This document shows, piece by piece, positions 1 to 64,000 of a DNA stretch of 64,000 nucleotides. Position 1 is the stretch's first letter. The number at the start of each line of letters is the position of its first letter. The notes under the pieces were generated by a model. The model ran no database searches and had not been told where the DNA came from. It saw nothing but the letters and a program-made list of their open reading frames with translations. Made by a program: the position numbers and the translations under genes. Origin of the DNA: Desulfoscipio gibsoniae DSM 7213 (GTDB taxonomy: Bacteria > Bacillota > Desulfotomaculia > Desulfotomaculales > Desulfallaceae); contig NC_021184.1 in assembly GCF_000233715.2 (NCBI RefSeq), positions 4,522,001-4,586,000 on the forward strand, read 5' to 3'.

Positions 1-528
1 GTTGCAAACGATTTAACAGTTAAAATTGACGGGGTCACTTTAGACAATGTCAAGGGTGAATTTACAGTAGCTACTACTGCTAATGATGACGAATTTGAAA
101 TTACAGTTAAAAAACCAGGTGTAGTAGATACAAATAATGTACTCGTATCCCTAGTTAGTGGAAGGTATCTTGTTGATAACTCCACAGCTAGAAATAGAGC
201 AAATACGTTTACGGATGTTGCGATTAAGACTACTGATAAGATAACTGAAAAAGTAGCACCCACATTTACAGCTACTGGAGCAGGTAACACCATAACTGTT
301 GTTTTCAGCGAACAAGTTGAAAAAGCATCCGCAGAAAATATTGCTAACTACACGTATAAGGCAGACGGAACAAATACAGAAGCGGTTGTAAGCGCTGTAT
401 TAGGTGCGGATGGCAAAACTGTTACAATAACAACAACAACTGCTGTAACGGGTGCCACAAGCACAATTGATGCCAGTGTCAAAGATTTAGCTGGTAATAC
501 ATCAGCATCCGCACCAGTAACTTTATAG
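1..528 (+). CDS. S-layer-like Ig-repeat surface protein, C-terminal part (partial)
   Basis: The reading frame is open from base 1 and ends at TAG 526-528, giving about 175 residues; the 5' part lies outside the window. The sequence is rich in Thr, Val, Ala and Asn, has almost no Cys, and has beta-strand-like repeats with SbsA-type phrases such as TITVVFSEQVEKAS and, near the end, VKDLAGNTSASAPVTL. This is typical of the last Ig-like domains of S-layer or cell-surface proteins. It resembles the protein at 45530-48109, which faces it from the far side of the accessory region. The stop codon falls five bases before a palindromic element, which supplies the probable terminator hairpin. Family is inferred from composition and motif; exact role unknown. 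Confidence 0.7.
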   Translation, partial: VANDLTVKIDGVTLDNVKGEFTVATTANDDEFEITVKKPGVVDTNNVLVSLVSGRYLVDNSTARNRANTFTDVAIKTTDKITEKVAPTFTATGAGNTITVVFSEQVEKASAENIANYTYKADGTNTEAVVSAVLGADGKTVTITTTTAVTGATSTIDASVKDLAGNTSASAPVTL

Positions 529-532
529 GGAA

Positions 533-680
533 TGCTCGGGTCGGAAGCTGGACGGGGCTCAAAAAGCCCCATCCAGTTCCTCCCAAAAGGGGACAGTCCC
601 CCGCTACGTTAACAATTTAACACGTTAAAGAGCTTTTCAGCCGGGAGGTCCCAAGCGGATCGCCCGGTTGTCTTCTTTTT
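533..680 (+). repeat. Composite palindromic element, copy 1 (hairpin A + hairpin B)
   Basis: Hairpin A runs 533-604: outer end TGCTCGGGTCGG, inner palindrome GGACGGGGCTC..GCCCCATCC, then CCCAAAAGGGGACAGTCCCC. An AT-rich spacer with GTTAA motifs leads to hairpin B (636-680), CAGCCGGGAGGTCCC..CGCCCGGTTG followed by a T-rich tract. Hairpin B looks like an intrinsic terminator and sits just behind the surface-protein gene. Confidence 0.8.
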
Positions 681-1153
681 GTCATGCCCCCCTGAGTTGA
701 CTGTCAGAACCAGCACCAAAAACGTCGGAACCATTTTGTGAAGTCTACAACACCAAGGCTACCTTCTTTTCTATCCTTCCAGCACTGTACTTGTCCTCAC
801 TGTGCTCACCGAACAATATTCAAATGTCAAAGAGCGAAAAAAATTAACCTACCCAACCAGCTAAACCCGGCTAAAGTCTTAACACTAGGTTTAAAAAAAA
901 TAGAATACAATAATTTGTAACATAAGTCAAAAAAAACCTAGATTTCTAAAATTTAATATGTATAACTAAGTATAGTATAATATGTCGAAAAATACAACAG
1001 GTAATAAGTGCCATACAAGCATTTTATAAATCGGTTTTTCCATTTGTGTATAAGGTTTAACCGACCTTTTTGTTTCTTCCATAGAAATATACGTTGCACA
1101 GGTGAGATTTTGTGGGTATAAAAAACGAGGTAAATATTGACAAGTGGTGTCGA

Positions 1154-1212
1154 TGCTCGGGTCGATTTCGGGAATCTTAACGGGCTCCCAAAACCTCCCA
1201 AAAGGGGACAGT
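1154..1212 (+). repeat. Palindromic element, hairpin A only (copy 2)
   Basis: Starts TGCTCGGGTCG and ends CCAAAAGGGGACAGTT. The inner palindrome is the second version seen in this family (TTTCGGGAATC..GGGCTCCCAAAA). No hairpin B follows; the element abuts the 185-base insert. Confidence 0.7.
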
Positions 1213-1398
1213 TCGAAAGCGCCGGGATAAACCGGCATAGAGTAGGGGATGCAAGAGCCCCACGTGAAAGGAGTAGCTGCACCATCACGACCCCTAGTCA
1301 TGCGCGGGCAGCCGCGAGGCCGCACGTGAAGCGTTGACAGGGGAAAACGCAGGCCAGCTATAGAGCTCCGAAATCACCCATCCGGGGTGCCGACCTTG
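1213..1398 (+). other. Structured non-coding segment, possible group II intron domain I remnant
   Basis: This GC-rich segment holds several short hairpins (GCCGGGATAAACCGGC, GGGGATGCAAGAGCCCC) and phrases such as GTGAAGCGTTGACAGGGG that resemble bacterial group II intron RNA. It is absent from the otherwise equivalent right arm. No ORF of note. The intron reading is a weak resemblance only; a covariance-model search would decide. Confidence 0.3.
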
Positions 1399-1545
1399 TG
1401 CTCGGGTCGGTTTTGGGAATCCTAACGGATTCCCAAAACCTCCCAAAAGGGGACAGTCCCCCGCTACGTTAACAATTTAGCGAGATAAAGAATTTAACAG
1501 CCGGTAGGTCCCACGCGGATCGCCCGGCTGTTTTCTTTTTCTGTT
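1399..1545 (+). repeat. Composite palindromic element, copy 3
   Basis: Hairpin A (1399-1464) has the TTTTGGGAATCC/GGATTCCCAAAA inner palindrome. After an AT-rich spacer, hairpin B (1497-1541) reads CAGCCGGTAGGTCCCACGC..CGCCCGGCTG and is followed by TTTTCTTTTT, so it would terminate rightward transcription. Confidence 0.8.
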
Positions 1546-1938
1546 CTCCCTTATGCTCGTTTTTTCCCTTTCAGCCATGGAACCTGCCCAGCAGATAGCC
1601 AGCATGAATTGTTGTGCCCCGGGTGGTATTCAATTGTCAAAGGACAAGAATGAATTTAACTGACTGGTTAATGAATAGCATTTTGCTTAAGTGCTTAGGA
1701 TTTAACAATTACATTATAACGAAAGAATATTAAGCATTCTTTTCTGAGGGATGAACATATTTTGCAAAATTGTGAACAATTGTTACAAGACAGGAATCCA
1801 GTTGTGCAAGTAAAAATTAATTTCAAATAGGATAGATCAGAATTATTTGTCTAGCTTTATTATCAGGCTTAATTAAGATAACGGTCGGTTTTGGGTGTTC
1901 CCTTCAAAAAGTCCACCTGGAGACATTATATGGTAAAG

Positions 1939-2210
1939 TGCTCGGGTCGGAAGCTGGACGGGGCTCAAAAAGCCCCATCCAGTTCCTCCCAAAAGGGGAC
2001 TGCTCGGGGATTTCCGGAAGGCCTAACCGGCCATCCAAATATCCCCAAAAGGGGACAGTCCCCCACCAGAGTAACACATTAACGAACTAAAGAACTCCAG
2101 GGGTTAGCCCCTTAGTTATCAAGTTATTTGATAACAATCGTCTAACGCCGAAGTAAACAAAAAACAGCCGGAAGATCCCACGCAGATCGCCCGGCTGTTT
2201 TCTTTTTCTG
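1939..2210 (+). repeat. Palindromic elements, tandem hairpin A pair plus hairpin B (copies 4 and 5)
   Basis: Hairpin A with the GGACGGGGCT/AGCCCCATCC core (1939-2000) is directly followed by a second A unit (2001-2064) with a different core built on CCGGAAGGCCTAACCGG. A spacer then leads to hairpin B (2163-2210) and a T-rich tract. The spacer and hairpin B also match the reverse complement of about 31950-32080. Confidence 0.75.
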
Positions 2211-2379
2211 CTTTCTGCCCTGGCAGACGGGACAGTCAGGCCTCCCGCTCCCCCGCTCCCCCGTTCTCCGTATTTGCCGTCAATAGCGTCAGTCCAGGTA
2301 GCACGGTCACAGCGAAACAGCCTCCTGATCAAGCATATATTATTACCTTGAAATAGCAGCAACAGTAACAAGGTGGTAA

Positions 2380-2500
2380 AGTCTGAAACCGCCCACTTCC
2401 GGAATTAACGATCTGGCACAGATACAATTCAGATCTGATAGCAGTTATCCTCCTGATCACCCTTGTTGTGCTAATCGCCGACCGCAGGCGGCAGCAGCCC
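2380..2500. repeat. Non-coding repeat shared with 32270-32350 (inverted)
   Basis: The stretch around CAGATACAATTCAGATCTGATAGCAGTTATCC and GTGCTAATCGCCGACCGCAGGC recurs as reverse complement near 32270-32350. Together with the preceding spacer match it shows a second inverted repeat set between 2.0-2.5 kb and 31.9-32.4 kb. Nothing coding is evident. Confidence 0.6.
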
Positions 2501-2645
2501 TTGGGGGGCTGCATCTAAAAACCCCCGTCCACTCATTTCCCACAAGGAGACCTACCCTACTTGGGCAAGAACCAGCCACGGGGACGGTTCCTGTGGCTGG
2601 TCCGGCTCACCTGACGCCGGTGCCCTGACGCTGAAGTGAACAAGA

Positions 2646-2754
2646 ACGGCTGGGAGGTCCCACGCGGATCGCCCGGCTGTTTTCTTTCTGCTCCTGCTCG
2701 GGTCGGTTTTGGGAATCCTAACGGATTCCCAAAACCTCCCAAAGGGGACAGTCC
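2646..2754 (+). repeat. Palindromic elements, hairpin B then hairpin A (copy 6)
   Basis: Hairpin B (2646-2690, GGCTGGGAGGTCCC..CGCCCGGCTG then TTTTCTTT) is immediately followed by hairpin A (2695-2754) with the GGGAATCC/GGATTCCC core. Order is B then A, so these are probably the tail of one unit and the head of another. Confidence 0.75.
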
Positions 2755-2761
2755 GTGCATC

Positions 2762-2988
2762 CGAGAAATGGCGCGTCATATAGTGGGTGCGAATCCCACC
2801 CAGCAAGGTTGAGCCGACCACTGGTAGTTAGCCTTGGAGTGTAAATGGTAACATATTTACATTTAAGCGTAGGTAAACAAGGTAATGGGCCGAAAGTCTG
2901 AGAACTGAATGGGAATTAGCCTCGAAATCCCTAATTGGGAAGGCTGATGTGTTGGACTGGTCCCACTGAGCCTCGGACTAGGGGCTCA
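2762..2988 (+). ncRNA. Group II intron 5' fragment (domain I), truncated
   Basis: The segment contains phrases characteristic of bacterial group II intron domain I: GTGGGTGCGAATCCCACC, GAGCCGACCACTGGTAGTTAG, GTAATGGGCCGAAAGTC and GAACTGAATGGGAATTAGCC. It breaks off at a hairpin-A element (2989) before any maturase gene, so only the 5' RNA part remains. A maturase tail and domain V lie far away at about 32.35-32.9 kb in the opposite direction and need not be from the same intron. Identification is from remembered intron sequence patterns. Confidence 0.5.
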
Positions 2989-3037
2989 TGCTCGGGTCGG
3001 AATTTGGACGGTGTCCCCTTCAAGAAATCCATCCGGC
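2989..3037 (+). repeat. Palindromic element, diverged hairpin A (copy 7)
   Basis: Starts TGCTCGGGTCGGAATTTGGACGG and continues with an altered inner arm (ATCCATCCGG) and no CCCCTTTTGGGG outer arm. A similar diverged piece starts near 1883 (GGTCGGTTTTGGGTGTTCCC). The rest of 3038-3227 shows no gene. Confidence 0.5.
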
Positions 3038-3227
3038 CGAACAAGGGTACCAAGATATATAATTTAAGGAACACAATGGTAACTAGGTACCGAAAAAACA
3101 GGTTGTCTTCCCAGGAAGAGAAGACCTATTTTTATATAATATTACAGCACCATAAAGCGTATTTAGCCACCCACGATTAAGCCTTTAATAAAAGGTTTTT
3201 CCGCAGGGTAGATGAATTAGATAAAAC

Positions 3228-4019
3228 TTAAGCAACTTTTTTATAAGTATGGTAAAGCCTACCCAGGACCGGCGTTGATTTCAACTTTGTCTCCGCCGCC
3301 GTAGTGGGCTTATAAGCCGGTGACGGAATCGGCGTTCGGCCGTCAATCCCCTGGTGTGTCCGGTGCGGGTTATAGTATTTATGGACATATTCACTCATTA
3401 AATAATGCAAATGCCTTTCATTTAACGGTATAATGTGGTTCAGTAATTCCTGGCGTAAAGTGCCGATAACCCTCTCGGCATAGGGATTCTGCCATGGCGA
3501 TTTATAAGACGTTCTTTTTGATTTTATTCCCGACGATCTCAAGAGGGCTTGAAAAGCTTTAGAGACAAATACCGAATCATTATCATGGACTAGGTATTTG
3601 GGTTTTTGATCGTAGGGTGTAGCGTTTCGGAATTGCTGTTTGAGCCAAAAAACATTAGTATTGCTGGTAACAGCAAAATGCTCAACTTTACGGGTGCCGT
3701 GATTTATTATGACCAGGACATATATAATCTTGAACGTGAGAGTAGGGACGGTGAAAAAATCTATTCCCCAGGTATGGGGGGCATGATTTTTTAGAAACGT
3801 TCTCCAGGACTGAACCTGCTTTTCTGACGGTGGCTTCCTAGTGGATGGAAGATATTTGGCAATAGTATTGGGAGCCGGTGCGTCCGTGACATTCATCAAT
3901 ATCAACTGCTCACGTATTTTTTCCGGCGATAGTAGCCGGTTTTCCTTGTGTAACTTTTTGATTAGTTGAATGGTTTCCCGAGAGATTGCCGGGCGTCCCC
4001 TCTTAGACTTTTTCAGCAC
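3228..4019 (-). pseudogene. DDE transposase (integrase core), N-terminally truncated
   Basis: This 263-residue product is the catalytic part of a retroviral-integrase-type (rve) transposase. The DDE residues are visible: D in WGIDFFTVP, D in LVHDNDSVF and E in PWQNPYAERVIGTLR, followed by the usual YYNPHRTHQGIDGRTP tail. Relatives carry about 80 more N-terminal residues with a helix-turn-helix; here the frame begins at a GTG (4017-4019) right at the 3' end of the Rpn gene, and the open frame only extends back to about 4083. It is therefore probably a 5'-truncated, inactive copy. No terminal inverted repeats were found. Confidence 0.7.
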
Positions 4020-4026
4020 GCTGGTC

Positions 4027-4908
4027 TTAATAACCAGTCCTTTCTTGCTCCACTTTTTCCAGAGCTTTGGTAAACTGTTCTATACTTTCTGCCTCAATTG
4101 CTACATAAAACAGCTTTTCAATTGTATCTTCATTATCAATAGCGCCTAATCTCGATTCAAAAAACTTATCCGGTTTTTTACCAATCTTTTTTTCTAAAGT
4201 TTTTAGAATGGCAAAAATTATACCTTTGACCTTACCTTTATCTTCCCATTCCTCGCGGATACCATCAAACAGCGGAGAGTTTTCCATTTTACTCACCTCG
4301 ATTACCTTTAGAATAATTTCCTTGGACAACTTAAGGGAGCTGATTACAGCCAGGCCCAAGAAGAGGTTGGCGCGGTCCTGGTCAGATGATACTTCTCTCT
4401 CAAATCGCTTTGAGCACGCCTCAAGAACCTCCTGCGGTGGATCGGAATGCCGCATTAAAGGCACCAGGGGCAGAAGTCCTACCGGAGCTGCGTGTATAAA
4501 CTCCCGTCCATTCATTTCACTTAGGTTAAATTGCCGGTAGTTAAAATTTATTACAGTTATGTCTAGGCATTCATATGTATAACATTCTTCCCTGTAGCCC
4601 TGGCCGGTTAAATTTATCAGTACCGGGTAAACCGGTTTCTTATGTGTTCTATGGTGCATGGCCGTGTATTCAAGCAGTCTTAAGGGCATGGTTTTGTCAG
4701 GCCTGGTTTGTATTTCAATTAATAATACATATTCATAGCCGCTCTCAGTGACTTTCAGCAAAATATCTAATGTGCGCTGGGTGGCCACGGCTTCCTTTTC
4801 CAGGCGCTCAATCTTCTCCACTTCTGCACCCGGCCCTCTGACTATGGTTACAAAATGTTCCGGGTATTGCTCGGCCAGGGCCTTTAGGATTAAATCATAT
4901 TCAGCCAA
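4027..4908 (-). CDS. Rpn-family PD-(D/E)XK nuclease / transposase-like protein
   Basis: About 293 residues. The N-terminal third holds a PD-(D/E)XK-like core: TLDILLKV then YVLLIEIQTRPD, as in Rpn (recombination-promoting nuclease) and DUF4351-type proteins. The C-terminal half is helical and charged (EEWEDKGKVKGIIFAILK, then KKPDKFFESRLG). Known Rpn proteins are DNA endonucleases that promote RecA-independent recombination; activity here is inferred. I chose TTG 4908 because a GGAG lies eight bases before it; a GTG at 4917 is in frame but overlaps that site. The 3' end abuts the truncated transposase. Confidence 0.7.
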   Translation of the reverse strand: MAEYDLILKALAEQYPEHFVTIVRGPGAEVEKIERLEKEAVATQRTLDILLKVTESGYEYVLLIEIQTRPDKTMPLRLLEYTAMHHRTHKKPVYPVLINLTGQGYREECYTYECLDITVINFNYRQFNLSEMNGREFIHAAPVGLLPLVPLMRHSDPPQEVLEACSKRFEREVSSDQDRANLFLGLAVISSLKLSKEIILKVIEVSKMENSPLFDGIREEWEDKGKVKGIIFAILKTLEKKIGKKPDKFFESRLGAIDNEDTIEKLFYVAIEAESIEQFTKALEKVEQERTGY

Positions 4909-4932
4909 TTCAAACACTCCACATTTTTTTAT

Positions 4933-4962
4933 ATTATATCATTTCATTTAATCATGGTCCAA
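4933..4962 (-). promoter_or_regulatory. Sigma-A-type promoter for the Rpn gene
   Basis: On the minus strand TTGGAC (4962-4957) and TATAAT (4938-4933) are separated by 18 bases and lie about 25-50 bases upstream of the Rpn start. Both boxes are close to consensus. Confidence 0.6.
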
Positions 4963-4982
4963 GCTGTCATTTCTTAACGCTT

Positions 4983-5255
4983 GTGACTGTATGTATAAAT
5001 TTCGTCCTACTCTTGAGCTATTCCTTTCCATTGGCTCTAAAATATGGACGGGAGATAGCCAGCAGGTTTTCGTGCCGAAACGGCGGGGGTAGATTCAAGG
5101 ACAAGCACAAGCGGATCACCACCTACTTGCAGATTGCCGTCGCCAGGGAAGTAGAGTCCCTCAGGGAAAGAGGCTTGATCTTGAACATGACCGCGTTTGT
5201 GAACGAGGCTATCAAGGAACATCTGGAGAGGCGCCATGGAGTAAAGATCGAGTGA
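4983..5255 (+). CDS. Small hypothetical protein with ribbon-helix-helix-like C-terminus
   Basis: The last 50 residues (KRITTYLQIAVAREV, then GLILNMTAFVNEAIKEHLERR) have the pattern of a short strand followed by two helices, as in ribbon-helix-helix DNA-binding proteins. The first 30 residues look unlike a natural N-terminus (CINFVLLLSYSFPLALKYG), and no good ribosome site precedes 4983, so the true start may be internal or the gene may be a fragment. Function not recognised. Confidence 0.35.
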   Translation: MTVCINFVLLLSYSFPLALKYGREIASRFSCRNGGGRFKDKHKRITTYLQIAVAREVESLRERGLILNMTAFVNEAIKEHLERRHGVKIE

Positions 5256-5763
5256 TGGAAATTTTGGGTAGTTGAACACTGCTGCAAAACAAGACGCCCG
5301 CGTCCCACAATCCGTAAAATGCGTCAGTACCGGCAATGGAAAAAAACGGATGTCGGCATTGACGCTCTTGACGGTAAAAACGGGACAAAGTGGCCCCGCG
5401 GACAGCGAAAGCTCTCAGCAAAAAAATCCGGGCTCGCTGCAAAAAGAGGCCCGGCCCGCTGCAAAAAAATGCGGGAAAACTCCCCGGAAAGAAATCCCCA
5501 AGAAACCCATAGAAAGACGCCAATTTGGAGAAACCCAAAAACACTGCCTAATTGATATTAGGCAGCGAGCCGAAAAACGGAGGCCAACTTAACCGAAAAA
5601 GGTCGGGCTGGCCTTTTTGCATTGCATAACAATAAGATTGTCCTGAACCCAAAAAGAAGTAGGAAAAAACCAACCGGCTTAGAACCTATACGGTGAAGGC
5701 AAACACAACTCCCTGTCACTCCGGTTGCCGCCATGATATAATACCAGTAAGGAAGTGAATAAA
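5256..5763 (+). other. Stretch with only doubtful short ORFs and a terminator-like hairpin
   Basis: Two overlapping frames are open here (5272-5592 and 5319-5555), both very basic and rich in Lys, Arg, Pro and Gln, with no recognisable motif or clear ribosome site; at most one is real. AAAAAGG/CCTTTTT at 5596-5618 forms a terminator-like hairpin. A TATAAT at 5737-5742 may serve the following Rpn gene; its -35 box is weak. Confidence 0.3.
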
Positions 5764-6789
5764 TTGCCAGACCGAGGAAAAACGTCACCAAAACCGCCCC
5801 ACCACCCCCACGATAAAGGATACAGGCAGCTTTTGACCAACAAAAAGACCTTCCTGGAACTACTGCAAACCTTCGTGGACGAGGGCTGGGTGCGTGAAAT
5901 AAAAGAAGATGACTTGACGCTGGTCAATAAGTCCTATGTGCTACAGGACTTTAGCGACAAAGAGGCCGACATAGTGTACAGGATGAGGCTCGGCGGAAGC
6001 GAAATAATATTCTACGTACTCTTAGAACTGCAGTCAACCGTGGACCACACCATGCCCTTTCGCCTGCTGCAATACATGGTCGAGATATGGCGGGACATTT
6101 ACCAAAATACGCCGGAAAAAGAACGGAGACGCAAGAGCTTCAAACTGCCGCCCATCGTCCCCGCCGTACTCTACAACGGCAAGAAAGGCTGGACGGCCCA
6201 CCAGAGCTTTAGAAAGTACCAGTCGGGGCACGAACAATTCCCCGGCCGCTTGCTGGATTTTTCCTACATCCTCTTTGATGTCGTTCGCTATAGCGAAGAA
6301 GACCTGCACCGGGCGGCCAATGTAGTGTCCAGCGTATTCTACCTGGATCAGACCGTTGATTCGAGAGAACTGGTGGCCCGGCTCAGAAAACTGGCTGACG
6401 TATTGAAAGAAATGGACCCGGAACAATTCCGGCAAATAATCGTGTGGCTGCGGAACGTCATCAAACGCAAACTGCCAGGACCACTGCAAAAGGAAATTGA
6501 CCGCGTGCTGGATGAAACTGAGCTTCGGGAGGTGGAAAAAATGATCACCAATATTGAGCGGTCGCTGGATGAGATGCAAAAGGCGGCTGAAGCGAGGGGA
6601 ATGGAAAAAGGTCAAACGAAAGGTAAACTTGAGGGCAAGCTTGAGGGCAAGCTTGAGGGTAAACTTGAAGGTAAAGTCGAAATAGCCAGGGTTGCGTTGA
6701 AAGAAGGATTGAATGTTGACATGATTTGCAAAATAACCGGATTGTCTTTAGAAACCGTACTGGAGCTAAAGAAAGAACTAGAAAACTAA
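5764..6789 (+). CDS. Rpn-family nuclease/transposase (YhgA-like), with GKLE repeats
   Basis: About 341 residues. The start PHDKGYRQLLTNKKTFLELL, the catalytic strand ADIVYRM and FYVLLELQSTVDHTMPFRLLQYM match the Rpn / YhgA-like family (PD-(D/E)XK nucleases). The C-terminus carries a run of GKLE repeats before a last helical segment (NVDMICKITGLSLETVLELKK). TTG 5764 is preferred over GTG 5755 because AAGGAAG sits about eight bases before the TTG. The gene is intact and ends before a good terminator. It differs clearly in sequence from the other two Rpn genes in the window, so these are separate acquisitions, not recent copies. Confidence 0.75.
   Translation: MPDRGKTSPKPPHHPHDKGYRQLLTNKKTFLELLQTFVDEGWVREIKEDDLTLVNKSYVLQDFSDKEADIVYRMRLGGSEIIFYVLLELQSTVDHTMPFRLLQYMVEIWRDIYQNTPEKERRRKSFKLPPIVPAVLYNGKKGWTAHQSFRKYQSGHEQFPGRLLDFSYILFDVVRYSEEDLHRAANVVSSVFYLDQTVDSRELVARLRKLADVLKEMDPEQFRQIIVWLRNVIKRKLPGPLQKEIDRVLDETELREVEKMITNIERSLDEMQKAAEARGMEKGQTKGKLEGKLEGKLEGKLEGKVEIARVALKEGLNVDMICKITGLSLETVLELKKELEN
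6622..6681 (+). repeat. 12-bp tandem repeat inside the Rpn gene
   Basis: Five units of the type GGTAAACTTGAG / GGCAAGCTTGAG encode G-K-(L/V)-E. Unit number could vary by slippage without breaking the frame. Such repeats are common near the C-terminus of Rpn proteins. Confidence 0.75.
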
Positions 6790-6808
6790 AGTAAGAAGTA
6801 AAAATGGT

Positions 6809-6843
6809 CCTTACCCCTGACAAAGAGGTGGTAAGGGCTTTTT
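6809..6843 (+). terminator. Intrinsic terminator after the Rpn gene
   Basis: CCTTACC (6809-6815) pairs with GGTAAGG (6830-6836) and is followed by GCTTTTT. Confidence 0.65.
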
Positions 6844-6876
6844 GTGTTTTTAGAAAAAGCAAAGGGAGCTGATCTC

Positions 6877-7284
6877 ATGTTTGAACAAAACGGACTGACC
6901 CAGGACCAGGCGGCAGCCATTGAAGGCTTCAAGCAGTACCTGATCGAGGACGGCAATAAGTACGTTTTTGATGGTATCCGCCTGACCAACATTCCTGGTG
7001 CTAACGTAGCAGTACAAGGTATCACTCAGGGTGTTGGCAACGACGTTATTACTGAAGATAACAGATACAAAGTAACTATTACCCTGCCTACAACTCATGC
7101 TTTAACTTCAGGCACTCACGTTCTTCAGGTTTCCAATGTAGGTGAATGGGCAGCATCAACCGACAGTGCTAACCGCCTGTTGACTCAAACAATCAACTTT
7201 AACGTAAACGTGGATAATACCGCTCCCACAGCGTACTTGACCAGGAAATCATTTAAGGGCAAAAATAGCTTTAACGGATTCTAA
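6877..7284 (+). pseudogene. S-layer-like fragment, chimeric ORF
   Basis: AAAGGGAG precedes an ATG at 6877. The first 30 or so residues (MFEQNGLTQDQAAAIEGFKQ) do not look like surface protein, but from about 6955 to 7233 the product is a typical SbsA-Ig-like stretch (YKVTITLPTTHALTSGTHVLQVSN, ending NVNVDNTAPTAYL). After about 7233 the frame runs into the 5' end of the AbiH gene in another frame and stops. The ORF is therefore a patchwork of at least three sources. It may be a remnant of the same surface-protein family as 1-528, 11380-12424 and 45530-48109. Confidence 0.6.
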
Positions 7285-8362
7285 TACAATACTTTTCATT
7301 ATCGGTAACGGATTCGATATAATGCATGGCGTTCCATCAAGCTATTATAATTTCCGGGACACCATAGGTAAAAACAATATATTAAGATTTACATTGGAAA
7401 CTTATATCAGAAAGGATGATATATGGGGAAATTTTGAAAGTAGTCTAGCGTATTTGGATCGTGAAATGATGCTTAGTACAGTAGATGACTGGCTAGATGA
7501 TTTTGGTGTACCTGATGAAGAGGATGATGATGATTTTTCGGCTGCTGATTTCTTTGCTGCCCAAGAGACCGCTGCATCTCCAGTATTCGTTTTAACTCAA
7601 GAGCTTCCTAAAAGGTTTCGTAGATGGATAAATACATTAAAACCCAATAGTCATTCAAAAGCGCTTGAAGATATTTTTAAACTTAATTCACGATATATTA
7701 ACTTCAATTATACAGAATTCTTAGAAACGATCTATGAAGTACCTAGGGAAAACATACTATACATCCACGGTGATAGAAGAGATAAAAAAACACAACTTGT
7801 GCTAGGACATGGACATGATACTGAAAAGATATTTGAGGAATGGTATCAATCCAACAAAAACCGGAAGGAATTTCAGCCAAGGCTAAGAGGAAGAAAAGGA
7901 CAATTTTATAATAACGATAACCCGGTGTATTTGGGTTACTTTTTAAGTGATAATACTAAGGGAAATTGGAAGAGCCAAATGAGATATGATGTAATCAATA
8001 ACACGGTCGGTATTATTGAAGACTACTACGATAATTCAGCCAAGAAAACAAGTGATGTTCTAGCCAAGAACCAGCAGTATTTTAAATCGCTAGAGAATAT
8101 TAGGAGTATTGTGGTAATTGGGCATTCCTTATCGGATGTGGATTATCCTTATTTTAAGGAGATAATTAAATTTAACAGAAATAGCACTGAGGTAAAATGG
8201 CACATTAGCTGGCACAGTGTGGATGACACTCCCCCTTTCCGATTGAATTTCCATAATAACAATACTCATATCTGGTATGATTTTGCTCTGATATACCTTT
8301 ACCCCCAGTCACTGGACGAAATTAGGACGTTCTTACTACAACAAGGCGCTGAGCCATTATAA
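7241..8362 (+). CDS. abiH: AbiH-family phage abortive infection protein, start missing
   Basis: The frame is open from 7241 and gives ILFIIGNGFDIMHGVPSSYYNFRD, the N-terminal signature of AbiH proteins, then an acidic stretch (EEDDDDFSAADFF), INFNYTEFLETIY, ILYIHGD, VLGHGHD and VIGHSLSDVDYPYF, all in family order. Length (about 350 residues) is normal. AbiH proteins abort phage infection by an incompletely known mechanism. There is no ATG, GTG or TTG before the IIGNGFD motif; the first in-frame ATG (7322) falls inside the motif. The upstream DNA is S-layer sequence, so the true start was probably lost at a recombination joint and the gene may be silent. Ends before two terminators. Confidence 0.75.
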   Translation, partial: PGNHLRAKIALTDSNTILFIIGNGFDIMHGVPSSYYNFRDTIGKNNILRFTLETYIRKDDIWGNFESSLAYLDREMMLSTVDDWLDDFGVPDEEDDDDFSAADFFAAQETAASPVFVLTQELPKRFRRWINTLKPNSHSKALEDIFKLNSRYINFNYTEFLETIYEVPRENILYIHGDRRDKKTQLVLGHGHDTEKIFEEWYQSNKNRKEFQPRLRGRKGQFYNNDNPVYLGYFLSDNTKGNWKSQMRYDVINNTVGIIEDYYDNSAKKTSDVLAKNQQYFKSLENIRSIVVIGHSLSDVDYPYFKEIIKFNRNSTEVKWHISWHSVDDTPPFRLNFHNNNTHIWYDFALIYLYPQSLDEIRTFLLQQGAEPL

Positions 8363-8379
8363 AATAATTTTTTAGAAAA

Positions 8380-8406
8380 GCGGACACGGGATGTCCGGTT
8401 TTTTTA
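8380..8406 (+). terminator. Terminator after abiH
   Basis: CGGACA pairs with TGTCCG around ACGGGA and is followed by a run of T. Confidence 0.7.
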
Positions 8407-8419
8407 TGCCTAAACTCAT

Positions 8420-8470
8420 AAGAGTCATACATGAACCCCAATAAAGGGTTTGTGTATGGCTCTTTTTTTT
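8420..8470 (+). terminator. Second long terminator-like hairpin
   Basis: AAGAGTCATACATGAACCCC pairs imperfectly with GGGTTTGTGTATGGCTCTT and is followed by T8. The remainder of 8471-8693 holds another small hairpin (GCGGACATGAGGTGTCCGC) and the leader of the next gene. Confidence 0.65.
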
Positions 8471-8693
8471 GTTTTTATACATTTCTGAGCTAAAAATCCC
8501 CCTTTTGCTCCTTGACTAGCGGACATGAGGTGTCCGCCATGGTACCCTTTTTATCCCCTAAACTGATATTGAAGGCGAAGGGAATAGTCCTTCAATAAAT
8601 TGGAACAGCCAAACGGCTCCCGTTTTAAAAAAAACGGCGAGTTTTTTGGCTGCTAGTCATGCCCTTTTCTCGCTGGAGAAAGGGGCTAATTTT

Positions 8694-9188
8694 ATGCCAA
8701 GAGGTTTCAAAACCAGTAAAAAGAACCGCACCAATTATGTCTATTACACAGCCGAAGGAACAAAGATCGTTATTACCCCAGGTGAAGATGGAGTTACCGA
8801 AGCCGACATTGAGCTTTTGCATGCTTTGGATGACCAAGAAGTGGACGAGCAGCGCCGCTATGGCTACCGGGTGAGCGTACACCTTGATGCTTACCACGAT
8901 GGTGAAGGTGGGGCTGCAGATGACCGCAATAAGTATCTCGCCAATAACAGTGCTAATCCAGAACAGCTTTACATGGAAGTAGAAGAGGAATTAGAGCATC
9001 TGGCTTCGTTGGACAGGCTTACCAAAGCCATGGAACATCTCCTACCAAAACAAAGGGAGCTGTTCAAAAAGGTATATGTAGACAAACGAACCAACGCGGA
9101 TATTGCTGCTGAAGAAGGTGTGACTGAAGTGGCCATCCGGAACCGGCTCAAAAAGATGCACGAGAAGCTAAAAAAACATTTCTCCTAA
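8694..9188 (+). CDS. Phage/ICE sigma-70-like regulator
   Basis: 164 residues from ATG 8694, with GAGAAAGGGG as ribosome site. The N-terminus (PRGFKTSKKNRTNYVYYTAEG) and the C-terminal helix-turn-helix (LLPKQRELFKKVYVDKRTNADIAAEEGVTEVAIRNRLKKM) match the sigma-factor-like proteins found in Firmicutes prophages and conjugative elements, where they control a neighbouring operon. It is the only full-length gene in the prophage scrap at 8.7-10.2 kb; its genuine targets are probably gone. Role inferred from family. Confidence 0.65.
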   Translation: MPRGFKTSKKNRTNYVYYTAEGTKIVITPGEDGVTEADIELLHALDDQEVDEQRRYGYRVSVHLDAYHDGEGGAADDRNKYLANNSANPEQLYMEVEEELEHLASLDRLTKAMEHLLPKQRELFKKVYVDKRTNADIAAEEGVTEVAIRNRLKKMHEKLKKHFS

Positions 9189-9193
9189 GAAGG

Positions 9194-9219
9194 GGGGGTT
9201 CGAATGAACCCTCTTTTTC
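9194..9219 (+). terminator. Terminator after the sigma-like gene
   Basis: GGGTTC-GAAT-GAACCC hairpin followed by TCTTTTTC. Confidence 0.55.
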
Positions 9220-9227
9220 GCTTATAG

Positions 9228-9503
9228 GTGAGGGGTATAAACTACTTCGTAAACGCAAATAGCATTACACCACCGGAAATTGTGGACAAAACTCTTAACC
9301 CCATCATGAGCCGCTCGGAGGTCTATTCCGGGGTATACGCAAGGGTCAGCATTAATTTCTATGCATTCAATTCCAATGGAAATCGTGGAATAGCCTGCGG
9401 CCTGGGTAACATCCAGAAAATCCGCGATGGTGAGCCCTTGGGTGTAAAAGCCAGTGCCGCTGAAGACTTCGCTTCGGACTATGATGACGATTTTTTGGAT
9501 TAA
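9228..9503 (+). pseudogene. DUF2815 phage ssDNA-binding-like protein, 3' fragment
   Basis: The C-terminal part (VYSGVYARVSINFYAFNSNG, then GIACGLGNIQKIRDGEPLG and an acidic tail ending DYDDDFLD) is typical of DUF2815, an OB-fold gp2.5-like phage single-stranded-DNA-binding family of about 180 residues. Only about half is left; the joint with unrelated sequence lies just downstream of the terminator. The acidic C-terminal tail is normal for such proteins. No ribosome site precedes the frame. Confidence 0.65.
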
Positions 9504-9573
9504 GCTAAAGTCCACTGCAATTAGAAGGGGTGGCGGGATTCCTGCCGCCCTATCCTTATAGGAGGTGTCTTAG

Positions 9574-9928
9574 GTGGCTCATATAAAAACGCTGTCCTGC
9601 GACATTGAAACTTATAGCAGTGCCGACCTGGGCAAATGCGGTGTCTACAAGTACGCCCAAGTCACAGGATTTTGAAGTGCTGTTATTTGCCTACTCCGTC
9701 GACGGTAGCGAAGTACGAGTTATTGATCTTGCGGGCGGCGAAGATCTGCCTGGCAAACGGGAACTGGGCCTGTTTTTCGGTATGGTCTGGCTCGGCAAAT
9801 GCGATGAACTTTGGGTATTTGGAAGCAATATTTCTAGCGGAATGAGCAAGGAAATCTCCAAGGCGAAAGAACGCGGCATTCCCATCAGGTATTTCACGAA
9901 ATACTGCGAGGAGGTGTGTGATACATGA
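9574..9928 (+). pseudogene. Phage DNA polymerase N-terminus, frameshifted and fused to a DUF7768-like tail
   Basis: A GTG at 9574 follows AGGAGGTG and gives IKTLSCDIETYSSADLGKCG, the exonuclease-motif start of phage family A DNA polymerase. After YKYAQ the frame shifts (extra base near 9660) and continues as DFEVLLFAYSVDGSEV. From about 9760 the product changes to LGLFFGMVWLGKCDELWVFG, then GMSKEISKAKERGIPIRYFT, which resembles the small phage/ICE domain DUF7768. So an internal deletion has joined two genes and a point frameshift has broken the first. It is not functional. Confidence 0.6.
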
Positions 9929-10161
9929 AAATTGCTGTCGGCAACAGCCGCATGGAGAAACGGTGGAAGAATCAGGACATCTCCCGGGAGGACTTCAAAA
10001 ACACTATCCGCACAACAAAGCGCACCACTGAAACCGTATTGGAATATCGCAAGATGAACAAAGCTCAGCAAGATACTATAAAAGACGTTGGCGGCTTCGT
10101 GGGCGGGGCACTGCGGGAAGGAAAGCGCAGGAATGGCTATGTGCTCTGGTGGAATATCTGA
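9925..10161 (+). pseudogene. VapE-like phage primase/helicase N-terminal fragment
   Basis: MKIAVGNSRMEKRWKNQDIS, then IRTTKRTTETVLEYRKMNKA and IKDVGGFVGGALREGKRRNG are the first residues of virulence-associated protein E-type phage replication proteins, which run to several hundred residues. The frame is cut after about 70 residues, where unrelated sequence begins. The ATG overlaps the end of the previous frame, as in the original phage operon. Confidence 0.6.
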
Positions 10162-10211
10162 TGAAGTATGGTTTCAAGCGGGAAGTTGAGGCAATTTTGA
10201 AGAATTTGTAA
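10135..10211 (+). pseudogene. C-terminal scrap of the regulator-like protein found at 48820-49578
   Basis: In one frame this reads LVEYLMKYGFKREVEAILKN and stops, nearly the same as the last 20 residues of the intact protein at 48820-49578 (LVEYLMKYGFKREVETLLRN). It is the right-hand edge of the prophage scrap and shows that its lost genes included a relative of that protein. Confidence 0.65.
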
Positions 10212-10245
10212 AAATATTTGTTCTCGTCGTGATTTGTTTTTATGG

Positions 10246-10271
10246 TATAATATTTAGTTACAAGATATAAT
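10246..10271 (+). promoter_or_regulatory. Possible promoter region for the third Rpn gene
   Basis: Two TATAAT boxes (10246-10251 and 10266-10271) lie 20-45 bases upstream of the ATG; neither has a clear -35 box at 17 bases. AACGGGTGATAAAATG gives a weak ribosome site. Confidence 0.35.
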
Positions 10272-10292
10272 AGAGATAGAACGGGTGATAAA

Positions 10293-11261
10293 ATGAAAAT
10301 CCAAAACCCCCACGATAAATTCTTTAAGGAAACCCTCGGCAATGTAGCCGTAGCCAAGGATTTTCTAAATAACTATTTGCCCCAAAGTGTTATGAATATA
10401 ATAGATGTAGACACCCTTGAGCCGCAAAAAGACAGCTTTATTAATAAAAAGTTGCAGGAAAGTTTTTCAGATCTCCTTTTTAAGGCCAGCATAAACAAAC
10501 GGGAAGGATACCTTTATTTTCTCTTTGAACACAAAAGCCAACCTAGCCGGGATATTGCTTTCCAACTGCTAAGATATATGGTGGAAATCTGGAATGCCAA
10601 AATCAGTAAAGAGGAGACTTATGAGCTACCGGTTATCATCCCACTGGTAGTCTACCACGGCCAAGAAGGCTGGAATATAAAAGCTTTAGGGGAAATGATT
10701 CCAAGGTATGAAGAACTGCCAAGGGATGTGCAGGCATTCATACCAGACTATAAATATCTGCTATATGATCTTTCAAGGTATACGGATAGGGAAATAAAAG
10801 GCGAAGCACAGCTCAGGATATTCCTTACCATGTTAAGGGATATATACACCAAAGACAGCAAGGGGCTTGTGAAGTCTATTTTCCGAGCAGTGGAGTATCT
10901 ACAAGAACTGGAAGATAAAGAGACCGGGGTAGATTACTTTGAAACCCTAATCAGATATGTATTCAGTGCTGGAAAGAACTTAACGAAATCAGATATTAAT
11001 GAGATAATCAAAAGAATTGAAACTACCTACCCAGAAGGGAGTGAGAAGATGGTGACTATAGCAGAAATGTTTAGGGAAGAAGGAAAAGAAGAAGGCATCA
11101 TGAAAGGTATGGAACGGGGAATAGAAATTGGTGCCAGAAAGAAAGAAATCGATGTTGTTAAGAGATTAGCAAAAATGGGGTTGTCCATGGAGCAAATTAT
11201 TGATGCTGTAGATTTACCTAAAAAAGAAGTAGAAAAAATAGTTAAAGAGGCTATTTTATAA
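10293..11261 (+). CDS. Rpn-family PD-(D/E)XK nuclease/transposase (YhgA-like)
   Basis: 322 residues, intact. It shows the family start (NPHDKFFKETLGNVAVAKDFL), the catalytic region (FSDLLFKA then YLYFLFEHKSQPSRDIAFQLLRYMVEIW), and the C-terminal helical, charged repeat region (REEGKEEGIMKGMERGIEIG) ending in a KMGLSMEQIIDAVDLP helix. Rpn proteins cut DNA and raise recombination rates; here that is inferred from the family. The gene sits between prophage scraps and an S-layer cassette remnant. Confidence 0.8.
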   Translation: MKIQNPHDKFFKETLGNVAVAKDFLNNYLPQSVMNIIDVDTLEPQKDSFINKKLQESFSDLLFKASINKREGYLYFLFEHKSQPSRDIAFQLLRYMVEIWNAKISKEETYELPVIIPLVVYHGQEGWNIKALGEMIPRYEELPRDVQAFIPDYKYLLYDLSRYTDREIKGEAQLRIFLTMLRDIYTKDSKGLVKSIFRAVEYLQELEDKETGVDYFETLIRYVFSAGKNLTKSDINEIIKRIETTYPEGSEKMVTIAEMFREEGKEEGIMKGMERGIEIGARKKEIDVVKRLAKMGLSMEQIIDAVDLPKKEVEKIVKEAIL

Positions 11262-11346
11262 GAAAACCTTTATGAATAATAAGCTTATATTTCCTAACCC
11301 TATGGATAATTTACTAATAATATCGACTGGAACTACAATGCCAAGT

Positions 11347-11391
11347 TAAGAAGCCCCCAAGCCCTTGGTACTACTGGGTTTGCGGGGTTTT
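11347..11391 (+). terminator. Terminator-like hairpin that leads the S-layer cassette
   Basis: CCCCCAAGCCC and GGGTTTGCGGGG pair and are followed by TTTTTAATATA. The same hairpin, with related sequence, stands before the S-layer-like gene at 48109. It could end the Rpn transcript, and it leaves the cassette behind it without a promoter. Confidence 0.6.
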
Positions 11392-12424
11392 TAATATACA
11401 CGAACCCTTGTTCTTTAGTGCTATTAACGCTACAACTATTCAAGTAACTTTCAGCGATGGCGTTACCCAAAATTTTACAGTAGCAACCCTTAGTGAGGGT
11501 GAAAATACCAGAACAATTACCTATAATGGCAAAACATTCACAGTAAACTGTAAACTATGTTGCAAAGCCTACTGTTGAGAAAGTAGAATTTGATAACTAC
11601 CGCCACATTAAAGTAACTTTTAATACCATAGTTGATCTAACAACTGCTGCTGACCCTAGAAATTATTATTTTGAAATTGTAGAAGGGGATGCAGATTATC
11701 AAGCTTTACCAACACTTGGAACCAGCAATCAGTTAGATGACATTGTTACAACATACGCTGGTTCATGGTGGGATGATCATATTATTGCATCTACTGAAGG
11801 TGGAAAAACTGTTGTTGATATTTATCTGCCTGAAGATGCTAGATTTACCAACGTTGGCGACGATAATGAAGCTGGACCCTCTGTAATTAACCCGGATACC
11901 GGTGACGCTGAACGCACATTAACAATTAATATGGCCGGCGGAAGCCAGAAACTGCTTGTTAAGAAATCTTTGAAGTGCCTCAAGATTCCGTCCCTTCTGA
12001 CGGCGATGTTGCATTCTCGGTTGAAGGTGTAACCAACCCTGATGGTGGTATGATGACTAAAGTTAACACAGAAGTTGCTCTTCTTGATAACACCAGACCT
12101 GTTTCTATCAAAACAAGAAGTGTCTGTCAGAGACAAATCATCATGACGTTTGATGAGCCTCTGAATTTCAGGGAAAATGCCAACGAAGTTACTGCTGCTA
12201 AGAACTTCAAAGTTAAGATCGGTTCAAGCACAATTACCATACTGAAAGCTGCCGTAGTTAATGGCAAAAGAACTGTCACCCTGGATCTAGGCTCTGACCT
12301 GCCTGATGCTGGCGACATAACCATTAAGGTTGTAGCTGATGCCAACGGCAACATCAATATTATTGATGCTTCTCAGAACAAGAATCCGCTGAACGATGAC
12401 ATGACTTACACTATTGATAGATAA
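11380..12424 (+). pseudogene. S-layer-like Ig-repeat cassette, two frameshifts
   Basis: Joined frames give about 340 residues of Ig-like surface protein: FFSAINATTIQVTFSDGV, then EKVEFDNYRHIKVTFNTIVD, then AFSVEGVTNPDGG, VALLDNTRPVSIKTRS and, at the end, NPLNDDMTYTIDR. A tandem 7-bp duplication (GTAAACT at 11543-11549 and 11550-11556) breaks the frame; a second, single-base loss lies near 11965-11972. It lacks signal peptide, SLH domains, promoter and ribosome site. The leader encodes VFNIHE in frame with SAINA, matching VFNIQE..SAINA at the start of the 48109 gene. It reads as a silent cassette that has decayed. Confidence 0.7.
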
Positions 12425-12471
12425 TAGATTTATTCAGTAATGTAAGCCGATTAACTAAAAATAACTAAAAG

Positions 12472-12505
12472 TATGGGGGCGAATATATTCGCCCCCATAT
12501 TAAAA
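12472..12505 (+). terminator. Perfect-hairpin terminator
   Basis: TATGGGGGCGAA (12472-12483) pairs exactly with TTCGCCCCCATA (12488-12499), followed by TTAAAATTTT. It works in both directions in principle. Confidence 0.6.
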
Positions 12506-12552
12506 TTTTCCATCATTAAAGGATCACAGCTCTAGGAGAATGTTGAAAAAGT

Positions 12553-12708
12553 ATGATTAAACGTGGATACGGGATGACTAGTTTGTATGGAGTTATGAAA
12601 GCACTTGAATATGAAGAGGTCTTAAATAAGAAATACAAAGAACATCCTCTTATTGGCTATTACAAAAGCTATGGAATTACCCCACCAGCGCCTGAAGTAC
12701 CGATATGA
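12553..12708 (+). CDS. Small hypothetical protein, 51 residues
   Basis: ATG 12553 to TGA 12706-12708. The product is basic with aromatic residues (MIKRGYGMTSLYGVMKALEY, ending YGITPPAPEVPI). A GGAGAA 15 bases upstream is a weak ribosome site. Not recognised; it may be the remnant of a longer gene. Confidence 0.3.
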   Translation: MIKRGYGMTSLYGVMKALEYEEVLNKKYKEHPLIGYYKSYGITPPAPEVPI

Positions 12709-12912
12709 TCGCCACGATCGATAATTTTTTTCGATAAAAACATCAAAAACATATTAAATGTAAGCATTATTTATGTCGTTTTTTTAATAATTGCAGGAAA
12801 TTCATTCCTCCCGAGCGAATAGATATGCCTAAAAAATAAGCAACGGGAGGGATAAATAAACATTATTTACTTTAAAAAAATACAACTAAATAACTAATAA
12901 GGAGGAAACTGT
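12709..12912 (+). promoter_or_regulatory. Leader region of the clostripain-like gene with a stem-loop
   Basis: No ORF. CCTCCCG (about 12809) pairs with CGGGAGG (about 12844) across 28 bases, and AAGGAGG lies nine bases before the ATG 12913. The stem might regulate the gene, but no known riboswitch consensus was recognised. Confidence 0.3.
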
Positions 12913-15213
12913 ATGAAATCAAAACATCTAAAAATTTCGTTCGGCCTTTTTTGGGCGCTGTGCATGATTTTTGTTATGTCACCGGCATCCTTTGCGGAAA
13001 CTGTTAGCAGTCCCGAATTATCCAGTTACACTTTTATGGTTTACTTAAACGGCACCGACCTGGAAAGCGAAGATCAAGGCGATGGAACAGTGGCGGGGGC
13101 CGGTTCAAATGACCTCGATGAAATGATGGCTATCGGGTCGGAGCCAGGCGTGCTGAACGTTGTGGTTCAAACCGGTGGTACAAAACAATGGCGCAACACA
13201 AGTATTTCTCCTGAAACAAACCAGCGCTGGTATATAAAAAATAATGAGATGGAACTTATCGAAGACGTAGGCCAAGTGAATATGGCGGAACCGGAAACCC
13301 TAAAAGATTTCATTATATGGACGGCTACCGAATATCCGGCTGAAAAGTATGTACTGGCTTTGTGGAATCACGGTGGGGGAGCGCATGGTGGATATGCGCA
13401 TGATGAGCTTTTTGAGGATAAGTCCACTTTATCCCTGGCCGACATCCGAACAGCTTTGGAACAAGCATCCGGTCAATCAGGCATAGCTTTCGAACTTATA
13501 GGCTTTGACGCCTGTCTCATGGCGACAATTGAGACAGCTTATATTGTAAGCCCCTTCACTAAATATTTTATAGGTTCAGAAGAAACAGAACCCGGACACG
13601 GGTGGAACTATACACCCATTTTTCAAAAGATTCTAGATGATCCAACCATAAGCGGCGATAAACTCGGGGAAGCAATAGCCCAAGGGTTTAGGGAACAAGC
13701 CCTGGAATGGGACACAGCAGATGAAACAACCCTTTCGGTCATAAACGCAAAGAAAATTGGCCCTGTCATTGAAGCTCTGGAAGCACTGGTTAGCAAAGCA
13801 GGTACCGACATAGATGAACCGGCGGCTTATGTAGAGTTCGCCAAGGGAAGAAATAAAGCCGAAGACTATGGCAACAGCGGCGGAGCTCACGGCGACAGCA
13901 CAGATATGGTTGATATCGGAAATCTGGCCAAGCAACTGCAAAATCAGCATCCTGAAGAAACTTCCAATATAATCAGTGCACTGAATAACGCCGTAGTTTT
14001 TAATCTGACTCCCCCGGAAAAGAAACCAAATGCCACCGGCCTGACCGTATACCTGCCATGTAAGGATAAAGAAGGATTTGAAGATAAACTAACAAACTAT
14101 AAAGAAATAAATTTTTCCCCTGTTTACACGGAATTTATAGAAAAATACGGGCAAATAGTAGTTTCTGATACTACGGGGGTAGAACTGGAAGATTCAAACC
14201 CGGCCAGTACAAGCGACCAGGAAAATAGCACTGCCGGCAGCAGCAATATCTTGTCATCGGCGGCCAGTGCCTATAACGGAGAAGATATTACCTTGCCATC
14301 CAAGTCATTTAGCAATAGTAATATAAGGGTAATCAATTTCAACAAGCCAGTAGACGCCAATACTATTTTCATTAATGAAAACATTTACATTACAAATGAT
14401 AAAAACGGCACATCTACTCCATTCCTTATTGAAAAATATGAGCTAACAGATAATAATACCAAGCTGACACTAACCACCAAAGATTACTTTGAACCCGGTG
14501 AAACATATTCAATTTATATTAAAAAGGATATCAGCTCCAAGGAAATAAAATCGACAGATGGTAAAACACTGAAGGACAACTACAAAATGGTCTTTACTAT
14601 TATCAGTGAAGACAGGTTTGAAATAAAAATAAAGGAATCGGATATCAGCAAGGTGAATATGATTTATTCAGTTCTAGGTCAGTATTACGACAACAACACC
14701 AAAATTAGATTCCTGGGCATGGATAACGACGTGGACTTTGATGAAACAACCGGCATAGTAAGAGATAATTTCGACGGCACGTGGGTTCAACTGGGCGGCC
14801 AGTTTGTATCATTGTTCCTTATGGATGAAAACGACGGTAAATATAGCTATTCAGTACCAATTAAACTCAACGGCCAAGATATGGACCTGCAAATAATCTA
14901 CGATACCAATACCGAAACCACCAGTATACTGGGCGCTTGGAAAGGCATCGACCCAGATACAGGTTTATCGGATAGAAATATTATTAAGTTAAAAGCCGGT
15001 GATATCATTACTCCAATGTTTTACTCTTATGACCTCGTTACTGACAAAGACGAAGACATTCCAGGCGAACCATTCACAGTGCAGGATCCTACAAAATTAG
15101 AGCTTCAGGGTGATTATCTTCCCCAGGGCGAATACCTGTATGGATTCTATATCGAGGATATCGCGCAAAATGATACTTGTTCCGAATTTGTGGACATCTC
15201 CCTTCTTGACTAG
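12913..15213 (+). CDS. Secreted clostripain-like (C11) cysteine protease with Ig-like domain
   Basis: 766 residues. A signal peptide (KISFGLFWALCMIFVMSPASFA) is followed by a peptidase C11 domain at about 35-400: start YTFMVYLNGTDLES, catalytic His in LALWNHGGGAHGG, catalytic Cys in IGFDACLMATIETAY. Around 440-590 lies an SbsA-type Ig-like domain (IRVINFNKPVDANTIFINEN, then FEPGETYSIYIKKDI), and the rest is an unrecognised extracellular region (about 600-766). C11 enzymes cleave after Arg or Lys. AAGGAGGAAACTGT ATG gives a strong start. It stands first in a block of secreted proteins and has its own terminator. Substrate unknown; surface-protein processing is possible. Confidence 0.8.
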   Translation: MKSKHLKISFGLFWALCMIFVMSPASFAETVSSPELSSYTFMVYLNGTDLESEDQGDGTVAGAGSNDLDEMMAIGSEPGVLNVVVQTGGTKQWRNTSISPETNQRWYIKNNEMELIEDVGQVNMAEPETLKDFIIWTATEYPAEKYVLALWNHGGGAHGGYAHDELFEDKSTLSLADIRTALEQASGQSGIAFELIGFDACLMATIETAYIVSPFTKYFIGSEETEPGHGWNYTPIFQKILDDPTISGDKLGEAIAQGFREQALEWDTADETTLSVINAKKIGPVIEALEALVSKAGTDIDEPAAYVEFAKGRNKAEDYGNSGGAHGDSTDMVDIGNLAKQLQNQHPEETSNIISALNNAVVFNLTPPEKKPNATGLTVYLPCKDKEGFEDKLTNYKEINFSPVYTEFIEKYGQIVVSDTTGVELEDSNPASTSDQENSTAGSSNILSSAASAYNGEDITLPSKSFSNSNIRVINFNKPVDANTIFINENIYITNDKNGTSTPFLIEKYELTDNNTKLTLTTKDYFEPGETYSIYIKKDISSKEIKSTDGKTLKDNYKMVFTIISEDRFEIKIKESDISKVNMIYSVLGQYYDNNTKIRFLGMDNDVDFDETTGIVRDNFDGTWVQLGGQFVSLFLMDENDGKYSYSVPIKLNGQDMDLQIIYDTNTETTSILGAWKGIDPDTGLSDRNIIKLKAGDIITPMFYSYDLVTDKDEDIPGEPFTVQDPTKLELQGDYLPQGEYLYGFYIEDIAQNDTCSEFVDISLLD

Positions 15214-15223
15214 GCATTAAAGA

Positions 15224-15266
15224 AAGACGGCAGAAAGATCCATTCAGGACTTACGGCCGTCTTTTT
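15224..15266 (+). terminator. Terminator after the clostripain-like gene
   Basis: AAGACGGC pairs with GCCGTCTT, followed by TTTT. Bases 15267-15480 hold no gene. Confidence 0.75.
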
Positions 15267-15480
15267 TCGCCTCATTATATCTTTTATCCCATAATCGGTA
15301 CACTTAAAAAGTGTCTCCGAAGGATTTTTCCCCAGGCAAACTTTTATCTGCTGCAGTTTTAATTTTCCTTTGTGCTAATTTTACTAGTCCACAATCCATC
15401 CTTGTCCTACCTTAACACCTTGAAATGAATGTTTATATCAATTAAAATAGAAAAAAGTTGTAAAAAAGGAGGAATATATT

Positions 15481-16908
15481 ATGAAAAAGACAAGACTAAA
15501 CTTTTTTTTGATTTTAGCGGCAATATTTTTAAGCTTTATAGTAGTTACTTCCGCTATTGCGGAAGTACAGGAAAACCAGGAAATAGCTATTGAAAGCGTT
15601 ACGCTGAATAAAACCGAGCTAGCGCTAACGGTGGAAGGTTCTTCGGAAACATTAGTGGCCACGGTGCTGCCGGCAAATGCAACAAATCAATTAGTTGAAT
15701 GGTCATCCAGCGCTCCGGAAGTGGCGACTGTTGAAAATGGAGCAGTAACGCCTGTTGCCGTGGGTAATGCTGTTATCACTGTAAAAACAGTGGACGGTGA
15801 TAAAACTGCGACATGTTCAGTAGTAGTTAGTGAAGAGCCGCAGAACGACGAAAGGTGGCAAGAATGGAAAGAGCTTGTGCCGCCGGTTAAAGTATGGACA
15901 GTCACCTTTAATGCACCTATATTGCCCGATTCAGTCAATTCCAAAAGTGTATATGTTCAAAGCAACAAGAATGGCAAACCAATAAATTGCAGCACAGAGT
16001 TAAGCGAAGATAATAAAACTATAACCATTAACCCGCCTCCGGAAGGATATATGCCCGGCCAGAAATATATTCTCTTTATTAAGAACAAGGTAAAATCAGC
16101 TTCGGGAAAACTTTTAACGAAGCCAATCAAGATGATGTTTAGTGTTAAACCGGCGGAAACGTCAGAGGCAGTTGTGATTAATGGGATTACGGAAGATCCG
16201 GCAGTCATTGGAAAAGTAGTGGTGACTACCGATAGTGATACGAACCTGGCTGCTATTCAGGCAGGGATCACCATGTCCAATAAGAACTTGGCATGGGAGC
16301 AAGTAGACCCCCGAACCTTCACGGTAACCGTACCCGGTGCGGCGAAAGGTGAGAAGTATGCTTTTACCCTGAACACAGGCTTTACTGTGGGGTCCGGTGT
16401 TGATGTGGAAGTGGAGTGGGCAGAAGAAAACCTGCCTTTTACTTTAATATCCACGGCGTATCAGGAGAATCACCCCATTCCGGTTAAATATGCCGGCTAC
16501 GAAGCCGGTGGGCAAAATATTAGCATTCCGCTTACCTGGAGCAATTTGCCTGCGGATACCAAATCCCTGGCCCTGATTATGTACGATTTACACCCTATCG
16601 CAAATAACTGGGTTCACTGGGCAGTAATTAACATTCCGGCAACCGCAACGGAACTACCGGAAGGAGCCTCGGGTACAGCGCAAATGCCCAACGGCTGTGT
16701 TGAATTAATTAATACTTTCGGTACATGCGGCTATGGCGGACCGGAACCGCCGGCAGAATCAGGGGAGCATCAATACAAAATCGTACTTTATGCACTGAAT
16801 GTTGATAGCCTAGACCTGTCCGGTCAGGTTACGCTGGCGCAGTTTGAGTCTTCCGTTAGCGAAAATAGTTTAGGCAGCGCGGAACTATCGGGTGTTTTTT
16901 CTCAATAA
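15481..16908 (+). CDS. Secreted Big2 - SbsA-Ig - PEBP (YbhB/YbcL-like) fusion protein
   Basis: 475 residues. A signal peptide (about 1-27, FLILAAIFLSFIVVTSAIA) is followed by a Big2 domain at about 36-118 (VTLNKTELALTVEGSSETL, then VEWSSSAPEVATVENG), an SbsA-type Ig-like domain at about 130-220 (VWTVTFNAPILPDSVNSKSV), a linker domain, and a C-terminal phosphatidylethanolamine-binding-protein domain at about 318-475 (LTWSNLPADTKSLALIMYD, NNWVHWAVINIPA, CGYGGPEPP). The PEBP pieces match bacterial YbhB/YbcL proteins, usually single-domain proteins. AAAGGAGGAATATATT ATG marks the start. Cell-wall attachment of a PEBP domain is unusual; ligand unknown. Confidence 0.8.
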   Translation: MKKTRLNFFLILAAIFLSFIVVTSAIAEVQENQEIAIESVTLNKTELALTVEGSSETLVATVLPANATNQLVEWSSSAPEVATVENGAVTPVAVGNAVITVKTVDGDKTATCSVVVSEEPQNDERWQEWKELVPPVKVWTVTFNAPILPDSVNSKSVYVQSNKNGKPINCSTELSEDNKTITINPPPEGYMPGQKYILFIKNKVKSASGKLLTKPIKMMFSVKPAETSEAVVINGITEDPAVIGKVVVTTDSDTNLAAIQAGITMSNKNLAWEQVDPRTFTVTVPGAAKGEKYAFTLNTGFTVGSGVDVEVEWAEENLPFTLISTAYQENHPIPVKYAGYEAGGQNISIPLTWSNLPADTKSLALIMYDLHPIANNWVHWAVINIPATATELPEGASGTAQMPNGCVELINTFGTCGYGGPEPPAESGEHQYKIVLYALNVDSLDLSGQVTLAQFESSVSENSLGSAELSGVFSQ

Positions 16909-16940
16909 ACTATGTTCACTAGGTTTACAAAATACGTTAA

Positions 16941-16986
16941 CAACAAAAGGGTCAACCGCTTTCACATACGGTTGACCCTTTTGTTG
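16941..16986 (+). terminator. Terminator with a perfect 17-bp stem
   Basis: CAACAAAAGGGTCAACC pairs exactly with GGTTGACCCTTTTGTTG. It closes the PEBP gene and would work in both directions. Bases 17000-17225 contain nothing recognised. Confidence 0.7.
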
Positions 16987-17225
16987 TTTATTCCATACCA
17001 TCCATACCTGCTCTTGCGAAACAAAGCTATATTTTTTTGCAAACTAATGAAGGAGTATTACCTAAAATATAGAATATTTATACATTTATCATATTAGTAT
17101 ATAGCAAAAATCCCATTAGCAAAAGAGGTGGTGGTAAAAACATTGTTTGCAGTACCCTGCAGTGGAAGACAGAAGTATTCAAATCAAACAATCGTTATTG
17201 AATAACTGTGGTCCTATAACTCGGT

Positions 17226-17294
17226 GGGGGACTGTCCCCTTTTGGGAGGTTCTGGATGGGGCTTTTTAAGCCCCGTCCGGCTTCCGACCCGAGC
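17226..17294 (-). repeat. Palindromic element, hairpin A (copy 8)
   Basis: GGGGGACTGTCCCCTTTTGGG, GGATGGGGCTT..AAGCCCCGTCC, ending CCGACCCGAGCA: the full A unit in reverse orientation, without hairpin B. It sits 230 bases before the IS. Confidence 0.75.
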
Positions 17295-17527
17295 AAAAGA
17301 TTGATTATGCCTTCCGGAATTTCCCACGAGCATAAGTGAATCAATTAAGCTTACCCGTAAACCAAACCGCTTGATCAGTTTCTTCCTATCTAACCTGTAG
17401 GTAAATTTATTAGATAATATAAACTCAAATTAAAAGGAAAGTTGGAAATTAATAGCGAATGTCCAAGCATATATCTTTTGAAATAGAATTGAGGTTTAAA
17501 AAGTGTTATCAAATGATTGGCTAATTA

Positions 17528-19189
17528 GGACTTGCTGAACTAAACAAAAACCCAATAAAATCAAGGATTTAGGAGCATATTTGTCGAAATAAGATGCATG
17601 GAAAATGCGGTAAAGATTGCAAAAACCGTGCACCTGGAGGCAAAAAATATGTTCCGTAAAGTGGAAAACCAATATTATCTTGAAGAATTTATATTGCCTT
17701 TTGAAGGCAAATTAAGAGCTGATAACCGCTGGGTAAAACTAGCTAAAATTATCCCCTGGGAAAGCATCGAAGAACGCTATGCCAATCTTTTTCCCAGCAA
17801 CCGTGGACAGTTGGCTAAACCCGTCAGAATGGCCCTTGGTGCCTTAATCATTAAAGAGAAATGTGGCTATAGTGACCGTGAAACAGTGGAGCAGATCACT
17901 GAGAATCCCTATTTGCAATACTTTATCGGTCTAAGGGAATACCATGATCGGCCGCCATTTGATTCTTCACTAATGGTCCACTTTCGTAAGCGTTTTGGCT
18001 CTGAAACCCTAAAAGATATCAACGAAGAAATCTGTCGTGCCGCCAAGAAAGCGGAAGAGCAAAAGAAGGACGATGACAACAAGCCTAAACCACCTTCAGG
18101 TGGCAAAAAAACGCACGCGAAAGAACCAAATAGCCCAAAAAGCAAAGCCTCTTCTTTTGAGGTATATCCGGCAAACAAAGGCAAACTCATCTTGGATGCC
18201 ACCTGCGCCCCGGCAGACATACGCTACCCCACTGACTTATCCTTGCTTAACGAAGCTAGGGAGAAGTTGGATAACATTATCGATCTCGTGCACAAGACTC
18301 TTGGTAAGCCAGGTAGAAGACCACGTACTTATCGTCAAATAGCTCGTAAAGCCTACCTTAACATTGTTCACAACAGAAAGCCTGGTAAAAAAGCTATCCG
18401 AAAAGCCATCGGCAAGCAGCTGCGCTATGTGAGGCGCAACCTAAGTGCTGTAGACCGCCTACTAGCTATGGCCGGTGATAGTCATGGTCTAAGTCAGAAA
18501 CAACAGGATACATTGCGCACCATACGTATGGTCTATGAACAACAACTCCATATGTATACCTACCGCAAACACAAGATAAATGATCGCATTGTAAGCATCA
18601 GCCAGCCGCATGTGCGTCCCATTGTCCGAGGTAAAGCCACAGCTGATGTCGAGTTCGGTGCCAAAGTCGCTATCAGTATGATAGATGGTTACGCCTTTGT
18701 GGAAACGCTAAGTTGGGACGCCTTTAATGAAGGGGTAACCTTGCAAGAATCGGTGGAATATTACCGCCAAAAGTACGGGTACTACCCTGAAGCCGTTCAG
18801 GCAGACAAAATATACCGGAATAGGGAAAACCTGCGCTTCTGCGATAGATATAACATACGGCTCAGTGGACCACGGCTAGGAAGACCACTGATTGATAAAG
18901 TACTACAGAGAGAACAGAGACGCATAGAACGGCAAGATGCCAGCGAACGCAATGCTGTAGAAGCGAAATTCGGAGAAGGCAAGCGTCGCTATGGATTGGC
19001 ACGTATTATGGCACGTCTAAAAGAGACCGCCGAAAGCGTGATCTGCCTGCAGTTCCTAGTAATGAATTTGGAACGTAGGCTCCGTGTTCTTTTGTTCTTT
19101 TTTATGCGGCGTCTGTTTCGGTATAATCTGGGTTTTCAAGAACCGTTATTATACTGTTTTAATTAAAATAAGTTCGGTTCAGCAAGCCC
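17528..19189 (+). mobile_element. IS5-like insertion sequence
   Basis: Imperfect inverted ends GGACTTGCTGAACTAAAC (left) and GGGCTTGCTGAACCGAAC (right, reverse complement) bound one transposase gene. TAATTA at 17522-17527 and 19190-19195 is the probable target duplication. The element lies between the secreted PEBP fusion and the subtilase gene, about 40 bases before the latter's start, and may have separated that gene from its promoter. Confidence 0.7.
17598..19166 (+). CDS. IS5-like family transposase
   Basis: 522 residues, apparently full length. The N-terminal DUF772-like region (NLFPSNRGQLAKPVRMALGA, then LQYFIGLREYHDRPPFDSSLMVHFRKRFG) is followed by a Lys-rich linker, the first catalytic Asp in LILDATCAPADIRYPTDLSLLNEAREKL, and the C-terminal part with the catalytic Glu in ERNAVEAKFGEGKRRYGLARI. 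These are hallmarks of IS5/IS1182-type DDE transposases. Mobility now is unknown, but the frame is intact and the ends are present. Confidence 0.8.
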   Translation: MENAVKIAKTVHLEAKNMFRKVENQYYLEEFILPFEGKLRADNRWVKLAKIIPWESIEERYANLFPSNRGQLAKPVRMALGALIIKEKCGYSDRETVEQITENPYLQYFIGLREYHDRPPFDSSLMVHFRKRFGSETLKDINEEICRAAKKAEEQKKDDDNKPKPPSGGKKTHAKEPNSPKSKASSFEVYPANKGKLILDATCAPADIRYPTDLSLLNEAREKLDNIIDLVHKTLGKPGRRPRTYRQIARKAYLNIVHNRKPGKKAIRKAIGKQLRYVRRNLSAVDRLLAMAGDSHGLSQKQQDTLRTIRMVYEQQLHMYTYRKHKINDRIVSISQPHVRPIVRGKATADVEFGAKVAISMIDGYAFVETLSWDAFNEGVTLQESVEYYRQKYGYYPEAVQADKIYRNRENLRFCDRYNIRLSGPRLGRPLIDKVLQREQRRIERQDASERNAVEAKFGEGKRRYGLARIMARLKETAESVICLQFLVMNLERRLRVLLFFFMRRLFRYNLGFQEPLLYCFN

Positions 19190-19237
19190 TAATTAACAAT
19201 TTGAACATTCACATTATTAAAGGAGAGGATATTGAGC

Positions 19238-22200
19238 ATGAGAAATAGGATTATAAAGAATCTACCATTATTAAGGCTGTTCTTTATAGGGCTAAGCATA
19301 ATTGGATCATTTCTGTTCTATTTTGCAAATGTCAATTTAGCATGGGCTGCCGGGGATTACCCAAATGACGCTATTCAGTTAAATATTGGAACAACTGTTG
19401 ACGACACAATTACTACATCAGGCCAAGCCCGGTGGTATAAAGTGTATTTGACAAATGATGCAATTTACAACTCAACACACCTTGTTATCCAAACCTACGG
19501 AAACATGGATACTTATTTAAAAGTTTATGGTGACTTGGAGAGTGCTACTAAAGATAACATGTATCATGAAGATGATGATAGCGGCGATGGCAGGAATGCC
19601 ATGGTCAAAATGCCAATAGCCTTCATGGGTCCTTACTACATAAAAGTTACCGGTTATTCATCATATACCGGTTCATTTCAACTGAACGTTTCTAATGATA
19701 CTTATCCACCTGAAGAACGCGAAGGTGGGGCATGTGCCGTGGAGGCTGTTACTTCGAATGCCCCCTCAGGAAAAGCAATATTATCTAACATTCGTGCTTT
19801 AAGAGATGATCTGTTTAAAAATACTGCGCAGGGGGAAAATCTAATTTCTGTATACTATAAAGCTTCCCCATATTTATTAAAAGCTATAATTATTGATGAA
19901 GATACCCGTGCCACAATTTATCGGAATCTTATACAACTCCAACCAGTTATAAAGGAAGCCGCTGCCCTGGGGAGTGGAAAATCAAGTTCCTACGTTATTA
20001 CCGAGCAAGATTATGCTAGTCTTGTAGAGCTTCGTAATGTAACTAAACCGTGGTTACCGGATGATATTAATTCAAAAATAGACGCACTTTGGAATATAAT
20101 GGGCGTTTCTACGTATGCCGGCATGGAGTTGACGGATTGTTTATCAGCTGCAAAGCTAAATTATGTAAATTTCTTGAGTGGAAAAGGCTATATAAAATAT
20201 CATAATAATATTCAATATATAGCTGACGAATTAATTATCAAATTAAAGCCTGGATCAAAGGCACAAAATATAGGAAGTGCAAAAATAAATTCTGTGGAAG
20301 TCAATCATGTACTGCAGGCTCATGGGGTAAAAGATATTAAACCTTTTAAGCTTGGCAAGGGTAATAGTGGCGCATCTGCTAATGAAGATATTTTGTCGAA
20401 TGTATACTTAGTTAAGCTGGCTGGTGAATCTCAGGCTGATTCCTTAGCCGTGGCAAGTCAATTAAAGAATATTTCAAATGTTGATTATGCCGAGCCAAAC
20501 TATATAATGCAAGCTTTTTCTAATGATGTATATTATAATTATCAATGGTCATTAGAAAATACAGGGCAAGATAATGGTATCGCTGGTGCAGATATTAATT
20601 ACACTGGAATTAGACCACAACTTATCGGTAAAAACCTAAACAAAACCTTGATTGCAGTTGTTGATACAGGAGTTAATTATAAGTTAGCCGATTTTTCAGG
20701 CATTGTGCGTACGGATCTTGATTGGGACTACGTAAATGACGATGATGATGCAATGGACGATTGTGATCATGGCACGCACGTCGCAGGTATTATAGGAGCA
20801 CGCATTGACAATGGATTTTCCATGTCCGGAATAAATAGCTATGCTGAAATTTTACCTGTTAAAGTATTGGCCAGCGACGGTAGTGGAAGTGCTGTAAATG
20901 TTGCTCAGGGGATTATCTATGCTGTTGATAAAGGCGCCAAGGTAATCAATCTTAGTTTAGGCGTTTCAGAAGTCTGTAGTGTTGTTGAAGATGCTCTTAA
21001 ATATGCAGCCTATCAGGATGTTCTTTGCGTGGCGGCAGCCGGTAATGATGGAAACAGTTCTTTGAGTTATCCTGCATCATCAAGCTATACCCTTTCAGTT
21101 GGCGCTACTGATAATATGGATATCCGTGCATCGTTTTCTAATTATGGTAGTTACCTTGACGTAATGGCACCCGGTGTACACATTCCTAGTCTAGTAAAGG
21201 ACGGCAGTGTAATGTATGCAGATGGGACCTCAATGGCAACCCCTCATGTTGCCGCGTTAGCTGGTCTGCTATATTCCCTAGTACCCACTATGACTTGTGT
21301 AGATGCTGCACGTATAATTAAAGAGGGTTGTGACGATCTAGGTGACCAGGGGTATGATACAGGTTATGGTTGGGGTCGGGTAGATGCGGTCAAGGTTATT
21401 AACGGAGCCCAATATTCTCGGACAGTTACCTCCGTAAGTCTGTCAACAGATAAAGCCAGTCCGCAGCCTATAGGTACAGCAGTTACATTTAGCGCCAGCG
21501 CTGTTGGTAGCAGCAACCCGCAATACTCTTTCTGGGTTCAAGATCCTAATGGTGTCTGGACGAGCAGCGGTGCCTGGACAAGTACCAATACCTACCAGAT
21601 AAATAGCACGATACCTGGTACTTATCAGGTTATAGTTTATGCCAAAGACAGTCAAGCAAGTCAGTCGCAGGCCTTTGACTCAAGCAGCTTTACTTTTACC
21701 AGTGGAACTACCGAACGTGTTACCTCCGTAAGTCTGTCAACAGATAAAGCCAGCCCGCAGCCTATAGGTACAACAGTTACATTTACCGCCAGCGCTGTTG
21801 GTAGCAGCAATCCGCAATACTCTTTCTGGGTTCAAGATCCTAATGGTGTCTGGACGAGCAGCGGTGCCTGGACAAGTACCAATACCTACCAGATAAATAA
21901 CGCAATACCTGGTATTTATCAGGTTATAGTTTATGCCAAAGACAGTCAAGCAAGTCAGTCGCAGGCCTTTGACTCAAGCAGCTTTACTTTTACCAGTGGA
22001 ACTACCGAACGTATCACCTCCGTAAGTCTGTCAACAGATAAAGCCAGCCCGCAGCCTGTAGGTACAACAGTTACATTTACCGCCAGCGCTGTTGGTAGCA
22101 ACAATCCGCAATACTCTTTCTGGGTTCAAGATCCTAATGGTGTCTGGACGAGCAGCGGTGCCTGGACAAGTACCAATACCTACCAGATAAATAGCACGAT

Positions 22201-22585
22201 ACCTGGTATTTATCAGGTTATAGTTTATGCCAAAGACAGTCAAGCAAGTCAGTCGCAGGCCTTTGACTTAAGCAGCTTTACTTTTACCAGTGGAACTACC
22301 GAACGTATCACCTCCGTAAGTCTGTCAACAGATAAAGCCAGCCCGCAGCCTGCAGGCATAGCAGTTACATTTACCGCCAACGCTGTTGGTAGCAGCAATC
22401 CGCAATACTCTTTCTGGGTACAGGATCCCAATGGTTCTTGGACGAACAGTGGCCCCTGGTCAAATAACAATACTTATCAACTAACAAATACTATTGCCGG
22501 AAATTATATTATCATCGTTTACGCCAAGGACTTCAGCGCAGCGGAATGGCAAGCCTTTAATAGCACAGAATTTACTTTTAACTAA
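19238..22585 (+). CDS. Secreted subtilisin-like serine protease with four C-terminal repeats
   Basis: About 1115 residues. Signal peptide (to about 40), PPC-type beta-sandwich (about 42-130), helical region, fervidolysin-like prodomain (ELIIKLKPGSKAQ to NVDYAEPNYIM), then an S8 catalytic domain with Asp in AVVDTGVN, His in HGTHVAGII and Ser in GTSMATPHVAALAGLL. The last 390 residues are four nearly identical 98-residue modules (SVSLSTDKASPQP to SFTFTSGTTE). ATG 19238 is preferred to TTG 19232 because GGAGAGG lies about nine bases before the ATG. Likely an extracellular protease; the modules may bind cell wall or substrate, which is inference. Confidence 0.85.
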   Translation: MRNRIIKNLPLLRLFFIGLSIIGSFLFYFANVNLAWAAGDYPNDAIQLNIGTTVDDTITTSGQARWYKVYLTNDAIYNSTHLVIQTYGNMDTYLKVYGDLESATKDNMYHEDDDSGDGRNAMVKMPIAFMGPYYIKVTGYSSYTGSFQLNVSNDTYPPEEREGGACAVEAVTSNAPSGKAILSNIRALRDDLFKNTAQGENLISVYYKASPYLLKAIIIDEDTRATIYRNLIQLQPVIKEAAALGSGKSSSYVITEQDYASLVELRNVTKPWLPDDINSKIDALWNIMGVSTYAGMELTDCLSAAKLNYVNFLSGKGYIKYHNNIQYIADELIIKLKPGSKAQNIGSAKINSVEVNHVLQAHGVKDIKPFKLGKGNSGASANEDILSNVYLVKLAGESQADSLAVASQLKNISNVDYAEPNYIMQAFSNDVYYNYQWSLENTGQDNGIAGADINYTGIRPQLIGKNLNKTLIAVVDTGVNYKLADFSGIVRTDLDWDYVNDDDDAMDDCDHGTHVAGIIGARIDNGFSMSGINSYAEILPVKVLASDGSGSAVNVAQGIIYAVDKGAKVINLSLGVSEVCSVVEDALKYAAYQDVLCVAAAGNDGNSSLSYPASSSYTLSVGATDNMDIRASFSNYGSYLDVMAPGVHIPSLVKDGSVMYADGTSMATPHVAALAGLLYSLVPTMTCVDAARIIKEGCDDLGDQGYDTGYGWGRVDAVKVINGAQYSRTVTSVSLSTDKASPQPIGTAVTFSASAVGSSNPQYSFWVQDPNGVWTSSGAWTSTNTYQINSTIPGTYQVIVYAKDSQASQSQAFDSSSFTFTSGTTERVTSVSLSTDKASPQPIGTTVTFTASAVGSSNPQYSFWVQDPNGVWTSSGAWTSTNTYQINNAIPGIYQVIVYAKDSQASQSQAFDSSSFTFTSGTTERITSVSLSTDKASPQPVGTTVTFTASAVGSNNPQYSFWVQDPNGVWTSSGAWTSTNTYQINSTIPGIYQVIVYAKDSQASQSQAFDLSSFTFTSGTTERITSVSLSTDKASPQPAGIAVTFTANAVGSSNPQYSFWVQDPNGSWTNSGPWSNNNTYQLTNTIAGNYIIIVYAKDFSAAEWQAFNSTEFTFN
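21424..22585 (+). repeat. Four tandem 294-bp repeats in the protease gene
   Basis: CCTCCGTAAGTCTGTCAAC begins units at 21429, 21723, 22017 and 22311, a period of exactly 294 bases (98 codons). The first three are nearly identical; the fourth diverges in its second half. Such repeats can expand or contract by recombination without changing frame. Confidence 0.85.
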
Positions 22586-22600
22586 ATTGAATATCTAACA

Positions 22601-22632
22601 GCAAAACGCCGGGACTTACACCGGCGTTTTGC
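22601..22632 (+). terminator. Terminator after the protease gene
   Basis: GCAAAACGCCGG pairs exactly with CCGGCGTTTTGC around GACTTACA. Confidence 0.7.
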
Positions 22633-22686
22633 AAAACTAGATTAAAATGTTTGGTTTGGCTCTACAAGATTATAGGAGGTGGTACT

Positions 22687-23418
22687 TTGAAAGGAAAAAA
22701 TTGCATTATTATTAGTCTATTTATAATAGTATTTTGTTTACAAAGTGTTACTTGCACCGCAGTTCCTTATTCTGTAACCTTTATTGTTGACCGTAATTCA
22801 TATGTTTTGAACGGTAAAGAGACTACAATGGACGCAGTTCCACACATCTTAAATAACCGTGCCTTTATTCCCATTCGTTACCTCGCTTTGTCCCTAGGGA
22901 TTAAACAAGATAATATAGTGTGGAATTCCTCGACCCGGGACGTTAAAATAGTAAAAGATAATATGTGCGTGGAGTTAAAAATGGGTAGTAATATTTATTA
23001 CGTAAATGACCAGCCGAGAGAAATGGACACGATACCTATTATTAGGGATGGACATATATATTTACCGGCCCGGTATGTTGCAGAGCCTTTTGGTTATGAA
23101 GTTAGATGGAATGTCCAACGACATGCTGTTATTATTACACAAAAAACATCGCTTAAACCAGATAAGACACAAGCTGAAACTATTATTTCACTGGCAAAGG
23201 AAGATCTATCAAAACGATTAGGTTTTCCTGAAAATAAGATAACCCTTAAAAGCATTGAATCCGTCAATTGGCCCGATTCAAGTTTAGGATATCCTAAACC
23301 TAATAAAATATATGGAGAAGTAGTAACTCCAGGATATAGAATAATACTTCGTTATAATGATAATGAGTTTGAGTATCATAGCAACATGACAGGGAGCGTA
23401 ATTGTCAGTAATAAATGA
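22687..23418 (+). CDS. Secreted copper-amine-oxidase N-terminal (stalk) domain protein
   Basis: About 243 residues from TTG 22687, which follows AGGAGGT by about six bases. A signal peptide (IIISLFIIVFCLQSVTC) is followed by a copper-amine-oxidase-N domain: YVLNGKETTMDAVPHILNNR, FIPIRYLALSLG, then the paired unit MDTIPIIRDGHIYLPARYVAEPFGY with VRWN. This stalk domain is common in surface proteins of Firmicutes and does not imply amine oxidation. The last 80 residues (LAKEDLSKRLGFPENKITLK to FEYHSNMTGSVIVSN) form a second, unrecognised domain that looks PepSY-like in outline. Role at the cell surface is inferred. Confidence 0.7.
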   Translation: MKGKNCIIISLFIIVFCLQSVTCTAVPYSVTFIVDRNSYVLNGKETTMDAVPHILNNRAFIPIRYLALSLGIKQDNIVWNSSTRDVKIVKDNMCVELKMGSNIYYVNDQPREMDTIPIIRDGHIYLPARYVAEPFGYEVRWNVQRHAVIITQKTSLKPDKTQAETIISLAKEDLSKRLGFPENKITLKSIESVNWPDSSLGYPKPNKIYGEVVTPGYRIILRYNDNEFEYHSNMTGSVIVSNK

Positions 23419-23646
23419 ACAATTAGATATACACCAATATTGGAATACTTTCACATAGTTTCGATTTTAGGCACATCTTGAAAAGTGATAAAACATTTAT
23501 ATGGAACGCTAATGAGAAACTCACAATTAAATTAATTTTATTAAGCTAACTGGTTATTCGTGATAATCACTGTTCTAGTCATGGCCTGTCTGATGCGGCA
23601 ATAGGTTATAGCCTAATTTAATAAAAAAAGGAGTTGTATTCAACAG

Positions 23647-24531
23647 ATGTCTGAACAATTGTCAAATGATGCCGAATTGGAACACACCAATACCGGTATT
23701 AGTATGGATGCCCAGAATCAAATAAGGTCACAATGGAGATCGGAATGCAATACAGAAGTTAACTTCTGGAATAATTATATAAAAACAATGGGCGAAGCTT
23801 TTCAGAATGATTACCCCAACCGCCTTAACGCCGAGTACCCACTACAGCCCCATATACTGGAGCATATTCAACACTTGTCAGAAAATGAAATTAATATATT
23901 AGACGTAGGTGCCGGGCCGCTGACCGTACTAGGTAAACGCTGGCCGCCTAAAAAAATACGCATAACTGCCGTAGACCCTTTAGCTGACGATTATGACGCT
24001 ATTCTTGAAAAAGCAGGTATAACCCCACCGGTGCGGAGCACATGGTGCCACGGCGAGTTACTGCTGGAGAGGTTTAAGCCCAACAGTTTTGATTTGGCCT
24101 ATGCCCAAAATTCACTTGATCATAGCTATAACCCACTGCTGGTGATTAAAAATATGCTCACACTGGTGAAATTAAATTGTTATGTTTTACTAGAACACGC
24201 CCAAAACGAGGCAGAAAATGAAAATTACATTGGCTTGCATCAATGGAATTTTGACATTGAAAACGACAACTTCATTATTTGGAATAAGCAGTTCAAACAT
24301 AACGTTACCAAATTACTAGCCCCGTATGGTGAAGTAACCTTCAGGCTAAACAAAAATATTAGGTGGCTTATAGTAAGCATAAAAAAAACAACAAACTTCG
24401 AGTTAACTAAAGATAGAAATTTAGTAAAAGTACAAGATGAGGCACAGATAAATCCGGTAACAGGCAAAACAGATAACTATGTAACAACCGCAAAAATACC
24501 GTGGTGGAAGAGTCTATTGAGAGGTAAATAA
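23647..24531 (+). CDS. Class I SAM-dependent methyltransferase-like protein
   Basis: 294 residues. Motif I is [16 protein letters not shown], followed by an acidic end of strand 2 ([12 protein letters not shown]) and the [24 protein letters not shown] strand 4/helix region, the pattern of small-molecule or glycan methyltransferases. The N-terminal 60 residues ([19 protein letters not shown]) are a helical cap. The ribosome site (AAAGGAG) is a bit distant, 13 bases. Substrate unknown; no biosynthetic cluster surrounds it. Bases 23419-23646 upstream hold no gene. Confidence 0.65.
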
Positions 24532-24544
24532 ACTAATATTCCAT

Positions 24545-25596
24545 AAATAAAACATTGCCCCCAACCACTGTAAGCCAGTCACGATACTTTTAACCCTCGA
24601 TATGGTCACTATTTTATCTTCTATCGGCTGCCTTAAAGCATTTAACGATTTCTTATTGAATTCCGCTGCTTCATCTAAAAACAGCACCCCGTTATGAGCC
24701 AGGGAAATTTCCCCGGTACAGCCGGGTTGCCTCCTCCCACCAGGGAGTTCATTGATGCATTATGATGCGGAGCACGAAAAGGTCGTTTGGTAATAAGCTG
24801 ATCGCGGTCTTTCATTCAATAAGCCGGCCACACTATATATTTTAGTTACTTCCAGCGCTTCTTCCTCGGTCATATCGGGTAGGATGGTATCCATCCTTTT
24901 GGCAATCATGGACTTACCACAGCCAGGGGAACCGCTCATCAGAATATTATGTCCACCGGTTGCCGCAACAACGATATGTTGGATTAGCGCATCCTGACCT
25001 TGTACATCCTGAAAATTTAATACTTTATTCCTTCCACTACTTAATGACCCCGCTTTAACATCAGGCGCAACGTAACTTTCTTTACCCTCTAAATAATTGG
25101 CTACCGATTTGAGGTCGTTAAATCCAAACACTTCGATGCCCTGCACCAGAGATGCTTCTCTAATATTGTCCGCAGGAATGATTAATTTTTTTATGCCCGC
25201 ATCCCTGGCTGCAATGGCCATCGGCAGTACACCACCGCAAGGTCGCAATAAAGCATTAAACGATAATTCCCCAATAAACCCATAACCGTTTAACGTTTCA
25301 CCGTCAATGGGGAGCTGGCTGGTTTCAACCAAAAGACCAACCGCCATGCTTAAATCAAAATGAGAACCGCTCTTTTTAATATCCCCGGGGGCCAGGTTAA
25401 TTGCTATTTTCATTTTGGGAAACTCATAGCCGACATAAATGATGGCCGCTTCCAAACGCTGGCGGGATTCTTTAATAGCGGTGTCCCCAAGACCCACAAT
25501 GGTTATGGACGGGTGGCCGTACATGGTCACAGTTTCGGCTTCCACCCGGTAACCGTCAATACCGGTAATGGCAAAGGAATTAATAACTGTGGCCAT
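24545..25596 (-). pseudogene. comM/yifB-like Mg-chelatase family AAA+ ATPase, truncated and frameshifted
   Basis: From ATG 25596 the product reads ATVINSFAITGIDGYRVEAE, the normal start of YifB/ComM proteins (about 510 residues), and continues to Walker A GSPGCGKSMIAKRM. After LLNERP the frame is lost (near 24800); the lost frame continues as [15 protein letters not shown], shifts again near 24722, and resumes with [18 protein letters not shown] (Walker B), ending soon after VTISRV. The last third is missing. ComM helps branch migration during natural transformation; this copy cannot be functional. Its start overlaps the end of the RAYT gene by 17 bases. Confidence 0.75.
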
Positions 25597-26167
25597 CCGT
25601 CTCATCCACTTTGGGTTTAACTTTGATATACTTCAAGACTTCCTCCACAAACCCGCGATAATGCCGGACCCTTGGAGGTGAAAAGCAGCCTAATGTTTTG
25701 GCGGTGGTGACTAGCTGATCCTGGTGTTCCTCTATGTATATTTTGTAACTGCTCCACTTGTATTCTTCGGGGCGTGCTACCATACTGGCCCGCACCGGAT
25801 TTAAGTGAATATACCTGCTTATTTCCAAATGGTACGGTGTTGTTTCAATTAATTCGGCATTATACCTATCCTGAAACAAATGACCGACAAATTTATACTT
25901 TTTATTGAAGTATATGGCATATAGCATGTTAATCCTTTTCATAACCTGACTTATATTGATATCGACTGTTTCAATTTGCAAGTGAACGTGGTTGGTCATT
26001 AAACAATAACTATGCAACAAATACGGTATTTTTTCTTTGACTTCTTTTAAGGTTGCTAGATAAAACAGCCTGTCTTCCTCATCCCTAAAGATATCATGCC
26101 GGTGATTACCACGACACATTATATGGTAAACAGCACCTGGATACCAAACACGATTTTTGCGTGGCAT
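25580..26167 (-). CDS. REP-associated tyrosine transposase (RAYT, IS200/Y1-like)
   Basis: 195 residues from ATG 26167, with AGGTGGT upstream. The start PRKNRVWYPGAVYHIMCRGN, the HUH motif in YCLMTNHVHLQIET, and RYIHLNPVRASMVARPEEYKWSSY are the signature of TnpA-REP proteins. These single-strand nucleases are related to IS200 transposases and are associated with REP palindromes in many bacteria. The catalytic Tyr is probably the one in the FQDRYNAELIET to YHLEISRYIH region. The gene is intact and sits in the middle of a region full of palindromic elements; the nearest copy (26577-26726) lies about 400 bases upstream. Confidence 0.8.
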   Translation of the reverse strand: MPRKNRVWYPGAVYHIMCRGNHRHDIFRDEEDRLFYLATLKEVKEKIPYLLHSYCLMTNHVHLQIETVDINISQVMKRINMLYAIYFNKKYKFVGHLFQDRYNAELIETTPYHLEISRYIHLNPVRASMVARPEEYKWSSYKIYIEEHQDQLVTTAKTLGCFSPPRVRHYRGFVEEVLKYIKVKPKVDETDGHSY

Positions 26168-26576
26168 ATTGACCACCACCTATGTTTGTTAATTGCCTAA
26201 TTATTCTTTTAATAGCAACAGTTTTCCTTTGTTTTTTTGCGGGAAATTAGAATCGGTCACCTAGTAAGTTTTTTAAGCAATTGAAAATTTTGAACCGATC
26301 CTGACCGAGGTCAGGAAACATTTTTCTATCAATCCGTACAAAGAGAAGGTATTCCATTATGAGCTTAGGATTATCTCAATGAAGGCTTGAGAAAGCAGAA
26401 AAGACATTTATTGTGGGAGATCACTTTTAAACTTGTTCTTATGACGGCGCCATTAAGTTCCAATAACAATACTTTTAAGTAGGACAAAAGAATTACCTGC
26501 CTGGTTCACATTAATTAGAAGAATCCGTTAGACAAATTAAGATATTCTTACTTTTGATAGCAGGCAATATGTAACG

Positions 26577-26726
26577 AAAAAACAGCCGGGCGTTCCACAT
26601 GAGAACTCCCGGCTGTTTCTGTTCTTCCCCGACATCCCTTTAGTTCATTAATGCATTACCTTAGTGAGGGACTGTCCCCTTTTGGGGGGTTTTGGGAATC
26701 CGAAAGGGATTCCCAAAACCGACCCC
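26577..26726 (-). repeat. Composite palindromic element, copy 9
   Basis: Hairpin B (26577-26618, AACAGCCGGGCG..CTCCCGGCTGTTT) then spacer and hairpin A (26668-26726) with TTTTGGGAATCC/GGATTCCCAAAA core, ending CCGACCCC rather than CCGACCCGAGCA because it joins the last codon of vapD. The region 26168-26576 shows no gene. Confidence 0.8.
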
Positions 26727-27019
26727 TATTCATCCAACTCACGAATGGCTGGTAATAAGTCACTATTTTCTTCAATCCTTAACATCTGTATGTCCCTTAC
26801 GGATGGGGCAAACCATGAAAATTTTTTTGCGAGCCCCTGAACGGCTAATACCGTTTTAACCGCATCGACACTTTCTCCGAAATAAACACTTCCTTGCTGG
26901 CGCGTAAATCCTTTGGTTTCTAGGTAAGTTTTGATATCATAATATGCATTATTATAATTTTGAGTATGGTAATACCTAGATAACTCTGTAGTATCTAAGT
27001 CAAATGCTATTGCATACAT
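26726..27019 (-). CDS. vapD: VapD family Cas2-like endoribonuclease (toxin)
   Basis: 97 residues from ATG 27019, preceded by AAGGAGG. MYAIAFDLDTTELSRYY, then YYDIKTYLETKGFTRQQGSVYFG and WFAPSVRDIQMLRIEENSDL fit VapD, a ferredoxin-fold ribonuclease related to Cas2; Asp in AFDLD is the expected catalytic position. VapD is the toxin of VapXD in some bacteria; no VapX-like partner is seen. The TAG stop sits at the very edge of a palindromic element, so the last residues may have been altered by it. Confidence 0.75.
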   Translation of the reverse strand: MYAIAFDLDTTELSRYYHTQNYNNAYYDIKTYLETKGFTRQQGSVYFGESVDAVKTVLAVQGLAKKFSWFAPSVRDIQMLRIEENSDLLPAIRELDE

Positions 27020-27417
27020 TCTCGTTTGCCTCCTTCCTAAAAACATATTAACAAACACCTCCAATAAAAGCAATCTTTATTTTGTAAAGAACATCTATCA
27101 TAGTATTGCCATTCTACTTTTATTCAAAGCAAGTCTTTTAAGACTGATTCTTTGCTTAAATACGGCAGCCAACCCACAGTGTGACAAAAAAAAGCGACCA
27201 TGGCTGCTTTGTACTGTTAATGAATTGTCAGAATTGTTTCCCATTGTGTGGGGGCCGTACCCCTCCGGAGGAAAAGGGAGACCCCCGGAGACTTGCCCCG
27301 GAGGCCCTTTTCCGACGCGATCAGTAAGATAATTTACCCCTTGGTAATAACTACAATATCTGTAGTTAATGCATTACAAGTTGCATAATTGAAGCCCCTA
27401 GTGCACAGGAGTAGAAA
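27020..27417. other. Intergenic stretch with GC-rich hairpins
   Basis: No gene seen. Around 27245-27320 there is a GC-rich block with several possible stems (CCTCCGGAGG; GGGCCGTACCCC; CCCCGGAGGCCC) that differs in composition from its surroundings. It could be a structured RNA or another decayed repeat; nothing specific was recognised. Confidence 0.3.
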
Positions 27418-27554
27418 GAAAACGGCCGGGCGATCCTCGTGGGACCTACCGGCTGTTTTTGTTAAGCTAAAACTCTTTAACTAATTAAAATGGTAACGTA
27501 TCCAGGGACTGTCCCCTTTTGAGTGATTTTGGGATTCCCAAAACCGACCCGAGC
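27418..27554 (-). repeat. Composite palindromic element, copy 10
   Basis: Hairpin B (27418-27460, AACGGCCGGGCGATCC..ACCTACCGGCTGTTT) followed by spacer and hairpin A (27505-27554), with a shortened inner palindrome (ATTTTGGGATTCCCAAAA) and the intact end CCGACCCGAGCA. Confidence 0.8.
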
Positions 27555-27880
27555 ATGCTTATGCACTCTTTTAGCGCCTGCTCGGGGTCCTCTTGTTCGT
27601 TTTCACCTTTCATCAGCGGCAGTAGGGGGTATAGTCCTACCAATTTCGCTGCTATCACCGGCTGCCTGCGTTGTTCCCACACTCTAATCACTTCATAGCT
27701 GTATTCAAGTACACCCATCTCCCACCTGTCCCACAGCCGACGCAGGCCGTTGTCGTCTTCCCGGTAGAAGAATATTACCACTTGCCGTATGGACGGTATA
27801 CCCTTCCCCTCTGTTAGTGTGGCCTCCCAAATGTCGCTCCTATATCGTAACATCCTGGCAGGCAATGTGATAGGTATCAA
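27555..27880 (-). pseudogene. Rpn/DUF4351-like fragment truncated by a palindromic element
   Basis: The middle of an Rpn-type protein remains (YRSDIWEATLTEGKGIPSIR, then VIRVWEQRRQPVIAAKLVGL and PLLPLMKG). The N-terminal nuclease core is missing at the joint with the next gene, and at 27555 the frame runs straight into hairpin A, which would add a foreign tail (SVLGIPKSLKRGQ) up to 27485. The element therefore cut or joined the gene. A TypLLPLM motif also occurs in the intact Rpn at 4027-4908, its closest relative in the window. Confidence 0.65.
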
Positions 27881-27889
27881 AACAGTATT

Positions 27890-28933
27890 TTATTCAAATG
27901 CAAATCCCAAATTCGATATCTTGCCTTCTTCCCTTTTCTCCTTTAATGGTACTTCTAAAGATAGACAAACTAGCTTTTCAAAGTTTTCAATAGCCTTTTC
28001 TGCATGACCCTCTTTTATGATTTTTTTAAATTTACCATGCACAATATCGTTTCTATATTTATTTATATTTAAAACTACATTTGTGATTTCCTTAGTTTTA
28101 TAGTTAGGAACTGGAGCATTTTTATACATGAATTTTACTATCCTATAAATGCTTGGAGGGCCCGGGCTAATATGGTTTTTATTGCACATTTTAAGATTGC
28201 AATCATCACAAGGCGTATATTTATACAGGACCTCATTTATTTTCTGCTCAGAAAGAATACCTTTTAATCGTTCCTCAAAATGTGTATATATGAAATTTTC
28301 TAATGCAATATTTATATTGACTATGCACTGGGTGTAATTTTCTAAATCGAAATCATCCTTTGCTTTATATAAATACTCTTTCCATAATGGAAACCTTACA
28401 TCACCTGTTAGCATATTCCGGATGTTTTGACCCGGACTTTCAATGTTTCCAAAAGTAATATATCCTCCCCCAAATGTGCTCATAAAAAATTTTACTTCTT
28501 TATTTTCTTCATTGAAGAATTTTATATTATATTGCAAAATATCAATATCCCTAATAGGATTAATGTGATATTCATCATATATATTTTTATATATGTATAG
28601 CATTTTGTTTATGGCCTTTTTTGAATGACCGTAATAATGTTTTTGATATTCGGCTACTTTATTTAAATCATATTCGAAATTGCAATCAAAACAGCAAATA
28701 ATTGCAGTAGTATTATATCTACCAGATCTATCCCTTTTTACAAATCCATTATTAATTTCAAAATTACTGGTATTTTCCTTAACTGAATCCAATTTCATAG
28801 TAATTAAGTTGTCAATGGAAATATTAACTTCCAAAACACCTTGCCATTCGAGAAAGTAAGGTATTTTTATATAAACCTCCGCCCTTTTTATCAACATAAA
28901 ATCACGCCCCTGGTGAAAATATATTTCTAACAT
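27890..28933 (-). CDS. Hypothetical protein with C-terminal HEPN-like domain
   Basis: 347 residues (335 if ATG 28897 is used). The N-terminal 200 residues are not recognised. The C-terminal part has the layout of an Apea-type HEPN domain: a helix pair (LWKEYLYKAKDDFDLENYTQ, then NINIALENFIYTHFEERL) and INKYRNDIVHGKF, where R-x4-H is the HEPN ribonuclease signature. A Cys cluster (CDDCNLKMC) lies between the two halves. HEPN proteins often act in phage defence or toxin systems; that role is inference. Its 5' end and upstream region are part of the 137-bp direct repeat around the IS66 element, and the gene is left intact by the insertion. Confidence 0.6.
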   Translation of the reverse strand: MLEIYFHQGRDFMLIKRAEVYIKIPYFLEWQGVLEVNISIDNLITMKLDSVKENTSNFEINNGFVKRDRSGRYNTTAIICCFDCNFEYDLNKVAEYQKHYYGHSKKAINKMLYIYKNIYDEYHINPIRDIDILQYNIKFFNEENKEVKFFMSTFGGGYITFGNIESPGQNIRNMLTGDVRFPLWKEYLYKAKDDFDLENYTQCIVNINIALENFIYTHFEERLKGILSEQKINEVLYKYTPCDDCNLKMCNKNHISPGPPSIYRIVKFMYKNAPVPNYKTKEITNVVLNINKYRNDIVHGKFKKIIKEGHAEKAIENFEKLVCLSLEVPLKEKREEGKISNLGFAFE

Positions 28934-29010
28934 ACCCTATAACTCTCTCTATAGTAAAGTATAGAATTTATCTTTTCAATTGCCGTTTCGAAGGGAAATA
29001 CGGGTGCTGC
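28874..29010. repeat. 137-bp direct repeat, left copy, abutting IS66
   Basis: From AACCTCCGCCC to CGGGTGCTGC; I read it as identical to 31444-31580. It includes the first codons and upstream region of the HEPN-like gene. It touches the left end of the IS exactly. Confidence 0.9.
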
Positions 29011-29095
29011 GTAAGCGTCAAAAAGATTACACCTGGGTTTACCACTTTATTTATGAGATAATCTCCTCAAACAAACATATTGGGGGGATTATTCA

Positions 29096-29407
29096 ATGGC
29101 CAAATCAGAATTACGGCAAGAATGGGAAACCCGGATAGCCGATTTTAGAGCAAGCGGGCAAAGCGGAGCAGCTTGGTGCGCAGCCCATAATATAAGACCT
29201 AATCAACTATGGTATTGGCTAAAAAAGATTAAATCCGCAGAGAATCCATCAATTACGCAGACGCAGTGGGTGTCAGTGGAGATAAATGAGTCCGACCCCA
29301 CCGGAAACGGATTATTGATTAAAGTAGGTCCTGCGGTTATAGAAGTGCAACCTGGCTTTAATCCGGCATTACTCAAAGAAGTAGTGCAAACACTTAAAGT
29401 ATGCTGA
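29096..29407 (+). CDS. tnpA: IS66 accessory protein TnpA
   Basis: 103 residues. WETRIADFRASGQSGAAWCA and NQLWYWLKKIK are the helix-turn-helix region of IS66 TnpA. The start follows GGGGGGATT. Stop overlaps the tnpB start by seven bases, suggesting coupled translation. Confidence 0.85.
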   Translation: MAKSELRQEWETRIADFRASGQSGAAWCAAHNIRPNQLWYWLKKIKSAENPSITQTQWVSVEINESDPTGNGLLIKVGPAVIEVQPGFNPALLKEVVQTLKVC

Positions 29408-29760
29408 CCAACACTGGCCTGGAACGGGTTTACCTGGCCTGCGGCAGCACCGACTTGCGTAAATCAATTGACGGATTGGCGGTTTTAGTAAAAGAAGCAT
29501 TTGCACTGGACCCGTTCTCTACCTGCATCTTTGTGTTCTGTAACCGGAAACGCGATAAACTCAAGATCCTCCAGTGGGAGCATAATGGTTTTTGGCTTCA
29601 TTATCGCCGGCTGGAGAAAGGAAAGTTTCAATGGCCGGCCAAAGATAGTGCGGGAACGGTTACATCTGTTAGCCACCGTGAGTTACGTTGGCTATTGGAT
29701 GGTCTATCGCTCAATCAACAGCAAGCCCATCCCGAGGTTACGGCAAGAACAATTTTATGA
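29401..29760 (+). CDS. tnpB: IS66 accessory protein TnpB
   Basis: 119 residues. VYLACGSTDLRKSIDGLAVL, then CIFVFCNRKRDKLKILQWEH and GFWLHYRRLEKGKFQWP are the conserved IS66 Orf2 motifs. Needed for transposition in studied relatives; biochemical role unclear. Confidence 0.9.
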   Translation: MLTNTGLERVYLACGSTDLRKSIDGLAVLVKEAFALDPFSTCIFVFCNRKRDKLKILQWEHNGFWLHYRRLEKGKFQWPAKDSAGTVTSVSHRELRWLLDGLSLNQQQAHPEVTARTIL

Positions 29761-29826
29761 CTAAAAACATGGGATAAATCCTTGATTTTAAAGGGTTTTC
29801 ATGGTTATATATCGAATATTAACCAT

Positions 29827-31392
29827 ATGAACAGCACAGCTAAAATAGTTGAAGAACTTCAAAATAAATGCACTGAGTTGGAGCAAAAAAATGCTGAATT
29901 AATGGCTAAAGTCAGATGGTTTGAAGAACAGTTTCGTCTAAGCCAACAGCGTCGTTTCGGTCGCTCCAGTGAACAGAGCCAACCGGAGCAATTACAGCTG
30001 CAGTTTTTTAATGAGCCCGAAATAGAAGCTAAACCGCCTTCAGAGGAACCTAGCGTTGAGGAAATTACCTACCGCCGCCGTAAGAAACAGGGACACCGTG
30101 AGCAGCTGCTGGAAGATTTGCCGGTGGAAACCATCGACTACTATCTACCTGCCCAAGAGCAGGTATGTTCATGTTGCGGTGGACCATTACATGAAATGAG
30201 CACCGAGGTCAGGCAAGAGCTTAAGATTATTCCGGCCCAGGTAAGTGTCGTCAGACATGTACGTCACGTCTACGCTTGCCGCCGCTGCGAACAAAAAGAC
30301 ACCAAAACCCCTATCGTGACTGCACCTATGCCGGCGCCTGTACTGCCGGGGAGTCTGGTTTCCCCTTCCGCTATGGCCCACATCATGACCCAAAAGTATG
30401 TTGAAGGTATGCCGCTTTATCGTCAGGAACAGCAATTGGCCCGTCTTGGAATAGGGCTGTCCCGTCAGACCTTGGCCAATTGGATGCTCCAGGGTGCCAA
30501 CAGATGGCTTCGCCCACTTTACGATAGGATGCATGAGCATCTGTTGAAACAAGATATCCTGCATGCCGATGAGACTACTCTGCAGGTGCTGCATGAACAA
30601 GGCCGGTCAGCAGGAAGCACCTCTTACATATGGCTATACCGTACCGGGCGGGCAGGGCCGGCAATGGTTCTTTACGACTACCAAACGACCCGGGCAAGCA
30701 AGCATCCGCGCCGGTTCTTAGCCGGCTTCAAGGGTTACTTGCATGTAGACGGCTATGCCGGTTACAATGGATTGCCGGACGTGACTCTGGTTGGATGCTG
30801 GGCCCATGCCCGGCGTAAGTTTGATGAAGCGCTAAAAGCCTTACCAGCTGAACAGCGCGGTGCAGTAGTAGCCGCCAAAGAGGGGCTGAATTTCTGCAAC
30901 CGACTTTTTGCTATAGAACATGAGCTTCGCGAGGCCACTCCCGAGGAACGCCATGTAGCCCGCCAAGAGCGCAGCCGTCCATTGCTAGAGGCTTTTTCAG
31001 CATGGCTAAAATACCAAAGTCCTAGAGTGCTGCCTAAAAGCGCTTTTGGTCAAGCTATTCATTACTGCCACAACCAATGGAACAAGCTCGCAGCCTTCCT
31101 GCAAGACGGACGACTGGAGCTGGATAACAATCGAAGTGAGCGTTCGATTAAACCGTTTGTGATCGGACGCAAAAATTGGCTATTTGCCAACACCCCGCGT
31201 GGCGCCAATGCCAGTGCAACGATTTACAGCATTGTTGAATCGGCTAAGGAAAATGGCTTAAATCCGTTTAGCTATCTGCAATATCTTTTTGAAAGGCTTC
31301 CCAATATAGATATCGAAAACCGAAATGCCCTAGATGAGCTACTTCCCTGGTCGGTTGCTTTGCCTTCGACTTGTCGAGTAAACAATAAATAG
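29827..31392 (+). CDS. tnpC: IS66 transposase TnpC
   Basis: 521 residues from ATG 29827. Contains an N-terminal leucine-rich coiled coil ([20 protein letters not shown]), the [11 protein letters not shown] segment, a zinc-binding motif ([14 protein letters not shown]), and the DDE domain with [20 protein letters not shown] and the Glu-containing [20 protein letters not shown]. Full length, no frameshift; probably active. Confidence 0.9.
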
Positions 31393-31443
31393 TTTAAGTC
31401 GTGCCCTACCCTGTTTACGAGGTGGGGCTTATTTTACGCTTAC

Positions 31444-31580
31444 AACCTCCGCCCTTTTTATCAACATAAAATCACGCCCCTGGTGAAAATATATTTCTAA
31501 CATACCCTATAACTCTCTCTATAGTAAAGTATAGAATTTATCTTTTCAATTGCCGTTTCGAAGGGAAATACGGGTGCTGC
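31444..31580. repeat. 137-bp direct repeat, right copy
   Basis: Same sequence and orientation as 28874-29010, starting at the first base after the IS66 right end. It contains only the first codons of the HEPN-like gene, so no second gene copy exists. Confidence 0.9.
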
Positions 31581-31667
31581 CGGTATTGACAGTAAGCACG
31601 GAGGACAGATGATTGGGTGCAGCTGGTGGTTCCTAGAAGGTCGCAGGAAATCAGGATACCTCTTGTC

Positions 31668-32116
31668 AATATTTACCGCGTGTTATACGCCTATAAAATC
31701 TCACCTATGCAGCGTATGTTTAAGTGTAAAAAACAAAAAAGACGAAGAAACCTTATAAGCAAACAGAAAAACCGAATCATACAATGAGGCGAGAAATAAA
31801 AAAGTGGCCTTGGTGTTGAGGGTTCCGCAAAATGACTCCGGCGGCTCCGGGGTGTTTCGGCAAACATAGTACGTGTCACAATTAATAAAACGACCAGACG
31901 ATCTGCCCCCTTGATTGCTCCCAAGGACTTGCTGGGGGTAAAGCAAACAACCGGGCGATCCGCTTGGGACCTCCCGGCAGTTCTTTGTTCACTTCGGGTC
32001 AGATAATAGTTATCAAATAACTTGATAACTAAGTGTCTGTCACCTTAAGTCCTTTAGTTCGTTAATGTGTTACTCAAGCGGGGGACTGTCCCCTTTTGGG
32101 AGGAACTGGATGGGGC
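31668..32116 (-). repeat. Third, diverged copy of the long repeat, ending in a composite palindromic element (copy 11)
   Basis: 31668-31860 resembles 44810-45230 with internal deletions (shared phrases include CAATATTTACC, AAAATCTCACCT, AGTGGCCTTGGTGTTG). Hairpin B follows at 31946-31985 (CAACCGGGCGATCC..ACCTCCCGGCAG), then spacer and a hairpin A cut off inside its core at 32116. No gene in 31581-32349. Confidence 0.65.
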
Positions 32117-32226
32117 CACCACTATTGATAAAGGTTTAGGATTTTTGTATAATAAAAATATAGGTGGAATACTGATAATTAACAAAACAGTGTGTGCGCC
32201 TCACTCTACCGAGGTTTTAACTACGG

Positions 32227-32256
32227 CCCCTTAAACTGCGGGAACAGTTTAAGGGG
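32227..32256. terminator. Perfect hairpin, terminator-like
   Basis: CCCCTTAAACTG pairs exactly with CAGTTTAAGGGG around CGGGAA; no T run on either strand, so its function is uncertain. Confidence 0.4.
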
Positions 32257-32349
32257 TCACGCATTTAACGCCTGCGGTCGGCGATTAGCACAACAAGGGT
32301 GACTAAGAGGATAACTGCTATCACGATCTGAATTGTATCTGATATTGCG

Positions 32350-32899
32350 ATAGTTTGCATCCTGTTAGGGATAGGTAAGGGTGAGCGTCGTCTTTACGTT
32401 ACGGCACCCTTTCCCCCCCCTTCACACCGTACGTGCGACTTTCACCGCATACGGCGTTCCATCGAAAAAAAAATTATGAATCTATTCCTAACTTTTCTCT
32501 GAATTTAAAGATTTGATTTCTTATTCCAGTTTCCAGACCAGAGCAATTATTATTAGAGTGTATTAGGTAATGGCATTGTTTATGGACTGTGACTAAATTT
32601 GGTACTTTGTTAACTTGTTCTATAGGTAGATTGGGTTTTATATGGTGTATGTGTACATCAAAATAAACAACAGGTAATCCACATATTCTGCATTTACCTA
32701 AGTCTCTATTAAAGGCATAAGCACGGTTTAGGAAATATTCAAAGTTATACTTGGTGTTTGTTAATCTTTTTCCTATTAACTCTGACAAATGCAGACTTAA
32801 AAGCTCGTCAGCTCGTGCTAAAATAGACTTTTTGCCAGTACGTATTTTGTATAGCTCCCTACCTTCTTTGGTATATGGTGTTTCATTTTGGTTCTTCAT
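32350..32899 (-). mobile_element. Group II intron 3' remnant (maturase tail plus domains V-VI)
   Basis: Read on the minus strand, the HNH part of a maturase is followed at about 32462-32425 by a domain V hairpin (GCCGTATGCGGTGAAAGTCGCACGTACGG as two arms around GTGAAAGT), then GGGGGGG and a domain VI-like stem. Domain V is well conserved. The 5' half of the intron is gone, so it cannot move unaided. The exact 3' splice point (about 32350) is a guess. Confidence 0.65.
32474..32899 (-). pseudogene. Group II intron maturase, C-terminal HNH fragment
   Basis: 141 residues. ARADELLSLHLSELIGKRLT, NRDLGKCRICGLPVVYFDVH, IHHIKPNLPIEQVNKVPNLV and LVTVHKQCHYLIHS form the HNH endonuclease region with its Cys pair (CRIC) and HxxC, normally the last part of a group II intron-encoded protein. 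The reverse transcriptase and X domains are missing. Directly upstream of the intron domain V. Confidence 0.7.
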
Positions 32900-33032
32900 C
32901 CATGCCTTAGTCCATTTAACAAAGGAAAGCGGTTTAACCCCCTATTATTAGAGTCTATATCCCAAAATCACCTGATTACATAGAATTTCAATACAGAACT
33001 ATGATTTATTTATACTTCCTTGAAGGACCGGC

Positions 33033-33161
33033 GGCCTTGACAGCCCTAAGGACTGCAGTGCTGTTAAATTACCGACGGGCGGCTCCGAAAACATGCAACG
33101 AGGTTATCATCCCGTCGGTGATATATTGTACCACAGCCCTTTTAACGGGCTGTCAAGGCTA
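33033..33161. repeat. Nested inverted-repeat element of unknown nature
   Basis: Outer arms GGCCTTGACAGCCC (33033) and GGGCTGTCAAGGCT (33148) enclose inner arms ACCGACGGG (about 33071) and CCCGTCGGT (about 33111), giving a long cruciform-capable structure of about 130 bases. A competing hairpin CAGCCCTTTTAACGGGCTG sits at the right end. On the minus strand TTGACA and TACAAT occur within it with a long 20-base gap. It could be a small mobile palindrome or a structured RNA. Bases 32900-33440 contain no gene. Confidence 0.45.
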
Positions 33162-33362
33162 CCCTACGGCGCCTAGTGCCTACCCGGTTGCCTCTGGGTC
33201 TCACCAAAAACATGCTTATTTATGTGAATTAGCAAATTAAACCGGCACCTCATTTGCAAAATAAAGCAGCAGAAAAATTGGGGGTAAACCAATGTTTTGC
33301 ACATTAATCAAGCATAGTCGAACCAGAATTATCACATAATCACGGTATTTCGGCAGCTGTTT

Positions 33363-33402
33363 TTAACAAAAAACAAGCAGTCAGGAAATAGATGACTGCT
33401 TG
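33363..33402 (-). terminator. Terminator for the minus-strand genes to the right
   Basis: On the minus strand CAAGCAGTCA pairs exactly with TGACTGCTTG and is followed by TTTTTTG. Confidence 0.65.
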
Positions 33403-33440
33403 AGGGACTTGTCCTTGAAAAAGATCAAGGTACAGTATAT

Positions 33441-33641
33441 TTATTCCACCCGAATCCAATAACTCACCTTTGGATGCAAGTGGAACCGGGTATTGCTAAG
33501 GTATATAACCCACTCAGAGTCCATCTCGATCCGGCAGGACAGAAAGTGGTCTCCAAGCTTTATCTCGAAGCACTCTCCGCAATGTAAAGCAACTGGCTTA
33601 GAATAAACATCCCAAACGTCCCAGCGGTCGGTTTTGGACAT
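33441..33641 (-). CDS. Small DUF5348-like protein
   Basis: 66 residues from ATG 33641 (a second ATG at 33659 is in frame). PVALHCGECFEIKLGDHFLS, then RIEMDSEWVIYLSN resembles DUF5348, small beta-rich proteins of unknown role in Firmicutes mobile elements. It lies 45 bases downstream of the broken transposon ATPase and may be that element's passenger. Confidence 0.5.
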   Translation of the reverse strand: MSKTDRWDVWDVYSKPVALHCGECFEIKLGDHFLSCRIEMDSEWVIYLSNTRFHLHPKVSYWIRVE

Positions 33642-33685
33642 TGTACAAGATTCGCCCATCTCGTTTCCGTGGTATCATGTTGGTA

Positions 33686-34442
33686 TCACATCCCATTCTC
33701 TTGCGCTGCGATGCGGATGGTCTCAGCATCAATCTGTTCGGCTTTCCTCATATAGCCGTGCAGCAAGGCGTGGGTCCCCAGTTTGTTGATCAGCCGGGGA
33801 TAACCTTGGGTGCAAGCGGCAATCGCTTCGAAAGCCGCATCGGTAAAGATGGGATGCTTGGCTCCGGCAAGGGTCATGTGGCTGGGCGAGCGGACGGTTA
33901 TGGTTCAGCGCCAGCCTGTCCCGCAAATAAGGCAAACCACAAAGCAGCAGAATAAACGGGTTGTGCGAGTCCATTTGGAAGTTGAATAGCAAATTTAAAT
34001 CGCTCAGGAAAACATCCTTAGCCATCTGCATTTCATCCAGAATAAAAACCGGCGTGACCTTCCGCTCGTGAAACAAAACCGTAATCGTTTGTTGAATCTG
34101 GCGAAACAAATCGACCTTGCGATTTTTTGGTTCATCTCCAAGGCCGAAGGCCAGTCCCCGGTAAAAGTCGTTCACTGATCCTGTAGAGAGTGGAAAATAG
34201 ACAACTTTGTACAGCGATTTATTCAATGATTCAGTAAATACACGCAGCGCATAAGTTTTCCCAGCTCCTGGTTCACCAACGAAAAGTCCCATGCCGCGCA
34301 CCTGTTTCATGCAATTCAAGCACCCTAGCGCTTCCTGATGCGGCGTAGAAACATAGGCATCGGACACCTTCAACTCCTTGGAGAACGGGGCGGCAGCCAG
34401 GGAATAAAAAGCTTTATACACCGTCCCCACCCTCCTTCGCAT
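33686..34442 (-). pseudogene. Transposon-associated AAA ATPase (ExeA/TniB-like), left copy, internal deletion
   Basis: Start region YKAFYSLAAAPFSKELKVSD, Walker A GEPGAGKTYALRVF, Walker B VFILDEMQM and FNFQMDSHNPFILLLCGLPYLRDRL match the ATP-binding helper proteins that work with a DDE integrase in two-gene transposons. After LALNHNRPLAQ about 20 residues of the family are missing and the frame shifts near 33882; the lost frame resumes as MTLAGAKHPIFTDAAFEA and ends at 33686. So the gene is dead. Its start overlaps the integrase end by 29 bases. Confidence 0.7.
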
Positions 34443-35012
34443 GCAGTTCTTTAAAAGATAAGGAAGAACGCTGGCGCTTTACATGAGCGTTGTCGTGGAA
34501 GCTGACTTCCACAGCTTGAGCAACTACTTTGCCATCCTCATAAAGATGAACGCCGCTTTCGTCATAACGCAGTTCCACTTTCTGTCCCGCAAAAATATCG
34601 GGTACCTCATACAGTCGATTTTCAAGGGAAAAGGTGGCATCATGTTTGACCTTGCGAAAAGCGCGCTTGAGAAATACGGAATCGAGAGCTAAAGGATCAT
34701 CCACGGTGCGAATACTGTCTACTTGTGACAAATATACTTCTAGCGGCATCCGGCCATCCAGCGAGGCATGTGGTTTGCGGTGGTAATCTTCCTCAAGCCA
34801 TCTCCAGAATCGCTCATTAAGCTCATCCAGCGAGGAGACCGGACTTGCTTTGAGCAGCGTGTAGAACCTGGTTTTGCACGTGCGAAACATACGTTCTATT
34901 TTACCCTTGGCCTGGGGATCATAGGCTTGGGTATGTAATAGTTGAATCCCCAGAGAGGCACAAGCAAATTGCATAATCTGGGAACGAAAGATTTTTCCAT
35001 TATCAAAGCTAT
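34414..35012 (-). pseudogene. DDE integrase, C-terminal part, left copy
   Basis: In frame from the central palindrome the product reads FDNGKIFRSQIMQFACASLG, then DPQAKGKIERMFRTCKTRFY and PHASLDGRMPLEVYLSQ. This is the last Asp-region and the catalytic Glu (GKIERMFRT) of an rve integrase plus its C-terminal domain. The N-terminal half, with the first catalytic Asp, is absent. Truncation falls exactly at the palindrome at 35009-35028. Confidence 0.7.
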
Positions 35013-35028
35013 TCCGAATTCGGAATAG
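35009..35028. repeat. Perfect 20-bp palindrome joining two transposon remnants
   Basis: CTATTCCGAATTCGGAATAG. Reading outward on each strand, both sides continue into the same position of two different integrase genes (SFDNGKIFRSQ on the left, SIDNARVFRSQ on the right). Confidence 0.85.
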
Positions 35029-35725
35029 TATCGATAATGCCCGGGTATTTCGTTCTCAGCACCTAAAGCGCATCGCGGCGGAACTGGGCTTTAGCATTAA
35101 ACATAGTCGGGCCGGGCAACCCCAAGGCCGCGGTCGGATTGAAAGATGGTTCAGAACGGTAGCCGAGAAATGTGAACCTCTGCTAAGAGAGCAGACTGAA
35201 TCCGGCAAAGTGGCTACGCTGTATGAGGTCAATAGCTTCTTTACCGCCTGGCTGGAGAGGCGCTACCATAGTCGCCGACACAGCACGCTGAAGATGAGCC
35301 CTCGGGATGCCCTGGAAAAGGCCTGTGCCAGCCATCTGAACATGTCTCGTCCTGTTGAGCCGGCTACTGTGCATGAGGCCTTTTTATGGCGGGAAAACCG
35401 GGTAGTGAGCTCACTTGGAGCCGTAAAGATCTACAGCAATCTCTACGAGGTGGAGGAGAGTTTGCTTGGCAAGACCGTCGAACTGAGATTTAACCCTTAC
35501 GATCTAAAGCGCATTCTGGTTTACTTCAAGGGCGTTTACCGGTACGAGGCCCGTCCCTACCAGATGAAAAACTTCACCGAAAAACGCGTTAAAGAGCGTC
35601 AGACCGACAGTCATAAAGCACTGGAAAAAGCTATGCAGGCTATTGTTCGGGAACATAAAGACGAGATTAAAGAACGCTCCGGCCTGTCCTTTGCCAAGGC
35701 ACTGGAGGTGAAGCACGATGAATAG
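35024..35725 (+). pseudogene. DDE integrase, C-terminal part, right copy
   Basis: In frame: SIDNARVFRSQHLKRIAAEL, then QPQGRGRIERWFRTVAEKCE with the catalytic Glu, FFTAWLERRYHSRRHSTLKM and a C-terminal domain ending LSFAKALEVKHDE. The N-terminal half is missing, cut at the palindrome at the same residue as the left copy. Sequence differs clearly from the left copy, so this is not a recent duplicate. The stop overlaps the ATPase start, as in an intact two-gene transposon. Confidence 0.7.
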
Positions 35726-36517
35726 CCCTTATTTCTCTTTTAACCGGGAGCCTTTCTCCCGGGAATTATCCCCTAAGGAAGTGTTCGTGTCCAAAGGACA
35801 CCGTGAACTCCTGGCCAGACTCAGGCATGTCATCAAGACCGGCTTTTAGCGGTGATTACAGGGCAAGTTGGTTCCGGCAAATCCACGGCTATCCGGTCTG
35901 TTATGCAATCCCTGGAGGCTTCTCGTTATCGTTATATTTACTTGGCTAGTTCACAGCTTTCACCGGCGGAGTTCTACAAGAGCTTACTCTACCAGGTTAA
36001 TATCCGGCCAAGCAGGGGTTTCTCCGAAAACAAACGCTTAGTGGCACAGGCTATGCTGGAATTACACCAGAAAGGAATAAAACCGGTAGTGGTGATCGAC
36101 GAGGCTCAGGAGCTAACGGTGCAGATGCTCAGCGAATTTCGGTTTGTTCTTAACTATCAACCAGATTCCTTTTCACCTTTAATGGTTGTACTTGCCGGTC
36201 AGCCCCAGTTGGCCGAAATACTGCGCCTTCAGGTTTTGGAATGCATCCGCCAGAGGATTAATGTACACTATCGCTTACCGTGCTTGGGGGAAGACGAAAT
36301 TGCCGCTTATATCTTGCATCACCTAAAAGTGGCCGGGCTGGACAAGCAAATATTTACGGATGCGGCAGTACAGCTTATCTATCAGTTTTCCAAAGGCATT
36401 CCTCGGCGCATTAACAATATATGCCGGTATGCCATTGTAGCGGCAGTCGTGGCCGATAGCCCGACAATTGACGCAGACGCGGTACAAAAAGGCCTCGAAG
36501 ACGATGAATTAATTTAA
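35718..36517 (+). pseudogene. Transposon-associated AAA ATPase (ExeA/TniB-like), right copy, frameshifted
   Basis: ATG 35718 gives NSPYFSFNREPFSRELSPKE and GHRELLARLRHVIKTGF, then a stop at about 35847 caused by a base loss. The next frame continues as VITGQVGSGKSTAIRSVMQS (Walker A), VVVIDEAQELTVQMLSEFRF (Walker B) and LVVLAGQPQLAEILRL-type sensor, ending with a winged region and ADAVQKGLEDDELI. Apart from the single frameshift the gene is whole. Confidence 0.75.
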
Positions 36518-36524
36518 TAACAGA

Positions 36525-36660
36525 AGGACCAATGCCAGTGGCGATGACTTCCTTAAAGAATTAAAACCATTCGCCATTGGCACTAATTTTTAAACATGAA
36601 CATTTAGCGCCAGTGACGGTGACCTTACCATCGTTGTTCAATGACTTTGTCGTGATTAGC
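36525..36660 (+). repeat. Transposon right end with repeated binding-site-like motifs
   Basis: Behind the ATPase are imperfect repeats: TGCCAGTGGCGATGACTTCC (about 36531), CGCCATTGGCACTAA in inverse form (about 36570) and GCGCCAGTGACGGTGACC (about 36607). Multiple subterminal repeats are usual at the ends of integrase-plus-ATPase transposons. The outermost end could not be placed. Confidence 0.45.
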
Positions 36661-37121
36661 TTACCGCCAAGGAGCGTGAACCGCTACAATATGGGATACA
36701 CTATACGTTCCAAGGAAGAGCCAGCCTTCCGGATGTTTCGGGCGGTACCTCTTCCAGTATTCTCGTAAGACACTAAGGCAGGTTGCCGAAAGGACGGTGT
36801 ATCGATCCTTACCCCCTTTGCCACCTTCTACAAATAAGCGCATGTTTTTTGAATCGATATGCTGCATTTTGAGTGCCGCTGCCTCACTTACACGTAGACC
36901 TGAGCTATATACAACCGTCAGCATGGCTTTGTGTTTAATGTTTTCGCAGCTCTCAACAATTGAGAATACTTCTTCTCTTGTTAAAACCTCCGGAAATGTT
37001 TTACGTTTTTTCTGGCGTGGAATTTGAAGATAATTAAGAGTACGATTAAGGGTTACGGCAAAGAGAAAGCGTATAGCTGCACTATAAGTATTAACAGTTC
37101 CAGGCAAGGCTTTTTTTTCGG
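36661..37121 (-). pseudogene. Tyrosine recombinase, central part (split by ISL3, 3' end lost)
   Basis: The part from ALPGTVNTYSAAIRFLF to VVYSSGLRVSEAAALKMQHI (catalytic Arg) and FVEGGKGGKDRYTVLSATCL (catalytic Lys) belongs to a tyrosine recombinase. It continues the N-terminal piece at 39776-39962 once the ISL3 element and one target repeat are removed: EKKALPG is then in frame. The catalytic HxxR, His/Trp and Tyr part is gone; after WLFLG the sequence ends in TYSVSHIVAVHAPWR. The gene was therefore broken twice. Confidence 0.75.
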
Positions 37122-37179
37122 GTTCTTCCGCACTTTTGATGCTAATTAGCAATGCTTATAATACAAGTTATTTTCAGGT

Positions 37180-38757
37180 TTATAGAGTTAGAAGAACCCG
37201 TTTGCGAAGTAAATCAAACCTTGCTCTGCCAAACATTAAACGTTTGATTAGTTTCAAACGGTTATTGATTCCTTCTACAGGCCCCTGGCTCCATGACTCA
37301 GTCAAGCCAGCATAGACAGCATCATAATCCTTATTTAGCGAAACGGCAAATTTCTTGAGTTCAGGAATTCCACTTTTATGTACGGCATTTAACCATGCCG
37401 GGAGAGTATGTCCAGCTCGACAACGCACCATAGTATGAAATTGGTGAACAAGAGCATACCCCCGTTGCAACTCAGGAATATCCGCAAGGAGTTTAGTTAA
37501 TGTTCTTGTTGCTTTTCGGGGCAATTTATGTAATCGTGTCAAAAACCAGTATTGAAGCTTTCGTGGTGCAATTGCTTTGACCTGTGTTTTAGGCTGCTCC
37601 TCATCTTTATGATCAATGCTCTTTTGTTCTCTTATCCAGCGGGCTACAGTAGGTCGAGATCCCTGGTAGCCCATAGTTAGAATCTCTTCAAACAATATAC
37701 GACCATTGAGACAGCCATCAGCTAATCGTTTTTGGAGGTGGCCTATGTAGTTATCCAACAGTGTTTTGGAAGGTATACGCTGGGCCGCTTGCGGGCATTG
37801 TTCTACAGAAGCATATTTGCGAACAGTATTACGGCTTAGTTTTAAGATTCTTGCAATTTTTCGAAGGGACAGGCCTTGCTTTTTTAGGTTTTGAATCTCA
37901 TCAAAACGCACCTGCCGGTTATACTGACCCAGTGTTGGTTCGGTTGAGGAATTATCTGTGACCTGATTACGTGGTTCCACTGCTGAAACGGTTTGTGACA
38001 ATTTGGGCTGAAGCCGGTGAAACCAACGTTCCAAAGCCTCACCAAGATTTTTTAGCAAATGCCAGCGATCAGCAATTTGCTGTGCATTTGGTGCTCCCAT
38101 TTGAGCTGCTTTAGCATAAGACTGGGAACGGTCACGGCTAATTATTTCCACGCCCGGGTGGCCCTGCAACCATTGTTGTAACGTAGATACTTGCCGGTCA
38201 GGTAATAGGTCAACTACCTTATGTGTTTCCAAGTCAACAAGAACAGTACCATAGGAATGTCCTTTTCGCCATGCCCAATCATCTACACCTAACACACGCG
38301 GGGTAGGCATCTTAGGTTCCGGGGTTGCACGGATAGCACGCAAAACAGTATCAGCACTGGTAGATAATCCTAAATTGCGGGCAAGGCGGGTGGCGGCCTC
38401 AGCGCTGCTAGCCCTGCCTAAAGCGGATAACGTTTCGGTAAAACGTGCGGTGCGCCGTCCATGGGCCGGGACTAGTTCAGGTATTCGCTCACAAAAGATC
38501 CGTTGTTGACAGTCCCTATCAATACAGGCGAATCGGCGAGCAGTAAGACGGATTATCACCGGAGTGCCACACCAGGCTAAATCGCGCAAAGTTCGTTTAT
38601 AAAAGCTTCTGATTTTATTTGAAGCTTTGCCACAAACAGGGCATGTTGCAAAATGACTAGTCATCTCCATTACCAAGTGGATAGTCCCGGCTTCCTGCTT
38701 CATTACAACTAATTTAAGACCATCGGCCAAAGGCATAATCGGCAGGGAATTACTCAT
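37180..38757 (-). CDS. ISL3-family transposase
   Basis: 525 residues. N-terminal zinc finger (ATCPVCGKASNKIRSFYKRT, then CIDRDCQQRIFCERIP), catalytic Asp in VLGVDDWAWRKGHSYGTVLV, second Asp in EIISRDRSQSYAKAAQMGAP, helix-turn-helix insert (LRKIARILKLSRNTVRKY), and C-terminal WSQGPVEGINNRLKLIKRLMFGRA with the catalytic Glu. All as in ISL3. Full length. Confidence 0.9.
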   Translation of the reverse strand: MSNSLPIMPLADGLKLVVMKQEAGTIHLVMEMTSHFATCPVCGKASNKIRSFYKRTLRDLAWCGTPVIIRLTARRFACIDRDCQQRIFCERIPELVPAHGRRTARFTETLSALGRASSAEAATRLARNLGLSTSADTVLRAIRATPEPKMPTPRVLGVDDWAWRKGHSYGTVLVDLETHKVVDLLPDRQVSTLQQWLQGHPGVEIISRDRSQSYAKAAQMGAPNAQQIADRWHLLKNLGEALERWFHRLQPKLSQTVSAVEPRNQVTDNSSTEPTLGQYNRQVRFDEIQNLKKQGLSLRKIARILKLSRNTVRKYASVEQCPQAAQRIPSKTLLDNYIGHLQKRLADGCLNGRILFEEILTMGYQGSRPTVARWIREQKSIDHKDEEQPKTQVKAIAPRKLQYWFLTRLHKLPRKATRTLTKLLADIPELQRGYALVHQFHTMVRCRAGHTLPAWLNAVHKSGIPELKKFAVSLNKDYDAVYAGLTESWSQGPVEGINNRLKLIKRLMFGRARFDLLRKRVLLTL

Positions 38758-39631
38758 TTTTCATGAGCACCTCTCGGAAATTTCCGGCCAATGGATAGAG
38801 ATAGATGTCTTTTATAGGCACCCGGGAAGAATTATGGTGACGGTCGTTACGACCTCGTCCCTGCGTTTTACCTACATAAACCCAGTTACTAGCCTGATAG
38901 CTGATACCCTGAAAGCGGCGTGCCTCAACAAATGTTTCCAGTAAATAGACAGGATGACCGTATTTGTCGTACCAATCTTTACTAATACGGCGGATAATTT
39001 GACTCAGAATATGGCTAGCCAGGTAACGTACTTTCACCCAGGGTAGGATTAGAAAACGTGTATTATTAGTAATTAGATGAATATTTGTTTTACGAGTTCG
39101 GGCATCCCAGCCAATAAATTGATCTCTGTTAGAACATGCCCAGGCGGCTGCACCAAATAATAGGCAGGCCAAGGGATTTTGTTTATAATCCCAAACCATG
39201 TATTTCATGTTTTCACCGACTGTGCCGCTCCACCCCAGGTAATGATATTGATCAAAAAAACACTTTAAAAGGCTAAGCTCGTCTTTACCTTCAACTGGCT
39301 TTATCTGCAAAGGGAGGACGTTATCAAGTGCACTGGTGATACTGGATTTTAAATGGGGTATGTAATTAATAACCTTTTTTTCATTACCCTTTCGGCCCCA
39401 TTGTTGGGAAAGGGGTAAAGTTAGGAAGCCGTGCTTTTCCAGTTTCTTAAGAAGAGCAAGACAGGCCATATCCTTCAACTGGCCTTTTGCGTTTCGCCAG
39501 TCCCAAAGGGCACAAAGCTCTCTGGATAACCGTGTACGCAGCCAGGTAGGATTAGAGTCCATAAGTTCCTTAATGAACTTAATGTCTTCAGTAGTTATTT
39601 TCCGTTCTTGGATAATCAATATTTTGCTCAT
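38750..39631 (-). CDS. DruA-like DUF4338 protein inside the ISL3 element
   Basis: 293 residues. LLKCFFDQYHYLGWSGTVGE, MKYMVWDYKQNPLACLLFGA, ACSNRDQFIGWDARTRKTNI, LILPWVKVRYLASHILSQII and PVYLLETFVEARRFQGISYQASNW are the conserved DUF4338 blocks found in DruA, the defining protein of Druantia anti-phage systems. DUF4338 proteins also occur as passengers of transposons. The stop overlaps the transposase start by eight bases, so both are translated together. Other Druantia genes (druB-E or druH) are absent, so a defence role alone is uncertain; a role in transposition is as likely. Confidence 0.8.
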   Translation of the reverse strand: MSKILIIQERKITTEDIKFIKELMDSNPTWLRTRLSRELCALWDWRNAKGQLKDMACLALLKKLEKHGFLTLPLSQQWGRKGNEKKVINYIPHLKSSITSALDNVLPLQIKPVEGKDELSLLKCFFDQYHYLGWSGTVGENMKYMVWDYKQNPLACLLFGAAAWACSNRDQFIGWDARTRKTNIHLITNNTRFLILPWVKVRYLASHILSQIIRRISKDWYDKYGHPVYLLETFVEARRFQGISYQASNWVYVGKTQGRGRNDRHHNSSRVPIKDIYLYPLAGNFREVLMKNE

Positions 39632-39775
39632 GGAAGGATTTTAGCATAATAACAATAAGAAGACCAGCATTGTCTTATGAAGTATACATGAGCTATTTAA
39701 GCATGATTGTTGTTTTTAGGATATAACGAACTATAAAGGTGATTATGGGCCTTGTATCAAAAGTGCGGAAGAACC

Positions 39776-39962
39776 TTTTTTCGTTGATTAAATACCATAA
39801 AAAATTGCGGATATCATATTCATTTAGCTGTTCCACCGGGCGGTTGCAATGTTCAAGAAAAATCCGTGCATTTAATGTATAACTCTCAAGTGTGTTTTTT
39901 GACAGTCCTCTAAGCAGAATGTCTTCTTTCATCCGTAGTAAAACCTGTTCTTTATTTTCCAT
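39776..39962 (-). pseudogene. Tyrosine recombinase, N-terminal part
   Basis: MENKEQVLLRMKEDILLRGL, SKNTLESYTLNARIFLEHCN and YDIRNFLWYLINEK form the core-binding (SAM-like) domain of a tyrosine recombinase. It is followed by the ISL3 right end; the rest of the gene continues at 37121. The ATG follows a GAGGAGAG site. Confidence 0.75.
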
Positions 39963-40095
39963 ACCGCACTCTCCTCACAGACCAAAAGAAAGTATTACCA
40001 TTACTATAATCTTGCAATGGGCCAGATGATTATTCAAGAACCTCAAAGGTTTTACCACCGCGTTAGCGGTTTTGTCCAATGAGCATTACGTAAAG

Positions 40096-40238
40096 AAAAA
40101 ACAGCCGGGCGATCCGCGTGGGACCTACCGGCTGTTAAATTTTTTATCTCGTTAAACTGTTAACGCAGTGGGGGACTGTCCCCTTTTGGGAGGAACTGGA
40201 TGGGGCTTTTTGAGCCCCGTCCAGCTTCCGACCCGAGC
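40096..40238 (-). repeat. Composite palindromic element, copy 12
   Basis: Hairpin B (40096-40138, AACAGCCGGGCGATCCGCGT..ACCTACCGGCTGTT), spacer ending GTTAACGCAG, and hairpin A (40167-40238) with GGATGGGGCTTTTTGAGCCCCGTCC core and full end CCGACCCGAGCA. It truncates the next gene. Bases 39963-40095 hold no gene. Confidence 0.85.
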
Positions 40239-40670
40239 ATCAACAAATTGCTGGCAGAACGTAGTCTTCCCGGCACCGGTTGTCCCAATCAAATCAATAA
40301 TTGCTGGGTTTTTTGCTCTAAGTACATTTTTATAAAAAGAAATAATATCGCTGTCATCATAAAACCTGGATAACGCATCAATTGTAAGCGGAAACTGTTT
40401 CTTCAAATTTTCCTTATGAAGTCTATAGACATACTTATTAAGCTCTGAGTCAGCCCAACCAATGTTTACCCCGTATTCAAGATGGCTTCTAAGATGTTCA
40501 ACCAAGTTGCAGAATTCAACTAAATAATCTTCTGATTTAGCTTCAATCCCTTTTAAATAAAATTCCTTATGTAGTTTCGTAAAAAAGACTCTCCTATGTT
40601 CATCCCAAATAATACCGTTGTTTTTTAGGTTGGAAATTATATCCTGACTTAAGTCCTCATATCTCATCAA
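40239..40670 (-). pseudogene. P-loop NTPase-like protein, truncated by a palindromic element
   Basis: The N-terminal 140 residues remain: a helical region (DIISNLKNNGIIWDEHRRVF, then YLVEFCNLVEHLRSHLEYG) and a Walker A, IIDLIGTTGAGKTTFCQQFV. Right after FVD the frame enters hairpin A (ARVGSWTGLKKPHPVPPKRG) and ends at 40152. The remainder of the ATPase is missing. Family not recognised; an ATP- or GTP-binding protein of a defence or partition type is possible. Confidence 0.6.
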
Positions 40671-40679
40671 AACACCCCC

Positions 40680-41285
40680 CTTTTTCTATCTTCTTGTATC
40701 CTATGGCAAATAAAGTGCCCCACCACTCATTTATTCGGTAAACCTTAAGGACCATAATTAGGTCTGAATACTCTGAACCGTTAGGTAAATTATTCTACAT
40801 TATTTTTGAAAACCCTTCAGTTTTACCAAGTAATTAAAACTATATTGCAGGAAAGTACCCAATTATACAACTCCCTTGTATCCCACCCAAAAATACCCAC
40901 CATTATCGCTACCCAGGCAATTACCGCAGTACTACTTCACAATTACTGCCCGGCGGTCAATCAATACAGCCCATAATTTCTTCATCACTAGCCCCAGGAG
41001 CTAATCCCATCCATCTATTTTTTAGTTGGCCCCCAGCACAACGGTAATCATCCCAGCCAACTAGGTAAGCCGATAAATCCTATCAGGCCTACCTGCTTGG
41101 CTGGTTTTATTCTAAAGCCCCATGGAATTGTTATCATACCTACCCTTGATTTAGGAAAGGCCAATTGGTATGATGAAAGCCCCCAGCCCCTTGATTGCCA
41201 CCAAGGTTTGCTGGGGGTAATAATTTGCTAGCCAACTAGGTAAGCTAATTGGACCCAAATTGAGCCCTCCCGCTCAGCAGGCTCC
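40680..41285. other. Intergenic stretch with family-C palindromes
   Basis: No gene. Near 41058-41105 lies CCAGCCAACTAGGTAAGCC..GGCCTACCTGCTTGGCTGG, a palindrome recurring at 41669, 42899 and 44099. A terminator-like hairpin (GCCCCCAGCC..GCTGGGGGTAA) follows at 41178-41222. Several short ACCCCAGC-like motifs repeat in between. Confidence 0.5.
41058..41105. repeat. Family-C palindrome, copy 1
   Basis: Arms CCAGCCAACTAGGTAAGCC and GGCCTACCTGCTTGGCTGG around a short loop with CCTATCA. Related copies at 41669-41725, 42899-42956 and 44099-44158 share the arms with small changes. Confidence 0.65.
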
Positions 41286-41636
41286 CTACCCAAACCTAAT
41301 AATAACCCCGGCAACCAATAATCCCACCCCGGCTATTACACCTATCAAGGATATCGCCGGGGCCCAGACTGGAATAGGGTCGAATTCATAGCTCGCCGGA
41401 TCATCTGGCCTGTCTATAAACGCAATTATTTCTTCTCCACTAGCACCCTCAAATTCCATCTGCCTTGCTTTATCATCGGTTTTTCTCATTTCCGGTATTG
41501 CGGCAATATATGCTCCGGCAAACCCGGCAATCAAAATAACCAATGCCGATATTATGGCTAACCAGAATAATATCCCGGCACCGTAGAGAAGGATTGCCGC
41601 CAATACACATATCCCTACGCCTATTTTTGCTACCAT
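41286..41636 (-). CDS. Small membrane protein, unknown function
   Basis: 116 residues with three likely transmembrane helices (GVGICVLAAILLYGAGILFW; ISALVILIAGFAGAYIAA; APAISLIGVIAGVGLLVAGV) and a hydrophilic loop (EMRKTDDKARQMEFEG) between the second and third. AGGTGAAATTCCATGG: a GAGGTGAAA site precedes ATG. Family not recognised. Confidence 0.6.
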   Translation of the reverse strand: MVAKIGVGICVLAAILLYGAGILFWLAIISALVILIAGFAGAYIAAIPEMRKTDDKARQMEFEGASGEEIIAFIDRPDDPASYEFDPIPVWAPAISLIGVIAGVGLLVAGVIIRFG

Positions 41637-41668
41637 GGAATTTCACCTCTACCCGATTATATCAAAGT

Positions 41669-41725
41669 AACCAGCCAGGTAGGTAGTCAAATAGGAAACT
41701 CCAATTAGCCTACCTGCTTGGCTAA
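41669..41725. repeat. Family-C palindrome, copy 2
   Basis: ACCAGCCAGGTAGGTAGTC and GCCTACCTGCTTGGCTAACC arms; more diverged than copy 1. Confidence 0.5.
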
Positions 41726-41830
41726 CCGGTAGCCTAAGAACCTCCAACCCCTGCATTGCCACAACTGTTTGTCGAAACCAGACTAAAGCCAAGGCTATTC
41801 CGTGTCGATACGCTTCCTAGCCCGCTTCCT

Positions 41831-42775
41831 TCACTTCTTTAACCCACCCTTCCTTCGGCTAGTGATAAGGTGTATTTGGCCATCCTTTTGTTTTATGAAA
41901 TGCTGCTTCATCTCATCTGTTAAACGCACTTTTCTATCCTCCGTGATAAAGGCAAACCTTATTATGTTAATATCCGTAAAATCTATGGCTTCCAATTTGT
42001 TTTTAAGATATATTTTCCACCTAAGATTGAGGTCAGTGTTGTCCTGCCAATTAGCATAGAAGGTGTTATCAGTGTATAATTTAGTGTCTAGGCTAAGATA
42101 TAATTCCGCAATAATATCAAGTAATAGTAAAACCCTGGTATTATTGTCACGTAAGACGTCCGGCTCCTCCATATACTCAAGGAAGTGCAAAGCCCTATTT
42201 CTATTAAATTCCCGCTTCACGCCTTTTTTAGAACCGGCAAAATTCTGGTAAAACACTTCTTTGATCATATACTCCAGATATTTAATTTGGTTGCGAATCC
42301 AGTTTTGGAAATCAGGATTAGATCGCCTTTCATCATTCCTCTCCCCCAAATATTTTACTAAATACTTCCCAAAAACAAGTATGCTAAACTCACCTTTTGT
42401 GTTTGCAGATTTTATTTCCGGGTGCTCGATAGCCCACTCTCTTAATGCAACTTCTACGGCTGGCACCAGGGTCAAATATGAGCATATATAATTGCCGATC
42501 ATTAGATCATAGGTAGCGCTTTCAATCACTTTCGTTAAACGGCTCAATATCTTCGAGGGTTTAAACCTATATTCAATCTGATATGCTCTTTGCCATGGAT
42601 TAATTACCATCCTTAACACTTCTCCCTCCAGCCCTCCCCAAGCCGGATCCGGATTTTCTAAACAGCCTAATAATTCCTCAACCTTTTTCCCGGAGACACA
42701 AGGGTAAGGAGGAATAGTAAGCAACTTGTCCTTTAGATGGTCATCAATTTTGTCGAAGGCCTCCCATAAATTCAT
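41831..42775 (-). CDS. Hypothetical protein with HEPN-like signature
   Basis: 314 residues. The middle shows a helical region (YDLMIGNYICSYLTLVPAVE, VALREWAIEHPEIK) and, later, FNRNRALHFLEYMEEPDVLR with RVLLLLDIIAELYLSL, where R-x4-H fits the active-site motif of HEPN ribonucleases. The N-terminus (LWEAFDKIDDHLKDKLLTIP) is unrecognised and the C-terminus is short and basic. No neighbouring toxin or nucleotidyltransferase partner is seen, so a defence role is inference. The gene looks intact and starts behind a GGGGGG site. Confidence 0.5.
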   Translation of the reverse strand: MNLWEAFDKIDDHLKDKLLTIPPYPCVSGKKVEELLGCLENPDPAWGGLEGEVLRMVINPWQRAYQIEYRFKPSKILSRLTKVIESATYDLMIGNYICSYLTLVPAVEVALREWAIEHPEIKSANTKGEFSILVFGKYLVKYLGERNDERRSNPDFQNWIRNQIKYLEYMIKEVFYQNFAGSKKGVKREFNRNRALHFLEYMEEPDVLRDNNTRVLLLLDIIAELYLSLDTKLYTDNTFYANWQDNTDLNLRWKIYLKNKLEAIDFTDINIIRFAFITEDRKVRLTDEMKQHFIKQKDGQIHLITSRRKGGLKK

Positions 42776-42898
42776 GTTATCCCCCCTTTAGGTAAATATA
42801 CTATTTAAAACACGCTTCACCTCTTATTACCTTGAGAACCTTAACGATTAAATGACCTCTGATACGTTCCGACGGGGCAGTTGTTAAAAATAAAATAA

Positions 42899-42956
42899 CC
42901 AGCCAACTAGGTAAGCCGATATACCCTATCAGGCCTACCTGTTTGGATGGTTGTCC
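42899..42956. repeat. Family-C palindrome, copy 3
   Basis: CCAGCCAACTAGGTAAGCC, CCTATCAGGCCTACCTG and TTTGGATGG; nearly the same as copy 1 on the left arm. Confidence 0.65.
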
Positions 42957-43035
42957 TGGTATAATGAGATAGAATCCATGATAGCAAAAATATGTGTATT
43001 GGCAACAATTCTTCATGTTCTGCGCAGCTATATTA

Positions 43036-43629
43036 CTACATTGTAACTATCTCGCTTAATTTTTTTATGTTTTCTTCATCTTGAATATCAGTCCAGCATG
43101 AACTGATATTTTTACTTTTACTCATCTCGGCTTTTTCTTCTCCAAATGCACTTTTTGTTTTTTCGTAATTTTTATCGCTGACCGTTTTTCCTATTGGATT
43201 CCTTTTCCAACCACAAAAATATATCTTGCTAGCCTCCTCAATGTTCCTCCTTTTTGAAGCAGCCCTTATGACATCCGTATAGTTTGGTTTCCGCTGAAAC
43301 TCCTTTGGTATTTTTCGATTTAAAGCCTTAAAAAAATCGATTGGAGCAAATTTATGGTTGGGGTCATATTCTAATTCAAGATATGCAACTAATTTTTTGT
43401 AATCTTCCATGTAACACTTAACTCTATACCCTTTTTTTATTTCCAGTTCAAATACTTCAGGATTGATGCCAAGTGTTGTCAAATATAGCCGATAAGGTAA
43501 TATGTCCGTCAAAAAGATACAGCTAAAATTTTTTCCATTATAATCAAAGGGGAATATTGCCCTCTTTTCTTTTTTTTGCTTCATATTCTTATGAAGTATT
43601 CTCAACCCACTAAATTCAAATATCCTCAT
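43036..43629 (-). CDS. DUF6037-like hypothetical protein
   Basis: 197 residues from ATG 43629, preceded by AAGAAGG. KRAIFPFDYNGKNFSCIFLT, DILPYRLYLTTLGINPEVFE and YMEDYKKLVAYLELEYDPNH resemble small proteins annotated DUF6037, of unknown function, often in variable regions. The match is from memory and tentative. The C-terminal 40 residues are charged and disordered-looking. Confidence 0.45.
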   Translation of the reverse strand: MRIFEFSGLRILHKNMKQKKEKRAIFPFDYNGKNFSCIFLTDILPYRLYLTTLGINPEVFELEIKKGYRVKCYMEDYKKLVAYLELEYDPNHKFAPIDFFKALNRKIPKEFQRKPNYTDVIRAASKRRNIEEASKIYFCGWKRNPIGKTVSDKNYEKTKSAFGEEKAEMSKSKNISSCWTDIQDEENIKKLSEIVTM

Positions 43630-44215
43630 ACTACTACCTTCTTTTTGAACCGTATTTGCTCTCTTTCTCCGATTCTCACTTTGGCCTTCCGCCACGCTAC
43701 CCCGACTATATGTAAGCACTCAATCCGAAAGTACATGGTTACGCCTCTTGAAACATGCGACAATACCTCCATAAGACTTAAAACTAAAGAACGGAGGTAA
43801 AAGGGGCAAAAAGGAGAACGACAAACCCTTGTTAAGGAATACAATGCTAGTGGATTTTATGACAGAAAACAATCATGATAATGCTTAACACAGAAGAATG
43901 AATAAAATTATCCACTTATTCCCGCAGTTGCACATTAATGTTAACCGTCCCCTTGTTTGATATATAAGACTATCCTTTATGTTGACTGCTACGCCTTTCG
44001 TTACTGGCCGTTCTTGCCATTTCGATGCCCCTTGACTATATGGTAACATGCGTGGGTAGAAACAACAACACAAAAGAGCCATCCCGTTGTGTTGTGTTGC
44101 CAGCCCCCCAGGTAAGCCAGATAACTCCTATCCGGCCAACCTGCTTGGCTGGCTATATTCCCACCCACCCGGCTGGCTCACAATTCCTATATCCCCACCC
44201 ACACGGCAGCCAAAA
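43630..44215. other. Non-coding stretch with a family-C palindrome (copy 4)
   Basis: No supported gene. Family-C copy 4 lies at 44099-44158 (CCAGCCCCCCAGGTAAGCC and GGCCAACCTGCTTGGCTGG). Confidence 0.5.
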
Positions 44216-44377
44216 AACAGGCCAGGCGATCCACGTGGGACCGCACTGGCCTTGGTTAGCTGATTGGGACTAATTGGATGACACAAAAGAACTGTCCCCT
44301 TGTGCTCTTCGGGACTGACCCCTTTTGGGAGGAACTGGATGGGGCTTTTCGAGCCCCGTCCAGATTCCGACCCGTGC
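44216..44377 (-). repeat. Composite palindromic element, copy 13
   Basis: Hairpin B is diverged (GGCCAGGCGATCC..GGGACCGCACTGGCC, 44216-44252); hairpin A (about 44308-44377) has GGATGGGGCTTTTCGAGCCCCGTCC and ends CCGACCCGTGCA. Confidence 0.75.
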
Positions 44378-44659
44378 ACTTCATTTTTCAGGACAGGATT
44401 CCTGTCTTGTAACAATTGTTCACAATTTTGAAATATATGTTCATCCCTCAGAAAAGAATGCTTAATATTCTTTCGTTATAATGTAGTTGTTAAATCCTAA
44501 GCACTTAAAGCAAAATGCTATTATTTAACCGGTCAGTTAAATTCATTCCTGTCCTTTGACAATTGAATACCACCGGGGGCACAACAATTCATGCTGGCTA
44601 TCTGCTGGACCGATTCCAGGGCTGAAAGGGAAAAAACGAGCATAAGGGAGAACAAAAAA

Positions 44660-44796
44660 AGAAAACAGCTGGGCGATCCGCGTAGGACCTCCCGGCTGTT
44701 AAATTCTTTATCTCGCTAAACTGTTAACGCAGTGGGGGACTGTCCCCTTTTGGGAGGTTTTGGGAGCCAGTTAGGATTCCCGAAACCGACCCGAGC
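44660..44796 (-). repeat. Composite palindromic element, copy 14
   Basis: Hairpin B (44660-44702, AACAGCTGGGCGATCCGCGT..ACCTCCCGGCTGTT), then hairpin A (44731-44796) with TTTTGGGAGCC..GGATTCCCGAAA core. Confidence 0.8.
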
Positions 44797-45279
44797 ATCG
44801 ACACCACTTGCCAATATTTACCTCGTTTTTTATACCCACAAAATCTCACCTGTGCAACGTATATTTCTATGGAAGAAACAAAAAGGTCGGTTAAACCTTA
44901 TATACAAATGGAAAAACCGATTTATAAAATGCTTGTATGGCACTTATTACCTGTTGTATTTTTCGACATATTATACTATACTTAGCTATACATATTAAAT
45001 TTTAGAAATCTAGGTTTTTTTTGACTTAAGTTACAAATTATTGTATTCAAATTTTTCTAAACCTAGTGTTAAGACTTTAGCCGGGTTTAGCTGGTTGGGT
45101 AGGTTAATTTTTTTCGCTCTTTGACATTTGAATATTGTTCGGTGAGCACAGTGAGGACAATTACAGTGCTGGAAGGCTAGAAAAGAAGGTAGCCTTGGTG
45201 TTGTAGACTTCACAAAATGGTTCCGACGTCTTTGGTGCTGGTTCTGACAGCCAACTCAGGGGGGGGCATGACACAAAAA

Positions 45280-45420
45280 GAAGACAACCGGGCGATCCGC
45301 TTGGGACCTCCCGGCTGAAAAGCTCTTTAATGTGTTAAATTGTTAACGCAGCGAGGGACTGTCCCCTTTTGGGAGGAACTGGATGGGGCCGCCAGGCCTC
45401 GGCCAGATCCGACCCGTGCA
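45280..45420 (-). repeat. Composite palindromic element, copy 15
   Basis: Hairpin B (45283-45318, CAACCGGGCGATCCGCTTGG..CCTCCCGGCTG), then hairpin A (about 45352-45420) with a diverged GGATGGGGCCGCCAGGCC core, ending TCCGACCCGTGCA, about 110 bases from the end of the S-layer-like gene. Confidence 0.8.
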
Positions 45421-45529
45421 TTTCTTACAAAGAGGTGCCCCCAGAGGATTTAACCCCCGGGGGCACAGACCATTGGCACGCGTTTACAACTAATAAGTTA
45501 AATGCCTGGTACGTTCTTTGTTAAATCAT

Positions 45530-48109
45530 TTACGGCAAATCAACTACTTTCTGAGCATTGTTTACATTACCGGCAACGTCTGTAAGATTTGCTGTTACAT
45601 CAGCAGCAAAAGCAGTATCATTTGCGCCATCGGTGTTTGCTACTGTTAATTCAGTATTTGCAGCGTTCCAGGTAAAGGTCAATGTTCCTGACACTTTTGC
45701 CGCATCTATCGCAGTCTCAACAGCAGTCTTGCCAGCAGCAGATAATGCTTCAGAGAATGTAACCTTAGCAGAATCACCATGCGCAATCTGTGCTGTTATA
45801 GCAGTTGCGACAGTCGGCAGAACACCATCAGTTACAGTAACGGTAATGTAGTCAGAATATGCACCTGAAGAAGCGATCACGCGGAATTTCGCACTGTCCT
45901 TGGTGAATGTGGTATCGCCACCAACTTCAGTTACACTAACTGCTCCACCAGCAACCGCAACAGTATCGGTTGCCATACCGGTCACACCGTCCATAGGAGC
46001 GAGTAAAGTTGTTTCAGTACCACTTAAGGAATATCCACCGAACTGGTCAGTGACCCATACAAAAACGTCCTGAGCTCCGCTTTGGTCGGCATTGTTATAT
46101 CCAGCAGCATTTGCTACGGTGTACTCTTCAACATCCTTGGTTGTCGTGGCTTTAGCATTAGTAACGCTCGGTGTAACATTCTTGAATGTAACAGAAACTG
46201 CCTGAGAAGCATCCTTGGAAATCGTTACATCTTTAGACAGAGTTTTCACGGTGTCGGCAGCATTGACAATCACTGTCAACTTAGCAGTGACATCTTTGTC
46301 AGCAACAACTACGTTATTAGTATCAATGTAGTATTTGCCATTTACCAGCCCAGTTACAACTTGAGCATTATCAGTAGCTACGCTAACTATACTCGATACA
46401 GGAACTGTATAAGTATTGCCACTGGCATCAGTAGCCGTTACTTTGATCTCCTTAGCGTATCCGGCGTCAACAGCGGCTGCATCAACAGCAGCAGCTCCTG
46501 CATTATGGTACAGTGTCGGGATATCACCTATGCTGTAAGTTACAGTCCCACTGTCGTTCTTAGCAACTGTAAAGGTGTAGGCTTTTTCTGCCACAGCCAC
46601 ACCGTCTTTCATCAGCTGAGCTTTAACAGTAGCAGTACCTTCCTTCAGCGCAGTAGCTACAACGCTTACAGTAGTAATATCCGCATCATCAGTTTTATTC
46701 AAGGAAACTACAGTGTTGTCAGTGGTAACGTAATGAACACTCCAGGAAGCGCTGTCTACTGCCGCATTACCATACTGATCTTTGCAATCGAATTGCAATG
46801 TCTGAGTTGCACCGACTAACATATTGTTACTTACAGTAGTATCTTTCTTAGTGTCGATAGTTGTTGGAGTTGCTGCATCATTAGCTGTTACTGTCACTTG
46901 TGCTTTCTGGCCAGAAGCATTTACAGTAATAGTAACGACTGAAGATGCACCCATAACCGCTGAGGCGGCAGGAGTGATTTTTACGCAATCTTCGTATCCA
47001 GCATCAGCAGTAAAAATAACGGTGGCACCGACAACCTGGCTGTTATCTGCAGTTACAGTGTAATCAGCAGCATTCAGATCCTTGGTCGCAATAGCTGTGC
47101 CATACTTGTCAGCAACAGTTGCCTTAATGTATATGGGAGTTATAGCTCCGGCAGCAAACGATGCTGAATTTTTTTCCAGAGTTATTGAGTATGGTGCACT
47201 AGTATCTTCGTTAATTGTGATGTCAATGTTACTGCTTTCTCCAGAAGCCGGGCAAAGTGCTGTCAGCTTAACCGTGCCAGCTTTCAGGAACGCACTGATG
47301 ATAATTTTGTTGTTGGCATCAACCGAGACATTAGCAGCAGGCAGAATGGTTTCGTCTGAAGACTTGAAAATCACACCATTGCCTACATCACCAGTAACAA
47401 GTTTGCAATCTTCATTTAAGGTGTTTTTCGCGGTATAAGTTACTTCAACATTCTTAGTGCCAGTAGGGGTGAACATGGTTTTGCCTGTAGGCAGCTGTGC
47501 TGCACCTAATGTTACACTAGAAACGGTTGCTGTATTGACTACTTCTAAAGTCTTGGTAGCCTTAACACTACCGTACATAACTGTGACAACAACCTGGTCT
47601 TTAAGAGTAGCACCTGCTGCATTTAATTGGAATTTGCCAACTACTTGGTTGATTGTAGCATTTGCGGTTGTGTCAAAAGCAGTGATAGTTAATTTTGCGT
47701 CAGAAGCGGAAATGGTTGATTCTGTACCATACTGATTTGTGAACTTAATTGTGAGTGGTGCAGTTGCTGATTTCTGAAGAGCGTTGTTCGCAATCTCAAT
47801 GGATTGAACTGTTTCAGCAGCAACGGTAGTGGTTGCGGTATCTTTACCAGCTTCCAAATCCAACCCAGAAACTGTTACAGTATAATCTCCAGCAATGAAA
47901 TTGCCAGATGTTTTTTCTAAAGTTGCTACGGTTTTGTCATCATTCCATGTAGCAGCTTTTACATCCTCAGCAACAGTACCCCTTTTAACCGAGAAAACGG
48001 CTTTACTGGTATCGGTTACGGGAGCACTGAATGTTACCGCTAACTTATTAGCGTTAATAGCACTAAAGCTTCTGGTTTCCTGTATATTAAAAACCCCGAA
48101 AACCCGCAT
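45530..48109 (-). CDS. Large S-layer-like Ig-repeat protein cassette, no signal peptide
   Basis: 859 residues of beta-rich, Thr/Val/Ala/Asp-rich repeats. SFSAINANKLAVTFSAPVTD, then VTVSGLDLEAGKDTATTTVA, and near the end VTFSEALSAAGKTAVETAI and NLTDVAGNVNNAQKVVDLP are typical SbsA-Ig-like surface domains; two Cys-containing loops occur (ALCPASGES, NEDCKL). It lacks a signal peptide and SLH or other anchor domains, which in this family lie N-terminal. The start codon (ATG 48107-48109) sits inside a terminator hairpin with no ribosome site. The frame is intact over 2.6 kb, so it is probably a silent or recombinable cassette. It lies on the other strand from the 1-528 fragment. Confidence 0.65.
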   Translation of the reverse strand: MRVFGVFNIQETRSFSAINANKLAVTFSAPVTDTSKAVFSVKRGTVAEDVKAATWNDDKTVATLEKTSGNFIAGDYTVTVSGLDLEAGKDTATTTVAAETVQSIEIANNALQKSATAPLTIKFTNQYGTESTISASDAKLTITAFDTTANATINQVVGKFQLNAAGATLKDQVVVTVMYGSVKATKTLEVVNTATVSSVTLGAAQLPTGKTMFTPTGTKNVEVTYTAKNTLNEDCKLVTGDVGNGVIFKSSDETILPAANVSVDANNKIIISAFLKAGTVKLTALCPASGESSNIDITINEDTSAPYSITLEKNSASFAAGAITPIYIKATVADKYGTAIATKDLNAADYTVTADNSQVVGATVIFTADAGYEDCVKITPAASAVMGASSVVTITVNASGQKAQVTVTANDAATPTTIDTKKDTTVSNNMLVGATQTLQFDCKDQYGNAAVDSASWSVHYVTTDNTVVSLNKTDDADITTVSVVATALKEGTATVKAQLMKDGVAVAEKAYTFTVAKNDSGTVTYSIGDIPTLYHNAGAAAVDAAAVDAGYAKEIKVTATDASGNTYTVPVSSIVSVATDNAQVVTGLVNGKYYIDTNNVVVADKDVTAKLTVIVNAADTVKTLSKDVTISKDASQAVSVTFKNVTPSVTNAKATTTKDVEEYTVANAAGYNNADQSGAQDVFVWVTDQFGGYSLSGTETTLLAPMDGVTGMATDTVAVAGGAVSVTEVGGDTTFTKDSAKFRVIASSGAYSDYITVTVTDGVLPTVATAITAQIAHGDSAKVTFSEALSAAGKTAVETAIDAAKVSGTLTFTWNAANTELTVANTDGANDTAFAADVTANLTDVAGNVNNAQKVVDLP

Positions 48110-48132
48110 GGGACAAGGGCTTGAGGGGTTTG
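48089..48132 (-). terminator. Terminator-like leader of the S-layer cassette
   Basis: On the minus strand CCCCTCAAGCCC pairs with GGGTTTTCGGGG and is followed by TTTTTAATATA. The same structure with shared sequence precedes the cassette at 11380. Nothing coding in 48133-48229. Confidence 0.6.
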
Positions 48133-48229
48133 TTAACTTTTCATTGTGGTCTTAATGGATATAATTATTAGCAGGTTCCATAAGGTTAGGAGAAATTAGA
48201 TAATTATTCATAATAGATTTTCTTATAAA

Positions 48230-48469
48230 TCACTGATATGCTACACTTTTTTCGTAAAGAACCTCGGGATCAATATCTGCTTGATTGCTCCACTCTATGC
48301 TATCAAAACTCACCCGAACCGATCTAAATAAATTCTTGTCTTTTAATTCCCTAAAAATTCCTTTGTTCAGATAAGGCGTCATATCAAATAACCTTTTTTC
48401 TCCGTTTTCAAAGGTTAAAAGCAGTCTATAGCTCTCCAAAGGTTCAACTCCTACTACAGACACATACAT
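48230..48469 (-). CDS. DUF2442 protein (probable antitoxin-like partner)
   Basis: 79 residues. VVGVEPLESYRLLLTFENGE, KRLFDMTPYLNKGIFRELKD and FDSIEWSNQADIDPEVLYEK are conserved DUF2442 blocks. It follows a DUF4160 gene by 12 bases; the two families are often paired and have been proposed as toxin-antitoxin-like modules. Activity not shown. Confidence 0.8.
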   Translation of the reverse strand: MYVSVVGVEPLESYRLLLTFENGEKRLFDMTPYLNKGIFRELKDKNLFRSVRVSFDSIEWSNQADIDPEVLYEKSVAYQ

Positions 48470-48481
48470 AATTCATCACCT

Positions 48482-48748
48482 CTATTTCAAAGGTTCAATT
48501 TTAAACGGCAATTCGCTATTCATTGCCAACACCCAGTTTGCCAATAAATCTTCCTGTCTTAATTCTGCCCAAGCAAGGACAAGTTTAAGCTGTTTTTTAG
48601 GGAGACTCCCATTAGTTAGTTCACAAGTATTTATATCAATTATCGCCTTATGCTTCCCATAATATGCATGAAAGTGAGGCGGGTTATGCTCACCAGGGGC
48701 GCAATACATTCTTATAATTATCCCATAAAACATACAAATGGTCGGCAT
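48482..48748 (-). CDS. DUF4160 protein
   Basis: 88 residues from ATG 48748 with AAGGTGAT upstream. MPTICMFYGIIIRMYCAPGE, HNPPHFHAYYGKHKAIIDIN and LVLAWAELRQEDLLANW are the DUF4160 signature (HxPPHFHA). First gene of a two-gene operon with DUF2442. Confidence 0.85.
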   Translation of the reverse strand: MPTICMFYGIIIRMYCAPGEHNPPHFHAYYGKHKAIIDINTCELTNGSLPKKQLKLVLAWAELRQEDLLANWVLAMNSELPFKIEPLK

Positions 48749-48819
48749 TATATCACCTTTTTCCCTACAATACTCCACATCTATTATACCATAAAAACAC
48801 ACTCGTGGAATAAATATTT

Positions 48820-49578
48820 TTACTGGTTTCTTAAGAGCGTTTCCACTTCCCGCTTAAACCCATACTTCATCAGGTATTCCACTAACGCCCCTTCCATTAC
48901 TCCCCTTAAAGCGACCTTCTTTTCTTTGCTAAATTCCACAGCCAGCTTGGCGACAACCTCGCTCATATAAATGGCCTTAGTCCTTACCTCCCCTGGAACA
49001 GCGTAACGTGGAATGATGCCATCCTCCCTGGTGCCGGTGATTAGCTGATATAGTTCATCCCGGTTTTCATAGAGGAAGCGGAGGAAGGGCAAATATTCCC
49101 CAAGCCCTTCCGGTATTTCCCCGTTATTTAGTTGAGCAGTTGGTCCCGGTATTGGCTCTGGCATTGATTGACTGACCGGCTCCGGCACATCAATCCTGCC
49201 CACCGTCTTAACGTAGTTGTTTTTATGGACGTTCCACTCGTAGCCCTTGGTTTTCATATACTCAGCCATTTCCTTGTGGTCTTGAAAGCCCTCCTGCTTG
49301 GCCACCAGCCTGGGGTCTGCTCCTTCCATCTCAAAGGCGGTAATGATGCTGGCTACCTTGGTGGGTGCGTAGCTTTTGGGGTCCGGTTTTTCCAGTCTGT
49401 TCCGCATAGGAAAATACTGACCCTGCTGGCTGTCAAAGGCAAAATTCTTCCGGCGCATGTACATATCAAGGCTCTTCCAACTCTTGTACTTCAGCTCTGC
49501 CGCCACTTCATCCCTGGTTTTAAACTTTAACATTTCAATAATCTGCTTAACCTTCTCATCATAAATTGGCTTTTTCAT
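48820..49578 (-). CDS. Putative phage-associated DNA-binding protein
   Basis: 252 residues. The N-terminus (KQIIEMLKFKTRDEVAAELK, then WKSLDMYMRRKNFAFDSQQG) looks like a helix-turn-helix, followed by a second copy-like region (KMAEYMKTKGYEWNVHKNNY type), a Pro-rich linker, and a C-terminal helical part (TKAIYMSEVVAKLAVEFSKE, then LVEYLMKYGFKREVETLLRN). The last 20 residues also survive as a scrap at 10135-10211. Not recognised by family; position next to the integrase suggests a prophage regulator or excision partner. Confidence 0.5.
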   Translation of the reverse strand: MKKPIYDEKVKQIIEMLKFKTRDEVAAELKYKSWKSLDMYMRRKNFAFDSQQGQYFPMRNRLEKPDPKSYAPTKVASIITAFEMEGADPRLVAKQEGFQDHKEMAEYMKTKGYEWNVHKNNYVKTVGRIDVPEPVSQSMPEPIPGPTAQLNNGEIPEGLGEYLPFLRFLYENRDELYQLITGTREDGIIPRYAVPGEVRTKAIYMSEVVAKLAVEFSKEKKVALRGVMEGALVEYLMKYGFKREVETLLRNQ

Positions 49579-49593
49579 GGTGTTTCTCCTTCC

Positions 49594-50451
49594 CTACAAA
49601 AGATTAACCGCTTCAGTAAGCTTGCCCGTGTCCTGGTGCAGGTATCTGGATGTTACCCGAAGGCTTGAATGGCCCAGGAGTTTTTGGATACTGACCACCG
49701 AGGCCCCCTTCTCCAGTAGGTTCGAGCCAAAGGAGTGCCTAAGCACATGAGCGCTGATGGTTTTACTCCAGCCCAACTGTTCTACCGCATCATGGATGCA
49801 GCGATTGATATAACTGTCGGAAACCTTGCCGGTTCTAGCCAATGCAAAGAAGCGGTCGGAATCCGCCTTCCGGATGTGCTTTAGGTAATGGGTGAGAATC
49901 TGGTGGAGTTTATCATTGATGGGCACATCCCGATCCTTGCCGCCCTTGCCGTCAATGATGTGCAGCACTTTGCCTTCTAAATCCACGTCATTCAGTTTCA
50001 AATTTATCATTTCCGAAATCCGACCGCCGGTATAAAACATGGCTTGGACTACAGTTTTAATGACTGGTTGCTCAATGGCGGCTACCAATTCTCTCAGTTC
50101 ATCCTCGGTGATAAACTCCCGCTCCTTTTGCTTGATTTTCACCGGCTCCAAAAGGCTGGCGATGTTCTTGGTGCAGAGGTCTTTCTTGCAGCAGTAATTG
50201 TAAAAGCTGCGTAAAATATATAACGACCGGCTCCTGCTGGCTGATGCTGAGCCTCTTTCCTTTTCATAGAGCAAATAGTCCTCCAAATCCTGCAGCACAA
50301 TATCTTCTAAATACACCGGGCAGTTGTGCTTGACAGTCAAGAAGTTATTAAACCCTTTCAATTCTATGGCATAGCCCCGGATGGTTTCCTGCGATCTATC
50401 AATAAGGTGCATGTACTTTGCAAAACCCTCGATTGCTTGGTTTAAGAGCAT
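49594..50451 (-). CDS. Tyrosine site-specific recombinase (prophage integrase)
   Basis: 285 residues from ATG 50451, preceded by AAGGAGGG. N-terminal core-binding domain (IDRSQETIRGYAIELKGFNN), then catalytic Arg in MFYTGGRISEMINLKL, Lys in HIIDGKGGKDRDVPIND, HVLRHSFGSNLLEKGAS, LLGHSSLRVTSRYLH with catalytic His and Tyr. All active-site residues are present. It lies at the end of the late-gene block, next to the lysis genes, as the presumed integrase; no att site was identified. Confidence 0.85.
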   Translation of the reverse strand: MLLNQAIEGFAKYMHLIDRSQETIRGYAIELKGFNNFLTVKHNCPVYLEDIVLQDLEDYLLYEKERGSASASRSRSLYILRSFYNYCCKKDLCTKNIASLLEPVKIKQKEREFITEDELRELVAAIEQPVIKTVVQAMFYTGGRISEMINLKLNDVDLEGKVLHIIDGKGGKDRDVPINDKLHQILTHYLKHIRKADSDRFFALARTGKVSDSYINRCIHDAVEQLGWSKTISAHVLRHSFGSNLLEKGASVVSIQKLLGHSSLRVTSRYLHQDTGKLTEAVNLL

Positions 50452-50600
50452 TTCTCTCCCTCCTTTGGTAGGTAGCATATTACCGTTACATTGGGATAAC
50501 ATCAAGTTATAATTACCTAAAGATTTAACAAGAAAAGTTAAGTATTCGGGCGTTAAAAAAAAAGAAGCCCCGGACTGGTTTTCGTCCAAGGCTTTTATCT

Positions 50601-51257
50601 TCAAGGCGGCGGGTGTTTTTCCAATAATAATGCCGCCATCCTCTCAATTAAGGCAGCGGCATAGGCTCCGTTTACGGTTTTTCCTTCCCTGGCGTTTTGT
50701 TGCCAGTATTCAGGTGTATTAATTATTCCTTTGGCCACTAGAATCTTTAAGGCTTCTGCCAATTCATCCCTGGGCTGTTCGGTCAATGACTTCTTGAAAG
50801 TATGCCACCTGGCCCAGTTGTTTTCCCGCATGGTACCGGGGCAGATTTTCCGGCTGGCGTCATAGTGCCTGACCACCCTTTCCGGTGGAATGAAGTATTT
50901 GCCCATCAGGTGTTTGACCAGCTCCACCGTGTTGGCCACTGCCTTTTCGTAATCCCCGTCAGCGTTAATGCAAATTTCTACTCCGATGGAATTGCTGTTG
51001 GTAATGCCATATTTCCCGCCACCGTCACCGCAGTGCCAGGAAGCTTGGGAATCCTCCACCAGCTGCAGTATGCTCTTATCATCCACAAAGTAGTGGGCTG
51101 AGGCTTGCCGATCTCCACCGTTAAAATATTTATAGTGAGCCTCCGCATCAGCTCCTGCCCGTGGATTGCCGGTATCGTGAACGACAATGTACTTGATAGA
51201 CTGGCCGTTCCTGCTAGAGTGGTTATATTTTATAAGCTTCTTATTTATGTGCAGCAT
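50601..51257 (-). CDS. Phage endolysin, N-acetylmuramoyl-L-alanine amidase (Amidase_2)
   Basis: 218 residues. Zinc ligands fit IVVHDTGNPRAGA and VVRHYDASRKICPGTM; the catalytic Glu lies in SIGVEICINADGD. A C-terminal 45-residue region (ELAEALKILVAKGIINTPEY to ERMAALLLEKH) is a small domain seen in other Firmicutes endolysins. Cleaves the peptidoglycan amide bond at lysis, with the holin encoded just upstream (17-base overlap). Confidence 0.85.
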   Translation of the reverse strand: MLHINKKLIKYNHSSRNGQSIKYIVVHDTGNPRAGADAEAHYKYFNGGDRQASAHYFVDDKSILQLVEDSQASWHCGDGGGKYGITNSNSIGVEICINADGDYEKAVANTVELVKHLMGKYFIPPERVVRHYDASRKICPGTMRENNWARWHTFKKSLTEQPRDELAEALKILVAKGIINTPEYWQQNAREGKTVNGAYAAALIERMAALLLEKHPPP

Positions 51258-51663
51258 GTTGTCCCTCCTTGTCTTCTTTCAGGTTCAGCAATACCGATTT
51301 CAATTTTTCCGGTATAGGCAACCCAACCCTGGCGGCGTTTTCCATAATGCTCAAGCCTTCATTGGACAGGTAGAAAAATATCACAGCGGTACGAACGGCA
51401 CTGCCCTTTTCAATCAGATAGTAATCGATAATGTGACCTATGCCCACCAAGGAAAATATGAGTACCTTTTTGAAAATCCCCCGAAAGCCGATCTCACTGG
51501 AAAGTTTCTTTTCGATAACTGCCACCATCAGGCCGGTAATGTAGTCAATGGCCACAAAAGCCACTAAGGCTAATACTAAACCGTCATAGCCACCCAAGAA
51601 CCAACCGATATAGCCGCCAATAGCGGTAAAAGCCAGCTGCAGGGTATGAATGATATCTTTCAT
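51241..51663 (-). CDS. Phage holin (phi LC3/TcdE-type)
   Basis: 140 residues. YIGWFLGGYDGLVLALVAFV, AIDYITGLMVAVIEKKLSSE, GFRGIFKKVLIFSLVGIGHI and FFYLSNEGLSIMENAARVGL are typical of this holin family. Several hydrophobic helices, charged tail. Opens the membrane so that the amidase can act. Confidence 0.85.
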   Translation of the reverse strand: MKDIIHTLQLAFTAIGGYIGWFLGGYDGLVLALVAFVAIDYITGLMVAVIEKKLSSEIGFRGIFKKVLIFSLVGIGHIIDYYLIEKGSAVRTAVIFFYLSNEGLSIMENAARVGLPIPEKLKSVLLNLKEDKEGQHAAHK

Positions 51664-51710
51664 GCAATCGTCCTTCTTTCATAAAAAATAGACACCTGTC
51701 AAAGATGTCC

Positions 51711-52808
51711 TTATCGTGTGCTTTCTGTTTTGAAGTCCCCCAGGGCCGCTTTTAACTTCTGGGGGAGGGTAGGAAGGTTGTTGCCGAATGTGACGTTCAG
51801 TTTGAAGCCACTGGCCTCATGGATTTCCTGCACTTCAGTAATCCTGGTATCCATGGTCACGTTCCAGTCCTTGTTTTGAACGGTCACAACATCCCCAACA
51901 TCCCAATCCTGCTGATATTTAAATGGCCCAGCAGTTAAAACCTCGGCTTGAAAGGAAATGACCCGTTGATGCTCAGCCAACTTTGCTTCACCTTTTGCTG
52001 GCAGGTCAGCAGTATCTTTAACATCCCTGGCATCAACAAAGATAACGTGGCGATCCAGACCAGTAGCATCGCTGCCCAGCATCATGATTTCTCTATTGGC
52101 TCCCTCGTCTCGACCAGCTACGATTGCATAGTTACCAAAGCCCACCAAGCTATCAATAAATTCCTGACTTCTGATATTATCAAACTCTGGTGAGAAGATA
52201 ACCAGCGGGTTTATTTGCTGGCTGGCGGAAAAATCCCTTCCATTGTATATGTCAAATACCCACTTCCTTGCATTGAAGTCCGGATAGATATGCCAACCAA
52301 GGCCGGTGAGTGTGCTTATCTGTTCCAGTTCATCAGCCAGGTTCTTGTATCGTGTTTGCCATTTAATGATTTCTCCCCTTTGCTGGTCATCACCAATCAC
52401 AAGAAACGGAAATTCCATCTCCGATATCTGTAGACAGTTCCGCCGCACATAGTGTTTCATGACCGTTTCCGCATTGGCTTCCAGGATGTCGTAGGCTTGC
52501 CCGACAGGTGGGATGGTGATGCGCTGACTAAGGATAGTCCCCAATGCGTAACCCTTGATGGTGAGCATTTCTTCTCCCCGTTCACCTGCCTTGATTTCTT
52601 TGTGGCGGATGATGCCTACTTTCCCGGTATCTGCACCCAGCATAATCAGGTTGTTGATTTCAAGCTGCTCCGTATTTCGTACCTTCCGATTCGTGACCAG
52701 CTGGAATTCGCCAGGCGAGTGGTAGCTGCGGCAAAAGGTAAAGGAGAGATAGTTGTCTACCTCTCCCAATAAATCTAATCCCGGCGATAATATTCTAATC
52801 GGTTGCAT
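51711..52808 (-). CDS. Gp37-like siphovirus tail protein (ReqiPepy6-type)
   Basis: 365 residues. PIRILSPGLDLLGEVDNYLS, SFTFCRSYHSPGEFQLVTNR, HKEIKAGERGEEMLTIKGYA and DWDVGDVVTVQNKDWNVTMD fit siphovirus Gp37-like tail proteins. Part of the tail tip or baseplate by position; function inferred. Confidence 0.7.
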   Translation of the reverse strand: MQPIRILSPGLDLLGEVDNYLSFTFCRSYHSPGEFQLVTNRKVRNTEQLEINNLIMLGADTGKVGIIRHKEIKAGERGEEMLTIKGYALGTILSQRITIPPVGQAYDILEANAETVMKHYVRRNCLQISEMEFPFLVIGDDQQRGEIIKWQTRYKNLADELEQISTLTGLGWHIYPDFNARKWVFDIYNGRDFSASQQINPLVIFSPEFDNIRSQEFIDSLVGFGNYAIVAGRDEGANREIMMLGSDATGLDRHVIFVDARDVKDTADLPAKGEAKLAEHQRVISFQAEVLTAGPFKYQQDWDVGDVVTVQNKDWNVTMDTRITEVQEIHEASGFKLNVTFGNNLPTLPQKLKAALGDFKTESTR

Positions 52809-52831
52809 AAAAAAACACCCCTCTCAAGGTG

Positions 52832-52972
52832 TTACTCCATTTCCGCTAATACCTGCTGCACTGCCGCTTTCAGGTTCCCCAGTGCCGGTACCTGCTCCAC
52901 CGTGTAAACCCCGGCCAGTATGAGCGGCACCCATACGTTTTTAACTAGTGCCGAATTTCTATCAAAAGTCAT
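52832..52972 (-). CDS. CD1375-like small phage protein
   Basis: 46 residues: FDRNSALVKNVWVPLILAGV, YTVEQVPALGNLKAAVQQVL. Similar short proteins (CD1375 type) stand at this place in Firmicutes siphoviruses, next to tail-fibre genes. Start overlaps the upstream stop as TAATG. Role unknown. Confidence 0.65.
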   Translation of the reverse strand: MTFDRNSALVKNVWVPLILAGVYTVEQVPALGNLKAAVQQVLAEME

Positions 52973-53250
52973 TATGCTTCACCTCCTGCTAACAATATTG
53001 TCAGTTCCGCCATAGCCATCTGCAGCCCTTGGATTTGAACTTCAAGCTCTCGAAATTCAACAGCCGCAGGGGAATCTACATATTCCCACCAAACAGTCTC
53101 CGTTGCCTTGTCCGCCTTGATAATGGCGATCTTTCCTACTGGCTTCTCCTGCTCCGACAGCTTTTCCACCGCCACAGCTCTGGCCTTATCCGCCTCTGTC
53201 AAAACACTCTCATCGTAAACGATACTGCCGCTTTCAAATACATAAATCAT
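52972..53250 (-). CDS. Small phage protein with coiled-coil C-terminus
   Basis: 92 residues. An N-terminal part with Asp and Glu residues and ATETVWWEYVDSPAAVEFRE, followed by a helix (LEVQIQGLQMAMAELTILLA) that should form a coiled coil. Not recognised; the place in the operon suggests a tail-fibre accessory. Confidence 0.55.
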   Translation of the reverse strand: MIYVFESGSIVYDESVLTEADKARAVAVEKLSEQEKPVGKIAIIKADKATETVWWEYVDSPAAVEFRELEVQIQGLQMAMAELTILLAGGEA

Positions 53251-53264
53251 ATTAAAGCCCTCCC

Positions 53265-55127
53265 TTAATTTTTATCGTAACCTTCGATTCCAAAGGTCTG
53301 GGTTAGTTTTTCAATGTAGTAGCCGGTGGCCAGGTAGATATTGTGCTCGTCATCCACCTTGACATCTGCAATCTTCTCCACTGCCTTATAACGCCAGAAT
53401 TCCTCCCCTTTTTCATTGAATTTAACCAAGGTCTTATCATTATCCCAGGCGTAAACAGCTCCGTCCAAACCTTGGACAGCCCGCAAATAGAAGTTGGTAA
53501 TGTTAATATCGCTTACTTCAAAAGAGTGTATCTGCCCACCAGAATATTTATTGAATACCCTAATGTCATCGTCATAAACACCAAAGAGAAAATCTCCATG
53601 CCTACCAAATATCGCCCTTGCCGTACTGAAATATCGTATAGTCCGAAGGGTGTCGATATCGTACAACTTGTTGAAAGCCAATACAGTGCGGTCATCCCAC
53701 AGATGCAGTTTACGAAAAACACCACTAGTACCAATTTCTCTTTTCTCTAAAAGAGTACCCTCCGGGGATATTTTGGCTAAATAGTCCTTGGAGCCGGAAG
53801 TGTAAAAATAAGTAATGCTAACAACAATTACCCCTTCGCTGTTTACCACTAAATCTGTTACCGCACCTGTTGTACCAGTTATGCTGCAGGACCACTGTTC
53901 CACCCCGTACGGGTTAAGTTTTTTCAAGGTTCGGTTGGTATCGGCAATATAAACATTCCCATTCTTATCGGCTTTGACAAAGTTCAAGGCAAGGTTATGA
54001 CGATATACCCACTGCTGCTCACCCAGCGCATTGAACTTCCTTGCCGTCCAGTCATCACTGGCACCATAAAAGTTACCGGTTATATCCACATCAATGGAAT
54101 TTACTACACCTTCAAATTGATGGGGGATAAAATCCGACCACTCTTTATCGGTAGATAAAATGCGGGCTGAATGCTGGCGCAGCACATAGATTTTTCCCTG
54201 CTCTTTATCAAGGCCAAAACCATTAATGGGGTTACCGCTAATGTTGTGATCCTCACGCCAGATAAAACCGGCCAGTTGATTATCCAGCTTGGTGATTTCC
54301 CGATTGGAGACGGTATAAATGTTGTTTTCGCTGTCGATGAATATATTGTATACGGTAGTTGTGTTGGCACTAGATCGTTCAAAAATTGGCTCGCCTGTTT
54401 GGTAGCTGTGTTTGCGCAGGGTATAGTAATTATCTATTGAGTAAAAATGGTTAGTGCCCGGCTCAATAGCTAAAGCATAGGCATTTCTGGAATTAGGTAT
54501 GGTGTAAGAATATACCGTGCTCCCGTTACTTGGATTTAGTCTATAAATCTTATAACTTTGATCAGCCACAATAACTGTATTGCTGTTCACCGCTAAAGCG
54601 TATATATAGGAATTTAGGCTACTTGAAGTCCACATAACATTGCCATTGTTTCGGTTGAACTTCTTCACGTAATAAGTTGAGGATTCAGTAACTCCAATAT
54701 GAACACCAGATGTTTCTACTGCGATACAGTAAGGAGAACCAATATTTGGAGTTTCCCAAATTAAGGTGCCGCCTAAAGCGTATTTATATAGGCTCGATCC
54801 CTGAGCAAGGAAATAGCTACCATCCGTAGCTGCCAAGTCTGGGATCATAAGAGCACTGGAGGTTGTGTGGACATTATCGGCAATTACCTCGCCGGACTCA
54901 GCATCATAAATGTTCACACCTGAGCTGTGCAGCACATAGACTTTCCCGTCATGATAATGATTGACACCCTTGCGGTTGGACGAGGTTCTCAGGGAGTGGT
55001 GGGCAAAAGGCAGTCCAATCCCTTTAATCTCATCTGATGCTATGATTGGCGTTAACCCTTCAATGGGGATAACTCCCGTATCTCCCATTGATATTTGCCC
55101 CAAGCCGTGCAGCCATAAATCACTCAT
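53265..55127 (-). CDS. Phage-encoded PQQ-type beta-propeller protein
   Basis: 620 residues. Repeating blades with motifs such as KVYVLHSSGVNIYDAESGEV, GNVYIADTNRTLKKLNPYGV, KIYVLRQHSARILSTDKEW and DEHNIYLATGYYIEKLTQ, spaced 40-45 residues, as in PQQ-binding-like/quinoprotein-type beta-propellers. There is no signal peptide. It lies between tail-fibre genes, with an overlapping start at 55127 (upstream gene ends 55120). I infer a tail-fibre or receptor-binding protein whose propeller contacts the host surface. Confidence 0.7.
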   Translation of the reverse strand: MSDLWLHGLGQISMGDTGVIPIEGLTPIIASDEIKGIGLPFAHHSLRTSSNRKGVNHYHDGKVYVLHSSGVNIYDAESGEVIADNVHTTSSALMIPDLAATDGSYFLAQGSSLYKYALGGTLIWETPNIGSPYCIAVETSGVHIGVTESSTYYVKKFNRNNGNVMWTSSSLNSYIYALAVNSNTVIVADQSYKIYRLNPSNGSTVYSYTIPNSRNAYALAIEPGTNHFYSIDNYYTLRKHSYQTGEPIFERSSANTTTVYNIFIDSENNIYTVSNREITKLDNQLAGFIWREDHNISGNPINGFGLDKEQGKIYVLRQHSARILSTDKEWSDFIPHQFEGVVNSIDVDITGNFYGASDDWTARKFNALGEQQWVYRHNLALNFVKADKNGNVYIADTNRTLKKLNPYGVEQWSCSITGTTGAVTDLVVNSEGVIVVSITYFYTSGSKDYLAKISPEGTLLEKREIGTSGVFRKLHLWDDRTVLAFNKLYDIDTLRTIRYFSTARAIFGRHGDFLFGVYDDDIRVFNKYSGGQIHSFEVSDINITNFYLRAVQGLDGAVYAWDNDKTLVKFNEKGEEFWRYKAVEKIADVKVDDEHNIYLATGYYIEKLTQTFGIEGYDKN

Positions 55128-55917
55128 CTGTCATTACCTCCTTTATCCAATTTCCTGCCTCGTCATATATTTGGTTGTATACAACTACAGCCCGTACTGT
55201 TTCACCGTCTGTCTCATAATAAGTAACTGTACGGTTTTCGTAGCGTGGTGAGTTACCGCCGCTTAGTACGGACCGTTTAGCCAGGGTTCCATCTTGCCGG
55301 TGCCATTCAATGGTGGTGAAAATCCCCTTGTGGTCTTTCCCAAAACGGTAGGTATTGGCCAGATCCCCATGGGCGGAAAAGTCAGCCTCGTGGTCTCTAA
55401 AAGCAGTCCAGGGCACCAGGTCAGTGGCATCAAAGCTAAGTCCTTGAATATAGTCAAACCACTCTTTCCACTCGGCGTAAAACTCACCGTCTGGTTCCCT
55501 AATCTTGCTTTGCAGCCAGGCATCCCAGACAACTTCAAAGACTTCGGGGTGATTTGCCCACCAAGCGTCCCACTGCTCTTGCATCCACTGGGTTTCACTA
55601 GCTATGTCCTGGGGCAATAGCAGTTTGCCGCTGATATAGTAATCCACCGCTTCCGGGTGGCTGGCTTTACCCTCGATAACTTCCCACGATACAATAACCT
55701 GATCGAATACCGATGCTTGGTAGGACTCACCGGCTGATAGAATTTTATCTCGCATCACATAAGCCCCGGCCAGCTTTAGGCTGACGGTCTGCGCTGTATC
55801 GGTTAAATTGGTTAAAATGATTGATTTCAGCACTACCACCCGATCATTGGGTACCTGGTATAAAGGCTCAAATTCTGTGGGTAGTTCCCCTTTGGCAAGT
55901 CTGATGGCACTGCCCAT
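55120..55917 (-). CDS. Phage tail fibre/baseplate protein
   Basis: 265 residues. The N-terminal part (RLAKGELPTEFEPLYQVPND, ILTNLTDTAQTVSLKLAGAY) is a beta-sandwich-like structural domain; the middle has a Trp-rich segment (MQEQWDAWWANHPEVFEVVW, WKEWFDYIQGL) also seen in the next gene, and the C-terminal part YENRTVTYYETDGETVRAVV is beta-rich. Family not firmly recognised; role inferred from order. Start one base after the upstream stop. Confidence 0.6.
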   Translation of the reverse strand: MGSAIRLAKGELPTEFEPLYQVPNDRVVVLKSIILTNLTDTAQTVSLKLAGAYVMRDKILSAGESYQASVFDQVIVSWEVIEGKASHPEAVDYYISGKLLLPQDIASETQWMQEQWDAWWANHPEVFEVVWDAWLQSKIREPDGEFYAEWKEWFDYIQGLSFDATDLVPWTAFRDHEADFSAHGDLANTYRFGKDHKGIFTTIEWHRQDGTLAKRSVLSGGNSPRYENRTVTYYETDGETVRAVVVYNQIYDEAGNWIKEVMTDE

Positions 55918-55918
55918 A

Positions 55919-56995
55919 TTACATCCCTCCCCAGGTGTTGATTACCGGTTGCGCTTCCAACCTGCGCCATTTGCCATCATTGATTTCAACTTCCAGATTA
56001 CCGCCCCTTAAGCGTAGGCCATGGGTTTCCTCTCTTACGGTGCGGTCCCGGTGGGCTTTAAACTGGCTCCATGGTACTAGATTAGTGATGTCTTGTATTT
56101 CTTCAAACCAATCTTTCCACTGGGTGTAAAACTCACCGTCCGGTGCCGTTAATTTTTCGTTTACCCAGTCCTGCCAGACCCTCTGCGCTTCATGGTCAAA
56201 CCAAATATCCCAGTCTTGCTGGATTCTATCGAACCAGGTTTTCCACTGGATGTAGAAGGCACCATCCGGAATGGTTAGCTTATCGTTTACCCAGTTAGTC
56301 CAGTTGTTTTGGAAAGCGGTGAACTTTGATTGCAGCATAGCTAAAAAAGCAGCATGCTCAACACTGGCATTCTGCTTTTTATCTGTCAAATATTCAAGCC
56401 AGGCGGCAAACTCTGTATCCCCGTGTGCTCTCCTGGCATTGAGGTATAACTGCCATTCGTTAAACAGCTCGGTGGTGTCCACCTGTTCAAATAAATGGGT
56501 GACCACGCCGCAGACGGCAGGGTTTAATCTTTCATCGGTTATCTGGTATGCCTCAATAAAACTTTTCCCGGCCAGTACCACTACCTGTGCCAGGGCCAAT
56601 TCATAGATGTTTTCATTACGGGTTAGTTCCGGTACTTGGGGCGTTTCTGCAGCAGTACCAGTTAACACAAAGGCTTTCACATAGCGGTTTTCTAAAGTCT
56701 TATCTAATCTGATCACCACCCGGTCGATACGGTCGTAGTTGGCATGGGCCATGGGGTGGTAAAGTTCCAAAGGCTCGATGTCAATTTTGTAGAGATAACC
56801 CTCAATCCAGGCATAGCCAGGTTTAATAAATGTTCTCATGTCCTGGCCTTGTGCTCCTACCTGCAAGTTGTCCCCGGAGCCGTTGAAGATGCCGTTTCTG
56901 ATAAACTGGCGGAAGTATTCAGCGAACTCATCGGCGGTATAATAGCGTTCATCTTCGCCGTCAACTGAGTCGAAAAATCTGTAGTGTTCAGCCAC
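55919..56995 (-). CDS. Phage baseplate/receptor-binding-type protein
   Basis: 358 residues from GTG 56995 with AAAGGAGGG upstream (a longer frame from 57037 would overlap the previous gene). VAEHYRFFDSVDGEDERYYT, then QVGAQGQDMRTFIKPGYAWI and YLYKIDIEPLELYHPMAHAN fit N-terminal tail-fibre/BppU-type domains. Two repeats (WVNDKLTIPDGAFYIQWKTW and WVNEKLTAPDGEFYTQWKDW) resemble the Trp-rich segment in the neighbour gene, suggesting duplication. Confidence 0.65.
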   Translation of the reverse strand: MAEHYRFFDSVDGEDERYYTADEFAEYFRQFIRNGIFNGSGDNLQVGAQGQDMRTFIKPGYAWIEGYLYKIDIEPLELYHPMAHANYDRIDRVVIRLDKTLENRYVKAFVLTGTAAETPQVPELTRNENIYELALAQVVVLAGKSFIEAYQITDERLNPAVCGVVTHLFEQVDTTELFNEWQLYLNARRAHGDTEFAAWLEYLTDKKQNASVEHAAFLAMLQSKFTAFQNNWTNWVNDKLTIPDGAFYIQWKTWFDRIQQDWDIWFDHEAQRVWQDWVNEKLTAPDGEFYTQWKDWFEEIQDITNLVPWSQFKAHRDRTVREETHGLRLRGGNLEVEINDGKWRRLEAQPVINTWGGM

Positions 56996-57009
56996 AAAAA
57001 CCCTCCTTT

Positions 57010-57861
57010 CTAAAGGCCCACATAGCGGTTTTTCCACTTAACGAGAACCCTGGTCTTGATACTGTCGTTGTTGCTGGTGTAGCTTAGTGCATTTTCTCCT
57101 GGTACCAGTTGCCAAAACACACTGTTAAGATCAATGTAATGGAAGGCATTTTGCCCGTTAATCTTCACGTATTTATGCCCGAAGGCGGTATTGACGGTGA
57201 GCACATCTTCCTCCTCAAGCTCACGATTAACTTTGATAAATTCCCCGGTGGTTAGGTTAGACACGGTGGGATTCACCGCTGGCCCTTTGAATTCAATCTC
57301 CACTGGGGTTGCCACATCACCGCCATTGATGGCTCTACGCTTGAATCCCCGGTAGGAAAACATGGTGGGGAGCATTAGCCTGAATTGAATTCCACCCATG
57401 AGATAAGACATCTCCCTGCTTTCAAAATAGGGGTCTAACCAAAATGGCTCATGGCAAATTAAATGTAGCAGGAACTTTTGATAATACAAACCTTTGCTGC
57501 CTTGGCCGCTGGGAAAGATGGGTGTAGACTCCGCTATGCCTGTAATTTCTTTCACCTGATTTCCCTGGTGGTAGGTGATCGTCACTTCCCCCAGTTTTGG
57601 GTTTAGTACCTTCTGCATTTTCCTTCTTGCCATCAACACCGCAGCAGGATCGCCTTTGGTGATAATTGTGCCTTCAATGCTAACGGCCCGGTTATCCAAT
57701 GTGTTATCAATAAAGGTGGAGCCATCCTGTTTCGGTGCCTTCTGGCTTTCAAGGGCTACCGGTACTTCGCCAACACCATCAATACTTTCTAGGAAATAAG
57801 GGGCTTGATTGCCTAATTTTATGCTTTCGCCGTTTTTGTTCGTGATGATAACACTGTCCAC
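57010..57861 (-). CDS. Distal tail protein (Dit-like, siphovirus tail family)
   Basis: 283 residues from GTG 57861, with AGGAGGTGA close upstream. SVIITNKNGESIKLGNQAPY, ESIDGVGEVPVALESQKAPK and EGTIITKGDPAAVLMARRKM match the siphovirus tail component family (Dit N-terminal domain). LICHEPFWLDPYFESREMSY is also typical. Forms the hub between tail tube and baseplate. Confidence 0.8.
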   Translation of the reverse strand: MDSVIITNKNGESIKLGNQAPYFLESIDGVGEVPVALESQKAPKQDGSTFIDNTLDNRAVSIEGTIITKGDPAAVLMARRKMQKVLNPKLGEVTITYHQGNQVKEITGIAESTPIFPSGQGSKGLYYQKFLLHLICHEPFWLDPYFESREMSYLMGGIQFRLMLPTMFSYRGFKRRAINGGDVATPVEIEFKGPAVNPTVSNLTTGEFIKVNRELEEEDVLTVNTAFGHKYVKINGQNAFHYIDLNSVFWQLVPGENALSYTSNNDSIKTRVLVKWKNRYVGL

Positions 57862-57872
57862 AATCTCACCTC

Positions 57873-60800
57873 CTACCACTCAAGAGCCAGCTGCCGGGAT
57901 GCATTTTTTATCCGCCTAGCGGTTTCTGCCGGGGTAAGCGGTGTGGGGGAGTTAATCACGATATTTTGGGTAATGCCTTTATCCCCACCAAGGATCTCCT
58001 TTGTTTCGTGGTCGCTATAAATCCTACTTCCCCTGGGCAAGGCCACTAGCTCCGGCCCTAATTCACCCACCATAGTTAAACCACCGGGAAAGAAGCTGGT
58101 GCCGCTGTAGTTATCATCAGCCCCACCACCGGAAGTAACTGTGCTGATTACCCGTGTGATGCGCTCCACAATGCTAAATACCTTCTCCTTAACACTGGTG
58201 GCGTTCCATTCCTTAATCCGGTCAATGGCACTACTGATGGCACTTTTAACCCGATCCAATGATTCGTTCACTTTATCAGCCATAGCGGAAAACTTCTCGC
58301 TGGTGACTTCTTTCATGGTGGTTAATGCGCTGTCCCAAACGGATTTATAACCCTCGGTGTAGCTATTAATTAAACCTTTAATACCACCGCCATGCTCATC
58401 AATTTTATTTTGTATGGCCTGCCAAGTTTCAGCGGTTTTGGTTTTGATGTTGTCCCAGGTTTCATAGGTTTTAGTTTTAACCTCATCCCAGGTGGTGCTG
58501 ACATTGGTTTTAATAGCAGCCACGGTTTCGGAGGTATTGGTTTTAATGTCATTCCACCTATCACTCATGGTAGAGCGGATGTTTTCCCATTGCTGGGATG
58601 TGGTAGTTTTAATTTCTTCCCAGGTGGAAATCACATTTTCTTTAATGGCCTGGGCTTTGGCGAAGATGTCGTCTTTCATGGCCTGCCACTTGGTTTTTAT
58701 CTGGCCGGTTTCCCAATCCACCTGATTAACGTGCTCTTGAGCTTGAGCCTTAGCTTCCTCCACTACCCGCTGGTGCATAATTTCAGCCTGTTTAACCGTG
58801 TCATCCTTTTGCCGGGTGGCTTCTTTGATTAAGCGATCCGCCTGATCTTTGGTGATGGTGCCTGCTTCATCCCGCTGCCGGATAATTTCCTTAATTACCC
58901 GGTCGTACTGTTCATTAGCCGCTTTGATGGTTTTATCCTTTTGCTCAATGCTGTTTTTGACCACTTCGGCGGCTTGCTTGACACTAATCTCCCCGGCCTG
59001 GGCTTTCATCCGTTCCATAATGGCTTTGGCTTCGATTTCATTCTCGGAGAGGACTTGAATGCCGGTGTCCACCATCTGCCTTTGGATGGCATTAATTTCT
59101 TCCTGTTCAGACTTGGTAAGCGCCCTTTTCTCTGCCGTAGCGGTATCCAGTATGGTTTTTATCCTGGCTTCCCCGTCAGCTATGGTTTGTTTTCTGTTTT
59201 CATAGCCCTGCTGCATATTGTTTAATATTTCATCCTGCTCCTGCTGGGATAGGGAAGTGCTACCGGCAACAAAACCCTTAATTTTAGCCAGGGACTCTTC
59301 ATGATGTTTAGCCAACCCCGCCTGCACTTGAGAAGCCATCTGTGAGAAGTTACCGGCAATGTTGTCGGCCATTTCTTTGGTAACTTCTTGGCCACTCCAA
59401 GACAGCTGGTTTAAAGCAACGGTGGCTTCATCATTCAGTTCTAAAAACCCGCCTACCGCTTCTTTGGTTGCTTCAGATACTTCCTTACCAAACAGTTTAA
59501 TAGCAGGGATGCTCTCCTGACTTAAGTGTTTATATAAAGCCACCCCTGCCACCGTTAATCCAGCAATAGCAGCTACCGCAATCCCCACCGGCCCGGTTAA
59601 AACTGTAAATACTGTGGCTAAGGCACCAATGGCAGGTGTTGCTGCAACTGCTCCGGTGGTGGCCACAGCAATAGCCCCGGATACTGTAGATAGTACTCCT
59701 GCTACAGAGCCGATAACTCCGATAAGCTTGCCACCAATAAGTAATAGCGGGCCAATGGCTGCAGCCAAACCCGCTACTACAAGAATAGTCGTCTTAGCCC
59801 CATCGCTTAGTTCGCTGAATCTTTGGACGAGGGGAGTAATCCCTTCCAGTGCTTTGGAGATCACCGGCAGCAAGGCATCTCCAAAAGCACTGGCTGTTAA
59901 TTGTAGTTGGTTTTTGAATAATTGTATCTTGGAAGCTGTGGTGCCAAAGCGCAGTTCCGCTTCTTTGTTAAGGGCATTGTTTTCTACCCAAGCCTCACTA
60001 CCCAGTTCCAAGCTTTCCCTGAACAGGTCACCTGCACCGGATGCCCGCAGTAATGCGTCACGAACCCGGATTTCCGATAGGCCCAGATCCTCTAAGACTG
60101 CAAATACATTGCCGCCGCTTTTTGCTGTTTTATCTAAACCCTCAATAAATGAGATGATCGCCCCGGCTGCATCTTTTTCAAAAGCTTGTTGGAATTGACT
60201 AGCTGACATACCCGACACTTGGGCGAATTGTTCTAACTTTTGACCTCCGGAAGCTACGGCATTAGCCATGTCTACCATGACTCGGGAGATAGCGGAACCG
60301 CCGGATTCAGCCTCAATACCAACTGAACTTAAAGCACCGGCAAAGGAAAGAATCTGGGCTTCGGTTAAGCCGACCTGACTCCCGGCACCGGCGATACGCA
60401 GCCCCATCTCCACGATTTCGGCCTCGGTGGTGGCCAGGTTATTGCCTAAGGCCACAATGGTGGCACCCAAACGGTCAAACTCGGTTTGCGGCATTTGGGT
60501 AATGTTGGCGAGCCTGGCCAGCGCAGTTGCCGCCTGGTCGCTACTCATGTTTGTGGTTACGCCCAGCTTGGCCATTACATCGGAAAATCTTAAAATGTTT
60601 TCTTTTTTAATGCCTAGTTGTCCGGCGGCTTCACCGATGCCGTAGAGTTCTGTAGTAGCAATCGGCACAGTTTTAGCCATGGTTTCAAAGCCCTGTTTAA
60701 GTTCTTGCAGTTCCTGTTCGGTGGCATCTACCGTCTTGATAACCCCGGTAAAAGCTGTTTCTAAATCAATGGAGGCCTTGGTCGCTAATGCTCCAAGACC

Positions 60801-61292
60801 CACCAGGGGTGCCGTAACCTTGGTGCTCAGTTCCTTACCCGCTGCTTCCATCTTTTTACCGACAGCCTGCAGTTTCTCCCCGGCAGCCTCCAGTTCCTTG
60901 CCCAGTTTGCCCCAGCTAGAGGATTGCAGGGTTAATTGGTTATTGACATCTTTTAGATTCTGTTCCATGGTCACCAGCCTGGCACGGGCTTGGTTTAATC
61001 TGATTTCTAATTCCTGCGTGACCCTGGCATCAGCACCTTTGGTTTCAACCGCCTTCCGGTGGGCTTCCTCCAAGGTTTGCACCCTTTGCCTTTGCAGCTC
61101 TGTTTCCTTGGTCATGTGTTCGGATTTAAGGCGTAGTTTATCTAATTCACTGCCGTGTTGACCAAGTTGGGCACTGGCTAGTTTAAACTCCGATTGCAGT
61201 TTTCGCATTTCAGTGCCTAATTTACTGATTCCTTCTTGGAAGCCTTGGGAATCTAGGAATATCCGGACACTAAGATCACCAACACTTGCCAT
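57873..61292 (-). CDS. Phage tail tape measure protein
   Basis: 1139 residues from ATG 61292 (AGGTGGTGAG upstream). N-terminal coiled coils (LQSEFKLASAQLGQHGSELD), TP901-type core (ALATKASIDLETAFTGVIKT, TMAKTVPIATTELYGIGEAA, LGVTTNMSSDQAATALARLA), hydrophobic segments (LLIGGKLIGVIGSVAGVLST), then a long region of about 11-residue helical repeats of the WDEVKTKTYETWDNIKTKT kind, and a C-terminal GPELVALPRGSRIYSDHET domain. Sets tail length and takes part in DNA injection. Confidence 0.9.
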   Translation of the reverse strand: MASVGDLSVRIFLDSQGFQEGISKLGTEMRKLQSEFKLASAQLGQHGSELDKLRLKSEHMTKETELQRQRVQTLEEAHRKAVETKGADARVTQELEIRLNQARARLVTMEQNLKDVNNQLTLQSSSWGKLGKELEAAGEKLQAVGKKMEAAGKELSTKVTAPLVGLGALATKASIDLETAFTGVIKTVDATEQELQELKQGFETMAKTVPIATTELYGIGEAAGQLGIKKENILRFSDVMAKLGVTTNMSSDQAATALARLANITQMPQTEFDRLGATIVALGNNLATTEAEIVEMGLRIAGAGSQVGLTEAQILSFAGALSSVGIEAESGGSAISRVMVDMANAVASGGQKLEQFAQVSGMSASQFQQAFEKDAAGAIISFIEGLDKTAKSGGNVFAVLEDLGLSEIRVRDALLRASGAGDLFRESLELGSEAWVENNALNKEAELRFGTTASKIQLFKNQLQLTASAFGDALLPVISKALEGITPLVQRFSELSDGAKTTILVVAGLAAAIGPLLLIGGKLIGVIGSVAGVLSTVSGAIAVATTGAVAATPAIGALATVFTVLTGPVGIAVAAIAGLTVAGVALYKHLSQESIPAIKLFGKEVSEATKEAVGGFLELNDEATVALNQLSWSGQEVTKEMADNIAGNFSQMASQVQAGLAKHHEESLAKIKGFVAGSTSLSQQEQDEILNNMQQGYENRKQTIADGEARIKTILDTATAEKRALTKSEQEEINAIQRQMVDTGIQVLSENEIEAKAIMERMKAQAGEISVKQAAEVVKNSIEQKDKTIKAANEQYDRVIKEIIRQRDEAGTITKDQADRLIKEATRQKDDTVKQAEIMHQRVVEEAKAQAQEHVNQVDWETGQIKTKWQAMKDDIFAKAQAIKENVISTWEEIKTTTSQQWENIRSTMSDRWNDIKTNTSETVAAIKTNVSTTWDEVKTKTYETWDNIKTKTAETWQAIQNKIDEHGGGIKGLINSYTEGYKSVWDSALTTMKEVTSEKFSAMADKVNESLDRVKSAISSAIDRIKEWNATSVKEKVFSIVERITRVISTVTSGGGADDNYSGTSFFPGGLTMVGELGPELVALPRGSRIYSDHETKEILGGDKGITQNIVINSPTPLTPAETARRIKNASRQLALEW

Positions 61293-61329
61293 CTGTCTCA
61301 CCACCTAAAAATAACGCCGTCAATAGGCG

Positions 61330-61485
61330 CTACAATATACTGTCGATATATACTTTTTCAGTTCCTCGTTTTCGGTTAAGCAACTTCAAGTAATAAATGA
61401 TGTCCGTGGAATCAATCTCACCCATAGTCCAGCCCTGTTCTAAAAGAGCCAAATACAGCCGGTCAATAAACTCTTGGGGCTCCAT
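61330..61485 (-). CDS. Tail assembly chaperone, frameshift extension (gpT-like)
   Basis: 51 residues from ATG 61485 (EPQEFIDRLYLALLEQGW, then MGEIDSTDIIYYLKLLN). It lies between gpG-like and tape-measure genes, the place of the gpT part in siphoviruses. The frame is open upstream through the slippery site at 61503-61509, so it is probably made as a -1 fusion with the previous gene; an independent start has no good ribosome site. Confidence 0.65.
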   Translation of the reverse strand: MEPQEFIDRLYLALLEQGWTMGEIDSTDIIYYLKLLNRKRGTEKVYIDSIL

Positions 61486-61496
61486 GGCGTTTCCCG

Positions 61497-61790
61497 CTAT
61501 TCGTTTTTTCCTGCTGTGGCCTCTCCCATCGCTCCCACCACTTCATTGATACAACGGGTAATGGTGGGGATTAAATCCTTGGAAGCCAGGCCGTCATAAA
61601 GTTCATCACGGGTAAATTGACTGCCGAATAGATCCACGATGTAATCCATTAATTTGTCCAGTTCCTCGGGGGCAATATTGTCGAAATTTATCTCTTGTGA
61701 TACGGCAATGGTTGTTCTCACCATCCGGGCGCTAATAAAGCCAGCGGTGTAGGTTTTGTCCTTGCCATTAGTTTTAAGTACAATCTCCAA
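61497..61790 (-). CDS. Tail assembly chaperone (gpG-like)
   Basis: 97 residues. EIVLKTNGKDKTYTAGFISA, RMVRTTIAVSQEINFDNIAP and EELDKLMDYIVDLFGSQFTR are typical of this Firmicutes family. Ends in AGKNE just behind A AAA AAC. The product helps the tape measure and tail tube to assemble and is absent from the virion. Confidence 0.75.
   Translation of the reverse strand: MEIVLKTNGKDKTYTAGFISARMVRTTIAVSQEINFDNIAPEELDKLMDYIVDLFGSQFTRDELYDGLASKDLIPTITRCINEVVGAMGEATAGKNE
61503..61509 (-). other. Probable -1 programmed ribosomal frameshift site
   Basis: The minus strand reads A AAA AAC in the frame of the gpG-like gene, two codons before its stop. A -1 shift gives KKRIAGNAMEPQEFIDRL, entering the downstream frame without a stop. 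This is a classic slippery heptamer; the fused gpG-gpGT product is known in lambda and many siphoviruses. Confidence 0.7.
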
Positions 61791-61793
61791 GGT

Positions 61794-62600
61794 TTAACCC
61801 TCCTCCGTAATTATCGCCGCTTCAAAGGCAGATACCGCTACGGCTAAAGTGGCCAGTGCCGCATCGACCTGGGCTTGGGTAGCGTTTTCATCATCCACCA
61901 CGGCTTGAGCGGCATCGATAGCGTCGCTGAAGGTGTCGTAGGCTTCCTGGGGGTATTCTCCGATGCCAGTACCTACAGTTGCACCAGCTAATAAATCTTC
62001 GGCTTCACCAATAGTGGCAATGAGGGCAGACTTATCAACCACTACTGGACTGGTATCACCCGGTACCCTACTGAACCAACTTTCAAATCCAGTGAAACCC
62101 TGCCCGTCTTCGTCTGCTGTGTGCTTCCACTCACCGTCATGCACTCTGGCCATAAAGGTAAACTTCACTTTAGGGGTTTTGTGTTCTACGTTGTCCTTTT
62201 TAGTGGAGAAGTCCTCGGCCATGGGCTGGGCTACTCCTTTTAAGAGCCAGACATAGCGGTACTTGCCGTTGGACTTAAGACTCTTGAAACCTAAAGCAAT
62301 ATGAGGCGGAACGTCGGTAGCCTTTTCAATGAGCACCCCGTTTTTCAACTCATTGCCTAAAAGTTTGGCCCGGATAGTTAAGGGTAGTTCCGCCGTTTCT
62401 ATTTCCACATCCACCTTGCCTAAAGCCGATACCGATTCCCACAGCTGGTCATCAGCGTAAAGCTCCTGAGTATTCACCGCCGGGTTGATAGTGGCGTTAA
62501 TGGCTCCCACCAAGGCTTCGGTGGGTTCATAGGTTAACTCATCTTTAGTATCTGCGGTAAGAATAGCAAAGTGTAAATCATTTAATCCTACTTGTGCCAT
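61794..62600 (-). CDS. Phage major tail protein with C-terminal FIVAR-like domain
   Basis: 268 residues. QVGLNDLHFAILTADTKDEL, INATINPAVNTQELYADDQL and PHIALGFKSLKSNGKYRYVW are phi13-type major tail tube motifs. Residues about 195-265 (IATIGEAEDLLAGATVGTGI, YDTFSDAIDAAQAVVDDENA, LATLAVAVSAFEAAI) form a FIVAR-like helical decoration domain. The domain would sit on the outside of the tube and may bind cell-surface sugars; that is inference. Confidence 0.8.
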   Translation of the reverse strand: MAQVGLNDLHFAILTADTKDELTYEPTEALVGAINATINPAVNTQELYADDQLWESVSALGKVDVEIETAELPLTIRAKLLGNELKNGVLIEKATDVPPHIALGFKSLKSNGKYRYVWLLKGVAQPMAEDFSTKKDNVEHKTPKVKFTFMARVHDGEWKHTADEDGQGFTGFESWFSRVPGDTSPVVVDKSALIATIGEAEDLLAGATVGTGIGEYPQEAYDTFSDAIDAAQAVVDDENATQAQVDAALATLAVAVSAFEAAIITEEG

Positions 62601-62927
62601 CTACAGCACCTCCTTAAAAAATCGCATGGCTTTGTGATAAATTCCTAAATCCTGTTCGTACAGGTCATAAAAGTTCTGTTTGGTAAAACCGGCAGTCAGC
62701 ATCTTTTGATGGATTGATTTGACTAAATCTGTGTAATCGGTTTTGCTCCACACATCAACTTGCACATAATGGCCAGTAATTAACTCCGCATCATCGGCAT
62801 GCTGCTCCGGTTTATCCAGGTAGGTGAAAAAGGTGATGTAGCTATCGGCTTTGCCTGTGTAGTTTTGGAATTGTACCGGTACTCCTATATCCTTTAAAGC
62901 CGTTATTATATTTTGGTTCATGCTCAT
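62601..62927 (-). CDS. Phage tail terminator/minor structural protein
   Basis: 108 residues. NIITALKDIGVPVQFQNYTG, SYITFFTYLDKPEQHADDAE and HYVQVDVWSKTDYTDLVKSI have the layout of siphovirus tail-terminator or completion proteins, and the place between HK97-gp10 and major tail protein fits. Ends one base before the next start; overlaps the upstream gene by four bases. Confidence 0.65.
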   Translation of the reverse strand: MSMNQNIITALKDIGVPVQFQNYTGKADSYITFFTYLDKPEQHADDAELITGHYVQVDVWSKTDYTDLVKSIHQKMLTAGFTKQNFYDLYEQDLGIYHKAMRFFKEVL

Positions 62928-63295
62928 AGGCCCAGCCCCCTTCGCAGTTCTTCCTTGATGGTTGCTGTGGCCCGGTCTTTACCGTTTTCATAGCCCGGTG
63001 CCATGAAGGGTTTAGCTCTCATTTTGACAGTTCCCAGTTCCAGAAATTTGCCATAATAGGCTTCCTTACTCGGCCCCACTGCTACATACTTAACCCCATC
63101 CTGGGTTCTCACACCGGAAACGGTAATGCTTTCTTTTAGCTTGCCAGTCCGCACTGGAGTTTCGTTTTGGATGGCCTCTTGCATTACAGCACCGGCTTCT
63201 TTTAAGGCTTTGTTTTCTATTTTCTTGCCCTCGCTGCCCAGCCTTTGAACGGCATTGATGAGGGCTTCCAAGCCCTCTAACTCTACCCTAGCCAC
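62924..63295 (-). CDS. HK97 gp10-family protein
   Basis: 123 residues. ALINAVQRLGSEGKKIENKA, LKEAGAVMQEAIQNETPVRT and GPSKEAYYGKFLELGTVKMR are the conserved HK97 gp10/phage tail-completion motifs (T-PVRTG and FLE-GT). Joins head and tail. Confidence 0.85.
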   Translation of the reverse strand: MARVELEGLEALINAVQRLGSEGKKIENKALKEAGAVMQEAIQNETPVRTGKLKESITVSGVRTQDGVKYVAVGPSKEAYYGKFLELGTVKMRAKPFMAPGYENGKDRATATIKEELRRGLGL

Positions 63296-63620
63296 TGCTT
63301 ACCACCTCCAGTGCTTTGATTTCCAGATACCGGTTTTGATATTTGATGTTGTCAATAGCGGTGATGTTGTACTGTTTGCCTTGAAAAACAATCCGCATGG
63401 TGGTATCCAGACCCGTTAAATACCTAATGGTAAACTTCACCGTATTCTCTGCCTGGACAGCGGCGGCAGCAAAGTACTCCCGGCCATGCAGGTTGCTCAC
63501 TGCCGCCCATACGGTCTTGAAATCCTCCCAGGTTTCTACCTCAAAGCCGTTCTCATTGACGCTAGTGGTAAGTTTCTGGAAAGTTATCCGGTGTCTTAAA
63601 TCCCCAATCTCCACCTGCAT
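63288..63620 (-). CDS. Phage head closure protein (SPP1 gp16-like)
   Basis: 110 residues. VEIGDLRHRITFQKLTTSVN, WEDFKTVWAAVSNLHGREYF and KFTIRYLTGLDTTMRIVFQG are typical of this head-tail stopper family. Overlaps its neighbours by a few bases. Confidence 0.85.
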   Translation of the reverse strand: MQVEIGDLRHRITFQKLTTSVNENGFEVETWEDFKTVWAAVSNLHGREYFAAAAVQAENTVKFTIRYLTGLDTTMRIVFQGKQYNITAIDNIKYQNRYLEIKALEVVSSG

Positions 63621-63922
63621 CACCAGCTTTCCCGGCGAAGGTTTGCCAGTATCAGTTTCATCACATTTACGGTTTCAGCCATGCCGCCGCCTTCGTTTTT
63701 AAGATAATAGTGGGTTCCTTCCCTTTTTTCATACAGATTGGCCACACAGTACAAAACCGCTTGCCTGACTACCGCCGGTATTTCTTCAAACTCCGACAAG
63801 GGGTATCTTAAGATATCCTCGCAAATTTCCACGGCGGTAGAAATAAAATTAGTGATGAGTGTATCTTCCTCATCACCGTCTATCCTTAAATACAGTTTTA
63901 CTTCTTCCAGGGTTACCACCAT
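63620..63922 (-). CDS. Phage head-tail connector (gp6-like)
   Basis: 100 residues. VVTLEEVKLYLRIDGDEEDT, LITNFISTAVEICEDILRYP and VLYCVANLYEKREGTHY are characteristic of gp6-type connectors (YLRID-DED motif). First of the connector genes after the capsid gene. Confidence 0.85.
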   Translation of the reverse strand: MVVTLEEVKLYLRIDGDEEDTLITNFISTAVEICEDILRYPLSEFEEIPAVVRQAVLYCVANLYEKREGTHYYLKNEGGGMAETVNVMKLILANLRRESW

Positions 63923-63943
63923 ACACTCACCACCTCCCGCTGT

Positions 63944-64000
63944 TTATTCCGTGATGACCGCTGCTTCAAAGGTGGATACCGCCGTAGCTAAAGCAGTCAC
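63944..64000 (-). CDS. Probable major capsid protein, C-terminal end with FIVAR-like tail (partial)
   Basis: The last 18 codons in the window read VTALATAVSTFEAAVITE then TAA at 63946-63944. This closely resembles the FIVAR-like end of the major tail protein (LATLAVAVSAFEAAIITEEG). Its place before the head-tail connector fits a major capsid or other head protein. Most of the gene lies outside the window. Confidence 0.55.
   Translation of the reverse strand: MTALATAVSTFEAAVITE

What the first reader, a model, noticed from the sequence alone, without database searches (positions are those of the whole stretch)
37122..39775. ISL3 element carrying a DruA-like gene
The element has both ISL3 ends, an 8-bp duplication (TTTTTTCG), an intact transposase and, overlapping its start by eight bases, an intact DUF4338 (DruA-family) gene. 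DruA defines Druantia defence systems, normally with large helicase partners that are absent here. This raises the question whether DUF4338 began as a transposition helper later recruited to defence, or whether it is mobile defence cargo.
Basis: partly seen in the sequence, partly recalled or inferred. Interest (0 to 1): 0.7.

Follow-up and report, generated by a model that had tools for sequence, protein, structure and literature searches.

The report
Jumping gene with a DNA-modifier partner
A small bacterial jumping gene carries, next to its transposase, a protein that looks like the DNA-marking enzyme of phage Mu rather than a phage-defence part, and related proteins accompany several other kinds of jumping genes, so marking DNA may be an overlooked part of how they move.

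Summary
The element is real: 37121-39775, 2,655 bp, perfect 20-bp inverted ends, 8-bp duplication, inserted in a tyrosine-recombinase gene, with an intact ISL3 transposase and an intact DUF4338 (PF14236) gene overlapping it by 8 bp. A second copy (97.7% identical) lies at a different site in Sporotomaculum syntrophicum. The DUF4338 gene is under stronger purifying selection than the transposase. It is not a stray Druantia gene: it falls on the transposon side of a deep split from 11 Druantia-type DruA proteins. Relatives lie directly before, after, or fused to transposases of at least five IS families, often with a 4-nt stop/start overlap. The predicted fold is GNAT; phage Mu Mom, a DNA-adenine modification enzyme, is the best structural match, narrowly. 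Profile comparison supports Mom clearly (95.6%, E 1.2e-8), and a serine invariant in 62 of 62 relatives aligns with the residue mutated in the inactive Mom crystal. Druantia-type DruA shows none of this. Best reading: a transposase-coupled, Mom-like DNA-modifying accessory protein. Homology and coupling are shown; catalysis and its role in transposition are inferred.

The parts
37121..39775 (-). ISL3-family insertion sequence with two genes (druA-like, then transposase)
   Evidence: perfect 20-bp ends and 8-bp duplication; 97.7% identical full copy in L145 with a different duplication
37113..37120 (.). target-site duplication TTTTTTCG, left copy
39776..39783 (.). target-site duplication TTTTTTCG, right copy
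37121..37140 (.). terminal inverted repeat (end beyond the transposase gene)
   Evidence: I1, 20 nt 100% complementary
39756..39775 (.). terminal inverted repeat (end before the druA-like gene)
   Evidence: I1
37180..38757 (-). ISL3 transposase, 525 aa, intact
   Evidence: NF033550 E 6.6e-113, 377.5 bits; PF01610 E 2.3e-39
38750..39631 (-). DUF4338/PF14236 protein, 293 aa, intact: Mom-like GNAT-fold protein of the transposon branch; its stop overlaps the transposase start by 8 bases
   Evidence: PF14236 E 1.3e-35; AlphaFold model pLDDT 90.7; Mom first structural match, Z 14.7; hhalign of its family to Mom 95.6%, E 1.2e-8
38774..39325 (-). predicted GNAT/Mom-like domain, residues 103-286
   Evidence: range spanned by the structural matches; 168 aligned columns with the Mom family
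39014..39016 (-). codon of Ser206, invariant in 62 of 62 relatives; aligns with the Mom serine that is alanine in crystal 8bv8
38870..38908 (-). motif GISYQASNWVYVG, residues 242-254 (G-x-x-Y-x-A-x-N-[WF]-x-x-x-G, close to the Mom motif)
39407..39631 (-). N-terminal domain, residues 1-75, possibly winged-helix (weak)
   Evidence: model pLDDT 81.9; structural matches include many winged-helix/HTH proteins but Z at most 5.0
36661..37120 (-). 3' part of the tyrosine-recombinase gene interrupted by the element
   Evidence: PF00589 E 1.7e-16; uninterrupted 212-aa frame when flanks are joined
39784..39962 (-). 5' part of the same tyrosine-recombinase gene
   Evidence: PF13495 E 1.1e-11

Best explanation
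This is an ISL3 insertion sequence with a built-in accessory gene. The accessory protein has a Mom-like GNAT domain and perhaps a small DNA-binding head. It is probably made together with the transposase by translational coupling. It most likely attaches an acyl-type group to a DNA base, as Mom does to adenine, and acts together with the transposase on element or target DNA during the transposition cycle (for example marking ends, target or the excised intermediate, or limiting re-use of a just-moved copy). SHOWN: element anatomy, presence of the gene throughout the close IS lineage, purifying selection, recurrent close linkage or fusion to transposases of distinct families, homology to Mom with a matching serine. 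INFERRED: coupling of translation, catalysis, the chemical group, DNA as substrate, the step of transposition affected.
For: Element integrity and an independent second insertion. In the order, the four close ISL3 relatives with sequence at that spot have the gene: G023 intact, G024 at a contig end, G091 and G021 decayed. dN/dS (NG86) against L145: 0.0073/0.0552 for druA, 0.016/0.0558 for the transposase; against L146: 0.092/1.02 (77 codons) and 0.179/0.864. Of 71 relatives with at least 700 nt beyond the druA stop, 62 have a same-strand frame within 600 nt; 17 of 62 overlap by exactly 4 nt and 35 of 62 lie at -30 to +60. Of 63 such frames, 51 are IS66; of the other 12, ISL3, ISAs1, IS1634 and one ISKra4 pass their family cut-offs. 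druA fused to ISAs1 transposase. Complete ends and exact 8-bp duplications around druA plus transposase in 5 of 63, control 0 of 189. Mom: first of 999 re-aligned chains; hhalign 95.6%, E 1.2e-8, against 0.9% for 19 general GNATs and at most 0.5% for 20 column-shuffled Mom alignments; PHROG Mom 54 of 62 and Pfam Mom 18 of 62 at E 0.01, best 1.1e-9 in Pfam; Druantia-type DruA 0 of 10 for both. Ser206 and His130 62 of 62, acidic 236 in 61 of 62; Ser206 and His130 also 5 of 5 in the fused ISAs1 forms.
Against: No biochemical evidence. The lead of Mom over other GNATs in the structural alignment is only 1.0 Z (14.7 against 13.7). Foldseek's 50 listed rows, headed by SpeG, do not show Mom; the family profile found no Mom among PDB sequences; one Mom sequence alone gives 1.6%. 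The window protein itself stays below Pfam's Mom cut-off (13.9 against 27.1 bits). The invariance of residues 242-250 and 190-198 is partly built in, because the relatives were fetched with patterns from those stretches. Fused ISAs1 versions have Gly where Asn249 stands (5 of 5). The 29 other ISL3 loci examined and the IS66 set in this window do without the gene, so it is not generally needed for transposition. The ISL3 association is rare: one of 63 partners in the survey.
Confidence: 0.5

Rival explanations
1. Anti-restriction shield. As with phage Mu Mom, the protein modifies DNA so that the element and its surroundings survive restriction when transferred to a new cell; it does not take part in transposition itself.
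For: Closest characterised relative is Mom, whose modification protects Mu DNA from restriction (PMC6483171, passages).
Against: Overlap with and fusion to transposases point to joint action with the transposase. IS-type genes are nearly absent from the elements that travel between cells: 0 of 50,697 phage records, 2 of 72,556 plasmids with each of two queries, 4 loci in 3 IMG/VR contigs, of which the two contigs with a recognised neighbour show IS66.
Confidence: 0.22
2. Protein acyltransferase. The GNAT domain acylates the transposase or a host protein and so regulates transposition.
For: GNAT fold with many protein and small-molecule acetyltransferases close in structure; tight pairing with transposases.
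Against: Sequence-profile similarity is to Mom and not to 19 general GNATs of the host. Partners include distinct transposase families, so a single conserved protein site is hard to see.
Confidence: 0.13
3. Non-catalytic DNA-binding helper that uses a dead GNAT fold as a scaffold for the transposase.
For: Possible winged-helix head (weak). Fused ISAs1 forms have lost one conserved Asn.
Against: Ser206 and His130, which lie outside the fetching patterns, are invariant in 62 of 62 sequences.
Confidence: 0.1
4. Defence cargo: an orphan Druantia DruA moved by the IS.
For: Same Pfam family; Druantia-type DruA and IS-type proteins align over 115 columns, 96.5%. Proteins with DruA-like structure are reported in six Synechococcus phages (PMC12774648, passage), so the fold does occur in phage conflicts.
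Against: Separate side of a 100%-supported split; Druantia-type DruA have Trp for His130 (11 of 11) and Gly or Ala for Ser206 (11 of 11) and no Mom match; no Druantia genes in the element; close linkage to transposases in several IS families.
Confidence: 0.05

Closest known systems
Phage Mu Mom (Pfam PF25680, PHROG 1384; PDB 8bv8)
   Same: Same fold and detectable homology over 168 columns; matching H-Y, R, S, acidic, G-x-x-Y-x-A-x-N positions; carried by a transposing element
   Different: About 100 extra N-terminal residues; about 16-17% identity; in an IS beside the transposase instead of a late phage gene; the element holds no third gene, so no Com
Druantia type I DruA (PF14236, PADLOC PDLC00002)
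   Same: Same Pfam family; 115 alignable columns
   Different: No DruB-E in the element; deep split; Ser206 and His130 replaced in Druantia-type DruA; no Mom match in Druantia-type DruA
ISL3 insertion sequences
   Same: Transposase above cut-off, inverted ends, 8-bp duplication
   Different: An extra overlapping gene; the 29 other ISL3 loci checked in the phylum lack it
IS66 elements with accessory genes tnpA and tnpB
   Same: Multi-gene IS in which small genes precede the transposase; most IS-type DUF4338 genes found are in IS66, 18 of 51 after a tnpB-sized frame
   Different: Different transposase family; DUF4338 is not among the standard IS66 genes as I recall them
Eukaryotic KDZ transposons with TET/JBP DNA oxygenases (recalled, not looked up)
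   Same: A transposon carrying its own DNA-base-modifying enzyme
   Different: Unrelated enzyme, transposase and hosts

Membership tests
ISL3 insertion sequence | ISL3-family DDE transposase | tested here: met
   NF033550 377.5 bits, cut-off 180
ISL3 insertion sequence | terminal inverted repeats and 8-bp target duplication (8 bp recalled as the family's size) | tested here: met
   20-bp perfect ends, TTTTTTCG twice; AGAATTGT around the L145 copy
Druantia defence system | DruE helicase and DruB-D (type I) beside DruA | tested here: not met
   Element holds only two genes. A DruE/YprA-like frame lies about 740 kb away and the genome's only PF14236 match is the one in the element
Druantia defence system | DruA of the Druantia-type clade | tested here: not met
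   25 bits on PDLC00002; split from 11 Druantia-type DruA at SH-aLRT 100
Druantia defence system | phage protection | not testable with these tools
   needs an experiment
PF14236 (DruA/DUF4338) domain family | match above the curated cut-off | tested here: met
   123.4 bits, cut-off 27
Mom family of DNA modification enzymes | homology over the Mom domain | tested here: met
   hhalign of its family 95.6%, E 1.2e-8, 168 columns, with controls; structural Z 14.7
Mom family of DNA modification enzymes | match above Pfam's curated cut-off for PF25680 | tested here: not met
   13.9 bits against 27.1 for this protein; 18 of 62 relatives reach E 0.01. So: a relative of Mom, not filed as a curated member
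Mom family of DNA modification enzymes | conserved active-site-like residues | tested here: met
   Ser206 aligned with the mutated Mom serine, His130-Tyr131, Arg192, acidic 236, Tyr245, Asn249; the Mom column with invariant Glu98 is Asn189 here, not matched
Mom family of DNA modification enzymes | modifies adenine in DNA | not testable with these tools
   needs mass spectrometry or long-read kinetics

The most novel reading that the evidence does not exclude
A large class of bacterial insertion sequences, built on several distinct transposases, carries its own Mom-type DNA-base-modifying enzyme as a working part of transposition (a self-applied chemical mark), and the DruA subunit of Druantia defence is a descendant of this enzyme line that lost the active site.
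Probability: 0.33. Interest if true: 0.87.

Novelty: new variant of a known kind. Interest (0 to 1): 0.68.

Why it matters
DUF4338 is now labelled after a phage-defence system, so orphan IS copies risk being read as defence genes. If they are Mom-like DNA modifiers coupled to transposases, a chemical mark on DNA becomes a recurring, unstudied component of IS biology, and a stock from which a defence subunit may have been drawn. Named isolates with complete elements (Sporotomaculum syntrophicum FB, Alicyclobacillus sp. ALC3; non-pathogens as far as I recall) make it testable at once.

Tried and rejected
Druantia reading: rejected on tree, motifs and context. 'Druantia-type' is my label for proteins with high DruA scores (Pfam 228-477 bits in the 10 scanned). 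Of four such loci whose neighbours I scanned, L284 has DruB-E and L285 has DruE; in L282 and L290 the scanned neighbours showed no Dru protein but HerA-like and Mko-like matches, so not all 11 are proven Druantia systems. General GNAT reading: profile against 19 host GNATs gave 0.9%; that set is small and diverse, so this control is modest. Mom not seen in Foldseek's 50 listed rows, in PDB sequences with the A3 profile, or with a single Mom sequence in hhalign (1.6%).

Phage and plasmid cargo: looked for and nearly absent. N-terminal domain: only weak winged-helix matches, Z at most 5.0, left open. Attempt to find ends of 63 relatives: only 5 found under the strict rule. Rooting the family tree with Mom was not tried because of the very long branches. 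Literature: no paper found that links DUF4338 to insertion sequences; searches were (0 papers hold 'DUF4338' and 'ISL3'; 3 hold 'DUF4338'), on Mom. For most papers only the listing was seen; passages were seen of PMC8565338, PMC12774648, PMC10853773, PMC7251935, PMC7824862, PMC12458937 and PMC6483171. This covers only the open PMC library held here; ISfinder could not be consulted.

Rows dropped before counts: the genome-contig scan kept the best 80 of at least 588 relatives and fetched them by two peptide patterns. The profile A3 holds the window protein and 61 of the 64 loci proteins of 280-315 aa; L057, L069 and L086 were left out by me. The Mom set A5 is Mu Mom plus 13 of 14 fetched phage regions (L200 had no annotated gene), out of 284 records matched. 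19 of 24 host GNAT loci passed a length filter. 9 of the 80 were shorter than 255 aa and left out of the tree; L009, L010 and L239 were left out of the Druantia-type set as short or unmatched. The 20 regions were chosen by hand from the list; 6 of 43 order loci had no IS-type frame. Of 12 non-IS66 neighbours, 10 were classified one by one. The ISL3 phylum search matched 105 of 398 genomes but only 30 loci (the window's own and 29 others) were examined.
Full report
WHAT IS THERE. The window contains one complete insertion sequence at 37121-39775. Its ends are perfect 20-bp inverted repeats and it is flanked by TTTTTTCG twice. It interrupts a tyrosine-recombinase gene; joining the flanks gives one uninterrupted 212-aa frame. 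On the minus strand it carries a 293-aa PF14236 protein (38750-39631; E 1.3e-35) and, overlapping it by eight bases, a 525-aa ISL3 transposase (37180-38757; 377.5 bits against a cut-off of 180). The genome (4.86 Mb, one contig) has one match to each family. A relic of a related right end of about 115 bp lies elsewhere at 80% identity. The host shares a genus code with G023, whose contig carrying the second copy has the same length (481,389 bases) as the Sporotomaculum syntrophicum contig found by name.

THE GENE BELONGS TO THIS IS. The Sporotomaculum copy is 2,655 bp long, 97.7% identical, and lies between a different 8-bp duplication, AGAATTGT. So the two-gene unit has moved as such. In the order, 7 of 113 genomes hold a transposase match at E 1e-40 or better. 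Apart from the window, DruA-like sequence adjoins it in G023 (intact), G024 (transposase 72% identical, the last 77 druA codons 86% identical at protein level, then the locus ends), G091 and G021 (both decayed). G088 ends about 100 nt beyond a partial transposase, and G033 (33% identity) has none. Substitution rates show stronger constraint on druA than on the transposase: NG86 dN/dS 0.0073/0.0552 and 0.016/0.0558 against L145; 0.092/1.02 (77 codons only) and 0.179/0.864 against L146. More distant ISL3 elements do not have it: of 30 ISL3 loci examined in a 398-genome phylum search, only the window's own carries it (flanks of up to 1.5 kb, some shorter; mostly under 45% identical, one 76% over 92 residues). 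The IS66 gene set in this same window (29096-31392) has no frame of 100 aa or more between tnpB and tnpC.

RELATED GENES ACCOMPANY DISTINCT TRANSPOSASES. A scan of the species-representative genomes found at least 588 relatives; the best 80, from many phyla, were kept. Of 71 with at least 700 nt beyond the druA stop, 62 have a same-strand frame of 150 aa or more starting within 600 nt; 17 of these 62 overlap the druA stop by exactly 4 nt and 35 of 62 lie at -30 to +60 (starts are the first ATG, so some long overlaps are artefacts). Of 63 such neighbours (one more, with slightly less room), 51 are IS66 transposases. Ten of the other 12 were classified one by one: ISAs1 (254 bits, above cut-off 70), IS1634 (264, above 100), ISKra4 in three loci (one above cut-off 205, two below), IS701-like (124, below 170), IS1182-like in three loci (far below cut-off 270), one unclassified fragment. 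The last two of the 12 are the ISL3 copy L034 (374 bits) and L048, which by elimination is the IS4 match at a gap of 475 nt and may be a chance neighbour. In 18 of 51 IS66 cases a tnpB-sized frame ends within 160 nt upstream of druA, giving tnpB-druA-tnpC. In the host's own order the gene also lies downstream of IS66 tnpC (L012-L016, L018) and is fused to ISAs1 transposase in 10 of 37 loci that have an IS-type frame. Inverted ends with exact 8-bp duplications that enclose both genes were found in 5 of 63 loci (L034, L039, L042, L066, L071), against 0 of 189 in mismatched controls. Two viral-collection loci also show IS66 with a 4-nt overlap.

WHAT THE PROTEIN IS. The AlphaFold model (62 sequences, mean pLDDT 90.7, pTM 0.75) has a GNAT domain at residues 103-286. 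The structural re-alignment puts phage Mu Mom (8bv8) first of 999 chains: Z 14.7, rmsd 3.9, 170 residues, 16% identity; the next is NatF at 13.7, so the lead is modest. Foldseek's own list is headed by SpeG acetyltransferases and does not show Mom in 50 rows. Sequence evidence is clearer. A profile of 62 IS-type proteins against 14 diverse phage Mom proteins gives 95.6% probability, E 1.2e-8, over 168 columns. The same profile gives 0.9% against 19 GNATs of the host genome and at most 0.5% against 20 column-shuffled Mom alignments. Against a single Mom sequence it gives 1.6%, and against PDB sequences it found no Mom. Taken singly, 54 of 62 proteins match the PHROG Mom family and 18 of 62 the Pfam Mom family (best 1.1e-9) at E 0.01. 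The window protein itself reaches only E 4.7e-5 and 0.042.

ACTIVE-SITE CORRESPONDENCE. Crystal 8bv8 is titled an inactive mutant S124A; over the 231 aligned residues its sequence differs from Mu Mom only at Ser114 of my numbering. In the profile alignment this serine falls on Ser206 of the window protein, which is invariant in 62 of 62 relatives. Other matched positions are His130-Tyr131 (Mom His48-Tyr49), Arg192 (Arg101), acidic 236 (Asp139; 61 of 62 acidic), Gly242, Tyr245, Ala247, Asn249 and Gly254 (Gly146, Tyr149, Ala151, Asn153, Gly158). The relatives were fetched with patterns from residues 190-198 and 242-250, so invariance there is partly built in; Ser206, His130 and acidic 236 lie outside those patterns. 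Mom's Glu98 has no counterpart (Asn189). The literature that I read in passages calls DUF4338 a GNAT domain (PMC10853773), describes Mom as a GNAT-superfamily enzyme that acylates N6 of adenine (PMC7824862), and says that it protects Mu DNA from restriction (PMC6483171).

RELATION TO DRUANTIA. Genuine Druantia exists nearby: a member of the same family (G013, L284) has DruB, DruC, DruD and DruE1 matches beside its DruA, and L285 has DruE1; two further loci with high-scoring DruA (L282, L290) showed no Dru protein among the neighbours scanned. Eleven Druantia-type DruA align with the IS-type profile over 115 columns (96.5%) but not over the Tyr-x-Ala-x-Asn part, and not with Mom (1.5%). None of 10 scanned matches the PHROG or Pfam Mom families. 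They carry Trp for His130 (11 of 11) and Gly (10) or Ala (1) for Ser206. In a 100-row tree (quick method, SH-aLRT only) they are cut off from the 89 other proteins by a very long branch with 100 support. The ISL3 pair sits among mostly IS66-associated rows, with L035 and L039 nearest (support for the enclosing fork 82), which suggests that the gene changed transposase partners. Because IS-type proteins and Mom share the motif, the Druantia line probably lost it. This is parsimony, not a rooted tree.

HOW IT PROBABLY WORKS. Overlapping frames and fusion imply that the accessory protein and the transposase are needed together. A Mom-like enzyme beside a transposase suggests a base modification on element or target DNA during transposition. 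Catalysis, DNA as substrate and the transposition step are inferred. The main rival is a restriction shield as in Mu. Against it speak the close tie to transposases and the near absence from phages and plasmids: 0 of 50,697 phage records and 2 of 72,556 plasmid records with each of two queries, 4 loci in 3 viral-collection contigs. The two plasmid records are from one organism; one match is annotated as an ISAs1 transposase and the other as a DUF4338 protein. DruA-like structures in six Synechococcus phages are reported (PMC12774648, passage); those are compared there with Druantia type I DruA.

NOVELTY. The IS, the PF14236 family and Mom are known. The combination is, as far as the searches show, not described in the open library held here; ISfinder was not available. 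I rate it a new variant of known kinds: a Mom-like protein adopted as a transposase partner in several IS families.

Noticed in passing
window 29096-31392: An IS66 gene set (tnpA, tnpB, tnpC) without the DUF4338 gene, a natural contrast in the same window.
   Followed up: partly
G000:C1:4072925-4073039 (L004): A relic of the right end of a related ISL3 copy, about 115 bp, 80% identical, with an end repeat that has 4 mismatches; sign of earlier activity in this genome.
   Followed up: partly
G000:C1:3815281-3819840 (L301-L303): DruE/YprA-like helicase frame (reported 1510-aa frame, with stops in one matched stretch) about 740 kb from the window; the genome's only PF14236 match is the IS gene.
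   Followed up: no
L284 (G013): Druantia type I with DruA, B, C, D and E in a genome of the same family as the window's host.
   Followed up: partly
L282 (G094), L290 (G239): High-scoring DruA proteins whose scanned neighbours show no Dru partner but HerA-like or Mko-like matches: possibly other defence architectures with DruA.
   Followed up: no
G151:C8, G318:C25, G022:C1:1022041-1023444, G049:C121: PF14236/DruA matches inside much larger open frames (about 670-1250 aa), neither classical DruA nor IS type.
   Followed up: no
window 33729-34974 (-) and 35210-36517 (+): Frames that look like two oppositely oriented remnants of transposase/AAA-ATPase pairs beside the interrupted tyrosine recombinase; only 35852-36517 was scanned (AAA), the rest is by eye.
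   Followed up: no
L081, L109, L112: Three loci in which druA precedes an IS1182-like transposase by exactly 32 nt each, forming their own clade.
   Followed up: partly
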